In this document: piece after piece, positions 1-64,000 of the stretch
Numbering within the stretch: the stretch's first letter is position 1
How the letters are laid out: every line of letters starts with the position of its first letter
NCBI GenBank assembly: GCA_004144595.1
Contig: SEEM01000013.1
Location: 1 to 64,000 of the forward strand
DNA from: Hyphomicrobiales bacterium
GTDB taxonomy: Bacteria > Pseudomonadota > Alphaproteobacteria > Rhizobiales > Beijerinckiaceae
Reading direction: 5' to 3'
Length of the DNA stretch: 64,000 nucleotides
Notes under the pieces: model-generated
What the model saw: only the letters and a program-made list of their open reading frames with translations
Database searches by the model: none
What the model was told of the DNA's origin: nothing
Program-made: the position numbers and the translations under genes

Positions 1-111
1 GGCTGCGGGGGCGGCGGCCTGCGCCCAGACCCGCGGCGCGGCAGAGATGGCGAGCGCGGCAGCGCCCAGGCCGATCAGGCCACGGCGGGAGACGGCGGAA
101 ATTGCGGTCAT
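1..111 (-). CDS. 5' end of a Tat-exported protein (partial)
   Basis: This reading frame leaves the window at its left edge, so only the first 37 residues are visible and it is absent from the ORF track. The reverse strand has a strong ribosome binding site (GGAGG, then ATTCA, then ATG). The peptide begins MTAISAVSRRGLIGLGAAAL, followed by a small-residue stretch ending in a likely AxA-type cleavage site near WAQA. The twin arginine in SRRGLIG followed by a hydrophobic core indicates a Tat signal, so the mature protein is probably periplasmic and folded before export. Nothing of the mature domain is visible, so no function can be given. It is divergent from the chemotaxis operon. Confidence 0.75.
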   Translation of the reverse strand, partial: MTAISAVSRRGLIGLGAAALAISAAPRVWAQAAAPAA

Positions 112-286
112 TGAATTCCTCCGGAAAGCGTTCGAGCGTGTTTGCTTCTGGTTCAACGCGCGTGTCCCGTTGCGGGTCCGCCGTCTATCGAGGCTGGTGT
201 AGCACGGCCGCGCGTAGCCGTTGACCCAAGGGCAATATCACAATTCCAGCTTGTATACGAAGCGTGGCAATCACCCGCACCGCCTC

Positions 287-301
287 TTAACCGGCGATTT
301 A
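287..301 (+). promoter_or_regulatory. Degenerate CtrA-type box upstream of the chemotaxis operon
   Basis: TTAA, seven bases, TTTA, followed by CC. It differs from the CtrA consensus TTAA-N7-TTAA at one base of the second half-site. It lies 57 bases before the start of the first chemotaxis gene, in the 246-bp gap between divergent genes. CtrA control of motility genes is established in alphaproteobacteria; control here is inferred. Confidence 0.3.
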
Positions 302-357
302 CCGCGTTTCTCTACGGTTCCGTGAGAAATCCTCCCGGGTTGAAGGGGCGTCCCGCC

Positions 358-1830
358 ATGCATGCACTGGCTCGCAAGCTCGACCTGCCCGTTCGCGCGG
401 TGGCCTCAGGCCCGGATGGCGAGCCCGCAGAGGCCGGAGCCGAGCGCGCCGTGCGCGAGATCGCCGCCCGTTTCGGCAAGCTGAGCGCCGAGATCACCGA
501 CATCGCCGGGCGCGTCGGAGACGTGACGCAGCAATTCGACCAGCAGACGGCGGGCCTGCGCCGCGTCGTCGGGGCGGTCGAGCAGGTGTCCCAAGCCAAC
601 AATGCGATCCGACAGGCAGCCGAGGGTGCGCAGGCGGCTGCCTCGGGCGTCCGTAACGGTCTCGAACGCGTGACCAAGTCGGTCCGGCTCGGGCTCAATG
701 CTGCGCAGGCCGATATCGAGACCCTGTCCCAGGAGGCACAGTCGATGTCGCAGGTGCTGGCGCAGGCGGTCGGCGATGCCCACAAGGCGCGGGCATCGAG
801 CGATGCGATCCAGTCAATCACCCGTGAAATTCAGCTGCTCTCGATCAATGCCGGTGTCGAGGCGGCACGCAGCGGCGAGGCCGGCAAGGGCTTCGCGGTC
901 ATCGCCGCCGCGGTGAAGACGCTGGCGGAGCAGACCCGCCAGGCGACGGCGGCGAGCGCAGCCCAGCTCGACCTCCTGGTCAAGGCGGTCGATGCGGTTG
1001 CCCGCCGCAGCCAGGAGAACGCGCAGACGGCGCAGCGCGCGCAGGCGGGCAGCCAGAATATTTCGCTGCAGATCGGCGAGTTCGACAGCTTCGGGCGCTC
1101 CGTCGTCGAGCTGATCGGCGAGATCGAGGCGGTGTCGCGGCCGACGCGGGAGAATGCCGAGGCTTGCGAAAAGGCGGGGGCGGACCTCGCGGGTTTGGTG
1201 AGCGGGGTCGACGCCTCGACCGACAATCTCGAACAGGCAGGCAAGCGCACCGAGGCGCTGGTGGCGATCAGCGAGGGCATTCTCGGCTCGATCGCGGCTT
1301 CAGGCGTCAGGACTGCCCAGTCGGAGTTGATCGCAACCGCCATGGAGACGGCCAGCCAGATCAGCGAGCTGTTCGAGGCGGCGCTGCTGCGCGGCGAGAT
1401 CGGGCTCGCGGACCTGTTCGACGAGGCCTATCGGCCAATCCCGGGCTCGGACCCGGTCCAGCACATGACCCGCTTCGTCGCGCTGACCGACCGGCTGCTG
1501 CCACCCCTCCAGGAAGAGCTCCTGACTTCGAACGGGCGGATCGTGTTCTGCGCGGCGGTGGACCGCAACGGCTTCCTCCCGACGCATAACCGCAAATATG
1601 CGCAACCGCAGGGCAGCGACCCCGTCTGGAACAACGCCAATTGCCGCAACCGGCGAATCTTCGACGACCGCACGGGGGCGGCCGCCGCCCGGAACCGCAA
1701 GCCGTTTCTGTTGCAGAGCTACCGACGCGACATGGGCGGCGGGCAGTTTCTCGTGATGGAGGACCTCTCGGCGCCGATCATGGTCAGGGGCCGGCACTGG
1801 GGCGCCTTCCGCTTCGGCCTCAAGGTCTAG
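358..1830 (+). CDS. Soluble methyl-accepting chemotaxis protein
   Basis: 490 residues without a transmembrane segment, so a cytoplasmic chemoreceptor. Residues about 25-330 are helical, and the signalling hairpin region ([22 protein letters not shown], about 157-178) is the conserved MCP tip that contacts CheA and CheW. From about residue 352 a C-terminal domain begins ([12 protein letters not shown], later [13 protein letters not shown] and [12 protein letters not shown]), a Cache/PAS-like module seen at the C-terminus of many alphaproteobacterial soluble MCPs and probably the sensory part. The ORF track start at 142 adds a non-protein-like leader. The ATG at 358 has a GAAGGGG sequence upstream and starts just before the helical region. 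First gene of the chemotaxis operon. The ligand is unknown. Confidence 0.9.
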
Positions 1831-1892
1831 TCCTGTTGCCCGGCCTGTGCCGACCCTGTCGAGTTGAGTGAACGAGTTTCCGAGTCCGCGTC

Positions 1893-2360
1893 ATGCATAT
1901 CGCGCCCTCCTTCCCCAACCTGTCGGTGCTGCTCATCGATCCGAGCCCGCATTACCGCCGGATCGTGCGCACGATGCTGTATCAGGCGCAGCTCAACCGC
2001 ATCTTCGAGGCGTCGGACCTCTCTTCGGCTGCTTCCACCTTCATCCAGAAACAACCAAACATCGTCATCCTCGACTGGGACATGCCCGAGGGCAACAGCA
2101 TCAAATGCCTGGCGGCGATCCGCTCCTTCAGGACCTCGCCCTTCGCCAAGGCGCCGGTGCTGGTGATGATGGAGCGGCCGGACCGGCGCTCAGTCGTCCA
2201 GGCGGCGAAGCTCGGCGCGCACGAGATCATCACCAAGCCGATCTCGCCCAACAATCTCTGGTTGCACCTGTCCGGCGTCATCAACGTGCCCCGGAAATAC
2301 AGGGAAGCGACGGGCAAGATCACGCTGGTTCCCCGCGCGATCAGCAACAGCATGTTCTGA
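1893..2360 (+). CDS. Atypical CheY-like receiver-domain protein
   Basis: 155 residues, single receiver domain plus a short basic tail, no output domain. The likely phospho-acceptor is Asp61 (VILDWDMPEG) and the conserved lysine is Lys115 (ITKPIS). Two pocket positions are unusual. The normal Asp-Asp pair after strand 1 is Asp16-Pro17 (LLIDPSPHY), and the Thr/Ser expected after strand 4 is replaced in VLVMMERP. Metal binding and phosphorylation may therefore be weak or constitutive. It sits between the soluble MCP and the STAS-like gene at the head of the chemotaxis operon, so it probably acts in this pathway, perhaps as a phosphate sink or a phosphorylation-independent adaptor. That role is inference. 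Confidence 0.8.
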   Translation: MHIAPSFPNLSVLLIDPSPHYRRIVRTMLYQAQLNRIFEASDLSSAASTFIQKQPNIVILDWDMPEGNSIKCLAAIRSFRTSPFAKAPVLVMMERPDRRSVVQAAKLGAHEIITKPISPNNLWLHLSGVINVPRKYREATGKITLVPRAISNSMF

Positions 2361-2483
2361 TGGGTCCGCGTTCGTGCCGCAATTGCCGCGAAATCGCCAA
2401 GAGTATTGACGCGCCTAAACATATTTAGCGAAGTTTTTACCAGTTTGACGCGATGCTCCGGACGCAATCCTGGGTCGCCCTTC

Positions 2484-2765
2484 ATGGTCATCACCGTCTC
2501 GCTCCCCCCTTTCCTCGGCCGGTCCGAGGCCGCGACGTTCCGCAACCAGCTTCTGGTGGCGCTGGAACAGCGGGAAAGCATCGCTGTCGAATGCGCCGAG
2601 GCGGGGGCCCTGCCCAGCCTCTGGATACAGCTTCTCCATTCCGCAGCCACCAGCGCCGCCGCGCGGGGGCTTTCGGTCACGCTCAAGGCGGCTTCCGAAG
2701 AATGCCGCGAATCCTTGCGGGCGATCGGCTTCGATGCCGCTCACAGCGCTCTCGTTCTGGAGTGA
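2484..2765 (+). CDS. STAS-like (anti-anti-sigma-like) small protein of the chemotaxis operon
   Basis: 93 residues from the ATG at 2484 (MVITVSLPPFLGRSEAATF). The ORF track start at 2406 adds residues that do not look like a domain. The pattern of alternating strands and helices (RNQLLVALEQRESIAVECAEAGALPSLWIQLLHSAATSAAARGLSVTL ... SLRAIGFDA) matches compact STAS domains. Such proteins occur in some alphaproteobacterial chemotaxis operons directly before cheY. The Ser/Thr that would be phosphorylated in SpoIIAA-type proteins is not obvious; the Asp/Ser position reads GALPSLW. It ends 5 bases before cheY and is co-transcribed. The function within the pathway is not known to me. Confidence 0.6.
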   Translation: MVITVSLPPFLGRSEAATFRNQLLVALEQRESIAVECAEAGALPSLWIQLLHSAATSAAARGLSVTLKAASEECRESLRAIGFDAAHSALVLE

Positions 2766-2770
2766 CAGGC

Positions 2771-3130
2771 ATGAAAATCCTGGCGATCGACGATACCAAA
2801 ACCTTGCTCAGTCTGCTGAGCCTGACGCTCCGCAATGCCGGGCATGAGGTGGCGGAGGCCGAGAACGGCGAGGACGGCCTCAGCAAGTTCGACCAGTTCC
2901 GCCCCGATCTGGTGATCACCGATCTCAATATGCCGATCATGGATGGCATCGAGTTCACCCGGGCCTGCCGCTCGCGCCCGGCCGGGCAGAACACGCCGAT
3001 CATCGTGCTGACCACGGAGAACGGAGCCGAGATCAAGGCGGAAGGCCGCCGTGCCGGCGCCAGCGCCTGGATGGTCAAGCCCTTCGAACCCAACACGCTG
3101 CTCGGCCTCGTCGCGCGCTACCAGAACTGA
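2771..3130 (+). CDS. cheY: CheY-type chemotaxis response regulator (first copy)
   Basis: 119 residues, a stand-alone receiver domain. All pocket residues are present: the Asp-Asp pair in ILAIDDTKTLL, the phospho-acceptor Asp in LVITDLNMPIMDG, Thr in IIVLTTENG and Lys in WMVKPFEP. It should accept phosphate from CheA and either bind the flagellar switch or serve as phosphate sink. It starts 5 bases after the STAS-like gene and 10 bases before cheA. The second CheY-like gene at 10433 is a clear paralogue, and the sequence alone does not say which one drives the motor. Confidence 0.92.
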   Translation: MKILAIDDTKTLLSLLSLTLRNAGHEVAEAENGEDGLSKFDQFRPDLVITDLNMPIMDGIEFTRACRSRPAGQNTPIIVLTTENGAEIKAEGRRAGASAWMVKPFEPNTLLGLVARYQN

Positions 3131-3140
3131 AGGTCGGCCG

Positions 3141-5462
3141 ATGGATCCGTTGGCAGAACTCAAGCAGACCTTCTTCCAGGAATGCGAAGAACTCCTTGGC
3201 GCTCTGGAGCAGAAGCTCCAGGCTCTCGACGAGGGCTCCGTCGATCCTGAGGACGTCAATGCCGCCTTCCGCGCCATTCACTCGATCAAGGGTGGCGCCG
3301 GAGCCTTCGGCTGCACGGAGCTGGTCGGCTTCGCGCATGTCTTCGAGGCCTCGCTCGATCATCTGAGATCCGGCCGCGTCGCCGTCGAGGATGCGCCGTT
3401 CACGCTTTTCCTGCGCTGCGCCGACGCCGTCGCCGATCTCGTGTCGGCCGCCCGCAACGACGAGATCGCGACCGAGCGGCCCGATCTCCTGGCCGCGCTC
3501 GAGCAGGTCGGCAAGGAACCGCAGGCGCCCGTCGCCGCGCCGCCGCCGCCGGCTCCCGTTGCGCCCCCTCCGGCGCAGGTCGCTCCTGCCGCCAACAGCG
3601 ATGCGCCTATCGGCATCGCTGCGCTCGGCAACCTGCTCGCCATGGTCGAGGCGAAGACGGCGGCTCCCGCGCCCGCAGCCTCGGATGATGGCTGGGACGA
3701 CGAGCCCGTCGCCGCCCCTGCGCCCCCCGCAGGCAAGCCCGGCCGCGACGTGCAGCTGCGCATCATGCCGGAGCAGGACCTGTTCCGGCGCGTGATCGAG
3801 CCGCGCGTCGTCCTGGGTTCGCTGCCGGCCGCCGACATCGTCTCGATCCGCTGCGACCTGAGCCAGGTGCCGCCGCTGGAAAGCCTGGATGTCAGCGATT
3901 GCTGGCTGCGTTTCGACGTTGACCTGCGCACCGAGCTATCGGTCGAGGATCTGCACGGGCGCTTCGATTTCAGCCTCGCGAACGAGGAATTCGAGATCGC
4001 CGTCGCCGAGAGGGTCGCCACCGAATCTCAGCAGATCGCCGAGGCGCCGGCGCCCCAGTCCGAGGTTTCCAGCACGGTCGCTGCGGATCTCTCCGCGATC
4101 CTGGCCAAGCTCGGCGCGGCTCCGGAAGCGGCGAGCGAGCCCGATATCCAGCCTCAGCCGGTGCCGCTTGCCGTTCCCGCGCCGGTCGTCGTCGCGGAGG
4201 CGCCTGCCGCCAGCCGGGCCCCGCGTGCTCCGGCCGTGGCCGACAATTCGGCGCGGCAGCGCCAGCCGGTCAGCGTGCGCGTCGATCTTGACCGCATCGA
4301 CAAGCTGATGAACCTGGTCGGCGAGATCGTCATCACCCAGTCGATGCTGGTCGAATGCGTCCGCGCGCTGCCCTATGACGTCCACGCCAAGACGGCGGAG
4401 GGCATGCTGACGCTCTCGCGCCAGACGCGCGAATTGCAGGACCATGTCATGGCGGTCCGCGCGCAGCCGGTGAAGGCCGTGTTCCAGCGCATGCCGCGCC
4501 TGGTGCGCGAACTCGCCCAGACGCTGGGCAAGGAAGTGCGCCTCGTGCTGGAAGGCGAGAACACCGAGGTCGACAAGACGATCATCGAGGAACTCGCCGA
4601 TCCGCTGACGCACATGATCCGCAACTCGATGGATCACGGACTGGAGACGCCGGACGATCGCATCGAGGCCGGCAAGCCGCGCGAAGGCACGATCAAGCTG
4701 GTCGCTGAGCATCGCGCCGGCCGGATCGTCATCTCCGTCACCGATGACGGGCGCGGCATCGGCCGCGACCGGCTCCTGGCCAAGGCCCGCTCGCGCGGCC
4801 TCGTCGGCGCCGACGAGAAGCTCGCGCCCGAGGAGATCGACCAGCTGATCTTCGCCGCCGGCCTGTCGACGGCCGAGGTCGTCAGCGACGTCTCGGGACG
4901 CGGTGTCGGCATGGACGTGGTGCGCCGGAACGTCGAATCGCTCGGCGGACGCATCAGCGTCGATTCCGAGCCTGGCCGAGGCTGCAAGTTCACGCTCGCC
5001 CTGCCGCTGACGCTCGCCGTGCTCGAAGGCATGGTGATCCGCTGCGGCGACGACCGCTACGTCATCCCGATCGCCTCGGTGATCGAGACCCAGCATCTCG
5101 CCTCGACCCCGATCGAGCGCCTGCCCTTCGGCCAGGAAGTCCTGCGCTGGCGCGGCGAGGTCACTCCGCTCTACCGGCTGGGCGACGTGATGGGCTCGAT
5201 GGGCCAGACCAACGAGAACATCGTCATCATCGCCGAGACCGAGCGCGGCAACAACGTCGGCATCGCCGTCGACGAGATCGTCGGCCAGCAGCAGGTCGTC
5301 GTGAAGAGCCTCGAGGCGAATTACGGCGCGGTCAACGGTGCCTCGGCGGCGACGATTCTCGGCGACGGCCTCGTCGCCCTGATCCTGGATATCGATTCGA
5401 TGCTGCGGCTTGCCGCCTCCGGCAGCCGTTCCCCCCAATCTGACCTCAAGATGGCTGGATGA
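3141..5462 (+). CDS. cheA: Chemotaxis histidine kinase CheA
   Basis: 773 residues from the ATG at 3141; the track start at 3051 lies inside cheY. An N-terminal HPt domain carries the phosphorylated histidine His47 (AAFRAIHSIKGGAGAFG). A long Ala/Pro linker (about 125-195) leads to a strand-rich segment (about 200-300) that may bind response regulators. The P3 dimerisation helices start near residue 376 (DLDRIDKLMNLVGEIV). The ATPase domain shows the N box (HMIRNSMDHGLE), G1 (DDGRGIG) and G2 (GRGVGMDVV). The CheW-like P5 domain occupies about 627-770. It phosphorylates CheY and CheB under MCP control. The stop overlaps the cheW start by four bases (ATGA), indicating coupled translation. Confidence 0.97.
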   Translation: MDPLAELKQTFFQECEELLGALEQKLQALDEGSVDPEDVNAAFRAIHSIKGGAGAFGCTELVGFAHVFEASLDHLRSGRVAVEDAPFTLFLRCADAVADLVSAARNDEIATERPDLLAALEQVGKEPQAPVAAPPPPAPVAPPPAQVAPAANSDAPIGIAALGNLLAMVEAKTAAPAPAASDDGWDDEPVAAPAPPAGKPGRDVQLRIMPEQDLFRRVIEPRVVLGSLPAADIVSIRCDLSQVPPLESLDVSDCWLRFDVDLRTELSVEDLHGRFDFSLANEEFEIAVAERVATESQQIAEAPAPQSEVSSTVAADLSAILAKLGAAPEAASEPDIQPQPVPLAVPAPVVVAEAPAASRAPRAPAVADNSARQRQPVSVRVDLDRIDKLMNLVGEIVITQSMLVECVRALPYDVHAKTAEGMLTLSRQTRELQDHVMAVRAQPVKAVFQRMPRLVRELAQTLGKEVRLVLEGENTEVDKTIIEELADPLTHMIRNSMDHGLETPDDRIEAGKPREGTIKLVAEHRAGRIVISVTDDGRGIGRDRLLAKARSRGLVGADEKLAPEEIDQLIFAAGLSTAEVVSDVSGRGVGMDVVRRNVESLGGRISVDSEPGRGCKFTLALPLTLAVLEGMVIRCGDDRYVIPIASVIETQHLASTPIERLPFGQEVLRWRGEVTPLYRLGDVMGSMGQTNENIVIIAETERGNNVGIAVDEIVGQQQVVVKSLEANYGAVNGASAATILGDGLVALILDIDSMLRLAASGSRSPQSDLKMAG

Positions 5463-5971
5463 CCATGAGCCTCCAACTCGGCGAAAAGCACTTCTCGTCG
5501 GCGCAGCCCGAGTCGGCGGCGCGTCGGATCGTGACCTTCAAGGTCGGCGACCGCACCTTCGGCATCGATGTCGGCATGGTCCGCGAGATCAAGGGCTGGC
5601 AGGCGACGACGCCGCTGCCGCATGCGGCCCCGCATGTGCGCGGCGTCCTCAACCTGCGCGGCGTCATCCTCGCGGTCTATGACCTGCGCACCGCGATCGG
5701 GCTCGGCGCCACCGAGGCGACCGCGACCCATGTGATCGTTGTCGTCGATGTCGAGGACAAGACCGCCGGCCTGCTGGTCGACTCGGTCTCGGACATCGTG
5801 GATGTGCCGGTCTCGGCTGTTCGCCCCGCACCGGACCTGGAGCGCGACGAGCACGGCCTGATCGAAGGTCTGGTCCTGCTCGACACCGACATCGTGGCGT
5901 TGCTCGACCTCGCGGCCGTGATCCGCGACGGCGGCGCCGAGGCCCAGATCAAGACCAGCCGGGCCGCCTGA
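5459..5971 (+). CDS. cheW: Chemotaxis coupling protein CheW
   Basis: 170 residues, one CheW domain ([20 protein letters not shown] ... [15 protein letters not shown] ... [18 protein letters not shown]). It bridges the MCP tip and the P5 domain of CheA in the receptor array. The start overlaps the cheA stop; an in-frame ATG six bases later (5465) is equally possible. A 67-bp gap separates it from the next MCP gene. Confidence 0.96.
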
Positions 5972-6038
5972 GCATTCTAGAGACCAGCCCGAGCGTAGCG
6001 TTCAAAAAGCGGGCGAGAACAAGAAACGATCGAACCTC

Positions 6039-7853
6039 ATGGGCAGCGCGCTCGGCCCCTTCTTACGTCTCTCGGTCAGCCTGCCGCTGCTCGCCGCCGG
6101 TTCGGCGGCGCTCGCCGGGAGCCTGGCAACCTATGCAGCGGTCGCCGGCGCGCCCGCTCTCGGCGCCGCTTCAGTGACCGTTGTCGCATTGCTCGGCGGC
6201 GTGGCCGCCTGGGGCGCGGCCCGACCGCTCGCGCGCGGCGCCGCGGCTGCGGCGCGTCTCGCCGAGGGCGGCGATGTCAGCCTGCCCAACGCATCCGGCT
6301 CCGGCGAAGGTGCGGATTTGGCGCGCGCGCTGGCGGCGATCCACGAGCAGGGCCAGGAAGCCGAAAGGCTGCGCGCTGCGCTCGACCATGGCCGCGCCAG
6401 CGTCATGCTCTGCGATCCTGAGGGTCGTGTCGTCTATGTCAGCAAGGCGCTGCTGCGCTTCTTCGGCGAGGCGCAGGAGGATTTTCGCGTCGCTTTTCCG
6501 GGCTGTTCGGCCAAGGACATGCTGGGCGGCGTGATGGAGCGCGTGCAGGGCGAGCATCAGCCGCTCAGCGGCCAGCCGGTGCGCCTGACGCTGGGCCGTC
6601 GCACGGTTTGCCTGACTCTGAACGCCATGACGCATGGCGACGGCCGCAGCCTCGGCACCGCCGTCGAATGGCGCGAGATGACCGGCGATCTCAAGCTCGC
6701 TGCCGAAATCGTGGCCCTGGTCGAGGCGGCCGAGGCCGGCGACTTTTCCCACCGCCTGTCGTCGGAAGGGCAGCCTCTGCCGCTCGGCCACGCGGTCAAA
6801 GGCTTTAACCGGATCAACACGCTGCTCGAAGCTACGTTCGACGAGATGGCCCATGCCGTCGCGGGCGTGGCCGGCGGCGATTTCAGCCGGCAGATCCCGG
6901 TGACCAGCCAGGGCAGCCTGGGTTTCCTGCAGGACAGCCTCAACGACGCATTCGGTCATATCGGCGCGACGCTTGCGACGATCCGCGATAGCGCGGGACG
7001 GGTTTCGCGTGCTGCGGCGGAGGTCGATGCCGTGACCGCCGAGCTTGCGGCGGGCGCCGGGCAGGCAGCAGCGGATTTGGGAGAAGCCTCGGCCGCGGCC
7101 GAGCAGGTTTCGGCTTCGGTCGGGCGCAGCAGCATCCGCACGCGCGAGGCCGGCGACATCGCCGGCGAGACGATGAGCGTCGCGAAGCACGGGCAAGGTG
7201 TCGTCACCCGCGCCGTCGGTGCGATCGAGCGCATCGAAAGCTCGTCGGTGAAGATTGCCGAGATCGTCGGCGTCATCGACGAGATCGCCTTCCAGACCAA
7301 TCTGCTGGCGCTGAATGCCGCCGTCGAGGCGGCGCGGGCTGGCGATGCCGGCAAGGGCTTTGCGGTGGTCGCGTCCGAAGTGCGCTCGCTGGCACAGCGC
7401 TCCGCGCAGGCCGCCAAGGACATCAAAGGCCTCATCGCGTCGTCGAACGGGCAGGTCGCGGAAGGCGTCGGCTTCGTTCGCGAAACCGGCACGGCGCTGG
7501 AGCGCATCGTCACTGCGGCGGGCAAGGTTTCGACGACCGTCTCCGAGATTTCCACGGCGACCGCAGAACAGGCTCAAGGAGCGAGCGAGATGGGGCGCAG
7601 CGTCGCGAAGATGGACAAGGGCACCCGCCAGAACGCCGATCTGGCCGGGCGGAATGCCGAGGCGGCGGCCGAACTCGCCGATCAGGCGGCGGCGCTGCAC
7701 GCCTATATCGAAGCATTCAGCGCTGGCCATGCCGCGTCCGGTGGCGCCCTGCCGCCGCGGCGCAACATGGCGCCGGCAGCGACGCAACCGTCGCGGACGA
7801 TGCCGCAGCCACCGCCGCGCCGCGTGGCCGCCGGCGGCCGCATGGGGATTTGA
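6039..7853 (+). CDS. Membrane methyl-accepting chemotaxis protein with PAS domain
   Basis: 604 residues. Two hydrophobic stretches close together (about 11-30 and 36-60) form an N-terminal hairpin with almost no periplasmic part. Next comes a PAS-like domain (about 105-200, starting [26 protein letters not shown]), so sensing is probably cytoplasmic, for example redox or energy. Helical HAMP-like segments follow ([16 protein letters not shown]). The signalling hairpin is [32 protein letters not shown] in the family; here the core [20 protein letters not shown] is exact. The C-terminus is a Pro/Arg-rich tail without the NWETF-type CheR tether. Part of the che operon, just before cheR. Confidence 0.92.
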
Positions 7854-7856
7854 GAG

Positions 7857-8735
7857 ATGAACAGAACAGCCCCGTCCAATCCCTTCGCGCTCACCCAGCC
7901 CGCCATGGCCGACGTCACGCTGACGCGCGACGACATGAAGTTCATCGCGACGCTGGTCTACGAGCAGGCCGGCATCGTCATCCGCGAGCACAAGGAGGCG
8001 ATGACGCGCGGCCGGCTGGCGCGGCGCGTCAAGGCGCTCGGCATGAACTCGGTCGCGGAGTACTGCGCCTTCCTGAAGACGCCGCAGGCGGCGGGCGAAC
8101 TACCCGAGCTGATCAATGCGGTGACCACCAACCACACCGCCTTCTTCCGCGAGCGCCACCATTTCGACCATCTGCGCAAGGACGTGATGCCGCGCCTGCT
8201 GCAGGAGCGCGGTGGCCGGCGCGGCCGCATCCGGATCTGGTCGGCGGCCTGCTCCTCGGGCGAGGAACCCTATTCGATCGCCGCTTCCTGCCGCGAGGTG
8301 ATGGGGCCGCGCAGCGACGTCGATTTCAAGATCCTGGCGACCGATATCGATACCGACATCCTGACGCGGGCCGAGGCCGGCATCTATCCGGCCGAGCTTT
8401 TCGAACGGCTGCCGGGCGATGTGAAGCCGCTGCTCAAGCTTGAGAGCGGGGCAGGGCGGGGCGATGCCCGGATCGTCGAGGAGCTGCGCCGGATGATCGC
8501 CTTCAAGCGCCTGAACCTGATCGAGAAATGGCCGATGGGCGGCCCGTTCGACGTGATCTTCTGCCGCAACGTCTTCATCTATTTCGACACGCAGACCAAG
8601 GCCTCGATCCTCGACCGTTTCGTCACGCTGCTGGCGCCGGGCGGCTTCCTCTATCTCGGGCATTCGGAATCGCTGCCGCAGCCGCACCCGAAACTGCGCC
8701 TGATCGGCCGCACCATCTACGAGAGGACTGCATGA
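7857..8735 (+). CDS. cheR: Chemotaxis protein methyltransferase CheR
   Basis: 292 residues. An N-terminal helical domain (about 25-100, FIATLVYEQAGIVIREHK) is followed by a SAM-dependent methyltransferase fold with the CheR signature RIRIWSAACSSGEEPYS, then DIDTDIL and FDVIFCRNVFIYFD. It methylates glutamates of MCPs using S-adenosylmethionine, opposing CheB. It begins three bases after the MCP stop and overlaps cheD by four bases (ATGA). Confidence 0.96.
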   Translation: MNRTAPSNPFALTQPAMADVTLTRDDMKFIATLVYEQAGIVIREHKEAMTRGRLARRVKALGMNSVAEYCAFLKTPQAAGELPELINAVTTNHTAFFRERHHFDHLRKDVMPRLLQERGGRRGRIRIWSAACSSGEEPYSIAASCREVMGPRSDVDFKILATDIDTDILTRAEAGIYPAELFERLPGDVKPLLKLESGAGRGDARIVEELRRMIAFKRLNLIEKWPMGGPFDVIFCRNVFIYFDTQTKASILDRFVTLLAPGGFLYLGHSESLPQPHPKLRLIGRTIYERTA

Positions 8736-9325
8736 GCGTCTCCCGGTCCTCCCGCCGCTATTTCGATCCCCGTTTCCAGGCGACGATCATCACGGTTGCG
8801 CCCGGCGAGCACGAGATCACCTCCGCCAAGGACGAGATCGTCGCCACGGTGCTCGGTTCCTGCGTCTCGGTCTGCATGCGCGATCCCATCGCGGGGGTCG
8901 GCGGCCTGAACCATTTCCTGCTGCCGAAGAACAACGGCAATGCCGATCCCAGTGCCGGCGAGCGCTATGGCGACACCGCCATGGAAGTCCTGATCAACGA
9001 CCTGCTGAAGCGCGGCGCCAAGAGGAGCAATTTCGAGGCGAAAGTGTTCGGCGGGGCGCGCGTGCTCTCGGGTGCGACGATGCTGGCGATCGGCGACGGC
9101 AATATCGCCTTCGTCAACGAGTTCCTTAAGGTCGAGGGCATTCCGGTGGTCTCGCGCGATGTCGGCGGCACGCGCTCGCGGCGCATCCATTACCAGCCCT
9201 CGACGGGCCGGGCCTGGGTGCAACATGTCCAGCCGACCGCGCGCGACAGCGGCCACGAGCAGGAAATCGCCTATCTCAACCGGCTCAAGACGCAGCCGGT
9301 GGCCGGTGAAGTGGAGGTCTGGTGA
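8732..9325 (+). CDS. cheD: Chemoreceptor glutamine deamidase CheD
   Basis: 197 residues from the ATG overlapping the cheR stop. The track start at 8528 lies inside cheR and is rejected. The catalytic Cys44 lies in VLGSCVSVCMRD and His61 in GLNHFLLPK, followed by the conserved RYGDTAMEVLIN and KVFGGA segments. CheD deamidates specific glutamines of MCPs to methylatable glutamates and in some species regulates CheC. No cheC is visible here. The C-terminal extension (about 160-197) beyond the core is common in alphaproteobacterial CheD. Confidence 0.95.
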   Translation: MSVSRSSRRYFDPRFQATIITVAPGEHEITSAKDEIVATVLGSCVSVCMRDPIAGVGGLNHFLLPKNNGNADPSAGERYGDTAMEVLINDLLKRGAKRSNFEAKVFGGARVLSGATMLAIGDGNIAFVNEFLKVEGIPVVSRDVGGTRSRRIHYQPSTGRAWVQHVQPTARDSGHEQEIAYLNRLKTQPVAGEVEVW

Positions 9326-10422
9326 TGGCTATCGCGGCATCCTCCGGAGCTCCGGTCAAGGTCCTCGTCGTCGACGATTCCATCCTGATGCAGAAGCTGA
9401 TGACGCAGATCATCAACGGAGCGCCGGGCTTCGAGGTGATCGGCATCGCAGGCAGCGCCGAAGAAGGCTGGGACAAGATCCAGGAACTGCGGCCCGATGT
9501 CGTGACGCTCGATCTCGAACTGCCGGGCCGGCACGGCCTCAAGCTCCTGGCGCGCGTGCTCAAGCAGGACCCGCTGCCGGTGCTGATCGTCTCGGCCTTC
9601 GGCGGGCCGGGCGCCGACAACACCATCCAGGCACTGGAACTCGGCGCGATCGACTTCATCGAGAAGCCCGACGGCACGACGCATACGCTCGACGGCTTCA
9701 TGAAGCACCTCGTCGCCGGCCTGCAGCGCGCCGCGGGCAGCCGCAAGATGCTCGCCGCCGCGCGGCAGGTGGCCCAGCTCGGTGCCGCTGCGCCGGCCCG
9801 TGCGGCCGTGACCCCGGCGCGCAGCGGCAAGACCTCGCTGATCGCGATCGGGGCCTCGACCGGCGGCGTCCCGGCCGTGCAGACCGTGATGCGCGACCTC
9901 GCCCATCTCAGGCTGCCGATCGTCGTCGTGCAGCACATGCCGCCGGGCTACACGGCGAAGTTCGCGGCCCGGCTGGCAACCGCGACCGGCCTCGACGTCC
10001 ATGAGGCCGCCGACGGCGACAGGCTGAGGCCCGGCATGGCGGTCGTCGCGCCCGGCGGCCCGCGCCATCTCGAGATCGAGGAGCGCCGCGGCGAATTCGT
10101 CTGCGTGCTGCGCGAGGGGCCGCTGGTCAGCGGTCATTCGCCGTCCGTCGACGTGATGTTCCATTCGGTGGCCCGCAGCGCCGGCAGCCATGCGGTCGGC
10201 ATCCTGCTCACCGGCATGGGGCGCGACGGCGCTGACGGTTTGTTAGCCATGCGCAAAGCCGGCGCCGAGACGTTAATCCAAAGCGGGGAGACCTGCGTGG
10301 TAAACGGGATGCCGAAAGCGGCCTTCGAGTTGGGGGCGACCGAGCGGGTCGTTCCACTCACACAGATTGGTACCGCGGTCAGCCAGTTGATCGGCGAGAA
10401 GCCGAACCTGCGCACCGCGTAA
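9325..10422 (+). CDS. cheB: Chemotaxis response regulator methylesterase CheB
   Basis: 365 residues. The N-terminal receiver has Asp17/Asp18 and phospho-acceptor Asp63 (VTLDLELPG). A linker leads to the methylesterase domain with the Ser-His-Asp triad Ser178 (IGASTGG), His204 (VVQHMPPG) and Asp301 (GMGRDGADG). It removes methyl groups from MCPs and deamidates glutamines, activated by CheA phosphorylation. The ATG at 9325 shares one base with the cheD stop (TGATG). The track start is the GTG one codon earlier. Either is possible, and ATG is preferred. Confidence 0.96.
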   Translation: MAIAASSGAPVKVLVVDDSILMQKLMTQIINGAPGFEVIGIAGSAEEGWDKIQELRPDVVTLDLELPGRHGLKLLARVLKQDPLPVLIVSAFGGPGADNTIQALELGAIDFIEKPDGTTHTLDGFMKHLVAGLQRAAGSRKMLAAARQVAQLGAAAPARAAVTPARSGKTSLIAIGASTGGVPAVQTVMRDLAHLRLPIVVVQHMPPGYTAKFAARLATATGLDVHEAADGDRLRPGMAVVAPGGPRHLEIEERRGEFVCVLREGPLVSGHSPSVDVMFHSVARSAGSHAVGILLTGMGRDGADGLLAMRKAGAETLIQSGETCVVNGMPKAAFELGATERVVPLTQIGTAVSQLIGEKPNLRTA

Positions 10423-10432
10423 GGAGAGTAAG

Positions 10433-10819
10433 ATGTCAAAGGCCAGAAGCGAATACCGCATCCTGGTGGTCGACGACCAGAAGAGCATGCGCGGCCTGGC
10501 GACCTATTTCCTCAAGCAGATCGAATTCCAGGACATCGACGAGGCGGAGAACGCCCGCGAGGCCCTGATGAAGATGCAGACCAAGCGCTACGACCTGCTG
10601 CTGCTCGACTGGAACATGGACGGCATGAGCGGCATCGACCTGTTGCGCGCCATCCGCTCGGTGCCCGAGCTGAACCAGATCAAGATCATCATGGCGACCT
10701 CCGAGCGCTCGGTCGACAAGATGGACGAGGCGACCACCAACGGCGCCGACCATTACGTCGTGAAGCCCTACGAACTGCGCGATCTCGAAGTGCGCGTAAA
10801 GAAGGTCCTCGCCTGCTGA
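10433..10819 (+). CDS. cheY: CheY-type chemotaxis response regulator (second copy)
   Basis: 128 residues, single receiver domain with a complete pocket: Asp pair in ILVVDDQKSM, phospho-acceptor Asp in LLLLDWNMDGMSG, Thr/Ser in IIMATSERS and Lys in YVVKPYE. It is preceded by a good ribosome binding site (AAGGAGAG). The WNMDGMSG loop and the segment MRGLATYFLKQI resemble motor-binding CheY proteins, so this copy may be the one that reaches the flagellar switch. That assignment is inference. Last gene of the operon, followed by a likely terminator. Confidence 0.94.
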   Translation: MSKARSEYRILVVDDQKSMRGLATYFLKQIEFQDIDEAENAREALMKMQTKRYDLLLLDWNMDGMSGIDLLRAIRSVPELNQIKIIMATSERSVDKMDEATTNGADHYVVKPYELRDLEVRVKKVLAC

Positions 10820-10856
10820 GAATTGCCTGCCGAGGCTTTGCGGTCTCGCCATCGTG

Positions 10857-10898
10857 AAGCGAAGCTCCGCGCCGGCCAGCTGCGGGGCTTTTCGCTTT
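10857..10898 (+). terminator. Likely terminator of the chemotaxis operon
   Basis: An imperfect hairpin with arms AAGCGAAGCTCCGC and GCGGGGCTTTTCGCTT encloses an 11-base loop and sits 38 bases after the second cheY stop. Pairing includes G-U pairs and a bulge, and the 3' arm is itself T-rich. No gene follows until the next start at 10943. Confidence 0.5.
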
Positions 10899-10942
10899 CA
10901 GGCATGATGGTACCCGTTCGATCGTCGGACCGGAGGGAAGCC

Positions 10943-11512
10943 ATGCTGCCGTCGCGTCGCCAGATCGTGGCCGGGATCGCCGGTGCCGCCGCTACCGGCT
11001 TCGTCTCCCGCGCGGCTCAGGCACAAGCCCTCACAGGCGCCCATGCCTTCGGCTTCGACAAGCCGGGTGGCGGGCGCATGCCGCTGGCCGATTATCGCGG
11101 CCGGCCGATCCTCGTCGTCAACACCGCGACGCGCTGCGGCTATGCCGGGCAGATGGCGACGCTGGAGCAGCTCTGGCAGCGCTACCAGGCGCGCGGGCTG
11201 ATGCTCGTCGCCGTGCCGAGCAATGATTTCGGCGGGCAGGAGCCGCTCGACGGTGCGGCGATTGCCGAGGCTGCAAGGCAGGACCATGGCGCGACCTACG
11301 CCTTCGTCGAGAAGAGCGTGGTGCGCGGGCCGGAGGCGCATCCGTTCTATCGCTGGGCCGCCTCGGAGAAGCCGGCGGACACACCGCGCTGGAACTTCCA
11401 CAAATACCTGATCGGGCGAGACGGCGCTTTGCTCGGCGGCTTTCCGGCCGCGACCGATCCGCTCTCGCCGCAGCTCGTGCAGGCGATCGGGCGGGAGCTG
11501 GCGGCCGGCTAG
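10943..11512 (+). CDS. Exported glutathione peroxidase-like protein
   Basis: 189 residues from the ATG at 10943, preceded by CGGAGGGAAG. The N-terminus (MLPSRRQIVAGIAGAAATGFVSRAAQAQA) is a Tat-like or Sec signal with AxA cleavage, so the enzyme is probably periplasmic. The thioredoxin-fold peroxidase has Cys65 (NTATRCGYAG) at the selenocysteine/cysteine position, the NDFGGQEP loop and the family motif WNFHKYLI. It should reduce peroxides with a thiol partner. Most bacterial members are cytoplasmic, so the signal peptide is a distinguishing feature. The track start at 10823 has no support. It is convergent with mog. Confidence 0.85.
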   Translation: MLPSRRQIVAGIAGAAATGFVSRAAQAQALTGAHAFGFDKPGGGRMPLADYRGRPILVVNTATRCGYAGQMATLEQLWQRYQARGLMLVAVPSNDFGGQEPLDGAAIAEAARQDHGATYAFVEKSVVRGPEAHPFYRWAASEKPADTPRWNFHKYLIGRDGALLGGFPAATDPLSPQLVQAIGRELAAG

Positions 11513-11516
11513 CCGT

Positions 11517-12062
11517 TCAGGCTTTCGGCTTCGCTCCCGGCCGGAACGCCGCAATCGCCGCCGGGTCGGTTTCGAGCCACGGCCCCTCGATCAGGTCGAT
11601 GCAATAGGGGATCGCCGGCATCACCGCATCGAGGCATTCGGCGATGGCGCGGGGGCGGCCGGGCAGGTTGACGATCAGCGATTTGCCCCGAATGCCCGCC
11701 GTCTGGCGCGAGAGGATCGCGGTCGGCACCTTGGCGAGGCTGACCTGACGCATCAATTCGCCGAAGCCGGGCATTGGCTTTTCGATGACGTCCTCCGTCG
11801 CCTCCGGCGTGACATCGCGCGGAGCCGGGCCGGTGCCTCCGGTGGTGACGATCAGGCAGCAGCCTTCCGTGTCGGCAAGGTCGCGCAAAGTCTGCGCGAT
11901 CACGGCGCGATCGTCAGGGATGACCCGCGCGACCGCTTCCCAGGGCGAGGTCAGGACCTTGCGGAAATAGGCATCGATGGCCGGGCCGCCCTCGTCGGTA
12001 TAGATGCCGGCCGAGGCACGATCGGAGACCGTGACGATTCCAATCCGGGCAGTCGCGGTCAT
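11517..12062 (-). CDS. mog: Molybdopterin adenylyltransferase (Mog/MoaB family)
   Basis: 181 residues, the usual length of MogA. Seen are the N-terminal strand IGIVTVSDRASAGIYTDEGG, the signature TTGGTGPAPRDVTPEA and the LPGRPRAIAECLDAVMPAIPYCIDLI end typical of Mog rather than of MoaB. It adenylates molybdopterin in molybdenum cofactor synthesis. No other moa or moe gene is in the window, which is common for this gene. It ends 4 bases from the end of the convergent peroxidase gene. Confidence 0.9.
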   Translation of the reverse strand: MTATARIGIVTVSDRASAGIYTDEGGPAIDAYFRKVLTSPWEAVARVIPDDRAVIAQTLRDLADTEGCCLIVTTGGTGPAPRDVTPEATEDVIEKPMPGFGELMRQVSLAKVPTAILSRQTAGIRGKSLIVNLPGRPRAIAECLDAVMPAIPYCIDLIEGPWLETDPAAIAAFRPGAKPKA

Positions 12063-12157
12063 CGGCTTTCTCCTGCGGGTGGCCTGCTGTATCGGCGGGC
12101 CGGATGGACGGTCAAGCCGGCCTCGCCAGCACCGGGTTGATCTGGTAGCGCAGCGTC

Positions 12158-13171
12158 ATGCGCCTTGCAGCCGCCTTGTCCCGTTCCGCCGAGCCACGCA
12201 GCTTTGCCCCCTGCTTCGCGGCCACGGTCTCGTTGGCGGTCGGACTTCTGACCGTGCTGACGCTCTGGCGCGATCCCTACTGGGTGTTTCGCGACACCCC
12301 GCCCTGGACACATGACGGCGTCGGCGCGAGCCGCCTGCTCGATGTCGAGATGCGCCTGATCAAGCCCCTCCAGATTGCGCGGCTGAAGCCACAGACGCTG
12401 CTGATCGGCTCGTCGGTGGTCTATCGCGGCCTCGATCCTCGCGATGTCTCTGCCGCAGGGGGCCAGGTCTACAATGCCGGCTTCTCCGCGCTGATGGCGC
12501 GGGAAATCCCGACGCTCGCGGCGCTGGCCGTCGATGTCGGCAGCGTCAGACGCGTCGTGATCGAGCTCGACTATTTCATGTTCACGTCCTGGCCGCCGCC
12601 ACCGCCGATCGACCGCAAGCTCGCGACGGCCTCCGGGCGCTCGGAAGCGCTGGTCTCGGTCGTGCTGAATCCGAAGGCGATCGACAATCTGCGCGGGCCG
12701 CGAGCCTTGCGGACGGAGCCGGGCCTCTGGTACGGCGACGGCTACAAGCAGACCCCGGATTTCGATGCGGAGCTGGTGGGCAAGGTCACCCGCGAGCAGA
12801 ACATCGCGGCGATGGTCTATCGTCCCGACGACATCTCGCATCTCGAACGGGCGCTCGACCTGCTGCAAGCGCGCGATGTCACGATCGTCCTGTCGCCGAT
12901 GAGCGCGGTACAGCGGCAGCTCGTTGCAGATGGCGGGCGCGCGCCCGAGCTCTCGGCCTGGCGACGGGATATCGCGACGCTCGCTGCGCAGCGCGGCCTG
13001 CCGTTTCACGATTTCGTCTCAGGCCATCCGTTCGAGGATTTCGATCCGGGAAAGGCGTCGTCGCGCTACTGGCTCGACACCTTGCACTTCAAGCCGGAGG
13101 TCGGCCGCTGGCTGCTCGGGCGGATCGGGCTCGGACGAAATCCCGCAGGCGCCGCAGCCACATCCGGCTGA
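12158..13171 (+). CDS. Membrane-anchored SGNH-like protein, function unknown
   Basis: 337 residues. One N-terminal hydrophobic segment (about 18-38) suggests a signal anchor with a periplasmic domain. The domain looks like the SGNH hydrolase/DltD-like superfamily: LLIGSSVVYRGLDP provides a nucleophile-like Ser, YNAGFSALMARE the Gly/Asn block, and YWLDTLHFKPEVG the C-terminal Asp-x-x-His pair. Similar proteins act in acylation or deacylation of envelope polysaccharides, but no substrate can be named here. It is divergent from mog and its 3' end overlaps the convergent GNAT gene by 83 bases, which is long for a tail-to-tail overlap. Confidence 0.75.
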   Translation: MRLAAALSRSAEPRSFAPCFAATVSLAVGLLTVLTLWRDPYWVFRDTPPWTHDGVGASRLLDVEMRLIKPLQIARLKPQTLLIGSSVVYRGLDPRDVSAAGGQVYNAGFSALMAREIPTLAALAVDVGSVRRVVIELDYFMFTSWPPPPPIDRKLATASGRSEALVSVVLNPKAIDNLRGPRALRTEPGLWYGDGYKQTPDFDAELVGKVTREQNIAAMVYRPDDISHLERALDLLQARDVTIVLSPMSAVQRQLVADGGRAPELSAWRRDIATLAAQRGLPFHDFVSGHPFEDFDPGKASSRYWLDTLHFKPEVGRWLLGRIGLGRNPAGAAATSG

Positions 13172-14285
13172 AGGCCGCCATCTGCGTGGCGCCAGCCCGA
13201 CCCGGACCGACACGGATGACGGCGTTGGCCATCTCGCGGCGTTCGCCCCAGACATAGGTGCCGGCATCGACGCCTTCGCCGGCGCCGCTATCGAAGAAGG
13301 CGGGCGGCGTGCCGTTGAAATCCGCCTGGAGCATGGCGATCGCGAGCGTACGGCCCGGTGAATGACGGCTTTGCGTCTCGTCATAGGCGATCTTGATGAA
13401 ATGCCGGCGGTTGCCGCTCTCGATCAGCAGGCCCATGGCGATGGCGCGGCCGTCATGCAGCAGCGTGTCGATCAGCAGGGTGTCGTCATGGGCGCAGAGT
13501 TCGGCGAGACGGCGGATATAGGCGGTATCAGCCGGCAGGCAGGCGATGGCCGTACCTTCCTCGCCCTTCCAGCCGGAGGCTTCCAGCACGAGGAAGGCGT
13601 GGAGCGCTTCCAGTGCGCCGCGGCCGCGATTGCGCCGGAAGGTCAGGGCGCCCTGCTTCGCCACGGCCCGGAATTGCTGCATGCGCTTCTTGTAGCCTGA
13701 CCCGAGCGCGCGGCGCAGATAGGCCTCGAAACTGTCATCCGGGCGCGGGATCATCACGGGCCTGATCCAGCGCTCATAGGTCGAGATCGCGCTGCCGGTC
13801 TGGCGGCAGGCCTCGGCGAGGGCGGCATAGCACGGGCCGTCGAGCGGCAGCAGCGGCAGCAGCAGACGATGGGGCAGGTCGCGCGAGGCGAGCAGATAGC
13901 GCATCAGGGCGCGGGCCGCCTCCGATGCGTGGTCGCGGTCGAGCACCGGCAGTGAGGAGACCTCGTAGAGCGGCACGAGCGGCGCGGCGAGAGCGGCGGA
14001 AAAGCCGCTGCGCCAGCTCTTCACGCGCCGGAAGGCCCAGATGCCGACGAGCTGCTCGAAATCGAGGGCTTCACTGCGCCAGGCGCAGAGGACGACGATC
14101 TCCCCTTCCGGCACGAGCGTCGTCGCCGCCACGATCGCAGCGGGTGCCATATGCGGATTGGGCTCGAGCGCATGGCGCGCAAGCTCCGCGAAAACCGGCC
14201 CCAGCTCCGCGTATGCGGTGGGGCCGAGGCGCCTGACGACGATCGTGCTCAAGGCCGATGGCCGTCCCGGTTCGGCCGGCGCCAT
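13089..14285 (-). CDS. CelD/BcsL-type GNAT acetyltransferase
   Basis: Up to 398 residues. The C-terminal half resembles the CelD/FemAB-like GNAT fold (GYKKRMQQFRAVAKQGALTFRR, FLVLEASGWKGEEGTAI, FFDSGAGEGVDAGTYVWG). Such proteins are usually placed in exopolysaccharide or cellulose-related acylation, but the substrate is unknown. The SGNH-like gene facing it is another possible acyl-transfer enzyme, so the two may work on one glycan; that is speculation. The start is uncertain. The track ATG at 14285 overlaps the upstream gene by 37 bases, while a TTG at 14252 (STIVVRRLGP) would overlap it by three. Last gene of a fliK / flhB-like / GNAT run. Confidence 0.8.
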   Translation of the reverse strand: MAPAEPGRPSALSTIVVRRLGPTAYAELGPVFAELARHALEPNPHMAPAAIVAATTLVPEGEIVVLCAWRSEALDFEQLVGIWAFRRVKSWRSGFSAALAAPLVPLYEVSSLPVLDRDHASEAARALMRYLLASRDLPHRLLLPLLPLDGPCYAALAEACRQTGSAISTYERWIRPVMIPRPDDSFEAYLRRALGSGYKKRMQQFRAVAKQGALTFRRNRGRGALEALHAFLVLEASGWKGEEGTAIACLPADTAYIRRLAELCAHDDTLLIDTLLHDGRAIAMGLLIESGNRRHFIKIAYDETQSRHSPGRTLAIAMLQADFNGTPPAFFDSGAGEGVDAGTYVWGERREMANAVIRVGPGRAGATQMAAFSRMWLRRLRDFVRARSARAASGRPPA

Positions 14286-14542
14286 TCGCCGCGCAGGGAG
14301 AGGACGAAGGCGATCACCTGCGCCGTGGCCCGGTAGAGTTCTTCCGGGATCTGGTCGTCGAGCTCGACCGCCGAAAGCGCCTGGGCGAGGATCGCGTTCT
14401 GCTCGACGGCGACGTTGTGCTCCCGCCCGGTCTCGACGATGCGCTCTGCCAGTTCGCCGCGGCCCTTGGCGGTGACGCGCGGTGCGCCATGCCCGTCATA
14501 TTCGAGCGCGACGGCGATCCGGGGCGGCTGCGGCGCGCTCAT
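14249..14542 (-). CDS. FlhB C-terminal-domain-like protein (FlhX type)
   Basis: 97 residues matching only the cytoplasmic domain of FlhB/YscU family export-switch proteins: IAVALEYDGHGAPRVTAKGRGELAERIVETGREHNVAVEQN, then DDQIPEELYRATAQVIAFVL. The NPTH autocleavage site of full FlhB is not in this short protein; the equivalent stretch reads LEYDGHGAP. Stand-alone homologues (FlhX, YlqH type) accompany FliK in several bacteria and can partly substitute for the FlhB C-domain in substrate switching. The start overlaps the fliK stop by four bases (ATGA), which supports a joint role with FliK. Confidence 0.85.
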   Translation of the reverse strand: MSAPQPPRIAVALEYDGHGAPRVTAKGRGELAERIVETGREHNVAVEQNAILAQALSAVELDDQIPEELYRATAQVIAFVLSLRGEWRRPNRDGHRP

Positions 14543-16179
14543 GACAGGCGGTCCAGGAACTGGCCGGCGGTCGGCTGCATGACGCGTGGCTGGCCGGTAT
14601 GGATATCGATGGCGCCGCTGGCGAAATCGGCATCGAGCAAGGCGCCTTCGAGGCCGGGTGCCGCGCCGCGCAGGAGCTGGCTGGTCTCCTCGCGCTCGGC
14701 CCAGATCGAGACGCCGACATCGCGGCCCTGCAAGGTGACGACGCCCTGCAACGGCCCCATCGGCTCGACATCGAGCGCAAAGCGGATGCGCCAGACTGGC
14801 GGGCTCACGCCTTGCGCATCGCGACGCGGGGCGTCGCGCTCGACCTGGAGCGGCAGCATCGCAATGCCCTGCTGAAAGGCGAGCGGGACCTCGGCGAGCC
14901 AGCGCTGCGCCGGCTGCGTGCCGTCCTGCCGGGCGGGTTCGAGCGGCAGCGAGGCGTATTGCGTCAGCTTGATCCGGTCGAGCGCGGCCTCGGTCTGATC
15001 GAGCAGGGCCTCGGCGATGGCGAGGGGTTTCTCGCCCGGCGCCAGCGAGGGCTCGACCGCGGGCTGGGGCGCGAGCGGCCCGTCCCGGCGCGGCGGCGCG
15101 AGGCGGGTGGGCTGGTCGCTGGAAGCGAGGTCGGCCTGCTGGTCCGCAGCCTGGATCTGGCGGCCGGCCTTCGGGTCCGGCGAGAGAGCGTCGACGATCG
15201 GCAGCAAGGTTTCGCGCAGCGCCTGCAGCCCGGCTTTGAGATCGCCTTGCCTCGGTACCGGCAGCCCCGCGGCCTGCCGTGCGTCGAAGAAGAGCCCGGA
15301 GGTCTGGAAGGCTTCCTTCAGTCTCGTCGCCGTCGGCGCTTGCCGCTCGGCTGGTACGGCCTGGGCCAGGACCTGCTGGACGGCGGGAGTCAGCGTCTTG
15401 GGCAGGGCCAGCGCAATCGAGCCCTGTGCCAAGGCGCGCAGATTGGCGAAGAGCGGGGCGAGGCCGTCCTGTCGTTGCAACAACGGGCCGAGCAGCGGGC
15501 CTGCGACGGCGCGCGCGATCGCGGGAGGAACGGGAGCCGTAGCAGCCGTCGCTGGTGTGGCAGGATTGGCGGCGCCGGCGATCGCGGGCGAGATGCCCGT
15601 CCCGCCCGGGAGCGTGGCAGTGGGGGGCGCCGCCGGGAGACCCAGCGTTTGCAGGGCTTGCTGCAGGAGGGCCTGCTGCATTGCCACCGGTGAAGGTGGG
15701 TGCGCGGCCTGTGCGGTTGCCGGTATTGTGCCAGGCTGCAGCGCGGGAACGGGCGCAGCCGCGGGGACCGCACGCACGGGAGCCGATGCTGAAGCCGGGG
15801 GAGCGGCCGGTTGAGCCGGAGGGAGGGCCTGGGCCGGAGGAAGCGCCTCGGGCGGTTGCGGCTGGGCTTGCGCGGATGGGGATGCCGAGGGCGGACGAAC
15901 CTCGACCAGCGTCGCGCGCAGGTCGCCGCCGGGCTGCTCGGGCGGGTCGAGCCGCAGCAGCAGCGTGGCGCCCGGTTGCAGCGCTGCCTGCCTGGCCTGC
16001 GGGCCGGCGAGGACGAGCGCGACCTTGGTCTCGCCGATGACCGCGGTCGCGGTGCCGTCCGGCTCCAGCGAAGTCAGCCGCGCCTGTACCGTCCGGCCAG
16101 CCGTCAGCTCTCCGCTTGCGTCGAGCGCCTGCAGCAGGGTGGCGAGGGTCTGGCTCTTGACGAGCTGGGCGAGATTCAT
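14539..16179 (-). CDS. fliK: Flagellar hook-length control protein FliK-like
   Basis: 546 residues. The N-terminal part (about 1-90) is compact. A long Ala/Pro/Gln-rich region (about 95-240) is the low-complexity ruler typical of FliK. The C-terminal hook-length domain (about 430-546) contains WRIRFALDVEPMGPLQGVVTLQGRDVGVSIWAERE, matching the Flg_hook substrate-switch domain. It measures hook length and triggers the export switch with FlhB. The pairing with the FlhB-like gene fits. No hook or basal body genes are adjacent, so this pair is detached from the main flagellar locus. Confidence 0.85.
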   Translation of the reverse strand: MNLAQLVKSQTLATLLQALDASGELTAGRTVQARLTSLEPDGTATAVIGETKVALVLAGPQARQAALQPGATLLLRLDPPEQPGGDLRATLVEVRPPSASPSAQAQPQPPEALPPAQALPPAQPAAPPASASAPVRAVPAAAPVPALQPGTIPATAQAAHPPSPVAMQQALLQQALQTLGLPAAPPTATLPGGTGISPAIAGAANPATPATAATAPVPPAIARAVAGPLLGPLLQRQDGLAPLFANLRALAQGSIALALPKTLTPAVQQVLAQAVPAERQAPTATRLKEAFQTSGLFFDARQAAGLPVPRQGDLKAGLQALRETLLPIVDALSPDPKAGRQIQAADQQADLASSDQPTRLAPPRRDGPLAPQPAVEPSLAPGEKPLAIAEALLDQTEAALDRIKLTQYASLPLEPARQDGTQPAQRWLAEVPLAFQQGIAMLPLQVERDAPRRDAQGVSPPVWRIRFALDVEPMGPLQGVVTLQGRDVGVSIWAEREETSQLLRGAAPGLEGALLDADFASGAIDIHTGQPRVMQPTAGQFLDRLS

Positions 16180-16332
16180 CGGGTGGCCTTGTGACGACGC
16201 ATCACCCTGTCACGAAAGATTAAGCATTTCCTTGCCGACGGCCTTTCGATGCAGGGCGCGCCTGCGCGTCGGGCGCTGGCCTCGGGCACGGCGCTGCGGC
16301 AGGGTCGGTCACCCCGTTCGAGGATATCAGCC

Positions 16333-17340
16333 ATGGATTACCGCCGTCTCGGCCGCTCCGGCCTCAAGGTCTCGCCGCTCTGCCTGGGCACGATGATGTT
16401 CGGCGGCCCGACTGACGAGGCGACGTCGCGCCGGATCATCGACAGCGCGCATGGAGCCGGCATCAATTTCATCGATACGGCCGACGCTTATAACGAGGGC
16501 CGGTCCGAGGAAGTGACCGGCCGGGCCATCGCGAACGATCGCCATGACTGGGTGCTGGCGACGAAGGTCGCGAACCCCATGGGCAAGGGGCCGATGAATG
16601 GCGGGCTGTCGCGGCGCTGGATCATGCGCGCCTGCGAGGACAGCCTGCGCCGGCTCGGCACCGGGACGATCGATATCTACTACCTCCACAAGGAGGATCA
16701 TACGACCCCGCTGGAGGAGACGGTGCACGCGATCGCGGATCTCGTCCGGCAGGGCAAGATCCGGCATTTCGGCGTCTCGAACTATCGCGCCTGGCGCCTC
16801 GCCGAGATCTGCCGGCTCTGCGATGAGCTCGGCATCGACCGCCCCGTGGTCAGCCAGCCCTATTACAACGCGATGAACCGGATGCCGGAGGTCGAGCATC
16901 TGCCGGCCTGCGGTCATTTCGGCCTGGGCGTGGCCTCCTATTCACCCCTGGCGCGTGGCGTTCTGACCGCGAAATATGCGCCGGGACAGGCGCCGGCGGA
17001 GGGCACCCGCGCCGGGCGCGGCGACCGGCGCATGATGCAGGCGGAGTGGCGCGAGGAGAGCCTGATCATCGCGCAGACGATCAAGGAGCATGCCGCGCGC
17101 AAGGGGCTGACGCCGATCCAGTTCGCGGTGCGCTGGGTGCTGAACAACGCCTTCGTCACGGCGGCGATCGCCGGCCCGCGCACCTTCGAGCAATGGGAGG
17201 CGTATCTTGCGGCGCTGGATGCCGGTTTCGACGCCGAGGACGAAGCGCTGGTCGACCGGCTGGTGCCGGCAGGCCACCCCTCGACGCCGGGCTACAGCGA
17301 TCCGGCCTATCCGCTGGAAGGGCGTGTCAGCCGCGTCTGA
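16333..17340 (+). CDS. Aldo/keto reductase
   Basis: 335 residues from the ATG at 16333 (MDYRRLGRSGLKVSPLCLGT), the normal beginning of this family; the track start at 16249 is upstream sequence. The catalytic tetrad is visible: Asp and Tyr in NFIDTADAYNEGRSEE, Lys in LATKVANP and His in IYYLHKED. The NADPH-binding region GVASYSPLARGVLT and the late segment GPRTFEQWEAYLAAL are also typical. It reduces carbonyl compounds using NADPH; the substrate is unknown. It stands alone, convergent with the next gene. Confidence 0.92.
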   Translation: MDYRRLGRSGLKVSPLCLGTMMFGGPTDEATSRRIIDSAHGAGINFIDTADAYNEGRSEEVTGRAIANDRHDWVLATKVANPMGKGPMNGGLSRRWIMRACEDSLRRLGTGTIDIYYLHKEDHTTPLEETVHAIADLVRQGKIRHFGVSNYRAWRLAEICRLCDELGIDRPVVSQPYYNAMNRMPEVEHLPACGHFGLGVASYSPLARGVLTAKYAPGQAPAEGTRAGRGDRRMMQAEWREESLIIAQTIKEHAARKGLTPIQFAVRWVLNNAFVTAAIAGPRTFEQWEAYLAALDAGFDAEDEALVDRLVPAGHPSTPGYSDPAYPLEGRVSRV

Positions 17341-17352
17341 GCGGGGGCGCCT

Positions 17353-17676
17353 TCAGTTCATCATGCAGAAGCCGTTGACCACGACGTCGGTCTGGCACCA
17401 CGGCTTCCTGGCTTCGCCGTTCGCCGAGAGGCGCAGGAGCACGGGCTCCTCGCTTTGCGCGGTCGCGGAGGGAAAGGGCATCCGCTCGGGCTGGCCGGTT
17501 GCGTCCTGCGCGCGGCTCGCGCCGAAGGCGGCGCCAGGCACGACGATGACGCTGCGGCTGGTCTTCGCCGACGCGCCGGAGCTGCGCCCTCCGAAGCGGA
17601 ACCTGGCCGCCTCGGCCTGAAGAGGCAGCAAGGTGGCGGTCGCCAGCAGGCAAGTGAAAGCGGCGATGCGACGCAT
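17353..17676 (-). CDS. Small secreted protein, function unknown
   Basis: 107 residues with a clear signal peptide (MRRIAAFTCLLATATLLPLQAEA, cleavage near AEA-AR). The mature part is about 84 residues, rich in Ser, Arg and Ala, with two cysteines near the end (KPWCQTDVVVNGFCMMN) that could form a disulfide. I do not recognise the family. It faces the aldo/keto reductase gene with a 12-base gap and is probably a single-gene unit. Confidence 0.6.
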   Translation of the reverse strand: MRRIAAFTCLLATATLLPLQAEAARFRFGGRSSGASAKTSRSVIVVPGAAFGASRAQDATGQPERMPFPSATAQSEEPVLLRLSANGEARKPWCQTDVVVNGFCMMN

Positions 17677-17770
17677 GAAAGCGGTCTCCCGATTGCCGAC
17701 AGCATGCCGCGATCTGCCGCAACGGCAAGGAAAGCCTGAGATCAGCCTCAGCGAGGCGTTAACGCCGGCT

Positions 17771-18577
17771 CTACTGACCGGGCAGGACGATCATAGTGGG
17801 TTTGGCCGGGAGCGTCGCCTTGCCCAGCGTGATCGTGGCCTGCTCGCGGCGCTCGACCGGCCAGATATCCTGCGTGCTGGCGAGGAAACGGTTCAGCGTG
17901 CCGCCGCCGAAGAAATGCATGGGGATCATCACCCGCGCCTGGATCGATTTCAGCACGTCCAGCATGCCGCTCTGATCGAGCGTGTAGCTGCCGTCGACCG
18001 GGAAGAGCACGATGTCGACCCGGCCGAGCGCGCGCAGATGGCCGGGCTCAAGCGGGTGATGCAGATGGCCGAGATGGGCAATGCAAAGCTCGCCGATCTC
18101 GAAGACGAAGATCGAGTTGCCGTCATAATCGGTGCCGCCTTCATAAGTGCGGATATTGGTCGGCACGTTGCGGACGCGGACATCGCCGAGCGTGAGATCG
18201 TGCTGCGCAGCCCCCCGGCCGTAGAGTTCCCAGCCGGGCAGGACATGCTTGATGGCGGGATCGGGGTTGCGCGAATTATGCGTCGAGTGCGCCTTGTTCA
18301 TCGTGGCGATGTCGGGCGTCACAGGCGGGCGGACATAGTCGTTGTAGTCGGTCGCGATCTTGACGCCGCCCGGCGTCTCGATGAGGAAGGTGGCATGGCC
18401 GACGAAGGTGAGCTTCGCTTCGTCCCTGGCCAACTGGATCCGGTGGATCGGCCAACCGAGGCTGGCCATTTCCGGCCGGCAGCCGGGCTCGTTCGACTGG
18501 GCGCGGGCCGAAGGCGCCAACAGCAGCGCGAAGGCGAAGCTCGCAAGCAGACGCAACGGGACGGCGGGCAGGCTCAT
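17771..18577 (-). CDS. Exported MBL-fold metal-dependent hydrolase (UlaG-like)
   Basis: 268 residues from the ATG at 18577, which has GGAG eleven bases upstream and a signal peptide directly after it (MSLPAVPLRLLASFAFALLLAPSARA); the track start at 18784 adds an implausible leader. The mature domain shows the beta-lactamase-fold start LTFVGHATFLIETPGGVKIATD, the metal-site stretch KAHSTHNSRNPD, then IAHLGHLHHPL and the late PMHFFGG. The HxHxDH motif is replaced by an HSTHN-type motif, as in a subgroup of UlaG-like proteins. Probably a periplasmic hydrolase; the substrate is unknown. Confidence 0.8.
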   Translation of the reverse strand: MSLPAVPLRLLASFAFALLLAPSARAQSNEPGCRPEMASLGWPIHRIQLARDEAKLTFVGHATFLIETPGGVKIATDYNDYVRPPVTPDIATMNKAHSTHNSRNPDPAIKHVLPGWELYGRGAAQHDLTLGDVRVRNVPTNIRTYEGGTDYDGNSIFVFEIGELCIAHLGHLHHPLEPGHLRALGRVDIVLFPVDGSYTLDQSGMLDVLKSIQARVMIPMHFFGGGTLNRFLASTQDIWPVERREQATITLGKATLPAKPTMIVLPGQ

Positions 18578-18782
18578 CGGCGGGCTCCGGCATCGTTCAG
18601 GCCATGGGAGCTTCAGGCAAAAGCCGGGCCGGGGGAAGGGCGCCGGAAGTGCCGCTACCGCATTCGTGAAGAGGGGTGGCCTTACCGGCAGGCGGTTGCG
18701 GGCGGCGCGGCTCACCGCTACATAGCGGCCAGATTTCCCGACATCCCTGTCGCAGCGCCTTAAAGCGGAGCCCGCTCGCCCC

Positions 18783-20194
<1,412 letters not shown>

Positions 20195-20218
20195 ATGCTC
20201 GATATCTGAAGCGGAAAG

Positions 20219-20249
20219 CCCCGCGATGCCGCAAGGTCCGCGGGGTTTT
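20219..20249 (+). terminator. Rho-independent terminator after the ettA locus
   Basis: Stem CCCCGCG / CGCGGGG with a 13-base loop, followed by TTTT, 24 bases after the ettA stop codon. The A-rich 5' side pairs with the T tract. It is intact although the gene is broken. Confidence 0.75.
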
Positions 20250-20339
20250 CACGTATCGCTTCAAGAATGCCTCTGCGTGGCGGGCGGTTCGGCATCCCGG
20301 GCGCTGGACTGCAATCGCGCGCCGGCTTGAACTGCAGGC

Positions 20340-20978
20340 ATGCTGACCCTCGACCATCTCACCGTCATCGCCCCGACGCTCGTGGAAGGCGTCGCGCATG
20401 TGCGCGACTGTCTCGGCCTCGATGTGCCCTTTGGCCAGCGGCACGGCTATATGGGCACCCATAACCACCTGCTCCAGCTCGGCGAGTCCGTCTATCTGGA
20501 GATCGTCGCGCTCGATCCTGATGGGACGCATCCCGGTCGGGCGCGCTGGTTCGGCCTCGACGACGAGAAGCAGGTTCGGCGGGATTGGGATGCCGGCCAT
20601 CGCTTGCGCGGCTGGGTCGCCCGGACCGAACGGATCGACGATGTGCTGAAGGGCCGCGAGGCGACCTTCGGCCGCAAGGTGGGCTTGCCGATGGGTGCCC
20701 CTGTCTTCGACTTCGCCATTCCGGACGATGGCTCGCTGCCATGGGGCGGGGCGGCTCCCTCGATCATCGATCGGCGCGGCAAGCAGCGCTCCATGGCGTC
20801 GATCGCGGATCTGGGCGCCCGCTTGCGCGGGTTTTCGCTGGAGCATCCGCAGGCCGAGGCGCTCGTGGCGCTGTTGCAGGAACTGGGAACGGATCGTGGG
20901 CCTGTCGTCAGCCATGGGCCGGAGCTGCGCTATCGGGCGCAGATCGAGACGTCCACGGGTCTCCATGAGTTGTCCTGA
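20340..20978 (+). CDS. VOC-family protein (Glyoxalase_3-like)
   Basis: 212 residues. The N-terminus (LTLDHLTVIAPTLVEGVAHVRDCLGLDVPFGQRHGYMGTHNHLLQLG) and VYLEIVALDP match the glyoxalase-like domain of the vicinal oxygen chelate superfamily. His6 in the DHL motif and the Glu in YLEI are possible metal ligands. The rest (about 100-212) is the second half of the fold, less conserved. The reaction is unknown. A single-gene unit after the terminator. Confidence 0.8.
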   Translation: MLTLDHLTVIAPTLVEGVAHVRDCLGLDVPFGQRHGYMGTHNHLLQLGESVYLEIVALDPDGTHPGRARWFGLDDEKQVRRDWDAGHRLRGWVARTERIDDVLKGREATFGRKVGLPMGAPVFDFAIPDDGSLPWGGAAPSIIDRRGKQRSMASIADLGARLRGFSLEHPQAEALVALLQELGTDRGPVVSHGPELRYRAQIETSTGLHELS

Positions 20979-21080
20979 CCATGGGGAAGATCTCGCAGCG
21001 TTTCAGCGTCGGAGATCAGCGTAATCCGACTGGTGCCCCGAGTGCCAAGCGGGTCCGCCATGCGGCCTTCTCCTGACGAC

Positions 21081-21095
21081 TTAAGTTATGATTAA
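21081..21095 (+). promoter_or_regulatory. CtrA-type box upstream of the peptide-binding protein gene
   Basis: A perfect TTAA-N7-TTAA (spacer GTTATGA), 122 bases before the start codon of the substrate-binding protein. In such GC-rich DNA, perfect boxes of this kind should be rare. CtrA recognition of this pattern is established; control of this gene is inferred. Confidence 0.4.
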
Positions 21096-21217
21096 GGCAG
21101 CGGCCCTAGGACCAGAGTCGCGTCCAAAGCAATTCTGCGCCTTGGAGCTGATAAATCCGATCTTGAACTGGTCAAGTTATTGATCGTGTTCTTGCTGCCA
21201 TGACGTGAAGGTTGATT

Positions 21218-23005
21218 ATGACTAGCCAGTATATCCAGGGTATGGTGCAGAATCTGAAGGAAGGCGGCCTGTCGCGCCGCTCCTTCATCCAGAGGATGGC
21301 GGCGCTCGGCATCACCGCGCCGATCGCGACCCAGATTCTCGCCTGGAACGATGTCGCGATGGCCAATGCCACGCTCGACTACAAGCCGACCAAGGCCGGT
21401 GGCGGCGGGCCGCTGAAGATGCTGCTCTGGCAGGCCCCGACCCTGCTGAACCCGCATTTCGCCTCGGGCACCAAGGACCAGATCGCGTCCCGCGTGTTCT
21501 ACGAGCCGCTCGCCGGCTGGGACAAGGAAGGCAACCTGATCCCGCAGCTCGCGGCCGAGGTTCCGACCAAGGCCAATGGCGGCCTTTCCGAGGACGGCAC
21601 GACGGTCACCTGGAAGCTGAAGAAGGACGTGAAGTGGCATGACGGCAAGCCGTTCACGGCCGACGACGTCGTCTTCACCTGGGAATATGCCGCCGATCCC
21701 GCGACGGCCGCCTACACCACCGGCGCCTACAAGGACATCAAGGTCGAGAAGGTCGACGATTTCACCGTCAAGGTGATCTTCGCCAAGCCGACGCCGTTCT
21801 GGGCCGACCCCTTCGTCGGCGTCGCCGGCATGATCATCCCGAAGCATCATTTCGGCGATTACAAGGGCGCCAAGTCGCGCGAGGCTCCGGCCAACCTGAA
21901 GCCTGTCGGAACCGGCCCCTACAAGTTCGCCGACTTCAAGCCGGGCGATATCCTCTCCGGCACCCGCAACGAGAGCTATCACGTCGCCAACCGTCCGCAT
22001 TTCGATACGTTCGAGATCAAGGGCGGTGGTGATGCGGTTTCGGCGGCCCGCGCCGTACTCCAGACCGGCGAATACGACTATGCCTGGGATACGCTGGTCG
22101 AGGACGAGGTCCTCAAGCGCATGGAGATGGGCGGCCGCGGCAAGATCAGCGCGGCGCCTGCCGGCGATATCGAGTTCGTCACGCTGAACACGACCGATCC
22201 GTGGACCGAGGTCGATGGCGAGCGCTCCAGCGTCAAAACCAAGCACCCGACCCTGTCGGACCCCGCCGTGCGCCAGGCGATCAACCTGCTGATCGACCGC
22301 GACTCGATCCAGAAGTTCATCTATGGCCGCGCTGGCGCGGCCACGGCAAGCTTCGTCAACGAGCCCAAGCAGTTCAAGTCGGAGAAGCTGAAATACGAGT
22401 TCAGCGTCGAGAAGGCGAACAAGATCCTCGACGATGCCGGTTGGAAGAAGGGTTCCGACGGCATCCGCGAGAAGGATGGCAAGAAGCTCAAGTATGTCTT
22501 CCAGACCTCGATCAATGCTCCGCGCCAGAAGGTCCAGGCCATCATCAAGCAGGCCTGCCAGCGCGCCGGCATCGACCTTGAGCTGAAGTCGGTGACAGCC
22601 TCGGTGTTCTTCTCGTCGGATGTCGCCAACCCCGACACCTACACCAAGCTGTATGTGGACATCGAGATGTACACCACGACGCAGCCGCAGCCCGATCCGG
22701 AGCGCTTCCTCAACCAGTTCGTCTCCTGGGAAGTCGCCAACAAGGAGAACAAGTGGCTGGGCCGCAACGTCTCGCGCTACACCGACCCGGCTGCGGACGA
22801 GGCCTACAAGTCCGCCCAGAAGGAACTCGACCCGGCCAAGCGCGCCGCGTACCTGATCAAGGTCAACGAGATATTCTGCGAGGCCAACGTCATCCTGCCG
22901 ATCCTGTCGCGCAAGAAGGTGGTCGCCGCGTCGAACACCCTTTCGCACGATCATTCGGGCTGGGACGTTGACACCTGGAACCTCGCGTCCTGGTATCGCG
23001 CCTGA
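21218..23005 (+). CDS. Peptide/oligopeptide ABC transporter substrate-binding protein (orphan)
   Basis: 595 residues from the ATG at 21218 (AAGG upstream); the track start is a TTG two codons earlier. A Tat signal is visible (GGLSRRSFIQRMAALGITAPIA, about 13-35). The mature protein is a family 5 solute-binding protein: LLWQAPTLLNPHFASGTKD, VTWKLKKDVKWHDGKPFTADDVVFTWEYA and PVGTGPYKFADFKPGD are typical of DppA/OppA-type proteins. It captures peptides or similar ligands in the periplasm for an ABC importer. No permease or ATPase gene is adjacent, so it must share a transporter encoded elsewhere. Two hairpins follow the gene. Confidence 0.92.
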   Translation: MTSQYIQGMVQNLKEGGLSRRSFIQRMAALGITAPIATQILAWNDVAMANATLDYKPTKAGGGGPLKMLLWQAPTLLNPHFASGTKDQIASRVFYEPLAGWDKEGNLIPQLAAEVPTKANGGLSEDGTTVTWKLKKDVKWHDGKPFTADDVVFTWEYAADPATAAYTTGAYKDIKVEKVDDFTVKVIFAKPTPFWADPFVGVAGMIIPKHHFGDYKGAKSREAPANLKPVGTGPYKFADFKPGDILSGTRNESYHVANRPHFDTFEIKGGGDAVSAARAVLQTGEYDYAWDTLVEDEVLKRMEMGGRGKISAAPAGDIEFVTLNTTDPWTEVDGERSSVKTKHPTLSDPAVRQAINLLIDRDSIQKFIYGRAGAATASFVNEPKQFKSEKLKYEFSVEKANKILDDAGWKKGSDGIREKDGKKLKYVFQTSINAPRQKVQAIIKQACQRAGIDLELKSVTASVFFSSDVANPDTYTKLYVDIEMYTTTQPQPDPERFLNQFVSWEVANKENKWLGRNVSRYTDPAADEAYKSAQKELDPAKRAAYLIKVNEIFCEANVILPILSRKKVVAASNTLSHDHSGWDVDTWNLASWYRA

Positions 23006-23018
23006 CCTAAAATCGAAC

Positions 23019-23044
23019 CCTTGCGGAGCGTGATCTCCGCAAGG
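23019..23044 (+). terminator. Hairpin after the substrate-binding protein gene
   Basis: A perfect 10-bp stem CCTTGCGGAG / CTCCGCAAGG with loop CGTGAT, starting 14 bases after the stop codon. No T tract follows, so it may stabilise the mRNA end rather than terminate. Confidence 0.5.
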
Positions 23045-23059
23045 AAGGCCCATGAAGAA

Positions 23060-23090
23060 GGCCCGGCGGAGCAGCTCCGCCGGGCCTATT
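23060..23090. terminator. Strong hairpin terminator between convergent genes
   Basis: A perfect 12-bp stem GGCCCGGCGGAG / CTCCGCCGGGCC with loop CAG, followed by TATT on the + strand and a CTTCTTC pyrimidine run on the - strand. It lies between the convergent substrate-binding protein and lldD-like genes and may serve both. Confidence 0.75.
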
Positions 23091-23123
23091 CTATGGTCGT
23101 TGGCTGTTTGACTGGGGGAGCCG

Positions 23124-24293
23124 TCAGCCCGCCAGCCGCTTGATCGCCCCGGCGCGGCCGCCGACGAGGATGCGCTCGTCGACTTGCCTGATGTCGCGCA
23201 GGCCGCAGAGCGCCATGGTGGTGTCGAGCTCCTTGCGGATGATGTCGAGCGCGGCGGTGACGCCCTGCTCGCCCATCGCGCCGAGCCCATAGAGGAAGGC
23301 GCGGCCGATGAAGGTGCCGTGCGCGCCGAGCGCGATCGCCTTCAGGACGTCCTGGCCCGAGCGGATGCCCCCGTCGAACAGGACCTCGAGGCGGTTGCCG
23401 ACCTGCTCGACAATGCCGGGCAGGGCCTCGATCGAGGACAGCGCGCCGTCGAGCTGGCGGCCGCCATGGTTCGAGACGATCAGGGCGTCGGCGCCGCTCC
23501 TGGCCGCCATCTCGGCGTCTTCCGGATCGAGGATGCCCTTCAGGATCAGCTTGCCGCCCCATTGCTCCTTGATCCACTGCACATCGTCCCAGTTCAGCTG
23601 CGGGTCGAACTGGCTGGCGGTCCAGGAGGAGAGCGACGACATGTCGGCGACGCCGGTGACATGGCCGACGATGTTGCCGAACTGCCGGCGCGGCGTGTCC
23701 AGCATCTTCAGGCACCAACGCGGCTTGAAGGCGAGGTTGATCAGATTGGCGATGGTCGGCTTCGGCGGCGCGGAGAGGCCATTGCGGATGTCCTTGTGGC
23801 GCTGGCCGAGGATTTGGAGGTCGAGCGTCAGGACGAGGGCCGAGCAACCGGCCGCCTTGGCGCGCTGGATCAGCCGCGCGATGAAGTCTCGGTCCTTCAT
23901 CACATAGAGCTGGAACCAGAAGGGCGCGCTGGTGTGGTTCGCGACATCCTCGATCGAGCAGATGCTCATGGTCGAGAGGGTGAAGGGCACGCCGGCCCTG
24001 GCGGCAGCCTTGGCCGCGAGGATCTCGCCATCGGCGTGCTGCATGCCGGTCAGGCCGGTGGGGGCGAGCGCGACCGGCATTGCGACCGGCTGGCCGATCA
24101 TCTCGGAGGCGAGCGAGCGGTTCGTCATGTCGACGGCCACGCGCTGGCGCAGCTTCACCTTGGCGAAATCGGTCTCGTTCGAGCGATAGGTACCCTCGGT
24201 CCAGGCGCCGGAATCGGCGTAATCGTAGAACATGCGCGGCACGCGGCGCTTGGCCATGAGGCGCAGGTCTTCGATGGTCAGGGGCTGTGCCAT
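23124..24293 (-). CDS. FMN-dependent alpha-hydroxy-acid dehydrogenase (LldD-like)
   Basis: 389 residues from the ATG at 24293 (MAQPLTIEDLRLMAKRRVPR); the track start at 24794 runs through the neighbouring gene. The family motifs are present: FYDYADSGAWTE, the FMN-binding APTGLTGMQHADGE, the active-site block SNHGGRQLDGA containing the catalytic histidine, and VLFDGGIRSGQDVLKAIALGA. It oxidises L-lactate or another 2-hydroxy acid and passes electrons to the membrane or to oxygen. L-lactate dehydrogenase is the most likely activity, but glycolate or mandelate oxidation cannot be excluded. No lactate permease is adjacent. Confidence 0.9.
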   Translation of the reverse strand: MAQPLTIEDLRLMAKRRVPRMFYDYADSGAWTEGTYRSNETDFAKVKLRQRVAVDMTNRSLASEMIGQPVAMPVALAPTGLTGMQHADGEILAAKAAARAGVPFTLSTMSICSIEDVANHTSAPFWFQLYVMKDRDFIARLIQRAKAAGCSALVLTLDLQILGQRHKDIRNGLSAPPKPTIANLINLAFKPRWCLKMLDTPRRQFGNIVGHVTGVADMSSLSSWTASQFDPQLNWDDVQWIKEQWGGKLILKGILDPEDAEMAARSGADALIVSNHGGRQLDGALSSIEALPGIVEQVGNRLEVLFDGGIRSGQDVLKAIALGAHGTFIGRAFLYGLGAMGEQGVTAALDIIRKELDTTMALCGLRDIRQVDERILVGGRAGAIKRLAG

Positions 24294-24388
24294 GTCTCGT
24301 CTCGCCGTTGGCGTCCCGTCTTGTCTTACCGGTTTGCTCGCATGCTGGCGGGCAGGGCGCAACCGCCCAGCCTCACGGACGGCCTGCG

Positions 24389-25012
24389 TCACGAGACCGC
24401 CATGTAGCGGCCGGGCTTGTGATTCATGCCCAGGATCGCGTTGAGCACGAGCGTGCCGAGCAGGGACAGCGCGACCTTGTCCGGTGGCAGCACGAAGAGC
24501 GCGGCCGCGAAGATAGCCGTGTCTATGGCGAGCTGTACCCAGCCGGCGCGCCAGCCCCGGCGCTCCTGCAGATAAAGCGCGAGGATATTGACCCCGCCGA
24601 TCGCGGTGCGGTGACGGGCGAGCGCCAGCAGGCCGAGCCCCATCGCGACGCCGCCCGCGATAGCGGCGTAGAGCGGCGCCACTGCCTCGATGCGGAACCA
24701 GCCGGGCGTCGCCCAGACCAGCAGCGAGACCAGCCCGACGGCGGCGAATGTCCGTAGCGTGAAGGGCAGCCCCATTCGCCGGAACGCCAGCCAATAAAAC
24801 GGCAGGTTGATGACGAAGAAGAGCAGGCTGAAATCCGTCCCCGTAGCGAATTGCAACAACAGCGCGAGGCCTGCCGCGCCGCCGGTCAGCACCGTCGCCT
24901 TGGCGAAGAGGACGATGCCGAAGCTGATCATCAGGGTGCCCAGCGGCAGGGCGATGAGGTCTTCGTAGAAGCGGTGTTGCTGCGGCATGGCGGCGCTGGC
25001 GGTTTGGGACAT
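24389..25012 (-). CDS. YitT family membrane protein
   Basis: 207 residues from the ATG at 25012 (MSQTASAAMPQQHRFYEDL). Five or six hydrophobic segments span about residues 20-200 (LIALPLGTLMISFGIVLFA; TGGAAGLALLLQF; SLLFFVINLPFYWLAF; TFAAVGLVSLLVWA; AAIAGGVAMGLGLLALAR; VQLAIDTAIFAAALFVL). The pattern ATVLTGGAAGLALLL and GGVNILALYLQER is that of the YitT/DUF161 family. The C-terminal DUF2179 domain found in Bacillus YitT is absent. The transport role is unknown. Confidence 0.85.
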   Translation of the reverse strand: MSQTASAAMPQQHRFYEDLIALPLGTLMISFGIVLFAKATVLTGGAAGLALLLQFATGTDFSLLFFVINLPFYWLAFRRMGLPFTLRTFAAVGLVSLLVWATPGWFRIEAVAPLYAAIAGGVAMGLGLLALARHRTAIGGVNILALYLQERRGWRAGWVQLAIDTAIFAAALFVLPPDKVALSLLGTLVLNAILGMNHKPGRYMAVS

Positions 25013-25534
25013 GGCGTGGCCTGTATCGGCTGCCGGTTGCGTCCGCCAGAGGCTAGCAAGGATCGCGCCGGGAGACGCCCGGTTTCCCGGCCGGATTGTC
25101 GCGGTAAGCGATCCGAGCGCGCCGGGAAGCTGCATTTGGCTGTTCCTGCGCGCGGAACCGGGTGCTGGTCTTGCTTCGCTAGTTGGGGCGAATTGCCCTT
25201 GCGATGGCGGGTATCGCGGGATTTTGCCAAGATGAGGCTTTGCCCGGCGAGGCGATGGCCGTCGATTTCGAGCTGGAATCGCTCAATCGGGGAAATTGCG
25301 AAGAGAGCGACGCTACGTCGTCGATCCCGGATCGATCGAATTCGATCTGACCGATTCTTGTCGCGCCTGCGCCAAGATACGGATCGTGCTGACAAAATCT
25401 TGCATGACGGAAGAGACCGCTGCCCGCCCTTTCATCTCGACAAGAATGGGTTTTCGGTCAATCCTTACCTTGCCGGCATAGGAGCCATGCGTTCCGTGCT
25501 GGTTTGAGACGCTTTGGCTTCGAGGGATGTGGCG
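25013..25534. other. 522-bp non-coding stretch between yitT-like and cold-shock genes
   Basis: The small ORFs here overlap each other on both strands and have no recognisable protein features. The part nearest the cold-shock gene is less GC-rich and probably holds its promoter and long leader. A six-codon ORF (ATG CGT TCC GTG CTG GTT TGA) with AGGAG just upstream ends at 25507, 27 bases before the cold-shock start. No RNA gene was recognised. Confidence 0.5.
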
Positions 25535-25738
25535 ATGGCGACCGGAACCGTAAAATGGTTCAACACTGAGAAGGGGTTTGGCTTCATTCAACCGGCGGAC
25601 GGCGGCAAGGATGTGTTCGTGCACATCACAGCCGTGAAAGAGGCCGGCATGATGACGCTGACGGAGGGGCAGAAGGTTTCGTTCGAGCTGAAGACCGAGC
25701 GCGGCAAAACGGCCGCGGGCGATCTGAAGGTGCTCTGA
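25535..25738 (+). CDS. Cold-shock domain protein
   Basis: 67 residues from the ATG at 25535 ([20 protein letters not shown]), the standard CspA-type start; the track start is seven codons upstream. The RNA-binding motifs RNP1 (KGFGFI) and RNP2 (DVFVHI) are both present. It binds single-stranded RNA/DNA as a chaperone. Alphaproteobacteria carry several copies, and this one could be cold-induced or constitutive. A long leader upstream is consistent with post-transcriptional control. Confidence 0.95.
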
Positions 25739-26387
25739 GACCCGTCTTCCGCCTTGAGGCTCGCCGGCCGCGTGCGGCGGGGCGCTGGCGAACGCGCGCC
25801 AAAAATCACGACTGGATCGGCGTTGATGCCGCCTTTCCTGAGCGTTCCCTCTTGACGTGACATGTTGCACCGAAGGCCCTGTCCAGGCCTGGCCCGCGGC
25901 AGGCAGCTCGATCATTTCCGAGGACGCGCGAAGCGCAGGCAGCGCTCACACTCGGTGGCTGCTCGACGATGTCGAAACGATGTCGGACGGCGGCACCTTT
26001 GCTTGCCCGGCTCACCAGCAGCGGTACGGCCGCCCTTCTCCGCGATGTAGAGCCTGCGGCGCGCTAGGATTGCGCACTCCCATGCGCCGGTGAGGCTCAG
26101 AATCCGCCCCAGCAACACCAGCCAGACCAATCTCGTTAACGTTCAGTTAAATTTGAGCTTTTTCTGCTGGACGAAGCGTCGTCCTAATGATACCTATAAG
26201 TTGTTCAAATAAAGAAAATAGAGTTTCGGGTTATCTGCGCGTCGTGTTTCGTTCTCCAAGATTTATCAGCTTGGGTCTCGTTGAGATTTACCGATCTCAA
26301 GATTTTGCAAGTTGGTATTCTCTGGAATGCGATTCGCATCCGCGGCCTCCGGCCTGAACTCATCCAGAACTGGGGTAGTGAGGCGTC
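25739..26387. other. 649-bp non-coding leader region upstream of the coiled-coil cluster
   Basis: The first 350 bases are GC-rich and hold overlapping short ORFs without protein features. From about 26120 the composition changes to AT-rich, unlike most of the window, with runs such as CAAATAAAGAAAATAG. This part contains a perfect CtrA-type box and probably the promoter of the crescentin-like gene. A short inverted repeat (GAGAT-TTACCG-ATCTC) lies near 26285. No RNA gene was recognised. Confidence 0.5.
26136..26150 (+). promoter_or_regulatory. CtrA-type box upstream of the coiled-coil cluster
   Basis: A perfect TTAA-N7-TTAA (spacer CGTTCAG), in the AT-rich leader 237 bases before the crescentin-like start codon. 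CtrA is the cell-cycle master regulator of alphaproteobacteria; regulation of this cluster by it is inferred from the site alone. Confidence 0.45.
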
Positions 26388-27881
26388 ATGGCGTGGAAAG
26401 CTTTCCGCAGTGTGCTCTCGGGCGCGCCTTCGCCTCAGGGAGAGCCCGGAGTTGAACCCTCGCGTGGCGCTCAGTCACTATCCAGCCATCAGCCAGCCAA
26501 GCTGGCGCCGAAGCCTCTCGCCCTGGATGCCATCGGTCAGCGCGACGAGGTCGTAAGGCAGCGCATCGGTGCGATGCTGGATCGCCTCGACGATCTGCGC
26601 AGCTTGCGGGACGATTTTTCGTCTATTCTTGAGCCGCTGGTTCAAATCAGCGACGAGTTGCCTCGCTCCAGTATGCGCATCGCCGAGCTGGAGGTCTCTC
26701 TTTCGCAGGAGCGCCAATCCTTCGCGGCGGTTCGGCAGGATCTGGCCGATGCGCTCTCCAAGTCCGGTGTCGTTGCCAACGATCTTTCCGAAGCCCTGGC
26801 CAGAGCGGACAGGGCCGAGAGCGAGCTCATGGATCGCGAGCGCCTGATTGCGGAGCAAGCGATCGCGCTGCGTGACAAGACAATGGCGACCGAAAACCTG
26901 GAGCGTCAGCTTTTCGGCGAGACAGAGCTGGCCAAGGCCCTCGCTAGCGAGAACAAGGCCCTGCGCTTGGAAGCGCAGGCCGCCGATTCAGCGCTTTCGC
27001 GATCGGAGCATGAACTCCTCACCGCACGGGAACGTCTGGGTATTCTCGATCAAGACAGCCGCAAGCTGCAGATCCTGAGCGAGGAACAGAGCCGCCATCT
27101 CTCTGATCTGACCGAGCGCTTCAAGGAAATGGAAGGAACGGCTGAAGCCAGCCGGCACAGGCTGCGCACGGTCGAGGCCGATCTGATCGGCGAGAAAGAA
27201 GCGCGCGAGCGTCTGGAGGCGCAAAACGAGGTCGAGGTCGGCAGTTACAAGACCGAGCGCGCTGCGTTGAGCATGAAGCTTGAAGCAGCCGAGAATCGTG
27301 CTGCGACGAACGATCAGTTGCTTTCTCAGACTCGCAGTCTCCTTCGAGAGAAGGATGAGGCGCATCGGACTGCCGAGCGCAATTTGAAGGAAGCGACCAT
27401 AGCCAGGGCGACGGCCGAGCGCCGCGTCGAAGCCTTGCAGGCGGATCTCGTCCGGCAGACCGAGCGCTTCCAGGAAGCTCAACGCGTCAGGGCCGAGCTC
27501 GATAGCCGTGCCGCCATGCTCAACAAGGCGATGGCAGCAAAGGATTCGGCGCTGGATCAGGCGACGATGCGCAATACGGGCTTGACCGATCGCATCGCCG
27601 AGCTGACGCGCAAACATGAGGCGACCCGCGCCGAACTCGAGATCGGCAACCGGCGGCTGGCCGAGGATCTCGAGAACGAGCGTTCGGAAAGAACCCTGTT
27701 GCAGGGCGCTCTCGACATCGCGCGAGAAACGAGGGTCGCCCTCCAGAAACAGCATGAGGCCTTGAAGCGCTCGGGCCGCCATTGGCGCGATGATGCGAAG
27801 GCCGAGATCGATCACGAAGCCGAGCAAGCTGGCGATAGCAGCAATGTCCGGCCGTTTGCAGCACCTGCCAAGCCCGTTTGA
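26388..27881 (+). CDS. Crescentin-like coiled-coil protein
   Basis: 497 residues. After a flexible, Pro/Ser-rich and slightly basic N-terminus (about 1-45), almost the whole protein (about 48-465) is heptad-rich coiled coil, ending in an acidic tail. The start of the rod (LDAIGQRDEVVRQRIGAMLD) and the late segment LLQGALDIARETRVALQ resemble, from memory, the corresponding parts of Caulobacter crescentin, an intermediate-filament-like protein of 457 residues that sets cell curvature. No ATPase motif is present, so this is not SMC. The start has GAGG eight bases upstream. First of four coiled-coil genes. The alternative is a generic coiled-coil scaffold; the crescentin link needs a search. Confidence 0.65.
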   Translation: MAWKAFRSVLSGAPSPQGEPGVEPSRGAQSLSSHQPAKLAPKPLALDAIGQRDEVVRQRIGAMLDRLDDLRSLRDDFSSILEPLVQISDELPRSSMRIAELEVSLSQERQSFAAVRQDLADALSKSGVVANDLSEALARADRAESELMDRERLIAEQAIALRDKTMATENLERQLFGETELAKALASENKALRLEAQAADSALSRSEHELLTARERLGILDQDSRKLQILSEEQSRHLSDLTERFKEMEGTAEASRHRLRTVEADLIGEKEARERLEAQNEVEVGSYKTERAALSMKLEAAENRAATNDQLLSQTRSLLREKDEAHRTAERNLKEATIARATAERRVEALQADLVRQTERFQEAQRVRAELDSRAAMLNKAMAAKDSALDQATMRNTGLTDRIAELTRKHEATRAELEIGNRRLAEDLENERSERTLLQGALDIARETRVALQKQHEALKRSGRHWRDDAKAEIDHEAEQAGDSSNVRPFAAPAKPV

Positions 27882-27932
27882 CCATAGAAATCGCTTTCCC
27901 GGGAGAGCTTTCTCGAAAGCCAGGATGAAACC

Positions 27933-28430
27933 GTGACCGATCAAGCGCTCAAAGGTATCGCCGCGTTCGTTCCCGCTCTGAACGCCCACGCGGCCCGCCA
28001 ACGTCAGCTTTCCCCGCTTCCTCTCAGCGAAAAGGTCGTTTCGTTGGCGCTCCCGATTGTCGAACAGCCTGTCGCGCAAGCAGATGTGCCCGTTACGCGA
28101 GACTGGGCTGCGGCGCTCGAGCTTGTTCGAGAGGCAAGCGAGGCGATCCGTGTCGGCGAAGAACGGGCCAGCCAGCTCGAGCAGCATCTGGCGGACGTTC
28201 TCACGGAGGCGAATGCCGAGATCAAGCGCCTCACCGACCTCATCTCAGCCGGCGAGAACAAGTTGGCCCAGTCCGAGGCGAAAGCGAGCGCAGCGGAGAC
28301 GCGGGCAGTGGAAGCCGAAGCATGGCTGAGCAAGCTGCATGACGCCGTCGTCGCTTCCTTTGCTCCTATGCTCGGTAAAAGCGAAGAACTGCAGCCCGAC
28401 GATATCCAGGCCAGTTCGGTGCAGAACTAG
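27933..28430 (+). CDS. Small coiled-coil protein, cluster member 2
   Basis: 165 residues, GTG start with AGGA upstream. An N-terminal non-coiled part (about 1-60) is followed by a coiled coil (about 60-145) and an acidic tail (GKSEELQPDDIQ). The last helix contains AETRAVEAEAWLSKLHDAVVASF, closely similar to the end of the next protein. No signal peptide or membrane segment. It follows the crescentin-like gene after 51 bases. I do not recognise a family. It probably partners or modulates the filament, which is inference. Confidence 0.6.
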   Translation: MTDQALKGIAAFVPALNAHAARQRQLSPLPLSEKVVSLALPIVEQPVAQADVPVTRDWAAALELVREASEAIRVGEERASQLEQHLADVLTEANAEIKRLTDLISAGENKLAQSEAKASAAETRAVEAEAWLSKLHDAVVASFAPMLGKSEELQPDDIQASSVQN

Positions 28431-28549
28431 ATCGTCGCGAATCTGCTGGGCTGGGGGGCCGGGCTTGATTGTGGCGTGACGTTGGAAAGGCAGCTTTCCG
28501 GTATTCCGATCGCCGCTTCGAGCATCTCGATTTGGGTCTCACAGATAAC

Positions 28550-29029
28550 ATGAACGAACCCATGCGATATCCGATGCTGGTCGCCCCAACAGCGGCTTCT
28601 GCCGAAAAGACGCTCCACCGCGCAGCACAGCTCCAGAAGGATGCCGGCTTTCATTCGACGCTCGTTTGCGTCGAGCGAGCGGCAGAGATGATCAGGACGC
28701 TGCAAAACGAAAACGAGCTTGCCAGGCGCCAGATTGCGGCGCTTCGGGAGCAACTTTCCCAAGAAAAGCAGGACAGCCAAAAAGAGGCTGACAAACTGAA
28801 TGCGCTTGTCGGAAGTTGGCACGATCGGGCCAAGGCTGCAGAGAAGGCCAATGTTGAAGCAAGTGCTCTTGCCGTGGCCGCAATTGCGCAATGCGAGGAA
28901 TTGGCTGCGCATGAGCTTGAGCTAAGGGGGCAGTTGAAACAGGCTGAATCACGGGCGGTCGAGGCAGAGAATTACCTTACAGGGTTGCAGAACGCGATCG
29001 AGTTCGAGCTTTCAAGCGTCTTGCCGTGA
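28550..29029 (+). CDS. Small coiled-coil protein, cluster member 3
   Basis: 159 residues from the ATG at 28550; the track start is a TTG at 28469 and the true start is not certain. A short N-terminal region (about 1-45) precedes a coiled coil (about 45-145). The C-terminus AESRAVEAENYLTGLQNAIEFELSSVLP is clearly related to member 2. The protein is acidic, with no membrane segment. The stop overlaps the next start by four bases (GTGA). Function unknown. Confidence 0.6.
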   Translation: MNEPMRYPMLVAPTAASAEKTLHRAAQLQKDAGFHSTLVCVERAAEMIRTLQNENELARRQIAALREQLSQEKQDSQKEADKLNALVGSWHDRAKAAEKANVEASALAVAAIAQCEELAAHELELRGQLKQAESRAVEAENYLTGLQNAIEFELSSVLP

Positions 29030-29511
29030 AGCCGGCCATGAACTCCGAAGATCTTGAGGCCGCCGACAAGGAAGGCGGGCCCCATTCCGGGGATGTTGCA
29101 TTATTTGCGCGGTTCGCGGAGTTGGTTTCGAACGCTTCGCATCCGCCGTCACCGACTGGCGACCAAGCGCGAGTCGTCACCCAGAAATGGGAGAGTTCCC
29201 TCAGATTCATCAAAGACGTCGGAGAGCGCCTGCGCGAGTCTCAGAGGCGCTCCGAACAGGTGACCAGCGACGCCTACGAAATTGCTCGCAAAGCCATTTT
29301 AGCGATGCAGGAAGAAAGGGAGCGCGCAAATCACGCCGAGACGGCAGCGGCGGATGCGATGGCGAGAGCGAACGCTGCGGAAAGCGAAGTGCAGGCTTTG
29401 AGGCGCCAGCTGGAGCAAGGCGATGCCCCGCCGAGCGAGATCGATCACTGGCTTCGCGAAGCGCATGCCCGGCTTCTATTGGTGCGCCGTGACGCAACCG
29501 AGCATCGATAG
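29026..29511 (+). CDS. Small coiled-coil protein, cluster member 4
   Basis: 161 residues if translation starts at the GTG overlapping the previous stop; an ATG at 29038 is an alternative. An N-terminal part (about 5-50) contains ALFARFAELVSNASH. The coiled coil (about 58-135) has the same Ala/Glu-rich texture as its neighbours (AETAAADAMARANAAESEVQ) but lacks the exact RAVEAE block. It ends in IDHWLREAHARLLLVRRDA. Family not recognised. Last gene of the cluster. Confidence 0.55.
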   Translation: MKPAMNSEDLEAADKEGGPHSGDVALFARFAELVSNASHPPSPTGDQARVVTQKWESSLRFIKDVGERLRESQRRSEQVTSDAYEIARKAILAMQEERERANHAETAAADAMARANAAESEVQALRRQLEQGDAPPSEIDHWLREAHARLLLVRRDATEHR

Positions 29512-29701
29512 CAACGATTACCTTTTAGCGTCGTCTCATGCCCCGAAGAGCCTGGGCATTATCGAATTGCCTAGCAGCAAGTGCGGCAGGCATGGCCCAT
29601 CCGACCCGGTTTCGCCGAACTCTCTCTTTTCCTGAGGGGAGACGGAAGGAACCTCTGTCCTATCTTCCGCACGACAATCCGCTTGCACGAACGGTGTATT
29701 C

Positions 29702-29723
29702 GATATAAAGATATCTTTATATC
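29702..29723. promoter_or_regulatory. Perfect 22-bp palindrome, likely operator of the methionine unit
   Basis: The sequence GATATAAAGAT is followed directly by its exact reverse complement. It lies 30 bases before the proposed start of the ArsR-methyltransferase gene that leads into metF and metH. ArsR-type regulators bind such AT-rich palindromes. Autoregulation in response to S-adenosyl-methionine or -homocysteine is inferred from the gene context. Confidence 0.75.
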
Positions 29724-29753
29724 TTTTTCCGTGTGGGCAGAGGGCGCGAACCG

Positions 29754-30767
29754 GTGCGGCAGCCGACAACATTGTCTTCCGATGTGCTTCTCGCAGGCTT
29801 GCGTGCGGCCGGCGAGGAGACGCGGCTGCGCATTCTCGCCCTGCTCTCCGAAGGCGAGCTCTCGGTCTCCGACCTGACCGACATCCTCGGCCAATCGCAG
29901 CCGCGCATCTCGCGCCATCTCAAGCTTCTCGCCGAGGCCGGGCTGGTCAGGCGTTCGCGTGAGGGCGCCTGGGCCTTCTTCCGGCTCGACGAAACCGGGC
30001 CGGGCGGGGCCTTCGCCGCCTCGCTGGCCGCCTGGCTCGACCTGAGCGATCCGGTGCTCGCTGCCGACCGGGAGAGGCTCGCCGCTGTTCGCACGACGCG
30101 GGCGGAGGCTGCGCAGAATTATTTCGCCAGCGTCGCGCGGGACTGGGACCGGTTGCGCGGACTGCATGTGCCCGATCATGCGGTCGAGGCCGCGGTCGAG
30201 GAGGCCGTCGGCGAGGGCTCGCCCGGAGCGATGCTCGATCTCGGCACCGGAACGGGGCGGATGCTGGAGCGGATCGCGCCGAAATTCGGCCGCGCCGTCG
30301 GCGTCGATGCCAATCACGCGATGCTGGCGGTGGCCCGCGCCAATCTGGAGCAGGCGGGGCTTTCCCGCGTCGAACTCCGGCAGGGCGACATCTATGCGCT
30401 GCCCTTCGCGCGCGGCACCTTCGATCTCGTCGTCATCCATCAAGTCCTGCATTTCCTCGACGATCCCGGACGAGCCGTGCGCGAGGCCGCCGCGATGCTG
30501 GCGCGCGAAGGTCGCTTGATCGTCGTCGATTTCGCGCCGCACGACATGGAATTTCTGCGAACCGAGCATGCGCATCGCCGGCTGGGCTTCTCCCGCCAGC
30601 AGATTGCCGCCTGGTTCTCCGAAGCGGGCCTGTCCTGCGACATCTCCCGCGAAGTCACCCTTGCCGATGGCGGCTCGGGCCAGCTCCCGGTCATGCTCTG
30701 GCGTGGCCGCGACCGGCGCGTCCAGGCCGATCCGCCGGTCCGCACGATCAATCTCGAGGTTGCGTGA
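29754..30767 (+). CDS. ArsR-family regulator fused to a SAM methyltransferase domain
   Basis: 337 residues from the GTG at 29754, chosen because AGAGGG lies upstream; the track uses a GTG seven codons earlier. The N-terminal winged helix (about 8-85) reads LRAAGEETRLRILALLSEGELSVSDLTDILGQSQPRISRHLKLL. The C-terminal part (about 130-310) is a class I methyltransferase with the SAM-binding motif MLDLGTGTGRMLERI, acidic loop GVDANHAML and GDIYALPF. The regulator probably senses SAM or S-adenosylhomocysteine through this domain and controls metF and metH. It resembles the methionine regulators described in alphaproteobacteria (SamR/SahR type), but I cannot assign the name. The stop overlaps metF by one base. 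Confidence 0.88.
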   Translation: MRQPTTLSSDVLLAGLRAAGEETRLRILALLSEGELSVSDLTDILGQSQPRISRHLKLLAEAGLVRRSREGAWAFFRLDETGPGGAFAASLAAWLDLSDPVLAADRERLAAVRTTRAEAAQNYFASVARDWDRLRGLHVPDHAVEAAVEEAVGEGSPGAMLDLGTGTGRMLERIAPKFGRAVGVDANHAMLAVARANLEQAGLSRVELRQGDIYALPFARGTFDLVVIHQVLHFLDDPGRAVREAAAMLAREGRLIVVDFAPHDMEFLRTEHAHRRLGFSRQQIAAWFSEAGLSCDISREVTLADGGSGQLPVMLWRGRDRRVQADPPVRTINLEVA

Positions 30768-31678
30768 TGAATGCTTTCCGTCCCAGCCGCCACGGCTCGC
30801 GCCGTCCGCGCGTTTCCTTCGAATTCTTCCCGCCGAAATCCGAGGAGATGGAGGTCGCGCTGTGGGAGAGCGTGCGCCGGCTCGAGCCGGTCGGCCCCAG
30901 CTTCGTCTCGGTGACCTATGGCGCCGGCGGCTCCACCCGCGAGCGCACCCACGCCACCGTCAAGCGCATGATCGAGGAGACCGGGTTGAAGCCGGCTGCG
31001 CATCTGACCTGCGTCTCGGCCTCCAGGTCCGAGGTGGACGAGGTCATCCGCTCCTATTGGGATGCGGGCGTGCGCCATGTCGTGGCCCTGCGCGGCGATC
31101 CGGCCGGCGGCCTCGGCACGACCTACGAGCCGCACCCCCAAGGCTACGACCAGACTTCGGACCTCGTCGCCGGCCTGAAGCGGATCGGCGACTTCGAGGT
31201 TACCGTTTCGGCCTATCCGGAGAAGCATCCGGAAGCCGCTTCGCTCGACGACGATATCGATGCACTCCAGAAAAAGGTCGATGCCGGCGCGACGCGGGCG
31301 ATCACCCAGTTCTTCTTCGATAACGACGTCTATTTCCGCTATCTCGACAAGGTGCGTGCGCGCGGTATCGAAATCCCGATCCTGCCCGGCATCGTGCCCG
31401 TCGAGAATTTCAAGCAAACCGCGAACTTCGCCCGCAAGACCGGCGCCAGCGTGCCGCAATGGCTGGCCGACCGTTTCGAGGGGCTGGAGGAGGATGTCGC
31501 GACCCGGCGTCTGGTGGCCGCTGCCGTCTGCGCCGAGCAGGTCCTCGACCTGATCGATCGCGGCGCTACCGACCTGCATTTCTACACGATGAACAAGGCC
31601 GACCTCGTCTATGCCATTTGCCATCTCGTGGGGTTGAAGCCCGAGAAGGCGGCGGCGCAGGCAGTGGCGGCGGAGTAA
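30767..31678 (+). CDS. metF: Methylenetetrahydrofolate reductase
   Basis: 303 residues from the ATG overlapping the regulator stop (TGATG). The family pattern is complete: VSFEFFPPKSEEME at the start, SVTYGAGGSTRERT, AHLTCVSAS, VVALRGDPA for flavin contact, and AITQFFFDNDVYFRYLDKVR. It is an FAD enzyme reducing 5,10-methylene- to 5-methyl-tetrahydrofolate, the methyl donor for MetH encoded next. The ending LHFYTMNKADLVYAICHLVGL is typical. Confidence 0.96.
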   Translation: MNAFRPSRHGSRRPRVSFEFFPPKSEEMEVALWESVRRLEPVGPSFVSVTYGAGGSTRERTHATVKRMIEETGLKPAAHLTCVSASRSEVDEVIRSYWDAGVRHVVALRGDPAGGLGTTYEPHPQGYDQTSDLVAGLKRIGDFEVTVSAYPEKHPEAASLDDDIDALQKKVDAGATRAITQFFFDNDVYFRYLDKVRARGIEIPILPGIVPVENFKQTANFARKTGASVPQWLADRFEGLEEDVATRRLVAAAVCAEQVLDLIDRGATDLHFYTMNKADLVYAICHLVGLKPEKAAAQAVAAE

Positions 31679-31681
31679 AAG

Positions 31682-31769
31682 CGTCATTGCGAGCGCAGCG
31701 AAGCAATCCAGGAGACGTAGAGCTCAGCGACCCCTGGATTGCTTCGTCGCTCCGCTCCTCGCAATGACG
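31682..31769. repeat. Palindromic intergenic repeat between metF and metH
   Basis: CGTCATTGCGAGC... at the left end is mirrored by ...CGCAATGACG at the right end, with inner arms AAGCAATCCAGG and CCTGGATTGCTT. This is the small dispersed REP-like repeat common in alphaproteobacterial genomes. It can fold into a long hairpin and lies inside a probable operon, so it may tune metF versus metH expression. Confidence 0.8.
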
Positions 31770-31804
31770 GCCATGACTGAGCATCAATTGGCGAAAGCGT
31801 AACG

Positions 31805-35557
<3,753 letters not shown>

Positions 35558-35613
35558 TTGCCTTCCAGTGTTGCGGCAGGCATCACGCCTGTCGCAGCGA
35601 GGGAGAGATTGTC

Positions 35614-36048
35614 GTGACGACTGACGAGGCAAGGCTGATCCGCAAGGCGGTGGCGGCGGACCAGCCGCGCATCCACGCCATTCGCATGGGCGTGCGCGAG
35701 AACATCCTGAGCGACCCTTCCAAGGTGACGGCCGAGGATGTCGCCTGGTATCGCGAGCAGGCCATCTTCCTCGTCGCGGAAAGCGCGGGCGAGATCGCCG
35801 CCTTCGCGTGCGCCAATCATCAGACCGGTCTGATCTGGGCCTTGTTCGTCGACCCGGCTCTGGAAGGGCAGGGCCATGGCCGCGCCCTGCTCGATGCGGC
35901 GCTGGCGGGGCTGAAGGCTGCCGGCCATGCCCAGGCCTGGCTCGAAACCGGGGCGGGCACGCGGGCGGAACGCTTCTACATCCGCCACGGCTGGCGCGAC
36001 ATGGGCCGCGGCCTCGACGGGCAGACCGTCTTCACCAAGCTGCTCTGA
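35614..36048 (+). CDS. GNAT family acetyltransferase
   Basis: 144 residues from the GTG at 35614 (GGGAGAG upstream); the track start lies inside metH. The GNAT acetyl-CoA motif is LFVDPALEGQGHGRALLDAA, followed by AWLETGAGTRAERFYIRHGWRD, a typical end for small-molecule acetyltransferases. The substrate is unknown. A hairpin (TGCGGCAGGC/GCCTGTCGCA) lies between metH and this gene at 35572-35596, so it may be only partly co-transcribed with metH. Confidence 0.85.
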   Translation: MTTDEARLIRKAVAADQPRIHAIRMGVRENILSDPSKVTAEDVAWYREQAIFLVAESAGEIAAFACANHQTGLIWALFVDPALEGQGHGRALLDAALAGLKAAGHAQAWLETGAGTRAERFYIRHGWRDMGRGLDGQTVFTKLL

Positions 36049-36055
36049 CGACAGA

Positions 36056-36077
36056 AAGCCGCCCGATGGGGCGGCTT
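36056..36077 (+). terminator. Hairpin terminator after the GNAT gene
   Basis: A perfect 9-bp stem AAGCCGCCC / GGGCGGCTT with loop GATG, starting 8 bases after the stop codon. No long T tract follows, but both arms end in A/T. It could also serve the convergent gene. Confidence 0.6.
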
Positions 36078-36167
36078 AAGCGCCGACGATTCGGGCGATC
36101 GCCGGGCGCCGAGCGCAAGGCGTTGGCACAGGGGCATCGCTCCGGCGGCAACGCCGCATCGGGAATG

Positions 36168-37109
36168 TCAGGCTGAAACGGCGGCAGGGCGCAGCCCGGT
36201 GGCTGGCCCGTCGAAGACGCGGACGCAATCCCCGCCTGCCAGGCCCGCGACATGGAGCGCCGCCTCGGCTTCCGTGAAAACGTCGTTCTGCTCGCGGTAG
36301 TTCTCCGGCTTCAGCAGGGCCGCGCCGATCGAAAGCGTGAAATCGATGACGAGGTAGCCCCGCGGCATCGGTCGACACAGCAGCTTGCGCGTGCCGGCGA
36401 GCATCGAGGCCAGGTAGCCCTTGTCGCACGGCATCCGCAGCATCAGAGCGAAAGCGCCCGGTCCTGTCTGGTCTATCGCCAGTGCATCGGGGAAGAGCCG
36501 GCGCAGGCGCTCGCCGAAGCAGCGCATGACGTCCTCGCCCGCAGCCCGGCCATGGTGTTCGACGATTGCCGGAAAGCTGTCGATCTCGAAGATCGCGACG
36601 GCGATACGGTCGGGCTCGCGATCCGGTGCCTGCCGGAAATGCCTGAGCGCTTCGGTTAAGCTGCGGCGCGCTGCGGGGCTGGTCGGCGGTTCCGCCCGTG
36701 TGAGGTTCGAAACGCCGTTCCACAAGCCCTTCTCGGCGGTCACGTCCTGCTTGGAGCCGAAGATCCTGATCGGCCGGCCATGCTGATGGCCGACGCCGAC
36801 GATGAGACGCATCCAACGCTTCTCGCCATTCACCGCCCTGATCCGGCAATCGAGCGCAAAACCCTGCCCGGTGCGGAGGCTGTTGCTGCGATGCTGCTCC
36901 ATATCGCGCCTGGACCGCTCCTCGTAGAGATCGAGCGTCGCCTTGCGGTAGATCTCGCTGCCGCGCTGGAGGCCGAACAGGTCGTAGACGCCGTCCGTCC
37001 AGCTCAGCGTCTCGTTGGCCAGGTTGCATTCCCAGGCACCCAGCGCGGAAGGCGAGAGCGCGCTCTCGTAAAGGGGCCTGGTTGCTGCGACGAGCTGCTG
37101 GCTGTTCAC
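36168..37109 (-). CDS. PAS protein with degenerate GGDEF domain
   Basis: 313 residues, GTG start with a G-rich site upstream. The N-terminal PAS/PAC domain (about 20-130) has GAWECNLANETLSWTDGVYDLFGL and a PAC end IRIFGSKQDVTAEK. The C-terminal part (about 148-300) has the diguanylate cyclase fold (RIAVAIFEIDSFPAIVEHHGRAAGEDVM), but the GGDEF active-site loop reads GPGAFAL. Catalysis is therefore very unlikely. It may act as a sensor or c-di-GMP/GTP-binding effector. A single-gene unit. Confidence 0.82.
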   Translation of the reverse strand: MNSQQLVAATRPLYESALSPSALGAWECNLANETLSWTDGVYDLFGLQRGSEIYRKATLDLYEERSRRDMEQHRSNSLRTGQGFALDCRIRAVNGEKRWMRLIVGVGHQHGRPIRIFGSKQDVTAEKGLWNGVSNLTRAEPPTSPAARRSLTEALRHFRQAPDREPDRIAVAIFEIDSFPAIVEHHGRAAGEDVMRCFGERLRRLFPDALAIDQTGPGAFALMLRMPCDKGYLASMLAGTRKLLCRPMPRGYLVIDFTLSIGAALLKPENYREQNDVFTEAEAALHVAGLAGGDCVRVFDGPATGLRPAAVSA

Positions 37110-37199
37110 GATGCCCCCCTACCGGTCGACCGGTGGAGGCAGACTATGTCCGGGAGCGTTAAGCGTCCCTTGCCGCATGCAGGAAAATCGAGCGCCGTC

Positions 37200-38428
<1,229 letters not shown>

Positions 38429-38432
<4 letters not shown>

Positions 38433-39193
38433 GCCGCAGCCTCCGGCAGATCCGCCTCTGGCAAGGCAGCACCTGCATCGAGCCCAGCCAGCGCGGCGCG
38501 GGCATCGGCCGGCTCCTGCCTGAGATCGCTGAGCAGATGGCCATCGCGGAAGCGGATCAGGCGCCTGGCATGGCGGGCGACCTCGGCATCATGGGTGACC
38601 AGGACGACGGTGACGCCCTCGCGGTTGAGGTCCTGGAAGAGGGCGAGGATTTCGAGCGCGGTGCGGCTGTCGAGAGCGCCGGTCGGCTCGTCGGCGAGCA
38701 GCAGGCGCGGCTCGTTGACCAGCGCGCGGGCGATGGCGACGCGCTGCTGCTGGCCGCCGGAGAGCTGCATCGGGCGGTGATGGGCGCGCTCGGCAAGGCC
38801 GACGCGGGCAAGTGCGGCCAACGCGCGCCGCTTCCGTTCGGCACGGGCGACCCCGGCATAGACCATCGGCAGTTCGACATTGGCGCAGGCGTCGATGCGC
38901 GGCAGCAGGTTGAACTGCTGGAAGACGAAGCCGAGCTTGCGATTGCGAAGCTCCGCCAGCCCATCGCCCGACAAGGTCTCGACCGCGACGCCATCAAGCA
39001 CGTAGTGCCCACCGCTTGGCCGGTCGAGGCAGCCGATGAGGTTCATGAAGGTCGATTTGCCGGAGCCGGACGGCCCCATCACGGCGGCGAGGTCGCCGGC
39101 ATCGATCGCCAGCGAGACCCGGTCCAGTGCCGTGACGCGGCCGGAATCGAGATCGTAGACGCGCGAGAGGTCGCGGGTTTCGATCAGGGGCAT
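38429..39193 (-). CDS. MacB-type ABC transporter ATPase
   Basis: 254 residues with all nucleotide-binding motifs: Walker A GPSGSGKSTFMNLI, the signature LSGGQQQRVAIARAL, Walker B LLLADEPTGALD and the H loop VLVTHDAEVA. It belongs to the LolD/MacB ATPase group (RNRKLGFVFQQFNLLPRI). A short C-terminal extension (about 225-254, Ala-rich) follows the core. It powers the MacB-type permease encoded next. Confidence 0.94.
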
Positions 39194-39227
39194 GGCGTGT
39201 GCTCCGTCGTCTGAGACGAGGCAGTAC

Positions 39228-39320
39228 CGTCATGCTCGCCCTTGTGGCGAGCATCCGCGTCTTGAACGCGACTTTTGACCGGCGAAGACGTGGATGGTCG
39301 GGACAAGCCCGACCATGACG
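39228..39320. repeat. Palindromic intergenic repeat inside the efflux operon
   Basis: The left end CGTCATGCTCGCC is mirrored by the right end GGTCGGGACAAGCCCGACCATGACG, with inner arms GCGAGCATCC and GGATGGTCGG. It belongs to the same broad family as the repeats at 31682 and 59477. It lies between the adaptor and ATPase genes and could act as an mRNA processing or attenuation site. Confidence 0.7.
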
Positions 39321-39353
39321 TCGAGCGCGCGGACCAGTCTTGGTTGCTGACCA

Positions 39354-41099
39354 TCAGAACAGCCGCGGCCCGCGGGCGCGGGAGGCCGGCGGTTCGGGTG
39401 CCGTCGTCAGGCGCGGGCCGCCGCCGGTCACGACCTGCGCGCCATCCTTGACCTCGCCGGTCAGCAATTCGGTGAAGGCGCCATCGGTCGGGCCGAGCAT
39501 CACCGTGACAGGCTTGGGCTGGCCGGCCTCGTCGAGCACATAGACGCGACCGGGAACGCCCTGACGCGGTGCCCCGCGGCCTTCCTGCATGATCGCCTCG
39601 AACCTGGCACGCCGCTCGGGGTCGAGCACGGCGCCGATCTTCGTGACGATCTCGTTGCGCGCCGTGCGGAAGGCGGCGCGCCGCTCCTCCGGCGAGAGCC
39701 CTGCCATGGCCTCGCGATTGCCGCGACGTTCCCGGAGGATTTCGCCGATCGCCTGCTTCTGCTCGGGCGTCGGCTGCAACTCGGTCTCGATCCGCTCGCG
39801 CAGGGCCGAGGCGGCGCGCGGGGCCCGTTCACCGGCATCCGGAACAACCACCGGTCCGCCGACAGAGGATGGCGGGGCGCCGGCCGCGCCGACAGGGCGG
39901 AAGCGCAGGGCGGCATTGGGTACGCGCAAAGCGTCCGGCCGGTCCTCGGTCACGACCTGAAGATTGGCGGTCATGCCCGGCAGGAGCGCCATGTCGCGAT
40001 TCTCGACGCGGACGATGCCGGTATAGGTGACAACGTTCTGGATGGTCTGGGCACCGAGCCGGACCATCTCGACCCGGCCCTGGAAATTGCGGTTGGGATA
40101 GGCGTTGACGGTGAAAGAGACCGGCTGGCCGGGCTTCAGCCGGCCGACATCGGCCTCGTCGATATTGGCATAGATGTCGATGGTGCGCAGGTCCTGCGCG
40201 ATCTGGAACAATGTCGGCGCCGAGAGCGAGGCGGCGACGGTCTGGCCGAGATCGACCTGACGCTGGACCACCACGCCATCGACCGGCGAGCGGATCTGCG
40301 TGCGTTCGAGATCGATCAGGATGTCCCGCAGCTTGGCATCGCGGCCGGCGATCAGGGCCTGGGAGGACTGGACCTGCCCCTCGCCGAGCTGGATATCGGC
40401 ATCGAGCCCCTTGAGCTCGGCCTGCGCCGAGGCGAGCTGGGCCTCGTTCGAGGCGAGCGAGGCGGTCTGGACCTCGACCTGCGTGCGGGCTGTATCGAGG
40501 TTCTGTTGCGAGCCGGTGCTGCGGCTGAAGAGCTGCTCCTGCCGCTCGAAGGTTCGCTTCGCGTCGGCGAGCTGGGCGGAGGTGCGGGTGCGCTGCGCCT
40601 CGATATCGCGGATGAACGAATCCGCCTTGATCCGCGCGGCGCGGGCGCGTTCGAGCTGAGCGGTCTTGACGACGAGATCGGCCCTGGCCTGCTCGAGATC
40701 GGCCTGCGCGGCGTCCCGACGCGTCCGGATCTGATCGCTCTGCAGGCTGGCGACGACCTGGCCGGCCTTCACCTGCGAATTGTAGTCGGCGAGAACCTCG
40801 ACGATCTGGCCGGACAATTGCGAGCCCACGAGCACGGTGGTGACCGGCGTCAGCGTGCCGGTGGCGCGCACCGCCGCAGTGATGCGGCCGCGATCGAGCG
40901 CCGCCGTGCGATAGGGCGGCTCGTTGGCGTTGCCGCCGGCAGGGCGCAGCGCCCAGTAGCCGGCAGCCACCGCAAGCACGATCAGCCCGGTCCCGATCAG
41001 CCATCTGCGCAAGGTCGTATCCCCATCCGTCCGCGCCTCGGCGCGGGCTTGGGAGAGATTGACAGAAACCGCGCCCTCCGGCGAGTTAACTTCCTGCAA
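39354..41099 (-). CDS. MacA-type periplasmic efflux adaptor with an inserted Spy-like segment
   Basis: 581 residues from a TTG; no ATG is available near. A membrane anchor (about 33-50, WLIGTGLIVLAVAAGYWAL) is followed by lipoyl/barrel-sandwich (VGSQLSGQIVEVLADYNSQVKAGQ), a long helical hairpin (about 105-260) and a beta-barrel (RSPVDGVVVQRQVDLGQTVAAS). A normal MacA would end soon after VPNAALRFRP. Here about residues 440-506 form an extra helical segment (LQPTPEQKQAIGEILRERRG ... VLDPERRARFEAIMQEG) resembling Spy/CpxP LTxxQ proteins, before the final barrel strands. It links the MacB-type pump to an outer-membrane channel. First gene of the operon. Confidence 0.9.
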   Translation of the reverse strand: MQEVNSPEGAVSVNLSQARAEARTDGDTTLRRWLIGTGLIVLAVAAGYWALRPAGGNANEPPYRTAALDRGRITAAVRATGTLTPVTTVLVGSQLSGQIVEVLADYNSQVKAGQVVASLQSDQIRTRRDAAQADLEQARADLVVKTAQLERARAARIKADSFIRDIEAQRTRTSAQLADAKRTFERQEQLFSRSTGSQQNLDTARTQVEVQTASLASNEAQLASAQAELKGLDADIQLGEGQVQSSQALIAGRDAKLRDILIDLERTQIRSPVDGVVVQRQVDLGQTVAASLSAPTLFQIAQDLRTIDIYANIDEADVGRLKPGQPVSFTVNAYPNRNFQGRVEMVRLGAQTIQNVVTYTGIVRVENRDMALLPGMTANLQVVTEDRPDALRVPNAALRFRPVGAAGAPPSSVGGPVVVPDAGERAPRAASALRERIETELQPTPEQKQAIGEILRERRGNREAMAGLSPEERRAAFRTARNEIVTKIGAVLDPERRARFEAIMQEGRGAPRQGVPGRVYVLDEAGQPKPVTVMLGPTDGAFTELLTGEVKDGAQVVTGGGPRLTTAPEPPASRARGPRLF

Positions 41100-41118
41100 T
41101 CTTTGACTTAGCCAGAGT

Positions 41119-41922
41119 TCAGGCGGTGCGGGCGCCCTGCGAGGCGGCGAGCAGGTCGCGCAGCGTGGTGATCGTCGAGGAATCGGCGACGCCGTCGACC
41201 TTGTCCGGGCGCCAGTGACGCTGGAAGGCCGCGACCACCGCCTCCAGCTTATCGTCGAAGACGCCGTCGACCGTCACGCCATAGCCCAGCATGGCGAACA
41301 TCGCCTGCAGCGCCTCGACCGGCTGGCCGCTCTCGCCGCGGGCGAGGAAGCGCCCGCCGCGGATCGGAGCGGGTTCGCTCCATAGTCCGATGCCGGCCTC
41401 GGCGAAACGGCGCCACGGGAATTTCTCGCCGGGATCGATCTTGCGGCCGGGCGCGATATCGGAATGGGCGAGCACGCGCTCGGACGGGATCGACCAGCGC
41501 TCGCAGATGTCGCGGCAGAGGTTCAGCGTCGCCGCGATCTGCTCTTCCGGATAGTCGGGGAGGCCGCCGGGATGGCCGGGATTGGCGATCTCGATGCCGA
41601 TCGAGCAGGAATTGACGTCGGTCTCGCCAGCCCAGTGCGAGGCGCCGGCATGCCAGGCGCGCCGGCCCTCCGGCACGAGCTGGAGCGTATGGCCGTTCTC
41701 GAAGACGAAATAGTGCGACGAGACCTGCGCGACCGGATTGCACAGCCATTGCAGCGCTTCGCCCGCGACCGGCATGCCGGTGTAGTGCAGGATCAGCATA
41801 TCGGGCCGGCGGCCCGGCGTCCCGTCCGCATGCTTGCGCTCGCCATGGTTGGGCGAGGGGAAGATTTTTGCGGCGAAGCGGCTGTCGGGCTTGGCCGCGT
41901 CCGGCGAGGCGATGTCGGTCAT
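41119..41922 (-). CDS. N-acetylmuramoyl-L-alanine amidase with peptidoglycan-binding domain
   Basis: 267 residues. The N-terminal Amidase_2 domain (about 35-180) shows the zinc-site histidines in LILHYTGMP and VLAHSDIAPGRKIDPG, plus SSHYFVFENG and SIGIEIANPGH. A C-terminal peptidoglycan-binding domain (about 195-255) reads VEALQAMFAMLGYGVTVDGVFDDKLEAVVAAFQRHWRP. No signal peptide is visible, as in cytoplasmic anhydro-amidases of the AmpD group, so it probably acts in cell-wall recycling. An AmiD-like exported enzyme is the alternative. It follows the TerB/J-domain gene by 8 bases. Confidence 0.9.
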   Translation of the reverse strand: MTDIASPDAAKPDSRFAAKIFPSPNHGERKHADGTPGRRPDMLILHYTGMPVAGEALQWLCNPVAQVSSHYFVFENGHTLQLVPEGRRAWHAGASHWAGETDVNSCSIGIEIANPGHPGGLPDYPEEQIAATLNLCRDICERWSIPSERVLAHSDIAPGRKIDPGEKFPWRRFAEAGIGLWSEPAPIRGGRFLARGESGQPVEALQAMFAMLGYGVTVDGVFDDKLEAVVAAFQRHWRPDKVDGVADSSTITTLRDLLAASQGARTA

Positions 41923-41930
41923 GGAGCGGC

Positions 41931-42680
41931 TCAGGCGGGTTGCTGCGCGAGGCTGCGGTTCATGCCGCGTTCCCGTTGGATCGCGTCCCAGGCGGCATTG
42001 ATGGCGGCGATGCGGCGGGTCGCGATGGCGATCGCTTCCTCCGGCAGGCCGCGGGCGATTTCGCGGTCGGGATGGGTCTCGGCGACGAGGCGGCGGTAAT
42101 GGCGCTTGAGTTCGGCGTCGTCCATCTCGCGGCTGGCGCCAAGAACGAGGTAGGGATCGTCGGGGCGGCGGGCATGGCGGGCCTCGATCCGGGCAAAATC
42201 GGGCTCGGTGATGCCGAAGATGCCGGCGACGGATTGAAGATAGGCGTGCTCGGCCTCGTGGATCGCGCCATCGGCCGCGGCGATCAGGAAGAGCCCGTCG
42301 AGCACATCCTCAAGCAGGGCGGGCTCGTCCTTGAAGGCGGCGGCGATCTGCTCAGCATAGGCCTCGAAGCCGGCGCTGGTCTGCTTGGCGAGATCGAACA
42401 GCGCCTCGATGCGCTGCTGCTGGTCGGGCGGGACATCGACGATGCGCCGGAACGCGGTGATCTCGTCGCAGGTCACGACCCCGTCGGAGCGAGCCATCTT
42501 GGCGGCGAGCGCGACGAGGCCGGTGGTGAAGACCAGCTCGCGCGGCGCTGCGCCGAAGGGCGCGCCCTCGCGGTCGACCAGGACATGGCCGGCGAGCGCG
42601 CCGACAAGTGCACCCAGCGGGCCGCCGATCACGAGGCCGAGTCCGCCGCCGCCCAGAGCGCCCCAGAAAGAGGAAGCCAT
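41931..42680 (-). CDS. DjlA-like TerB and J-domain protein
   Basis: 249 residues from the ATG at 42680 (MASSFWGALGGGGLGLVIGG), with a Gly-rich N-terminal membrane segment (about 5-35). The TerB/DjlA domain (about 48-170) has FTTGLVALAAKMARSDGVVTCDEI and DGLFLIAAADGAIHEAE. The C-terminal J domain (about 180-245) keeps the HPD motif (RRLVAETHPDREIARG). It is a membrane co-chaperone that stimulates DnaK, comparable to DjlA. The operon with the amidase suggests an envelope-stress link, which is inference. Confidence 0.88.
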   Translation of the reverse strand: MASSFWGALGGGGLGLVIGGPLGALVGALAGHVLVDREGAPFGAAPRELVFTTGLVALAAKMARSDGVVTCDEITAFRRIVDVPPDQQQRIEALFDLAKQTSAGFEAYAEQIAAAFKDEPALLEDVLDGLFLIAAADGAIHEAEHAYLQSVAGIFGITEPDFARIEARHARRPDDPYLVLGASREMDDAELKRHYRRLVAETHPDREIARGLPEEAIAIATRRIAAINAAWDAIQRERGMNRSLAQQPA

Positions 42681-43032
42681 CACAAAACCGATCCCGTGAA
42701 TCCGAATGCCCGGATGATGGAAGAAGGGGGCTTGTCCGCGCAAGAGCGCCCGGTGCGACGGCCTGCCGCGCCCAAAAAGTACATCCGGCCGCGAATGAGC
42801 CCGAAATGCGGCAGCTGATTCGCCTGCTTGATTCGTACCCGGAGGCCGGAAGCCGACAAAGATTTTTCAGCGAGCGAATACATATGAATACTGAATAGCT
42901 AAATACAGAATAGATTTATGTGAGCGCCTATTATTTTGGTTTTGTCTGAGAATGTGACAGATTATCGACACATTCGCCCATCAGTTGAGCGGCCCCATCG
43001 GCCAGTCATGGCTCAACGGGGTTCAATACGAC
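42681..43032. other. 352-bp divergent promoter region, partly AT-rich
   Basis: It lies between the DjlA-like gene and the divergent transglycosylase gene. The right half (about 42860-42965) is AT-rich, with repeated ATACAGAATAG / ATACTGAATAG units and TATTATTTTGGTTTTG, and probably holds the transglycosylase promoter. No convincing gene or RNA was seen. Confidence 0.4.
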
Positions 43033-43671
43033 ATGCGGTATATCTGTGGTGGTCTCGCGGTTACGTGCCTGATTAGCCTCTCCGGGGTGGCCCTGGCCGA
43101 GGAATTCGTCAACGCGGAAACGGACCCCAGAGCTATCGTTCGCCGCGACGCCGAGATCGCCCGTGCCAAGGCTGCCGAGGACAAGGGCGAGGAGGTCCAG
43201 GCCGAGGCGCCCAAGGCGCAGCCTGCGACCCGTGCTGCCAAGGCCGAAACCGAGAAGCACGAGACCCGCGCCAGCCGCGTGCCGGCTGCACCGGTCGGGG
43301 CTGAGGACATCAAGGCAATCGTGGCCCGCCATGCCGCCGCCAATGGCGTGCCGTTCTCGCTGGCCGACGCGATCGTGCGCGTCGAGAGCCGCTACAATCC
43401 CCGCGCTGCGCATGCCGGCAATTTCGGCCTGATGCAGATCCGCCACCAGACGGCGCGCGGCATGGGCTATTCCGGCGGCGCCGGCGGGCTGCTCGATGCC
43501 GAGACCAACGCGCGCTACGGCATGAAGTACCTCGCCATGGCCTACAAGATGGCCGGCGGCGACACCTGCCGCACCATCATGAAATATCAGAGCGGCCATA
43601 TGGCGACCCGGATGAGCGGCGCCAACCGCACCTATTGCGCCAAGGTGCGCACGATCACCGCCCGCAACTGA
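43033..43671 (+). CDS. Exported lytic transglycosylase (SLT domain)
   Basis: 212 residues from the ATG at 43033 (MRYICGGLAVTCLISLSGVALAEE), a clear signal peptide; the track start is a TTG 16 codons earlier. An Ala/Lys/Glu-rich linker (about 25-95) leads to the SLT domain (about 100-212) with the catalytic Glu in AIVRVESRYNPRA, then GNFGLMQIRHQTARGMGY and NARYGMKYLAMAY. It cleaves peptidoglycan glycan strands to anhydro-muropeptides. rnpB begins 56 bases downstream. Confidence 0.92.
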   Translation: MRYICGGLAVTCLISLSGVALAEEFVNAETDPRAIVRRDAEIARAKAAEDKGEEVQAEAPKAQPATRAAKAETEKHETRASRVPAAPVGAEDIKAIVARHAAANGVPFSLADAIVRVESRYNPRAAHAGNFGLMQIRHQTARGMGYSGGAGGLLDAETNARYGMKYLAMAYKMAGGDTCRTIMKYQSGHMATRMSGANRTYCAKVRTITARN

Positions 43672-43726
43672 TCCGAAACGGCCCGGTTTTGCTTGACGCC
43701 GCGCGCGCCAGCGCGCATCTCCCCCT

Positions 43727-44133
43727 CGCCAGTCGGCCGGACGGCCGCTCTCGCTCGCGAGGGAGGAAAGTCCGGGCTCCACGGAAATACGGTGCCGGAT
43801 AACGTCCGGCGGGGGCGACCCCAGGGAAAGCGCCACAGAGATCGAACCGCCTTGCGCTGGAGAGCTTCGGCTTTTCCGGCGAGGTAAGGGTGAAAAGGTG
43901 CGGTAAGAGCGCACCGCGGACCCGGCAACGGGGACGGCATGGCAAGCCCCACCGGGAGCAAAACCGAATAGGGACGATGCTGCCCGCGCAAGCGGGGAGG
44001 GGCAGGTTTCTGTGCCTTGTCGTCCGGGTTGGTTGCTCGAGGCGCGCAGCAATGCGCGTCCCAGAGGAATGGCCGTCACGTCGGGGGAGCGATCCTCCGG
44101 CCATCCAAAACCCGGCTTACAGGCCGACTGGCG
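43727..44133 (+). ncRNA. rnpB: RNase P RNA, type A
   Basis: About 407 nt. The ends pair perfectly as helix P1 (CGCCAGTCGGCC with GGCCGACTGGCG). The conserved 5' region GAGGAAAGTCCGGGCTCC, the central GGTAAGGGTGAAAAGGTGCGGTAAGAGCGCACC (of which GGTAAGAGCGCACC is diagnostic) and the 3' AACCCGGCTTACAGGCC are all present. It is the catalytic RNA that removes 5' leaders from pre-tRNA together with RnpA. The ORFs listed over it are shadows. Exact ends may differ by a few bases. Confidence 0.95.
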
Positions 44134-44307
44134 CTTCGACCGTCGTGAATTCTGCTCCGCGGGGCATCCGACGCGGCCTTCTGCGCTTCCGGTGCTCCCG
44201 GACTGATGTCCGCGGCGCGCCGGTTCTCGAAAGCCACGCCGGCCGCCTCACCGGAGCGAATTCCCGATCGGTCTCAAGGCTCGGCTCATCAAGCCGGGAT
44301 ATTGGCC

Positions 44308-44730
44308 TTAGGCCACCGTCGTCTCGACCGGGATGTTGCCCTTCGTCGCGTGCGAATAGGGGCAGACCACATGGGCCTTCGTCACGAGGTCCTCGACTGC
44401 GGCCTTGTCGAGGCCGGGCACGGACACCGTCAGCTTCGCGGTGATGCCGAAGCCCTGGCCGTCATCGCGCGGGCCGATGCCTATATCGGCCGAGACCTTC
44501 GCGTCATCCGGGATCTTCACGTTCTCCTTGCCGGCGACGAACTTGAGCGCGCCGAGGAAGCAGGCCGAATAGCCCATGGCGAAGAGCTGTTCGGGGTTGG
44601 TGCCTTCGCCGCCGCCGCCGCCGAGTTCCTTTGGCGTGTTCAGCACGAGCTTGACGTTGCCGGTATCGGTCGCGGCCTGGCCTTCGCGGCCGCCGGTGGC
44701 GGAACCATGGGCGGTATAGAGCGTCTTCAT
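44308..44730 (-). CDS. ohr: Organic hydroperoxide resistance protein Ohr
   Basis: 140 residues, full length. The two redox cysteines are Cys57 (GYSACFLGAL) and Cys123 (VVCPYSHATKGN), and the N-terminus KTLYTAHGSATGGREG is the family start. It reduces organic and fatty-acid hydroperoxides with a lipoyl partner. It is divergent from the MarR-type regulator that normally represses it, with an AT-rich operator between. Confidence 0.96.
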   Translation of the reverse strand: MKTLYTAHGSATGGREGQAATDTGNVKLVLNTPKELGGGGGEGTNPEQLFAMGYSACFLGALKFVAGKENVKIPDDAKVSADIGIGPRDDGQGFGITAKLTVSVPGLDKAAVEDLVTKAHVVCPYSHATKGNIPVETTVA

Positions 44731-44766
44731 GGCGGGTCTCCTGCCTCGCTGGGTTGATGGTTGTCT

Positions 44767-44804
44767 TTAGATTGTACACAATTAGATTGTCAACGATTAA
44801 ATTG
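44767..44804. promoter_or_regulatory. OhrR operator region between ohr and ohrR
   Basis: Two direct copies of TTAGATTGT start 15 bases apart, and the first overlaps an inverted pair ATTGT-AC-ACAAT. This AT-rich block resembles known OhrR boxes (TACAATT-AATTGTA type). It lies 37-74 bases before the ohr start and 75 bases before the regulator start, so one bound region could repress both genes. Confidence 0.7.
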
Positions 44805-44878
44805 AGCCGAAGCAGAAGGCGGTTGATTGTGGCGCCGCTTTCGGTTTTGCCTGAAACAGGATGACGGGCGAGGGTGCG

Positions 44879-45346
44879 ATGACGAAGCGGGACAAGGCCG
44901 GGGATGGAGGGCCGCGTCTGGAGCAGCAGCTTTGCTTCGCGATCTATCAGGTCGGCCATGCCTTCAACCGGGCCTATCGCGCGATCCTGGGCGAACTCGG
45001 GCTGACCTATCCGCAATATCTCGTGATGCTCGTGCTGTGGGAGCGGGACGGGCTGACGGTGAAGGCGCTCGGCGAGCGCTTGCTGCTTGATTCCGGCACG
45101 CTGACGCCGCTCCTGAAACGGCTCGAAGCGTCCGGCCTGATCCGGCGCGAGCGCGACGCCCGCGACGAGCGGCAGGTGCGAATCCATCTGGCCGAAAAGG
45201 GTGAGGGGCTGCGCGGGCAGGGACGTTGCGTCCAGGAGGCGATCGGGCAGGCGCTGGGCGGTACGGCTGGGGAAGCGGGACGCTTGCGCGACCAGCTTGG
45301 GCTCGTCCGCGATGCGCTGCTGACGTCGTCGTCTCGCAAGGACTGA
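44879..45346 (+). CDS. ohrR: MarR-family peroxide-sensing regulator OhrR
   Basis: 155 residues from the ATG at 44879, preceded by GAGGG; the track start six codons upstream has poor spacing. The sensing cysteine is Cys19 in QLCFAIYQVGHAFNRAYR. The winged helix reads LTVKALGERLLLDSGTLTPLLKRLEASGLIRRERDARDERQVRI. Oxidation of the cysteine by organic peroxide releases DNA and derepresses the divergent ohr gene; that mechanism is family knowledge. Confidence 0.94.
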   Translation: MTKRDKAGDGGPRLEQQLCFAIYQVGHAFNRAYRAILGELGLTYPQYLVMLVLWERDGLTVKALGERLLLDSGTLTPLLKRLEASGLIRRERDARDERQVRIHLAEKGEGLRGQGRCVQEAIGQALGGTAGEAGRLRDQLGLVRDALLTSSSRKD

Positions 45347-45633
45347 GCCGGCGCTTTTTGCATCAGCTGCCAAGCTTGTCCGGGGCTTCGCGCCTGCGGC
45401 GCGCCCTGGAACGACAAAGGGTACGCGCCCCTCGTGTCGCTTCCGGGCTGTCATGTTTTGCGCTGACCAAAAAGAACGGCGCGCCTTCATAAAATTTTTC
45501 GCAACGTTGATGCGTTCCGCCGCCTGCCCATAGGGCCGCGCCGTGCCGAATTGCGCGTGCTTACGGATACTTAACCTTAACGAGCTGTGATGCCGGAGAG
45601 ACCCTGCCGGTGCGTTGCCGCGCCCCCGATTCC

Positions 45634-45662
45634 ATTGACGCCCATAAAGGCCCATGCTATCC
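45634..45662 (+). promoter_or_regulatory. Likely sigma-70 promoter of mraZ
   Basis: ATTGAC, 17 bases, CTATCC, close to the alphaproteobacterial housekeeping pattern CTTGAC-N17-CTATAT. It overlaps the repeats proposed to bind MraZ, as expected for autorepression. About 160 bases before the mraZ start. Confidence 0.5.
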
Positions 45663-45674
45663 CAAATCATCCCG
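45641..45674 (-). promoter_or_regulatory. MraZ operator: four repeats with 10-bp period
   Basis: CCCA occurs at 45641, 45651 and 45661 and CCCG at 45671; on the reverse strand these read as TGGG, TGGG, TGGG and CGGG spaced exactly 10 bases. E. coli MraZ binds TGGGN repeats with 5-base spacers, the same period. Position and spacing together make this a strong operator candidate. Confidence 0.75.
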
Positions 45675-45822
45675 TCGAAGCCGGCAGGCAATCCAAAGGT
45701 CAGGCTCCGTGTGCCGCGCGGAATCTGGCGTGCGGGAGTGCCTTGCCCGCTTCGACGGGAAGACCTTTCGCCGCTGGCTCATCTGCGCCGCGGCGCCTTG
45801 AAGAGCAGGCCGGGAGGCGGCG

Positions 45823-46299
45823 TTGACGGACCGCTTCGTCTCGAACTTCACGAACCGGCTCGACGCCAAGGGGCGTGTTTCCATTCCCTCGAGCTTTCGG
45901 GCTGTCCTTGCGAAGGACGGCTACGAGGGCCTCTACGTCCATCAAGCGCTCGACCTGCCGGCGCTGGATGCCGGCGGCAACGCGCTCAGGTCCACGATCG
46001 ACGACATCCTGGCGCGCTTCTCGCCGTTCTCGGACGAGTGGGAATTGCTCTCGACGGCGCTGAACGGCACCTCGGAGGTGCTGAAGATCGACACGGAGGG
46101 ACGGATGATGCTGAGCGAGGCGCTGAAGGTGCATGCCGGGATCGGCGACGCCGTGACCTTCGTCGGCCACGGCCACAAATTCCAGATCTGGGAGCCGGAG
46201 CGGTTCCGCGCGCATCTCGAGACGGCGCGAACAAGGCTGCGCGACGTGAAGCGCACGCTCGGCGGCTTGACGGCTCCAACGGGAGGCGCGGGCACATGA
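45823..46299 (+). CDS. mraZ: Transcriptional regulator MraZ
   Basis: 158 residues, TTG start with a strong GGGAGG site ten bases upstream. Two SpoVT/AbrB-type half-domains are visible: [21 protein letters not shown] (about 9-29) and [21 protein letters not shown] (about 87-107), then [18 protein letters not shown]. MraZ forms ring-shaped oligomers that bind repeats before its own gene and dampen dcw expression. The stop overlaps rsmH by four bases. Confidence 0.95.
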
Positions 46300-47336
46300 G
46301 CGACCATGGCGACCGTTCCGGCGGAGCCATTGGCGGACCGGCTCGTCATTTGCCCGTGTTGCTTGCCGAGGTTCTCGCCGCGCTCGCGCCGCAGGCCGGC
46401 GGGCGCTATCTCGACGGAACCTTCGGGGCAGGGGGGTATTCGCGCGCCATCCTCGATTCCGCGCCGGGCCTGACGCTTCTCGGGCTCGACCGCGACCCTT
46501 CGGCGATCGCCGGCGGGGCCGATCTCGTCGCAGCGATGGCTGGACGCCTGACATTGTCGCAGGCCAATTTCGGCGAACTGGCCGAGGAGGCGCAGCGTTT
46601 CCAGATGGCGCCGCTCGACGGCGTCGTGCTCGATATCGGCGTTTCTTCCATGCAGATCGATCAGGCCGAGCGCGGCTTTTCGTTCCGCTTCGACGGACCG
46701 CTCGACATGCGCATGAGCAGCAGCGGGCAGAGTGCCGCCGATCTGGTCAATGAGGCCGAGGAAGGGCTGCTCGCCAATATCTTCTACCATTACGGCGAGG
46801 AGCGTCGCTCGCGCGCCGTGGCGCGGGCCGTGATCGAGGCCCGCCGCAAGGCGCCGATCACCACGACCAAGCAACTGGCCGATCTCGTCGCCGGTGTGGT
46901 GTGGGGCGAGCCGGGTGGGGCGCATCCGGCGACGCGCGTCTTCCAGGCGCTGCGCATCGCCGTCAATGACGAACTCGGCGAGCTGGTCAGGGCGCTGCAT
47001 GCGGCCGAGACGGTTCTGAAGCCCGGCGGACGGCTGGTCGTGGTCACTTTCCATTCCCTCGAGGATCGCATCGTCAAGCAGTTCTTCGCCGAGCGTTCGG
47101 GCCGGGTGCCGTCGGGCTCGCGCCATGCACCCGCGGTCGCCGCCGCTCAGCCGACCTTCAAGCTGGTCGAGAAGGGCGCCGTCGCGCCGTCCGAGGCGGA
47201 GATGCGGATCAACCCGCGGGCACGCTCGGCCAAGCTGCGCGCCGCCGAACGCAACGAGGCACCGGGTCGCCGGGCCGATGCCGGTCTCGTCGCGCTCTCC
47301 ACCGTCCCCGACCCGCAGCCGCGCCGGAGGCCCTGA
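46296..47336 (+). CDS. rsmH: 16S rRNA (cytosine(1402)-N(4))-methyltransferase RsmH
   Basis: 346 residues from the ATG overlapping the mraZ stop; the track start at 45654 is rejected. The family motifs are [13 protein letters not shown], the SAM-binding [40 protein letters not shown] and the late [16 protein letters not shown]. It methylates C1402 in the ribosomal P site. Formerly mraW. Confidence 0.97.
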
Positions 47337-47338
47337 GC

Positions 47339-47725
47339 GTGATCAAGCTCCTGCATGTCATCGCCATCGGCGCGCTGGTCTCCTCGGCGGTCTATGCCTA
47401 TTCGATCAAGTACGAGACGACGCTGGCGACCGAGCATCTCCAGAAGCTCAAGGGCAAGACCCAGCGCGAGCGCGACGCCATCGCCGTGCTCAAGGCCGAA
47501 TGGCAGTTCCTCAACCGGCCGGATCGCGTCCAGATGCTGGCCGAGCGCCATCTCGACCTGCAGCCCTTCGTCGTGACCCAGGTGGTCAAGCCCTCCGACA
47601 TCCCGAACCGCGGCCCGAAGGTCGACACCATCGGCCGCAAGCTCGAGGATCTCGGGCTCGGCCTGCCGACCGAGACGCCCCGGAGCACCAAAGCGGGCGC
47701 GACCACGCCGAGGCCGATGCCATGA
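47339..47725 (+). CDS. ftsL: Cell division protein FtsL
   Basis: 128 residues, GTG start two bases after rsmH. One N-terminal transmembrane segment (about 4-22, LLHVIAIGALVSSAVYAYSI) is followed by a coiled coil (about 30-75, LATEHLQKLKGKTQRERDAIAVLKAEWQFLNRPDRVQ). The Pro-rich tail is not conserved. FtsL forms a complex with FtsB and FtsQ and activates FtsW-FtsI. Identification rests on both position and topology, since FtsL sequences are poorly conserved. Confidence 0.92.
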   Translation: MIKLLHVIAIGALVSSAVYAYSIKYETTLATEHLQKLKGKTQRERDAIAVLKAEWQFLNRPDRVQMLAERHLDLQPFVVTQVVKPSDIPNRGPKVDTIGRKLEDLGLGLPTETPRSTKAGATTPRPMP

Positions 47726-49500
47726 CCGAACCTACAGGACACGGGATTCCGATGGAGCACCAGCACGAGGCAGCCGAGGGCGCGGTGAAGCGCGGGCGCC
47801 TGGCCTGGCTCCGCGACGTCTTCCGCATGAGCGGCGAGAAGAGCGAGCCGCGGGTCGGCCTCGTCATCCTCGGCTTCTCCGCCCTGTTTCTCGCCATCAC
47901 CGGCCGGCTTGTGTATCTCGGCGTGGCGCCCAACGAGCAGGTGGGCCTGCGCCGCGCCACCTCCAATGCCATCTCCTCCGCCCGGCCCGATATCGTCGAC
48001 CGCAACGGCGAGGTCATGGCCACCGATATCCGCACGGTCTCGGTCTTCGCCGAGCCGCGCCGCATCCTCGACAAGGACGAGGCGACGGAGCTGCTGACTG
48101 CCGTGCTGCCGGATCTCGACGCCAAGGACCTGCGCGACAAGCTCGGCACCAAGAAGGGCTTCGTCTGGGTGAAGCGCGAGATCACCCCGCGCCAGCAGGC
48201 GGAAGTGCACCGTCTCGGCATTCCCGGCGTCGGCTTCGTGCCCGAGAACAAGCGCGTCTATCCGAACGGCAACGCCGCGGCGCATGTGCTGGGCTTCGCC
48301 AATATCGACAATGTCGGCATTGCCGGCATTGAAAAATACATCGACTCGCAGGGGTTGCAGGATCTGAACGGCGCCGGCCTCGCGACCGAGGCGTCGGACC
48401 TGAAGCCGGTCAGGCTCTCGATCGACCTGCGCGTCCAGCACCTGCTGCGCGACGAGCTCTCCAAGGGGTTGGAGCGCTTCAAGGCGATCGCGGCCGCAGG
48501 CGCCATCATGGACGTTAATACCGGCGAGGTGATCGCGCTGGTCTCGCTGCCCGATTTCGATCCCGGCAATCCGGTCGATGCGCTGGAGAAGGACCGGATC
48601 AACCGAATGAATGTCGGCGTCTACGAGATGGGCTCGACCTTCAAGGCGCTGACCATCGCGATGGCGCTCGATTCCGGCAAGGTCAACATCAATTCGAGCT
48701 TCTCGACCGCCGGCGGCATGATGCGGTTCGGCCGCCAGGTCATCAAGGAATACCACGGCACCGGCCGGACGCTGACCGTGCCGGAAGTATTCCTGCATTC
48801 GTCTAACATGGGCTCGATCAAGATGGCGCTGGCCGTCGGCGTCGAGGGCCACAAGGCCTTCCTCAAGAAGATGATGCAACTCGACCGGATGACGACGGAG
48901 CTGCCGGAGAGCGCCGCCCCGATCGTCCCGCAGCGCTGGGGCGAGATCAACACGGCGACCATCGCCTTCGGGCACGGCCTCGCCGTCGCGCCGCTCCAGG
49001 CGCTGACCGCGGTGGCGGCGCTGGTCAATGGCGGCTACCTGATGAAGCCGACCTTCCTGCAGCGTTCCGAGGATGACGCACGCAAGGTCTCGACGCGCGT
49101 CATCAAGACGGAAACCTCCGAGGCGATGCGCTACATCATGCGTCTCAACGGCGAGAAGGGCTCGGCGCGCAAGGCGAATATCGAAGGCTATTTCGTCGGC
49201 GGCAAGACCGGCACGGCCGAGAAGGTCATCAACGGCCGCTACGCCAAGAACAGGAACTTCACGACCTTCACGGCGATCGCCCCCTCCGACAAGCCGAAAT
49301 ACCTGTTCCTCGCGATCTACGACGAGCCGAAGGGCTATGCCGAGAGCGGCGGCTATTCGACCGCGGCGTGGAATGCCGGTGTGACCACGGGCAAGGTGAT
49401 CGAGCGCGCCGCGCCGATCCTCGGGCTCAACCCGCGCTTCGACCCGCCGCCGTCGCCGTTCCCGCTGATGGCCCGGCTCGGCGCCTGGGGTTCGCGCTGA
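47722..49500 (+). CDS. ftsI: Septal peptidoglycan transpeptidase FtsI (PBP3)
   Basis: 592 residues from the ATG overlapping ftsL (ATGA); the track start at 47125 is rejected. A single membrane anchor (about 44-65, GLVILGFSALFLAITGRLVYLGV) is followed by the pedestal domain and the transpeptidase domain. Catalytic residues are Ser305 and Lys308 (EMGSTFKAL), the SSN triad at 360-362 (LHSSNMGSIK) and the KTGT at 495 (GGKTGTAEK). It crosslinks septal peptidoglycan with FtsW. Confidence 0.97.
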   Translation: MTEPTGHGIPMEHQHEAAEGAVKRGRLAWLRDVFRMSGEKSEPRVGLVILGFSALFLAITGRLVYLGVAPNEQVGLRRATSNAISSARPDIVDRNGEVMATDIRTVSVFAEPRRILDKDEATELLTAVLPDLDAKDLRDKLGTKKGFVWVKREITPRQQAEVHRLGIPGVGFVPENKRVYPNGNAAAHVLGFANIDNVGIAGIEKYIDSQGLQDLNGAGLATEASDLKPVRLSIDLRVQHLLRDELSKGLERFKAIAAAGAIMDVNTGEVIALVSLPDFDPGNPVDALEKDRINRMNVGVYEMGSTFKALTIAMALDSGKVNINSSFSTAGGMMRFGRQVIKEYHGTGRTLTVPEVFLHSSNMGSIKMALAVGVEGHKAFLKKMMQLDRMTTELPESAAPIVPQRWGEINTATIAFGHGLAVAPLQALTAVAALVNGGYLMKPTFLQRSEDDARKVSTRVIKTETSEAMRYIMRLNGEKGSARKANIEGYFVGGKTGTAEKVINGRYAKNRNFTTFTAIAPSDKPKYLFLAIYDEPKGYAESGGYSTAAWNAGVTTGKVIERAAPILGLNPRFDPPPSPFPLMARLGAWGSR

Positions 49501-49521
49501 TCTCGATCTATAACGGTGACC

Positions 49522-50982
49522 ATGACGATGACCGGACACAGCCTCGGAGACCTCTTCCCCGAGATTTTCGAGGCTGAGGCCGCCAGCCAGCAGGTGAATG
49601 GCGTCGCCTTCGACAGCCGCAAGGTGACCGGCGACGACGTCTTCGTCGCGCTCGCCGGGGCAAAGGCCGATGGCGCGCGCTTCATCATGGATGCGGTCGG
49701 GCATGGCGCCGTCGCCGTGGTTTCGGGCGGGCCGCGACCGGCGGACCTGCCGGCCGGCGTCGCCTTCGCGCGGGTCGCCGACCCTCGGCTCGCTCTCTCG
49801 CTGGCGGCGGCGAAAATCCATCCGCGCCAGCCCAAGACCATCGTTGCGGTGACCGGCACCAGCGGCAAATCCTCGGTCGCGGATTTCACCAGGCAGATCT
49901 TCCAGGCGCTCGGCCATGAGGCGGCGAGCGTCGGCACCATCGGCGTGGTGACAGCCAAGAGCGCCGATTACGGCTCGCTGACCACGCCCGATCCGCTTTC
50001 GCTCCATGCCTCGTTCGACAAGCTCGCGGGCGAGGGCGTCACGCATCTGGCCATGGAAGCCTCCTCGCATGGTCTCGACCAGCGCCGCCTCGACGGCGTG
50101 CGATTGAGCGCCGGCGCCTTTCTCAATCTCGGGCGCGACCATCTCGACTATCATCAAAGCGTCGAGGAGTACCTTGCCGCGAAGCTACGGCTCTGGGAGT
50201 TGCTGCCGGCAGGCGCGCCGGTGGTGATCAATCGCGACGAACCCTATGCAGGGGAGGCGGCTGAGGCTGCGGTCAAGGCCGGGCATCCGATCATCGGCAT
50301 CGGCCGCAAGGGCGAGACGCTGACCCTGCTGCGCAACGAGCGCGACGGCTTCTCTCAGCGGCTGACGGTCGGTTTCGACGGGCAGGAACTGTCCGTCGAG
50401 CTGCCACTGGTCGGCGATTTCATGGCCGGCAATGCGCTGGTTGCTGCCGGGCTCGCCATTGCGACCGGCGAGGACAAGGCTGCGTCGCTGAAGGCAAGTT
50501 CCGGTCTTACGGGCGTCGCCGGGCGGCTCGAACGCGTCGGCGAGGCCAATGGCGGGCTCGTCGTCGTCGACTACGCCCATAAGCCTGATGCGCTCGCGGC
50601 GGTGCTGACGACACTCAGGCCCTATGCGACAGGGCGCCTGATCTGCGTCTTCGGTTGCGGTGGCGACCGCGACAAGGGCAAGCGCCCGCTGATGGGTGCG
50701 ATCGCCGCCGAGAAGGCCGATATCGCGATCGTCACCGACGACAATCCGCGCTCCGAGGACCCGGCGACGATCCGGGCCGAGATCATGGCCGCCTCGCCGA
50801 ATCTTTCGGAGATCGGTGATCGCGAGGAAGCTATCCACGCCGCCGTCAGGATGCTGAAGCCTGGGGATTTGCTGGTCGTAGCCGGAAAGGGTCATGAATC
50901 CGGCCAGATCATAGGCGACCGGACGCTGCCCTTCTCGGATCACGACGTGGTTCGCAAGGCGCTATCGGAGATCACGAGATGA
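49522..50982 (+). CDS. murE: UDP-MurNAc-tripeptide synthetase MurE (meso-diaminopimelate type)
   Basis: 486 residues from the ATG at 49522. A GTG two codons upstream (track) and an ATG two codons downstream are alternatives. Seen are the N-terminal VNGVAFDSRKVTGDDVFVALAG, the P-loop VAVTGTSGKSSVADFTRQ and MEASSHGLDQRR. The amino-acid selectivity motif DDNPR (VTDDNPRSEDP) indicates meso-diaminopimelate. It adds the third amino acid to the stem peptide. The stop overlaps murF by four bases. Confidence 0.97.
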   Translation: MTMTGHSLGDLFPEIFEAEAASQQVNGVAFDSRKVTGDDVFVALAGAKADGARFIMDAVGHGAVAVVSGGPRPADLPAGVAFARVADPRLALSLAAAKIHPRQPKTIVAVTGTSGKSSVADFTRQIFQALGHEAASVGTIGVVTAKSADYGSLTTPDPLSLHASFDKLAGEGVTHLAMEASSHGLDQRRLDGVRLSAGAFLNLGRDHLDYHQSVEEYLAAKLRLWELLPAGAPVVINRDEPYAGEAAEAAVKAGHPIIGIGRKGETLTLLRNERDGFSQRLTVGFDGQELSVELPLVGDFMAGNALVAAGLAIATGEDKAASLKASSGLTGVAGRLERVGEANGGLVVVDYAHKPDALAAVLTTLRPYATGRLICVFGCGGDRDKGKRPLMGAIAAEKADIAIVTDDNPRSEDPATIRAEIMAASPNLSEIGDREEAIHAAVRMLKPGDLLVVAGKGHESGQIIGDRTLPFSDHDVVRKALSEITR

Positions 50983-52406
50983 GCGGCCCTCTGTGGACCG
51001 GAGATAAGTTGATCGCGGCGATGCGTGCGCGGCCCGAGGGCGCCGTGCCGCCGGCCGTGACCGGCGCCTCGATCGATACCCGCACGCTGGAGCCCGGCGA
51101 CGTCTTCTTCGCCATCCAGGGCGAGACGCGGGACGGGCATGAGTTCGTCAAGGGCGCGCTTGGCAAGGGCGCGGCACTCGCCGTGATCGACGAAGCGCAT
51201 GCTGCGGAATTCGAAGGTGCCGGGGCGCTTGCCGTCGTGCCGGACGTGCTGAAGGCGATGGAACATGCTGGCACGGCGCGGCGCGCCGAGCTCAAGGCCG
51301 GCGTCGTCGCGGTCACGGGCTCCGTCGGCAAGACGGGCACCAAGGAGGCGCTGCGCCTCGTGCTCTCGCGCCAGGGCAAGACCCATGCGCCGGTTGCCTC
51401 CTACAACAACCATTGGGGCGTGCCGCTGACGCTGGTGCGCACGCCGGCCGACATAGCCTATGGCGTCTATGAGATCGGCATGAACAGCCCCGGCGAGATC
51501 CTGCCGCTGGCGCGGATGGTGCGCCCGCAGGTCGCGATCATCACCACGATCCAGCCAGTGCATCTCGCCGCCTTCGCCTCGGTCGAGGGGATCGCCGAGG
51601 AGAAGGCAGGCGTTTACTGGGAGCTCGAGAAGGGCGGCACGGCGATCGTCAACGCCGATATCCCGCAATCCGAGCTGCTGCGCGATATCGCCCGGTCCGG
51701 ACCGGCCGGGCGGATCATCACCTTCGGCGAAAGTCCGGATGCCGATGTGAAGCTGATTTCCTGCGCGCTCAAACCCGACCTGTCGACGGTCGAGGCCCGC
51801 GTCTTCGGTGAACCCGTGACCTATCGCCTGGGCAGCCCGGGCAAGCATATCGTGCTGAACTCGCTCAGTGTGCTAGCCGCCGTACACGCGCTCGGCGCCG
51901 ATCTCGCGCTGGCGGCGCTGGCGCTGGGCGACCTCAAGCCGCCGGCCGGGCGCGGCGCGCGGCAAGTGCTGCAGGCGCCTGGCGGCAGGATCACGCTGCT
52001 CGACGAGAGCTATAACGGCAATCCGGCCTCGATGCGCGCCGCGATCGAGAATCTCGGCCGGCTGCCCGTCGAAGGCCGCGGCCGGCGCATCGCCGTGCTC
52101 GGTGACATGCTGGAGCTCGGGCCGACCGGGCCGGAGCTGCATCGCGGCCTGGGGGAACCGCTGGTTTCCAACGGAATCGACAAGGTCTTCACCTGTGGCC
52201 CGTTGATGAAAGGGCTCCATGAGAGCTTGCCTTCCGCCATGCGGGGGGCTTATGCCGCCACGGCGAGCGAGCTGGAGCCGCTCGTGCTCGATGCGATCCG
52301 CGGCGGCGATACCGTCACGGTCAAGGGATCGCTGGGCACGCGCATGGGTCCGATCGTCAAGGCGATACTCGCGCGTTTTCCTGCCGTGCCTGCCGAAGAC
52401 CAATAG
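50979..52406 (+). CDS. murF: UDP-MurNAc-pentapeptide synthetase MurF
   Basis: 475 residues. Motifs are ASIDTRTLEPGDVFFAIQGETRDGHEF, the P-loop VAVTGSVGKTGTKEAL, YNNHWGVPLTL, EIGMNSPGEI and the C-terminal ESYNGNPASMRAAI with VLGDMLELG. It adds D-alanyl-D-alanine, made by the Ddl encoded later in the cluster. The P-loop reads GSVGKTGTK, a usual MurF variant. ATGA overlap with murE. Confidence 0.97.
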   Translation: MSGPLWTGDKLIAAMRARPEGAVPPAVTGASIDTRTLEPGDVFFAIQGETRDGHEFVKGALGKGAALAVIDEAHAAEFEGAGALAVVPDVLKAMEHAGTARRAELKAGVVAVTGSVGKTGTKEALRLVLSRQGKTHAPVASYNNHWGVPLTLVRTPADIAYGVYEIGMNSPGEILPLARMVRPQVAIITTIQPVHLAAFASVEGIAEEKAGVYWELEKGGTAIVNADIPQSELLRDIARSGPAGRIITFGESPDADVKLISCALKPDLSTVEARVFGEPVTYRLGSPGKHIVLNSLSVLAAVHALGADLALAALALGDLKPPAGRGARQVLQAPGGRITLLDESYNGNPASMRAAIENLGRLPVEGRGRRIAVLGDMLELGPTGPELHRGLGEPLVSNGIDKVFTCGPLMKGLHESLPSAMRGAYAATASELEPLVLDAIRGGDTVTVKGSLGTRMGPIVKAILARFPAVPAEDQ

Positions 52407-52424
52407 ACAAGAGAACCCTGCAGC

Positions 52425-53507
52425 ATGCTCGTCTGGCTCGCCGACTTCGCCGGCACCTTCCCGGTGCTGAACGTCTTCCGCTACATCACGTTCCGCGCAG
52501 GCGGAGCGACCGCGACGGCACTGCTCTTCGTCTTCTTCTTCGGGCCCTCGGCCATTTCCTGGCTCCGCATCAAGCAGGGCAAGGGCCAGCCGATCCGCAC
52601 CGACGGGCCGGAATCGCACCTCGCCAAGCGCGGCACGCCGACAATGGGCGGGCTGATGATCCTGACAGGCGTATTCGTCGCCGTGCTGCTTTGGGGCAAC
52701 CTGCGCAATCCTTATGTCTGGATCGTGCTCGGCGTCACCGCGGCCTATGGCGCGATCGGTTTCTATGACGATTTCCTCAAGGTCACCAAGCAGTCGCACA
52801 AGGGCTTCTCCGGCAAGGCGCGCATCGCGATCGAGGTCGTCGTCGCGCTGATCGCCTGCTATTTCGTCATGCAGAACCAGCCGCCGGCGATCGGGTCCGG
52901 CTTCGCGATGCCCTTCCTCAAGGAAGCGATCATTCCGCTCGGCATCCTGTTCCCGCTGGTCGCGTCCTTCGTCGTGGTCGGCGCCGGCAATTCGGTGAAC
53001 CTGACCGACGGGCTCGACGGTCTCGCCATCGTGCCGGTGATGATCGCGGCCGGCACCTTCGGCTTCATCTCCTACCTCGTCGGCAATGCGATCTTCGCCA
53101 ACTACCTGCAGATCCACCACATCCCCGGCGCGGGCGAGCTCGCGGTGATCTGCGGCGCGGTGATCGGCGCCGGCCTCGGCTTCCTCTGGTTCAACGCGCC
53201 GCCGGCCCAGATCTTCATGGGCGATACCGGCTCGCTCGGGCTGGGCGGCCTGCTCGGCACCATCGCGGTCGCGACCAAGCACGAGATCGTGCTGGCCATC
53301 GTCGGCGGCCTCTTCGTCGTCGAGGCGCTCTCGGTCATCATCCAGGTCTTCGTGTTCAAGCGCACGGGCAAGCGCGTCTTCCTGATGGCGCCGATCCACC
53401 ACCATTTCGAGAAGCTGGGCTGGACCGAGCCGCAGGTCGTGATCCGTTTCTGGATCATCTCGGTCGTGCTGGCGCTGGTCGGCCTCGCCACTCTGAAGCT
53501 GCGCTGA
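52425..53507 (+). CDS. mraY: Phospho-MurNAc-pentapeptide transferase MraY
   Basis: 360 residues with about ten transmembrane segments. Conserved cytoplasmic motifs are [11 protein letters not shown], the Asp-Asp in [35 protein letters not shown] and [13 protein letters not shown]. It transfers phospho-MurNAc-pentapeptide to undecaprenyl phosphate, forming lipid I at the inner membrane. Confidence 0.98.
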
Positions 53508-53508
53508 G

Positions 53509-54942
53509 ATGACTCCGGTTACGGTCTTTTCCGGGCGCAAGGTCGCCCTGTTCGGGCTCGGCGGTTCCGGGCTTGCGACGGCGCGCGCGCTCAAGGCGGG
53601 CGGCGCAGAGGTAGCGGCCTGGGACGACAATGAGAAGAGCCGGGAGAAGGCGACGACTGAGGGCATCGCCGTCCTCGATCTGACAACCGCCGACTGGTCG
53701 GGCTTCGCGGCCTTCGTGCTGTCGCCCGGCGTGCCGTTGACCCATCCCGAGCCGCACTGGACCGTGGCAAAGGCGAAGGCTGCCGGCGTCGCGATCATCG
53801 GCGACGTCGAATTATTCTTCCTGGAGCGGGCTAAGATCGCGCCGGGCTCCCCGATCATTTGCATCACCGGCACCAACGGCAAGTCGACCACGACGGCGCT
53901 GATCGCGCATGTGCTAAGGGAAGCCGGCCGAGACGTGCAGATGGGCGGTAATATCGGTACCGCCGTGCTGGCGCTGGAGCCGCCGGCCGAAAACCGCATT
54001 CATGTCATCGAGTGCTCGAGCTACCAGATCGACCTCGCGCCCTCGCTCGCGCCGACCCTCGGCATCCAGATGAACCTGACGCCGGATCATCTCGACCGGC
54101 ACGGCACGCTCGAAAACTACGCCGCGATCAAGGAGCGGCTGGTTACTGCCGCCGATATCGCGGTCGTCGGCGTCGACGACGACGCCTCGAAGCAGATGGC
54201 GCGCCGCCGCGCTGCTTGCGGGCGCCCGCTGGTCAAGATCAGCGGCGAGCAGCCGCTCGACGAGGGCGTCTTCGCTGGCGTCACCGCTAATCAGGGCCGG
54301 CTCGACACGCGCATCGTCGAGGTCAAGGGCGGCAAGCCGCGCGTCGTCGCCAATCTCGCCGGCATCGGTAGCCTACGCGGCTCGCATAACGCGCAGAATG
54401 CTGCCGCTGCCTTCGCCGCCTGCTCGGCATTGGGCCTCACCGCAGACGAGATCGCGGCGGGCTTCAAGACCTATCCGGGGCTGGCGCATCGCATGGAGGA
54501 GATCGGCCGGATCGGCCGCGTCGTCTTCATCAACGATTCCAAGGCGACCAATGCGGATTCGACCGAGAAGGCGCTGACCTCCTTCCACGGCATCTTCTGG
54601 ATACTCGGCGGCAAGGCCAAGGACGGCGGCATCGAGAGTCTGCGCCGCTATTTCCCGAACATCGCACGGGCCTACCTGATCGGGGCGGCGAGCGACCTCT
54701 TCGCCGCGACCTTCGACGATGACGGGCGCGTCGCCTACGAGCGCAGTGTCACGCTCGACAAGGCCGTGGCGGATGCGACGCGCGACGCGCTGGCGGCGCC
54801 GGGCGATGGCGAGATCGCTGTGCTGCTCTCGCCGGCCTGCGCTTCCTTCGACCAGTTTCCGAATTTCGAGGTGCGCGGCGACGCGTTCCGCAAGCTGGTC
54901 GCGGAATTGCCGGGTTTCCAGCCTTTCGGCGGCAAGCGCTAG
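53509..54942 (+). CDS. murD: UDP-MurNAc-alanine-D-glutamate ligase MurD
   Basis: 477 residues, starting one base after the mraY stop. Motifs are [28 protein letters not shown], the P-loop [48 protein letters not shown] and [17 protein letters not shown]. It adds D-glutamate to UDP-MurNAc-L-alanine. Last gene of the first dcw transcription unit; the next gene on this strand is ftsW, after an inserted opposite-strand gene. Confidence 0.97.
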
Positions 54943-54945
54943 GCC

Positions 54946-55425
54946 TCAGCCGCGTCGGGCGGCCTCGATCTTGGCGACGTCGATCTTCTGCATCGTCATC
55001 ATCGCGGCGAAGGCGCGCTTCGATTCCTCGCCGCCGGCGGCGAGCGCCTCGGTCAGCACGCGTGGCGTGATCTGCCAGGACAGGCCCCATTTGTCCCGGC
55101 ACCAGCCGCACTCGCTCTCCTTACCGCCATTGCCGACGATGGCGTTCCAGTAGCGATCCGTCTCCTCCTGGTCCTCGGTGGCGATCTGGAAGGAGAAAGC
55201 TTCGCTGTGCTTGAACATCGGCCCGCCATTGAGCCCGAGGCAGGGGATGCCGAGCACCGTGAAGGTGACGGTCAGCACGTCGCCGGCCTTGCCTGAGGGA
55301 AAGTCGGTCGGTGCGCGGAAGACCTCTTTCACCGCGCTGTCGGGGAAGGTCTGGGCATAGAAGCGGGCGGCGGCCTCGGCGTCCTTGTCGTACCACAGGC
55401 AGATCGTGTTCTTGGCGGTGGCCAT
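54946..55425 (-). CDS. PhnB-like VOC protein inserted in the dcw cluster
   Basis: 159 residues from the ATG at 55425 (AGGA upstream); the track start at 55728 lies in non-coding sequence. The fold is the PhnB/3-demethylubiquinone-methyltransferase-like VOC group: ICLWYDKDAEAAARFYAQTFPDS, VTFTVLGIPCLGLNGGPMFKHSEAFSFQI, then ECGWCRDKWGLSWQITPRVL. The function is unknown. It is convergent with murD (3-base gap) and separates murD from ftsW, an unusual place for an unrelated gene. Confidence 0.88.
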   Translation of the reverse strand: MATAKNTICLWYDKDAEAAARFYAQTFPDSAVKEVFRAPTDFPSGKAGDVLTVTFTVLGIPCLGLNGGPMFKHSEAFSFQIATEDQEETDRYWNAIVGNGGKESECGWCRDKWGLSWQITPRVLTEALAAGGEESKRAFAAMMTMQKIDVAKIEAARRG

Positions 55426-55799
55426 GATCAGTCCTTTCGCTGTCGAGACGGTGCGGCGCGCAACTCCCGGTATGAGCACGACAATGCGTGTCAGGAGTGC
55501 TCGTTGCATCTCGGACGGTGCAAGGCTATCGCGGCGTCGAGATGGCGAGCGCGAGGCGGGAGCCGCCATCTCCGCATCCCGGCTTCCCGTTTCCGGGTGA
55601 TCCGGCCGCGGGCCGCCGTGCTTCTCGTCGGCGTCGCTGCGGCGTTCCGGGCCGCGCCGGCACCATGATGTGGATGGCGGTGCCCGAAACCCGGCGATCC
55701 GACGGATCGGAATCAATCGGTTAACCATTCATTGACAGAGTGATTCGCCACGCAAGCGCGGTTTCGGCCGCGCGGAATTTGCCGATAGGACGCCCCGTC
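55426..55799. other. 374-bp divergent region before ftsW
   Basis: No gene is supported. It must contain the promoter of the opposite-strand VOC gene and a promoter for the ftsW-murG-murC unit. A near-perfect CtrA-type box lies at its right end. An in-frame ATG at 55742 would extend ftsW by about 20 residues of non-conserved sequence. Confidence 0.5.
55721..55735 (+). promoter_or_regulatory. CtrA-type box upstream of ftsW
   Basis: TTAA, seven bases, TTGA: one mismatch to the CtrA consensus, 64 bases before the proposed ftsW start. The placement suits direct control of a new transcription unit beginning at ftsW. Confidence 0.45.
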
Positions 55800-56924
55800 A
55801 TGGTCTCGCGCGCGGAACCTTCTCTCAGCGGTCGCTGGTGGTGGTCGATCGACCGCCTGATCCTCACCGCGCTCGTCGCGCTGATGGTCTCGGGCGTCGT
55901 GCTGCTGATGGCGGGCGGGCCGCCGGTCGCAGAGCGGCTCGGCCTCTCGACCTTCCATTTCGTCAACCGGCAGGCCGCCTATCTCGGCGCCGCGATGGTG
56001 ATCTTCCTCGGGGTGTCGCTGATGACGCCGCGCCAGGTGCGCCGCGCCGCGCTGCTGATCTATCTCGGTTCGCTCGTCATGGTGGTGGCGACGCTTTATT
56101 TCGGCGTCGAGGTGAAGGGCGCGAAACGCTGGCTGACGCTCGGACCGCTCGGCTCCGTGCAGCCCTCTGAATTCCTGAAGCCCGCCTTCGTGGTGATGGC
56201 GGCCTGGGCCTTTGCCGAAGGCATGCGCCGGCCCGACCTGCCGGGTACGATCCTCGCGTTGCTGCTGCTGCCGTTCACCATCGTGCCGCTCGTCCTCCAG
56301 CCCGATTTCGGCCAGACCATGCTGGTCAGCCTGGTCTGGGCCGGACTGTTCTTCGTGGCCGGCCTGCACTGGTTCTGGGTGGTCGGGCTGGGGGGCATCG
56401 GCGCCGTTGGCATCGTCGTCGCCTATGAACTCGTGCCGCATGTCCGTGCCCGCATCGAGCGCTTCATGGACAAGGGTTCGGGTGACTCGTTCCAGGTCGA
56501 TACGGCGCTGGAGAGCTTCGCGCAGGGTGGCTGGCTCGGCAAAGGTCCGGGCGAGGGCACGGTGAAGCGCATCCTGCCCGACGCCCATACCGACTTCATC
56601 TTCGCGGTCACGGCCGAGGAGTTCGGCATCGTGGTCTGCATGCTGCTCGTCGCGCTCTTCGCGGTCATCGTGATCCGGGCGCTGCTCGTGGCGCAGAAGT
56701 CGGAAGACCCGTTCATCCGTCTGGCGGTCACCGGCCTCGCACTGCTCTTCGGCATCCAGGCGGCGATCAATATGATGGTCAACCTGCACATGATGCCGGC
56801 CAAGGGCATGACGCTGCCCTTCATTTCTTATGGCGGCTCGTCGCTGCTTTCGCTCGCGGTCGGGATGGGTTTCCTGCTGGCGCTGACCCGGCGACGCCCG
56901 CGCTCCGTCGATTTCGGGCGCTGA
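55800..56924 (+). CDS. ftsW: Septal peptidoglycan glycosyltransferase FtsW
   Basis: 374 residues from the ATG at 55800 (MVSRAEPSLSGRWWWSIDRLIL), chosen because the normal FtsW N-terminus begins here. About ten transmembrane segments. Conserved SEDS motifs are KGAKRWLTLGPLGSVQPSEFLKPAFV, LQPDFGQTMLV, GKGPGEGTVKRILPDAHTDFIFAVTAEEFG and LPFISYGGSSLL. It polymerises septal glycan strands with FtsI. Confidence 0.96.
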   Translation: MVSRAEPSLSGRWWWSIDRLILTALVALMVSGVVLLMAGGPPVAERLGLSTFHFVNRQAAYLGAAMVIFLGVSLMTPRQVRRAALLIYLGSLVMVVATLYFGVEVKGAKRWLTLGPLGSVQPSEFLKPAFVVMAAWAFAEGMRRPDLPGTILALLLLPFTIVPLVLQPDFGQTMLVSLVWAGLFFVAGLHWFWVVGLGGIGAVGIVVAYELVPHVRARIERFMDKGSGDSFQVDTALESFAQGGWLGKGPGEGTVKRILPDAHTDFIFAVTAEEFGIVVCMLLVALFAVIVIRALLVAQKSEDPFIRLAVTGLALLFGIQAAINMMVNLHMMPAKGMTLPFISYGGSSLLSLAVGMGFLLALTRRRPRSVDFGR

Positions 56925-56928
56925 GCCG

Positions 56929-58032
56929 ATGGCGGCTGGCAAACTCGTCATGCTGGCGGCCGGGGGAACCGGCGGCCATCTCTTCCCGGCGGAGGCGCTG
57001 AGCCACGCGCTCCATGCCAAGGGCATGCGCGTCGTGCTGATGACCGATACGCGCGCTGCCGCGTTCGCCGGTAGTTTCCCGGCAGAGGCCGTCCATGCCG
57101 TGCCGGCGGCGACGCCGTCCGGGCGCTCGCCGCTGCAGAAGGCCAAAGCGCTCTTCGCCATCGCCAAGGGTACTTTCGCGGCGCGACGCATCATCGGGCA
57201 GGTGAAGCCTGCCGTGGTCGTCGGCTTCGGTGGTTATCCGACCGTGCCGCCGGTGCTCGGCGCTTCGCTCGCAGGCGTGCGCACCCTGATCCACGAGCAG
57301 AACGCCGTGATCGGCCGGGCCAACCGCTTCCTCGCCGGGCGGGCCGATGTTATCGCCACCGGCTTCGCAGAGGTCGGCGGGCTCACCCAGGCGCAGCAGG
57401 CGAAGTGCCGCCATGTCGGCAATCCCGTGCGCCCGGCCGTGATCGAGGCTGCCGGTCGCGACTATGACGGGCCGAGCGAAGGCAAGATCAGGCTGCTCGT
57501 CTTCGGCGGCAGCCAGGGCGCGCGCATCATGGCCGACATCGTGCCGCCGGCGCTCGAGCTTCTGACCGAGGCCGAGCGGGCACGCCTGACCATCGTCCAG
57601 CAGGCGCGCGCCGAGGACGACCAGCGCGTGCGTGGCATCTACGAGACGCTCGGCATCCAGGCGACGATCGCGCCTTTCTTCAAGGATCTGCCGGCGCAGA
57701 TGGCGGCGGCGCAACTCGTCATCGCGCGCTCCGGGGCCTCGACGGTGGCGGAACTCACCGTGATCGGCCGGCCGGCTTTGCTGGTGCCGCTGCCGGGCTC
57801 GCTCGACCAGGACCAGGCCGCGAATGCCGCCTTCCTCCAAGGGGTGGGCGGGGCGATCCGCATCCTCCAGCCTGATTTCACGCCGCGCCATCTTGCTGAC
57901 GAATTGTCGAAGCTGATCGCACAGCCCGCACACTTGACGATGATGGCCGCAAACGCGAAGAGCGCCGGTATCCCCGACGCTGCCGACCGCCTGGCCGATC
58001 TCGTGATCGCCACGGCCCATTCCCAGAACTGA
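56929..58032 (+). CDS. murG: UDP-GlcNAc:lipid I N-acetylglucosaminyltransferase MurG
   Basis: 367 residues, starting four bases after ftsW. The N-terminal glycine-rich loop AAGGTGGHLFPAEAL, the hydrophobic membrane patch, VVGFGGYPTVPPVLGA, HEQNAVIGRANRFLA, LLVFGGSQGARIM and the donor-sugar site IARSGASTVAELTVIGRPALLVPLP are all present. It makes lipid II on the inner face of the membrane. Confidence 0.97.
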   Translation: MAAGKLVMLAAGGTGGHLFPAEALSHALHAKGMRVVLMTDTRAAAFAGSFPAEAVHAVPAATPSGRSPLQKAKALFAIAKGTFAARRIIGQVKPAVVVGFGGYPTVPPVLGASLAGVRTLIHEQNAVIGRANRFLAGRADVIATGFAEVGGLTQAQQAKCRHVGNPVRPAVIEAAGRDYDGPSEGKIRLLVFGGSQGARIMADIVPPALELLTEAERARLTIVQQARAEDDQRVRGIYETLGIQATIAPFFKDLPAQMAAAQLVIARSGASTVAELTVIGRPALLVPLPGSLDQDQAANAAFLQGVGGAIRILQPDFTPRHLADELSKLIAQPAHLTMMAANAKSAGIPDAADRLADLVIATAHSQN

Positions 58033-58047
58033 CAGGATTCAAGGACC

Positions 58048-59454
<1,407 letters not shown>

Positions 59455-59476
59455 CCGCGGCTCGCCGCAATTGCGC

Positions 59477-59553
59477 CGTCATGCTCGGGCTTGACCCGAG
59501 CATCTCCTGCCAGAGATTCTCGGGTCTACGCTTCGCTTCGCCCGAGAATGACG
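59477..59553. repeat. Palindromic intergenic repeat between murC and murB
   Basis: The ends CGTCATGCTCGGG and CCCGAGAATGACG are inverted copies with one mismatch. Inside are two smaller hairpins, TCGGGCTTGACCCGA and one formed around ATTCTCGGG / CCCGAGAAT. It is the classic dispersed repeat of Hyphomicrobiales-like genomes and may end or attenuate the ftsW-murG-murC message. Confidence 0.8.
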
Positions 59554-59593
59554 GCCTGTTCCGTCTCGGACCACCATGCTCTAAAGCGACGCC

Positions 59594-60520
59594 ATGCCCT
59601 TCGCAGACCTTTCCTCCGACATCCGTGCCTCGGCTCCCGATCTGCGGGGCCGGCTCCTCGCCAATCAGGAGCTTTCGGGCCTGACCTGGTTCCGCGTCGG
59701 CGGCCCGGCGCAGATCCTGTTCACGCCGGCCGATGAAGACGACCTCGCCTATCTCCTGTCGAAGCTGCCCGAAGACCTTCCGGTCACGGTGATCGGGCTC
59801 GGCTCCAACCTGATCGTGCGTGATGGCGGCATTCCCGGTGTCGTGATCCGGCTCGGCGGCAAGGCCTTCGGCGAGATCGCGCTGGAGAGCGGCGACCGCC
59901 TGCGCGCCGGCACGGCCGTGCCGGACGTCAAGGTCGCCCGCGCTGCCGCCGATGCCTCGCTCGACGGGCTTGCCTTCTATCGCGGCATTCCCGGCTCGAT
60001 CGGCGGGGCGCTGCGCATGAATGCCGGCGCCCATGGCGGCGAGACGACCGACGTGCTGGTCTCCGTGCGTGGCGTCACCCGCAAGGGCGAGATCGTCACG
60101 CTCTCCCATGCGGAGATGGGCTTCACCTATCGCAACAGCGCGGCCTCGACCCGCGACGTCATCTTCACCTCCGCGCTGTTTCAGGGCCGGCCGGGCGATC
60201 AGGCGGACATCCAGGCCGAGATGGACCGGGTGACGCAGGCGCGCGAAGCGGCGCAGCCGATCAAGGAGCGCACCGGCGGGTCGACCTTCAAGAACCCCGA
60301 CGGCGGCAAGGCCTGGAAGCTGATCGATGCCGCCGGCTGCCGCGGCTTGCGCGTCGGCGGGGCGCAGGTCTCGGAGATGCATTGCAACTTCCTCATCAAC
60401 ACCGGGGGCGCTACAGCCGCCGATGTCGAGGGGTTGGGCGAGGAGGTTCGCCGCCGGGTCAAGGAGAATTCCGGCTTCGACCTGCAGTGGGAGATCAAAC
60501 GGCTGGGTGTGGCGGGCTGA
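59594..60520 (+). CDS. murB: UDP-N-acetylenolpyruvoylglucosamine reductase MurB
   Basis: 308 residues from the ATG at 59594. FAD-binding motifs are [39 protein letters not shown], and [20 protein letters not shown]. The substrate and catalytic region reads FTYRNSAAS, then [33 protein letters not shown]. It reduces the enolpyruvyl group to lactyl using NADPH. A usual type I/II-like enzyme of alphaproteobacterial length. Confidence 0.97.
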
Positions 60521-60526
60521 CGCGGA

Positions 60527-60901
60527 TCAGCCGCTGCCGCCAGGCGGAAAGTTCACGCCGAGAATCACGAACCACGCCAGGATGGCGCCGACCCAGAGCA
60601 CGGCGAGATAGCACAGGCGCCGCCAGCCCGGCGTGATACCGCGCCGCTTGAGCAGCAGCCCGAGAGCCCCCGCGACCATGAAGCTGGGCGCCCAGGCGAC
60701 GGTTACGCCCACGAGCACAGGCCATACCCATGGCCCGTGCCATTGCTCCATGGGCGGATAACGCAGCGTCAGGAGCGGCGAGGCGACGGCGTAAAGGATA
60801 AGGCTGGAGTATCCGAGCGTGAGAAAGGCCGCCGCAATCGCCACGGCAAATGCGATAAGCGATCCGCGCATCGCCCAGACGGCTCTCAGGATCTGACGCA
60901 C
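60527..60901 (-). CDS. Small membrane protein, function unknown
   Basis: 124 residues with three or four hydrophobic segments (SLIAFAVAIAAAFLTLGYSSLILYAV; VWPVLVGVTVAWAPSFMVAGALGLLL; LCYLAVLWVGAILAWFVILGV). A basic loop (KRRGITPGWRR) lies between the last two. The C-terminus PPGGSG is short. I do not recognise the family. It is inserted on the opposite strand between murB (6-base gap, convergent) and ddl (divergent), so it separates the last two parts of the dcw cluster. The membrane-protein composition over the whole length supports a real gene. Confidence 0.6.
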   Translation of the reverse strand: MRQILRAVWAMRGSLIAFAVAIAAAFLTLGYSSLILYAVASPLLTLRYPPMEQWHGPWVWPVLVGVTVAWAPSFMVAGALGLLLKRRGITPGWRRLCYLAVLWVGAILAWFVILGVNFPPGGSG

Positions 60902-60975
60902 CGGCTGTCTCCTTTCGTCGGGCGCTTATGCGTCACTGATGGGCCGAGAATGTGAAGCCGACCGATCAGGCCGCA

Positions 60976-60990
60976 TTAACCCCGCGTTAA
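60976..60990 (+). promoter_or_regulatory. CtrA-type box upstream of ddl-ftsQ-ftsA
   Basis: A perfect TTAA-N7-TTAA (spacer CCCCGCG), 43 bases before ddl. The second half overlaps a perfect 16-bp palindrome GTTAACCATGGTTAAC at 60986-61001, which supplies a third TTAA. CtrA control of ftsQA is established in Caulobacter; the site suggests the same here. Confidence 0.65.
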
Positions 60991-61033
60991 CCATGGTTAA
61001 CCACAGTCCGACGCAAGCGGGAGCGAAGCGTCG

Positions 61034-61948
61034 ATGACCAAACATGTCGCAGTGCTGATGGGCGGCTGGTCCGTCGAGCGGGAGGTCAGCCTCAACAGTG
61101 GCGCGGCCTGCGCCCGGGCGCTGGAAAGCATCGGCTACCGCGTCACCCGCGTCGACGTGCAGCGCGACATCGCCGAGGTGCTGGCAAAGCTGAAGCCGGA
61201 CGTCGCCTTCAACGCCCTGCATGGCCGCTTCGGCGAGGACGGCACGATCCAGGGCGTGCTGGAGATCCTGCGCATCCCCTACAGCCATTCCGGCGTGTTG
61301 GCCTCGGCTCTGGCGATCCGCAAGGATCGGGCGAAGACCGTGGTGAAGGCGGCCGGCGTGCCGGTCGCGCACGGTGTCAACGTCTCGCGATTCGCGGCCG
61401 CGAAAACGCACGTGCTGCCGCCCCCTTACGTGCTCAAGCCGATCGACGAGGGCTCTTCAGTCGGCGTCGTGATCGTGAAGCAGGGCAGGGAGCATCCGCC
61501 GCAGGAAATCGCCCGGCCGGACTGGCCTTGCGGCGAGATGCTGCTGGCTGAGACCTTCATCGCCGGGCGCGAACTGACCTGCGCCGTGATGGGCGAGCGC
61601 AGCCTCGGTGTGACCGAAATACAAGCCGCAACCGGTGAGTTTTACGACTACGACGCGAAGTACGCGAAAGGTGGCTCGATCCACATCTGTCCGGCTCAAA
61701 TTTTACCAAAAATTTACCAGCAGATCGAAGAGTGTGCGTTAACGGCGCATCAAGCAATCGGATGCCGGGGCGTCAGCCGATCTGACTTCCGCTACCACGA
61801 CGAGAGCGACACGCTCGTCTGGCTGGAAGTCAATACGCAGCCCGGGATGACCGAGACCAGCCTGGTGCCCGAATTGGCTGCCCATGCGGGCCTGGATTTC
61901 GGTGAGCTCGTCAAATGGATGGTGGACGACGCCTCCCTCGATCGGTGA
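61034..61948 (+). CDS. ddl: D-alanine-D-alanine ligase
   Basis: 304 residues, the short DdlB type. ATP-grasp motifs are VAVLMGGWSVEREVSLNSG, FNALHGRFGEDGTIQGVLE, YVLKPIDEGSSVGV, FIAGRELTCAVMGE and the metal site WLEVNTQPGMTETSLVPE. It makes the dipeptide used by MurF. Near its 3' end (about 61695-61745) the coding sequence turns AT-rich and uses rare TTA leucine codons, perhaps because it also holds a promoter for ftsQ. Confidence 0.97.
   Translation: MTKHVAVLMGGWSVEREVSLNSGAACARALESIGYRVTRVDVQRDIAEVLAKLKPDVAFNALHGRFGEDGTIQGVLEILRIPYSHSGVLASALAIRKDRAKTVVKAAGVPVAHGVNVSRFAAAKTHVLPPPYVLKPIDEGSSVGVVIVKQGREHPPQEIARPDWPCGEMLLAETFIAGRELTCAVMGERSLGVTEIQAATGEFYDYDAKYAKGGSIHICPAQILPKIYQQIEECALTAHQAIGCRGVSRSDFRYHDESDTLVWLEVNTQPGMTETSLVPELAAHAGLDFGELVKWMVDDASLDR
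61703..61717 (+). promoter_or_regulatory. Degenerate CtrA-like site inside the 3' end of ddl
   Basis: TTAC, seven bases, TTAC, in an AT-rich island within the otherwise GC-rich coding sequence, about 240 bases before ftsQ. It could belong to an internal promoter for ftsQ-ftsA. Weak evidence from sequence pattern and codon use only. Confidence 0.25.
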
Positions 61949-61953
61949 AAGCG

Positions 61954-62913
61954 ATGACGGCGAAACCCGTTCCTGTGCGCAAATTCGCTCCAGCCCGGCC
62001 GCTCTCGCGGCTGCCGGTGCCGTCTGCCGCCCCGCAATTGCTGGTCGGGGAGCGGCAGGGCCGCTGGATGCGCCGGTCGCGCCGCAGCGCGGTCGCGGTG
62101 CCGCTGGCGCAGCGCCTGCCCCGCAGCCTCGGCACCTGGCTGGCGCTCGGCTTTCTCACGCTCAGCCTCGGCAGCGGCTTCGTGCTCGGCGGCCACTGGC
62201 AGACCATGCAGGACAATTACGGCGAACCGCGGCACATGTTCGCGCGGGCGCTGGGCTTCGGCATCGACCGCATCACCATTTCAGGGCTCTCGGGCCTGTC
62301 GGAGCAGGAAGTCCTGGTCGCGGCCGGCATCGATTCGAAAACCTCGCTGGTGTTCTTCGACGCCGACGAGGCCCGCAAGCAGCTCGAGGCGACGCCGCTG
62401 ATCCGCGAGGCCGCCGTGCGCAAGCTCTATCCGGGCGAGGTCTCGATCCAGCTCACCGAGCGCGAGCCCTATGCGCTCTGGCAGGTGAAGGGCGAGCTCT
62501 TCGTGATCGCTGCCGACGGCACGGTGATCGACAAGATGGATGACGGTCGCTTCGCCTATCTGCCGCTGGTCGTCGGCAAGGACGCCAACAGCCGCGCCGC
62601 CGAATATCTGGCGATCCGCAGCCAGGCCGGCGCCTTCGCCCAGCATATCCGCGCCGCGACGCTCGTCTCCGGGCGCCGCTGGAACCTGAAACTCGACAAC
62701 GGCATGGATGTGCGCTTGCCCGAGACCAAGCCGGAAGCCGCGGTGCAGCGCCTCGTGTCGATGGAGAGCGATTATCGCATCCTCGAAAAGGACGTGCTCG
62801 CCATCGACCTGCGCCAGCCCGACCGGGTGACGATGCGGCTCTCGGAGGAGGCGGCCGCGGCGCGTGCCGAGCTGCTCAAGAGCAAGGCCAAGAAGAAGGG
62901 AGGCGAGGCGTGA
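61954..62913 (+). CDS. ftsQ: Cell division protein FtsQ
   Basis: 319 residues from the ATG at 61954; a GTG at 61945 overlapping the ddl stop is a possible alternative, and the track start at 61915 lies inside ddl. A long basic, Pro/Arg-rich cytoplasmic tail (about 1-58) and one transmembrane segment (about 60-80, LGTWLALGFLTLSLGSGFVLG) are followed by the POTRA domain (about 100-170, ITISGLSGLSEQEVLVAAGI ... LYPGEVSIQLTEREPYALWQ) and the beta domain. It recruits FtsL/FtsB to the septum. GTGA overlap with ftsA. Confidence 0.95.
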   Translation: MTAKPVPVRKFAPARPLSRLPVPSAAPQLLVGERQGRWMRRSRRSAVAVPLAQRLPRSLGTWLALGFLTLSLGSGFVLGGHWQTMQDNYGEPRHMFARALGFGIDRITISGLSGLSEQEVLVAAGIDSKTSLVFFDADEARKQLEATPLIREAAVRKLYPGEVSIQLTEREPYALWQVKGELFVIAADGTVIDKMDDGRFAYLPLVVGKDANSRAAEYLAIRSQAGAFAQHIRAATLVSGRRWNLKLDNGMDVRLPETKPEAAVQRLVSMESDYRILEKDVLAIDLRQPDRVTMRLSEEAAAARAELLKSKAKKKGGEA

Positions 62914-64000
62914 ACCACGTTACCTCCCAGGGCCTGACCCCGCGCATGCGTCCCCTGTCGTCGCGCAAGAGCGCGACCTTGTCGATTCTCGACATCGGCA
63001 CCAGCAAGGTCGTCTGCCTCATCGCCGAGCTCAGCCCGGCTGAGACTAACGAGCGGCTGCGCGGCCGCACCCATGTCGCCCGCATCATCGGCATCGGCCA
63101 CCAGCGCTCGCTTGGCCTGAAGGGCGGCGCGATCGTCGATCTCGAAAGCGCCGAGCGCGCGATTCGGGCTGCCGTGGATGCGGCCGAGCGCATGGCCAAG
63201 GTCGAGGTGCAGTCGGTCATCGTCAACCTGACCGGCGGGCGCATCGGCTCGCAGCATTATGCGGCCAGCGTCGACCTGCGCTCCGGCTCGGTCGGCGATG
63301 CCGATGTGAAGCGCGTGCTCGCGACCGCCGCGACCCATGCGTTGCGCCCCGGCAAGGCCGTGCTCCATGCCCTGCCGACAGGCTATGCACTGGACGGCGT
63401 GCCGGGCGTGCTCGATCCGCGCGGGCTGATCGGCGGCAAGCTTTCGGTCGACATGCATGTCGTCGCCAGCGAAGTGGCGGCGGCGCGCAACGTCATGCTC
63501 GCGGTCGAACGCTGCCATCTCGAAGTCGAGGCGGTGGTGGCAACGCCCTACGCCTCCGGCCTCTCGGTCCTCGTCGACGACGAATCGGAGATGGGCGTCG
63601 TCCTCGTCGATCTCGGCGGCGGCTCGACCTCGCTGGGCGTCTTCTCGGGCGGGCATCTCGTCCATGCCGACGCGATCGCCGTCGGCGGCAACCACATCAC
63701 CATGGACGTGGCGCGCGGCCTTTCAACCCGCGTCTCGGCGGCCGAGCGGCTGAAGACGCTGCACGGTTCCTGCATCGCCAGCGCCTCCGACGAGCGCGAC
63801 ATGATCGCGGTGCCTCAGGTCGACGACGACGAGCGCGACATGCCGAACCATCTCGCCAAGTCGCATCTGGTGCGCATCATCAAGCCGCGCGTCGAGGAAA
63901 TCCTCGAACTGGTGCGCGACCGGCTGAACAATGCCGGCTTCTCGGCCCAGGCCGGGCGGCGCGTCGTCCTCACCGGCGGTGCCTGCCAGCTCACCGGCCT
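62910..64000 (+). CDS. ftsA: Cell division protein FtsA (3' end outside the window)
   Basis: The frame is open to the window end, so it is absent from the ORF track; about 363 residues are visible. It starts at a GTG overlapping the ftsQ stop, with AAGGGAGG upstream. Actin-fold motifs are the phosphate-1 loop LSILDIGTSKVVCLIAEL, the 1C-subdomain segment VIVNLTGGRIGSQ, the phosphate-2 loop VLVDLGGGSTSLGVFSGG and the start of the adenosine motif VVLTGGACQLTG at the edge. FtsA tethers FtsZ to the membrane; ftsZ is expected just beyond the window. Confidence 0.95.
   Translation, partial: MNHVTSQGLTPRMRPLSSRKSATLSILDIGTSKVVCLIAELSPAETNERLRGRTHVARIIGIGHQRSLGLKGGAIVDLESAERAIRAAVDAAERMAKVEVQSVIVNLTGGRIGSQHYAASVDLRSGSVGDADVKRVLATAATHALRPGKAVLHALPTGYALDGVPGVLDPRGLIGGKLSVDMHVVASEVAAARNVMLAVERCHLEVEAVVATPYASGLSVLVDDESEMGVVLVDLGGGSTSLGVFSGGHLVHADAIAVGGNHITMDVARGLSTRVSAAERLKTLHGSCIASASDERDMIAVPQVDDDERDMPNHLAKSHLVRIIKPRVEEILELVRDRLNNAGFSAQAGRRVVLTGGACQLTG

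Follow-up and report, generated by a model that had tools for sequence, protein, structure and literature searches.

A predicted CtrA-type promoter site before the crescentin gene cluster of a Bosea genome

Among bacterial intermediate-filament-like proteins crescentin is the best known, and almost all that is understood about how it is regulated was learned in Caulobacter. Were a CtrA site conserved ahead of the crescentin gene (creS) of another order, it would predict the cell-cycle time of bending. The stretch analysed, hereafter the window, is 64 kb of DNA from a genome whose genus was inferred to be Bosea. An initial annotation had placed a perfect CtrA-type box in an AT-rich leader ahead of a cluster of coiled-coil genes. 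A new CtrA target is of interest here because the target is crescentin and because the wiring in Caulobacter is reported to differ.

The cluster, its leader and the box

The proposed coiled-coil cluster turned out to consist of a full-length crescentin gene followed by three small coiled-coil ORFs in the same direction (Table 1). The creS ORF matched PF19220 from end to end (profile 1-359 of 359; 394.8 bits against a cut-off of 100, E=4.7e-118), and its protein is 94% and 78% identical to those of the Bosea genomes G012 and G085, respectively. The three small ORFs had no Pfam match, and none of them came near a curated cut-off in NCBIfam. On the 3' side, a gap of 222 bases separates the cluster from an ArsR-methyltransferase/metF/metH run. 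A cold-shock gene precedes the cluster, and a sub-threshold Rfam match to the cspA thermoregulator lying over it (25400-25696; 24.3 bits, E=0.0005) probably stems from the coding sequence.

Table 1. Positions of the features discussed, numbered along the window.
Feature	Position	Strand	Basis or remark
AT-rich leader, box to crescentin start	26120..26387	+	GC computation
73-base run identical to G012	26120..26192	+	contains box and presumed core promoter; flanks less alike
Perfect CtrA-type box TTAACGTTCAGTTAA	26136..26150	.	237 bases 5' of crescentin start codon; also perfect at the equivalent position in G012 and G085
TGGACG, putative -35-like element	26168..26173	+	17 bases 3' of box; sequence and comparison
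Perfect inverted repeat GGACGA-AGCG-TCGTCC	26169..26184	.	overlaps -35-like element; sequence
CGATTCG, GANTC (CcrM) site of the extended form YGAKTCK	26330..26336	+	kept in G012; possible second GcrA/CcrM input
Crescentin (creS), 497 aa, Rod_CreS PF19220 complete	26388..27881	+	profile search
Crescentin companion, 165-aa coiled coil, GTG start	27933..28430	+	homologue directly 3' of creS in 46/46 named loci
Small coiled-coil protein, 186 aa, third cluster gene	28469..29029	+	kept in G012 (87%) and G085 (55%)
Small coiled-coil protein, 161 aa, fourth gene, overlaps third	29026..29511	+	kept in G012 (87%) and G085 (51%)
Perfect box before ddl, extended form TTAA-N7-TTAACCAT	60976..60990	.	in division/cell-wall cluster; kept in G012
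ddl (D-Ala-D-Ala ligase), then ftsQ	61034..61948	+	profile search

A motif scan of the window located TTAACGTTCAGTTAA, that is TTAA-N7-TTAA with 0 mismatches, exactly where the box had been claimed. TTAA-N7-TTAA is the established CtrA motif across the Alphaproteobacteria (PMC7200025; PMC9437464). Three perfect copies occur in the window (at 21081, 26136, and 60976), as against a mean of 0.02 in dinucleotide shuffles of the same DNA (n=100), none of which reached three. Across the whole genome (4.95 Mb) there were 21 perfect boxes versus 11 matches to the pattern written backwards, and the genomes of two relatives gave 25 versus 10 and 21 versus 7. Most of the 21 boxes have a counterpart in G012 by spacer similarity, and for the one at 26136 this was confirmed by aligned position. 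CtrA itself is encoded in the genome, the best match having 84% identity over 224 aa to the Caulobacter CtrA query and the next best only 39%. That creS is a new target of this known regulator is a prediction supported by both sequence and comparison.

The other perfect boxes of the genome lie mostly in upstream intergenic DNA. Among the genes they precede are those for an RlpA-like protein, MipA, an outer-membrane barrel, a histidine kinase, a FliM-containing locus, and FtsK, as well as for GGDEF and EAL proteins, an SLT transglycosylase, a cell-wall hydrolase, and ddl, so that the putative targets form a coherent set of envelope, flagellar, c-di-GMP, and division genes. The box at 60976 reads TTAACCCCGCGTTAACCAT and stands 43 bases before ddl in a murB-ddl-ftsQ run; the orthologous place in G012, found by aligned position, carries TTAACTCCCCGTTAA with a changed spacer. 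The earlier suggestion that the coiled-coil cluster shares its regulator with the division genes of the window holds in this respect at the level of sequence. The third box of the window (21081-21095) is situated 115 bases upstream of a minus-strand ORF (20184-20966, 260 aa) that had no Pfam match, and its 15-mer recurs unchanged in G012 at the expected distance.

The leader was likewise found to be as AT-rich and as unlike its surroundings as described, with a GC content of 0.408 over 26120-26330 and 0.467 over 26100-26390 against a window mean of 0.666; the 211-base stretch with the lowest GC of the whole window (about 0.40) starts at 26124. Conservation between the window and G012 peaks in the identical 73-base run, identity being 70% just upstream of it and 85% in the later leader. 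In G085 the -35-like TGGACG recurs 18 bases 3' of the box, and the place equivalent to 26169-26184 holds a different perfect inverted repeat, TGGAC-GACCA-GTCCA. An Rfam scan of the leader found no RNA family; the leader RNA fold was somewhat stable (z = -2.5), and a further inverted repeat, TTGAGAT..ATCTCAA at 26273-26310, is retained in G012, where its loop differs.

Taken together, the box at 26136 is probably a CtrA-binding promoter site of the crescentin operon, which would be activated in the CtrA-high phase. Phosphorylated CtrA would most likely bind as a dimer to both TTAA half-sites, 5' of a weak -35 element that follows after about 17 bases, and would recruit RNA polymerase to an operon comprising creS, the companion, and the two further small coiled-coil genes, so that crescentin synthesis would rise during that phase of the cell cycle. 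What I infer from this arrangement is that CtrA binds at creS, that it activates and does not repress, where transcription starts, and when in the cycle this happens. The distance of the box from the start codon (237 bases) counts against CtrA control, as does the -10 region: a sigma-70 consensus scan gave no match, and no good -10 element is evident.

Conservation in Bosea and the chromosomal place of the cluster

In a class-wide sample, crescentin was found in 1 of 385 genomes, which was the window's own, and the comparison was therefore moved to the genus, the family, and named genomes. Among 67 genomes of the window's inferred genus, Bosea, full-length crescentin was present in three, those of the window, G012, and G085. 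According to the initial annotation, its reading would have failed if close relatives that retain the cluster lacked the box; the box was present and perfect in all three, at 252, 254, and 270 bases before the start. In G085 the box reads TTAACAATCGATTAA, in which the half-sites are intact and the spacer and flanks have changed. The half-sites have thus been kept while the letters between them drifted, which is the pattern expected from selection on a dimeric site.

The cluster occupies the same place in G012 as in the window, and in G085 it stands elsewhere, beside unrelated genes. As the window and G012 are close relatives, G085 is the only truly separate case within Bosea, and the pairing of box and cluster is seen at two chromosomal sites that are unrelated to each other. 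Seven close relatives (G021, G016, G022, G023, G002, G026, and G018) have the interval from cspA to the ArsR-methyltransferase gene, but the crescentin cluster is missing from it: the homology with the window that starts in cspA ends no later than ~25985 and picks up again around 29595-29657. This break marks the cluster and its promoter as a discrete piece of ~3.5 kb at the window's place. A search for the crescentin cassette on plasmids found none. About a dozen other Bosea (loci L031-L042) have a short crescentin-like ORF of 250-300 aa of which only the second rod half was matched; these ORFs adjoin a companion homologue, and no CtrA box was found at them.

The simplest alternative is that AT-rich promoter DNA happened to hold TTAA-N7-TTAA and that close kinship preserved it. 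It gains some ground from the non-independence of the window and G012, with their 94% identical creS proteins, and from the greater likelihood of matches in an AT-rich leader. Chance is nevertheless very improbable, since G085 provides a second case with a different spacer, a perfect box in a given 300-base promoter would be expected in about 1 in 800 at a density of 21 per 4.95 Mb, and shuffling the upstream regions of the three Bosea creS genes produced no perfect box in 60 rounds; counts in the Methylobacterium group, given below, also lie far above those of shuffles and of the reversed motif.

A second alternative attributes the conserved AT-rich core to another reader of AT-rich DNA, for example one of the MucR/Ros type, or to a simple AT-rich upstream element of the promoter. 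Such an explanation fits the AT content of the leader, which no other stretch of the window exceeds, and the behaviour of MucR-type proteins, which bind at AT-rich promoters and whose targets in Caulobacter overlap with those of CtrA. It appears improbable all the same, because G085 retains both TTAA half-sites although its leader lacks this AT-richness (GC 0.62 in the 400 bases ahead of creS), because the stretch between box and TTGAC in Methylobacterium is often GC-rich, unlike an upstream element, and because the reversed motif AATT-N7-AATT, equally AT-rich, was not enriched.

Crescentin promoters beyond Bosea

Of the 32 creS loci of the Methylobacterium group, 9 had a perfect box within 350 bases and 20 a box with at most one mismatch; these loci are related rather than independent, and most of the sites have one mismatch. 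The corresponding controls were 0.07 perfect boxes and 1.7 with at most one mismatch in shuffles, and 0 and 3 for the reversed motif. Nine loci of this group carry TTGAC, the counterpart of the putative -35-like TGGACG of Bosea, exactly 19 bases 3' of the box with differing intervening sequences. Seven Methylobacterium species share tandem boxes, in which the half-sites are kept and the spacer of the perfect box varies. Since a divergent gene has its start close by, their distal boxes were not taken as solid evidence for creS.

Elsewhere the box was at chance level: genus g329 (41 creS loci) had 1 perfect box and 2 with at most one mismatch against a control of 0 and 2, and the remaining lineages had a box in 8 of 32 loci against 10 of 32 in the control. 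In Aureimonas creS promoters the reversed motif was as common as the box. The idea of a universal CtrA box at creS was rejected on these grounds, and creS genes are not in general under CtrA control; judging from promoter sequences, the box belongs to the Bosea/Methylobacterium branch. Two creS loci of g329 (L149 in G762, and G797:C180) are split into two parts ~15 kb apart, as if interrupted by an inserted element.

Control by GcrA and CcrM is the alternative suggested by Caulobacter: a methylated GANTC in the leader would recruit GcrA, and the TTAA box would be secondary or silent. Caulobacter creS is reported to depend on GcrA and methylation (PMC8959179), and its mRNA is down 1.6-fold without CcrM (PMC3973325). 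Each of the three Bosea genomes with full-length creS has a GcrA gene, and the site at 26330-26336, kept in G012, fits the extended definition YGAKTCK (PMC7987155). Set against this, GANTC is no more frequent before Bosea creS than in shuffles (2.0 per 400 bases in both) and falls below shuffles in the other groups. The conserved GANTC follows the presumed core promoter at a distance of ~160 bases, the 73-base identical core contains none, and the GANTC sites in the leader of G085 all stand elsewhere and are not of the extended form. GcrA/CcrM control is on balance unlikely; in its milder form it amounts to dual control, for which the presence of GcrA and of one extended GANTC in the leader leaves room. 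Separately, Methylorubrum-type creS promoters (L177, L180, L181, and L182) share a conserved GACTC (GANTC) motif, possibly reflecting GcrA/CcrM control as in Caulobacter.

The companion gene and comparison with known systems

A homologue of the 165-aa companion was found directly downstream of creS in all 46 named loci (L175-L220), which comprise Bosea, Methylobacterium, Methylorubrum, Aureimonas, and Beijerinckiaceae MAGs. It was also found in several further genera and in none of the g329 creS loci. The homologues share a pattern of R-x-W near residue 56, EAxxAIR near 67-73, and RAxxAExWL near 124-132, in which R, W, E, and A positions do not vary. The companion is a strong candidate for a crescentin partner, and its gene offers a direct genetic test for a missing one.

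A wider reading, put forward tentatively and with some doubt, is that the crescentin of Bosea and Methylobacterium might be a portable curvature cassette with its own CtrA-responsive promoter, plugging into the host cell cycle at new places, its timing rewired between CtrA and GcrA/CcrM and the companion serving as an unrecognised filament partner. The cassette so conceived consists of creS and its dedicated companion, with two more coiled-coil genes in Bosea. As Caulobacter creS is reported to be GcrA/CcrM-dependent, the arrangement in the window looks like rewired crescentin control on such a cassette, and if the CtrA site is real, the same shape gene would be wired to different nodes of one cell-cycle network.

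Among known CtrA regulon promoters in Caulobacter, Hyphomonas, and Sinorhizobium (PMC7200025; PMC9437464), the box and the classes of target genes are the same as here; what differs is that the target here is crescentin. Among papers naming both crescentin and CtrA, those consulted contained no report of a link between CtrA and creS. Crescentin-like proteins of the Hyphomicrobiales have been described in PMC12700997, with the same PF19220 family, order, and patchy distribution as found here, and the creS of Chelatococcus reniformis restores curvature in Caulobacter; its passages on these homologues concern the proteins, whereas a promoter and a companion gene are described here. The closest comparison is the creS promoter of Caulobacter itself. 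As here, it ties a crescentin gene to the alphaproteobacterial cell-cycle circuit, and its dependence on GcrA/CcrM (Mohapatra et al. 2020) is cited in PMC8959179, which treats curvature as CtrA-independent. The reported input in Caulobacter is GcrA together with GANTC methylation, whereas the conserved element before the Bosea crescentin gene is a CtrA-type box.
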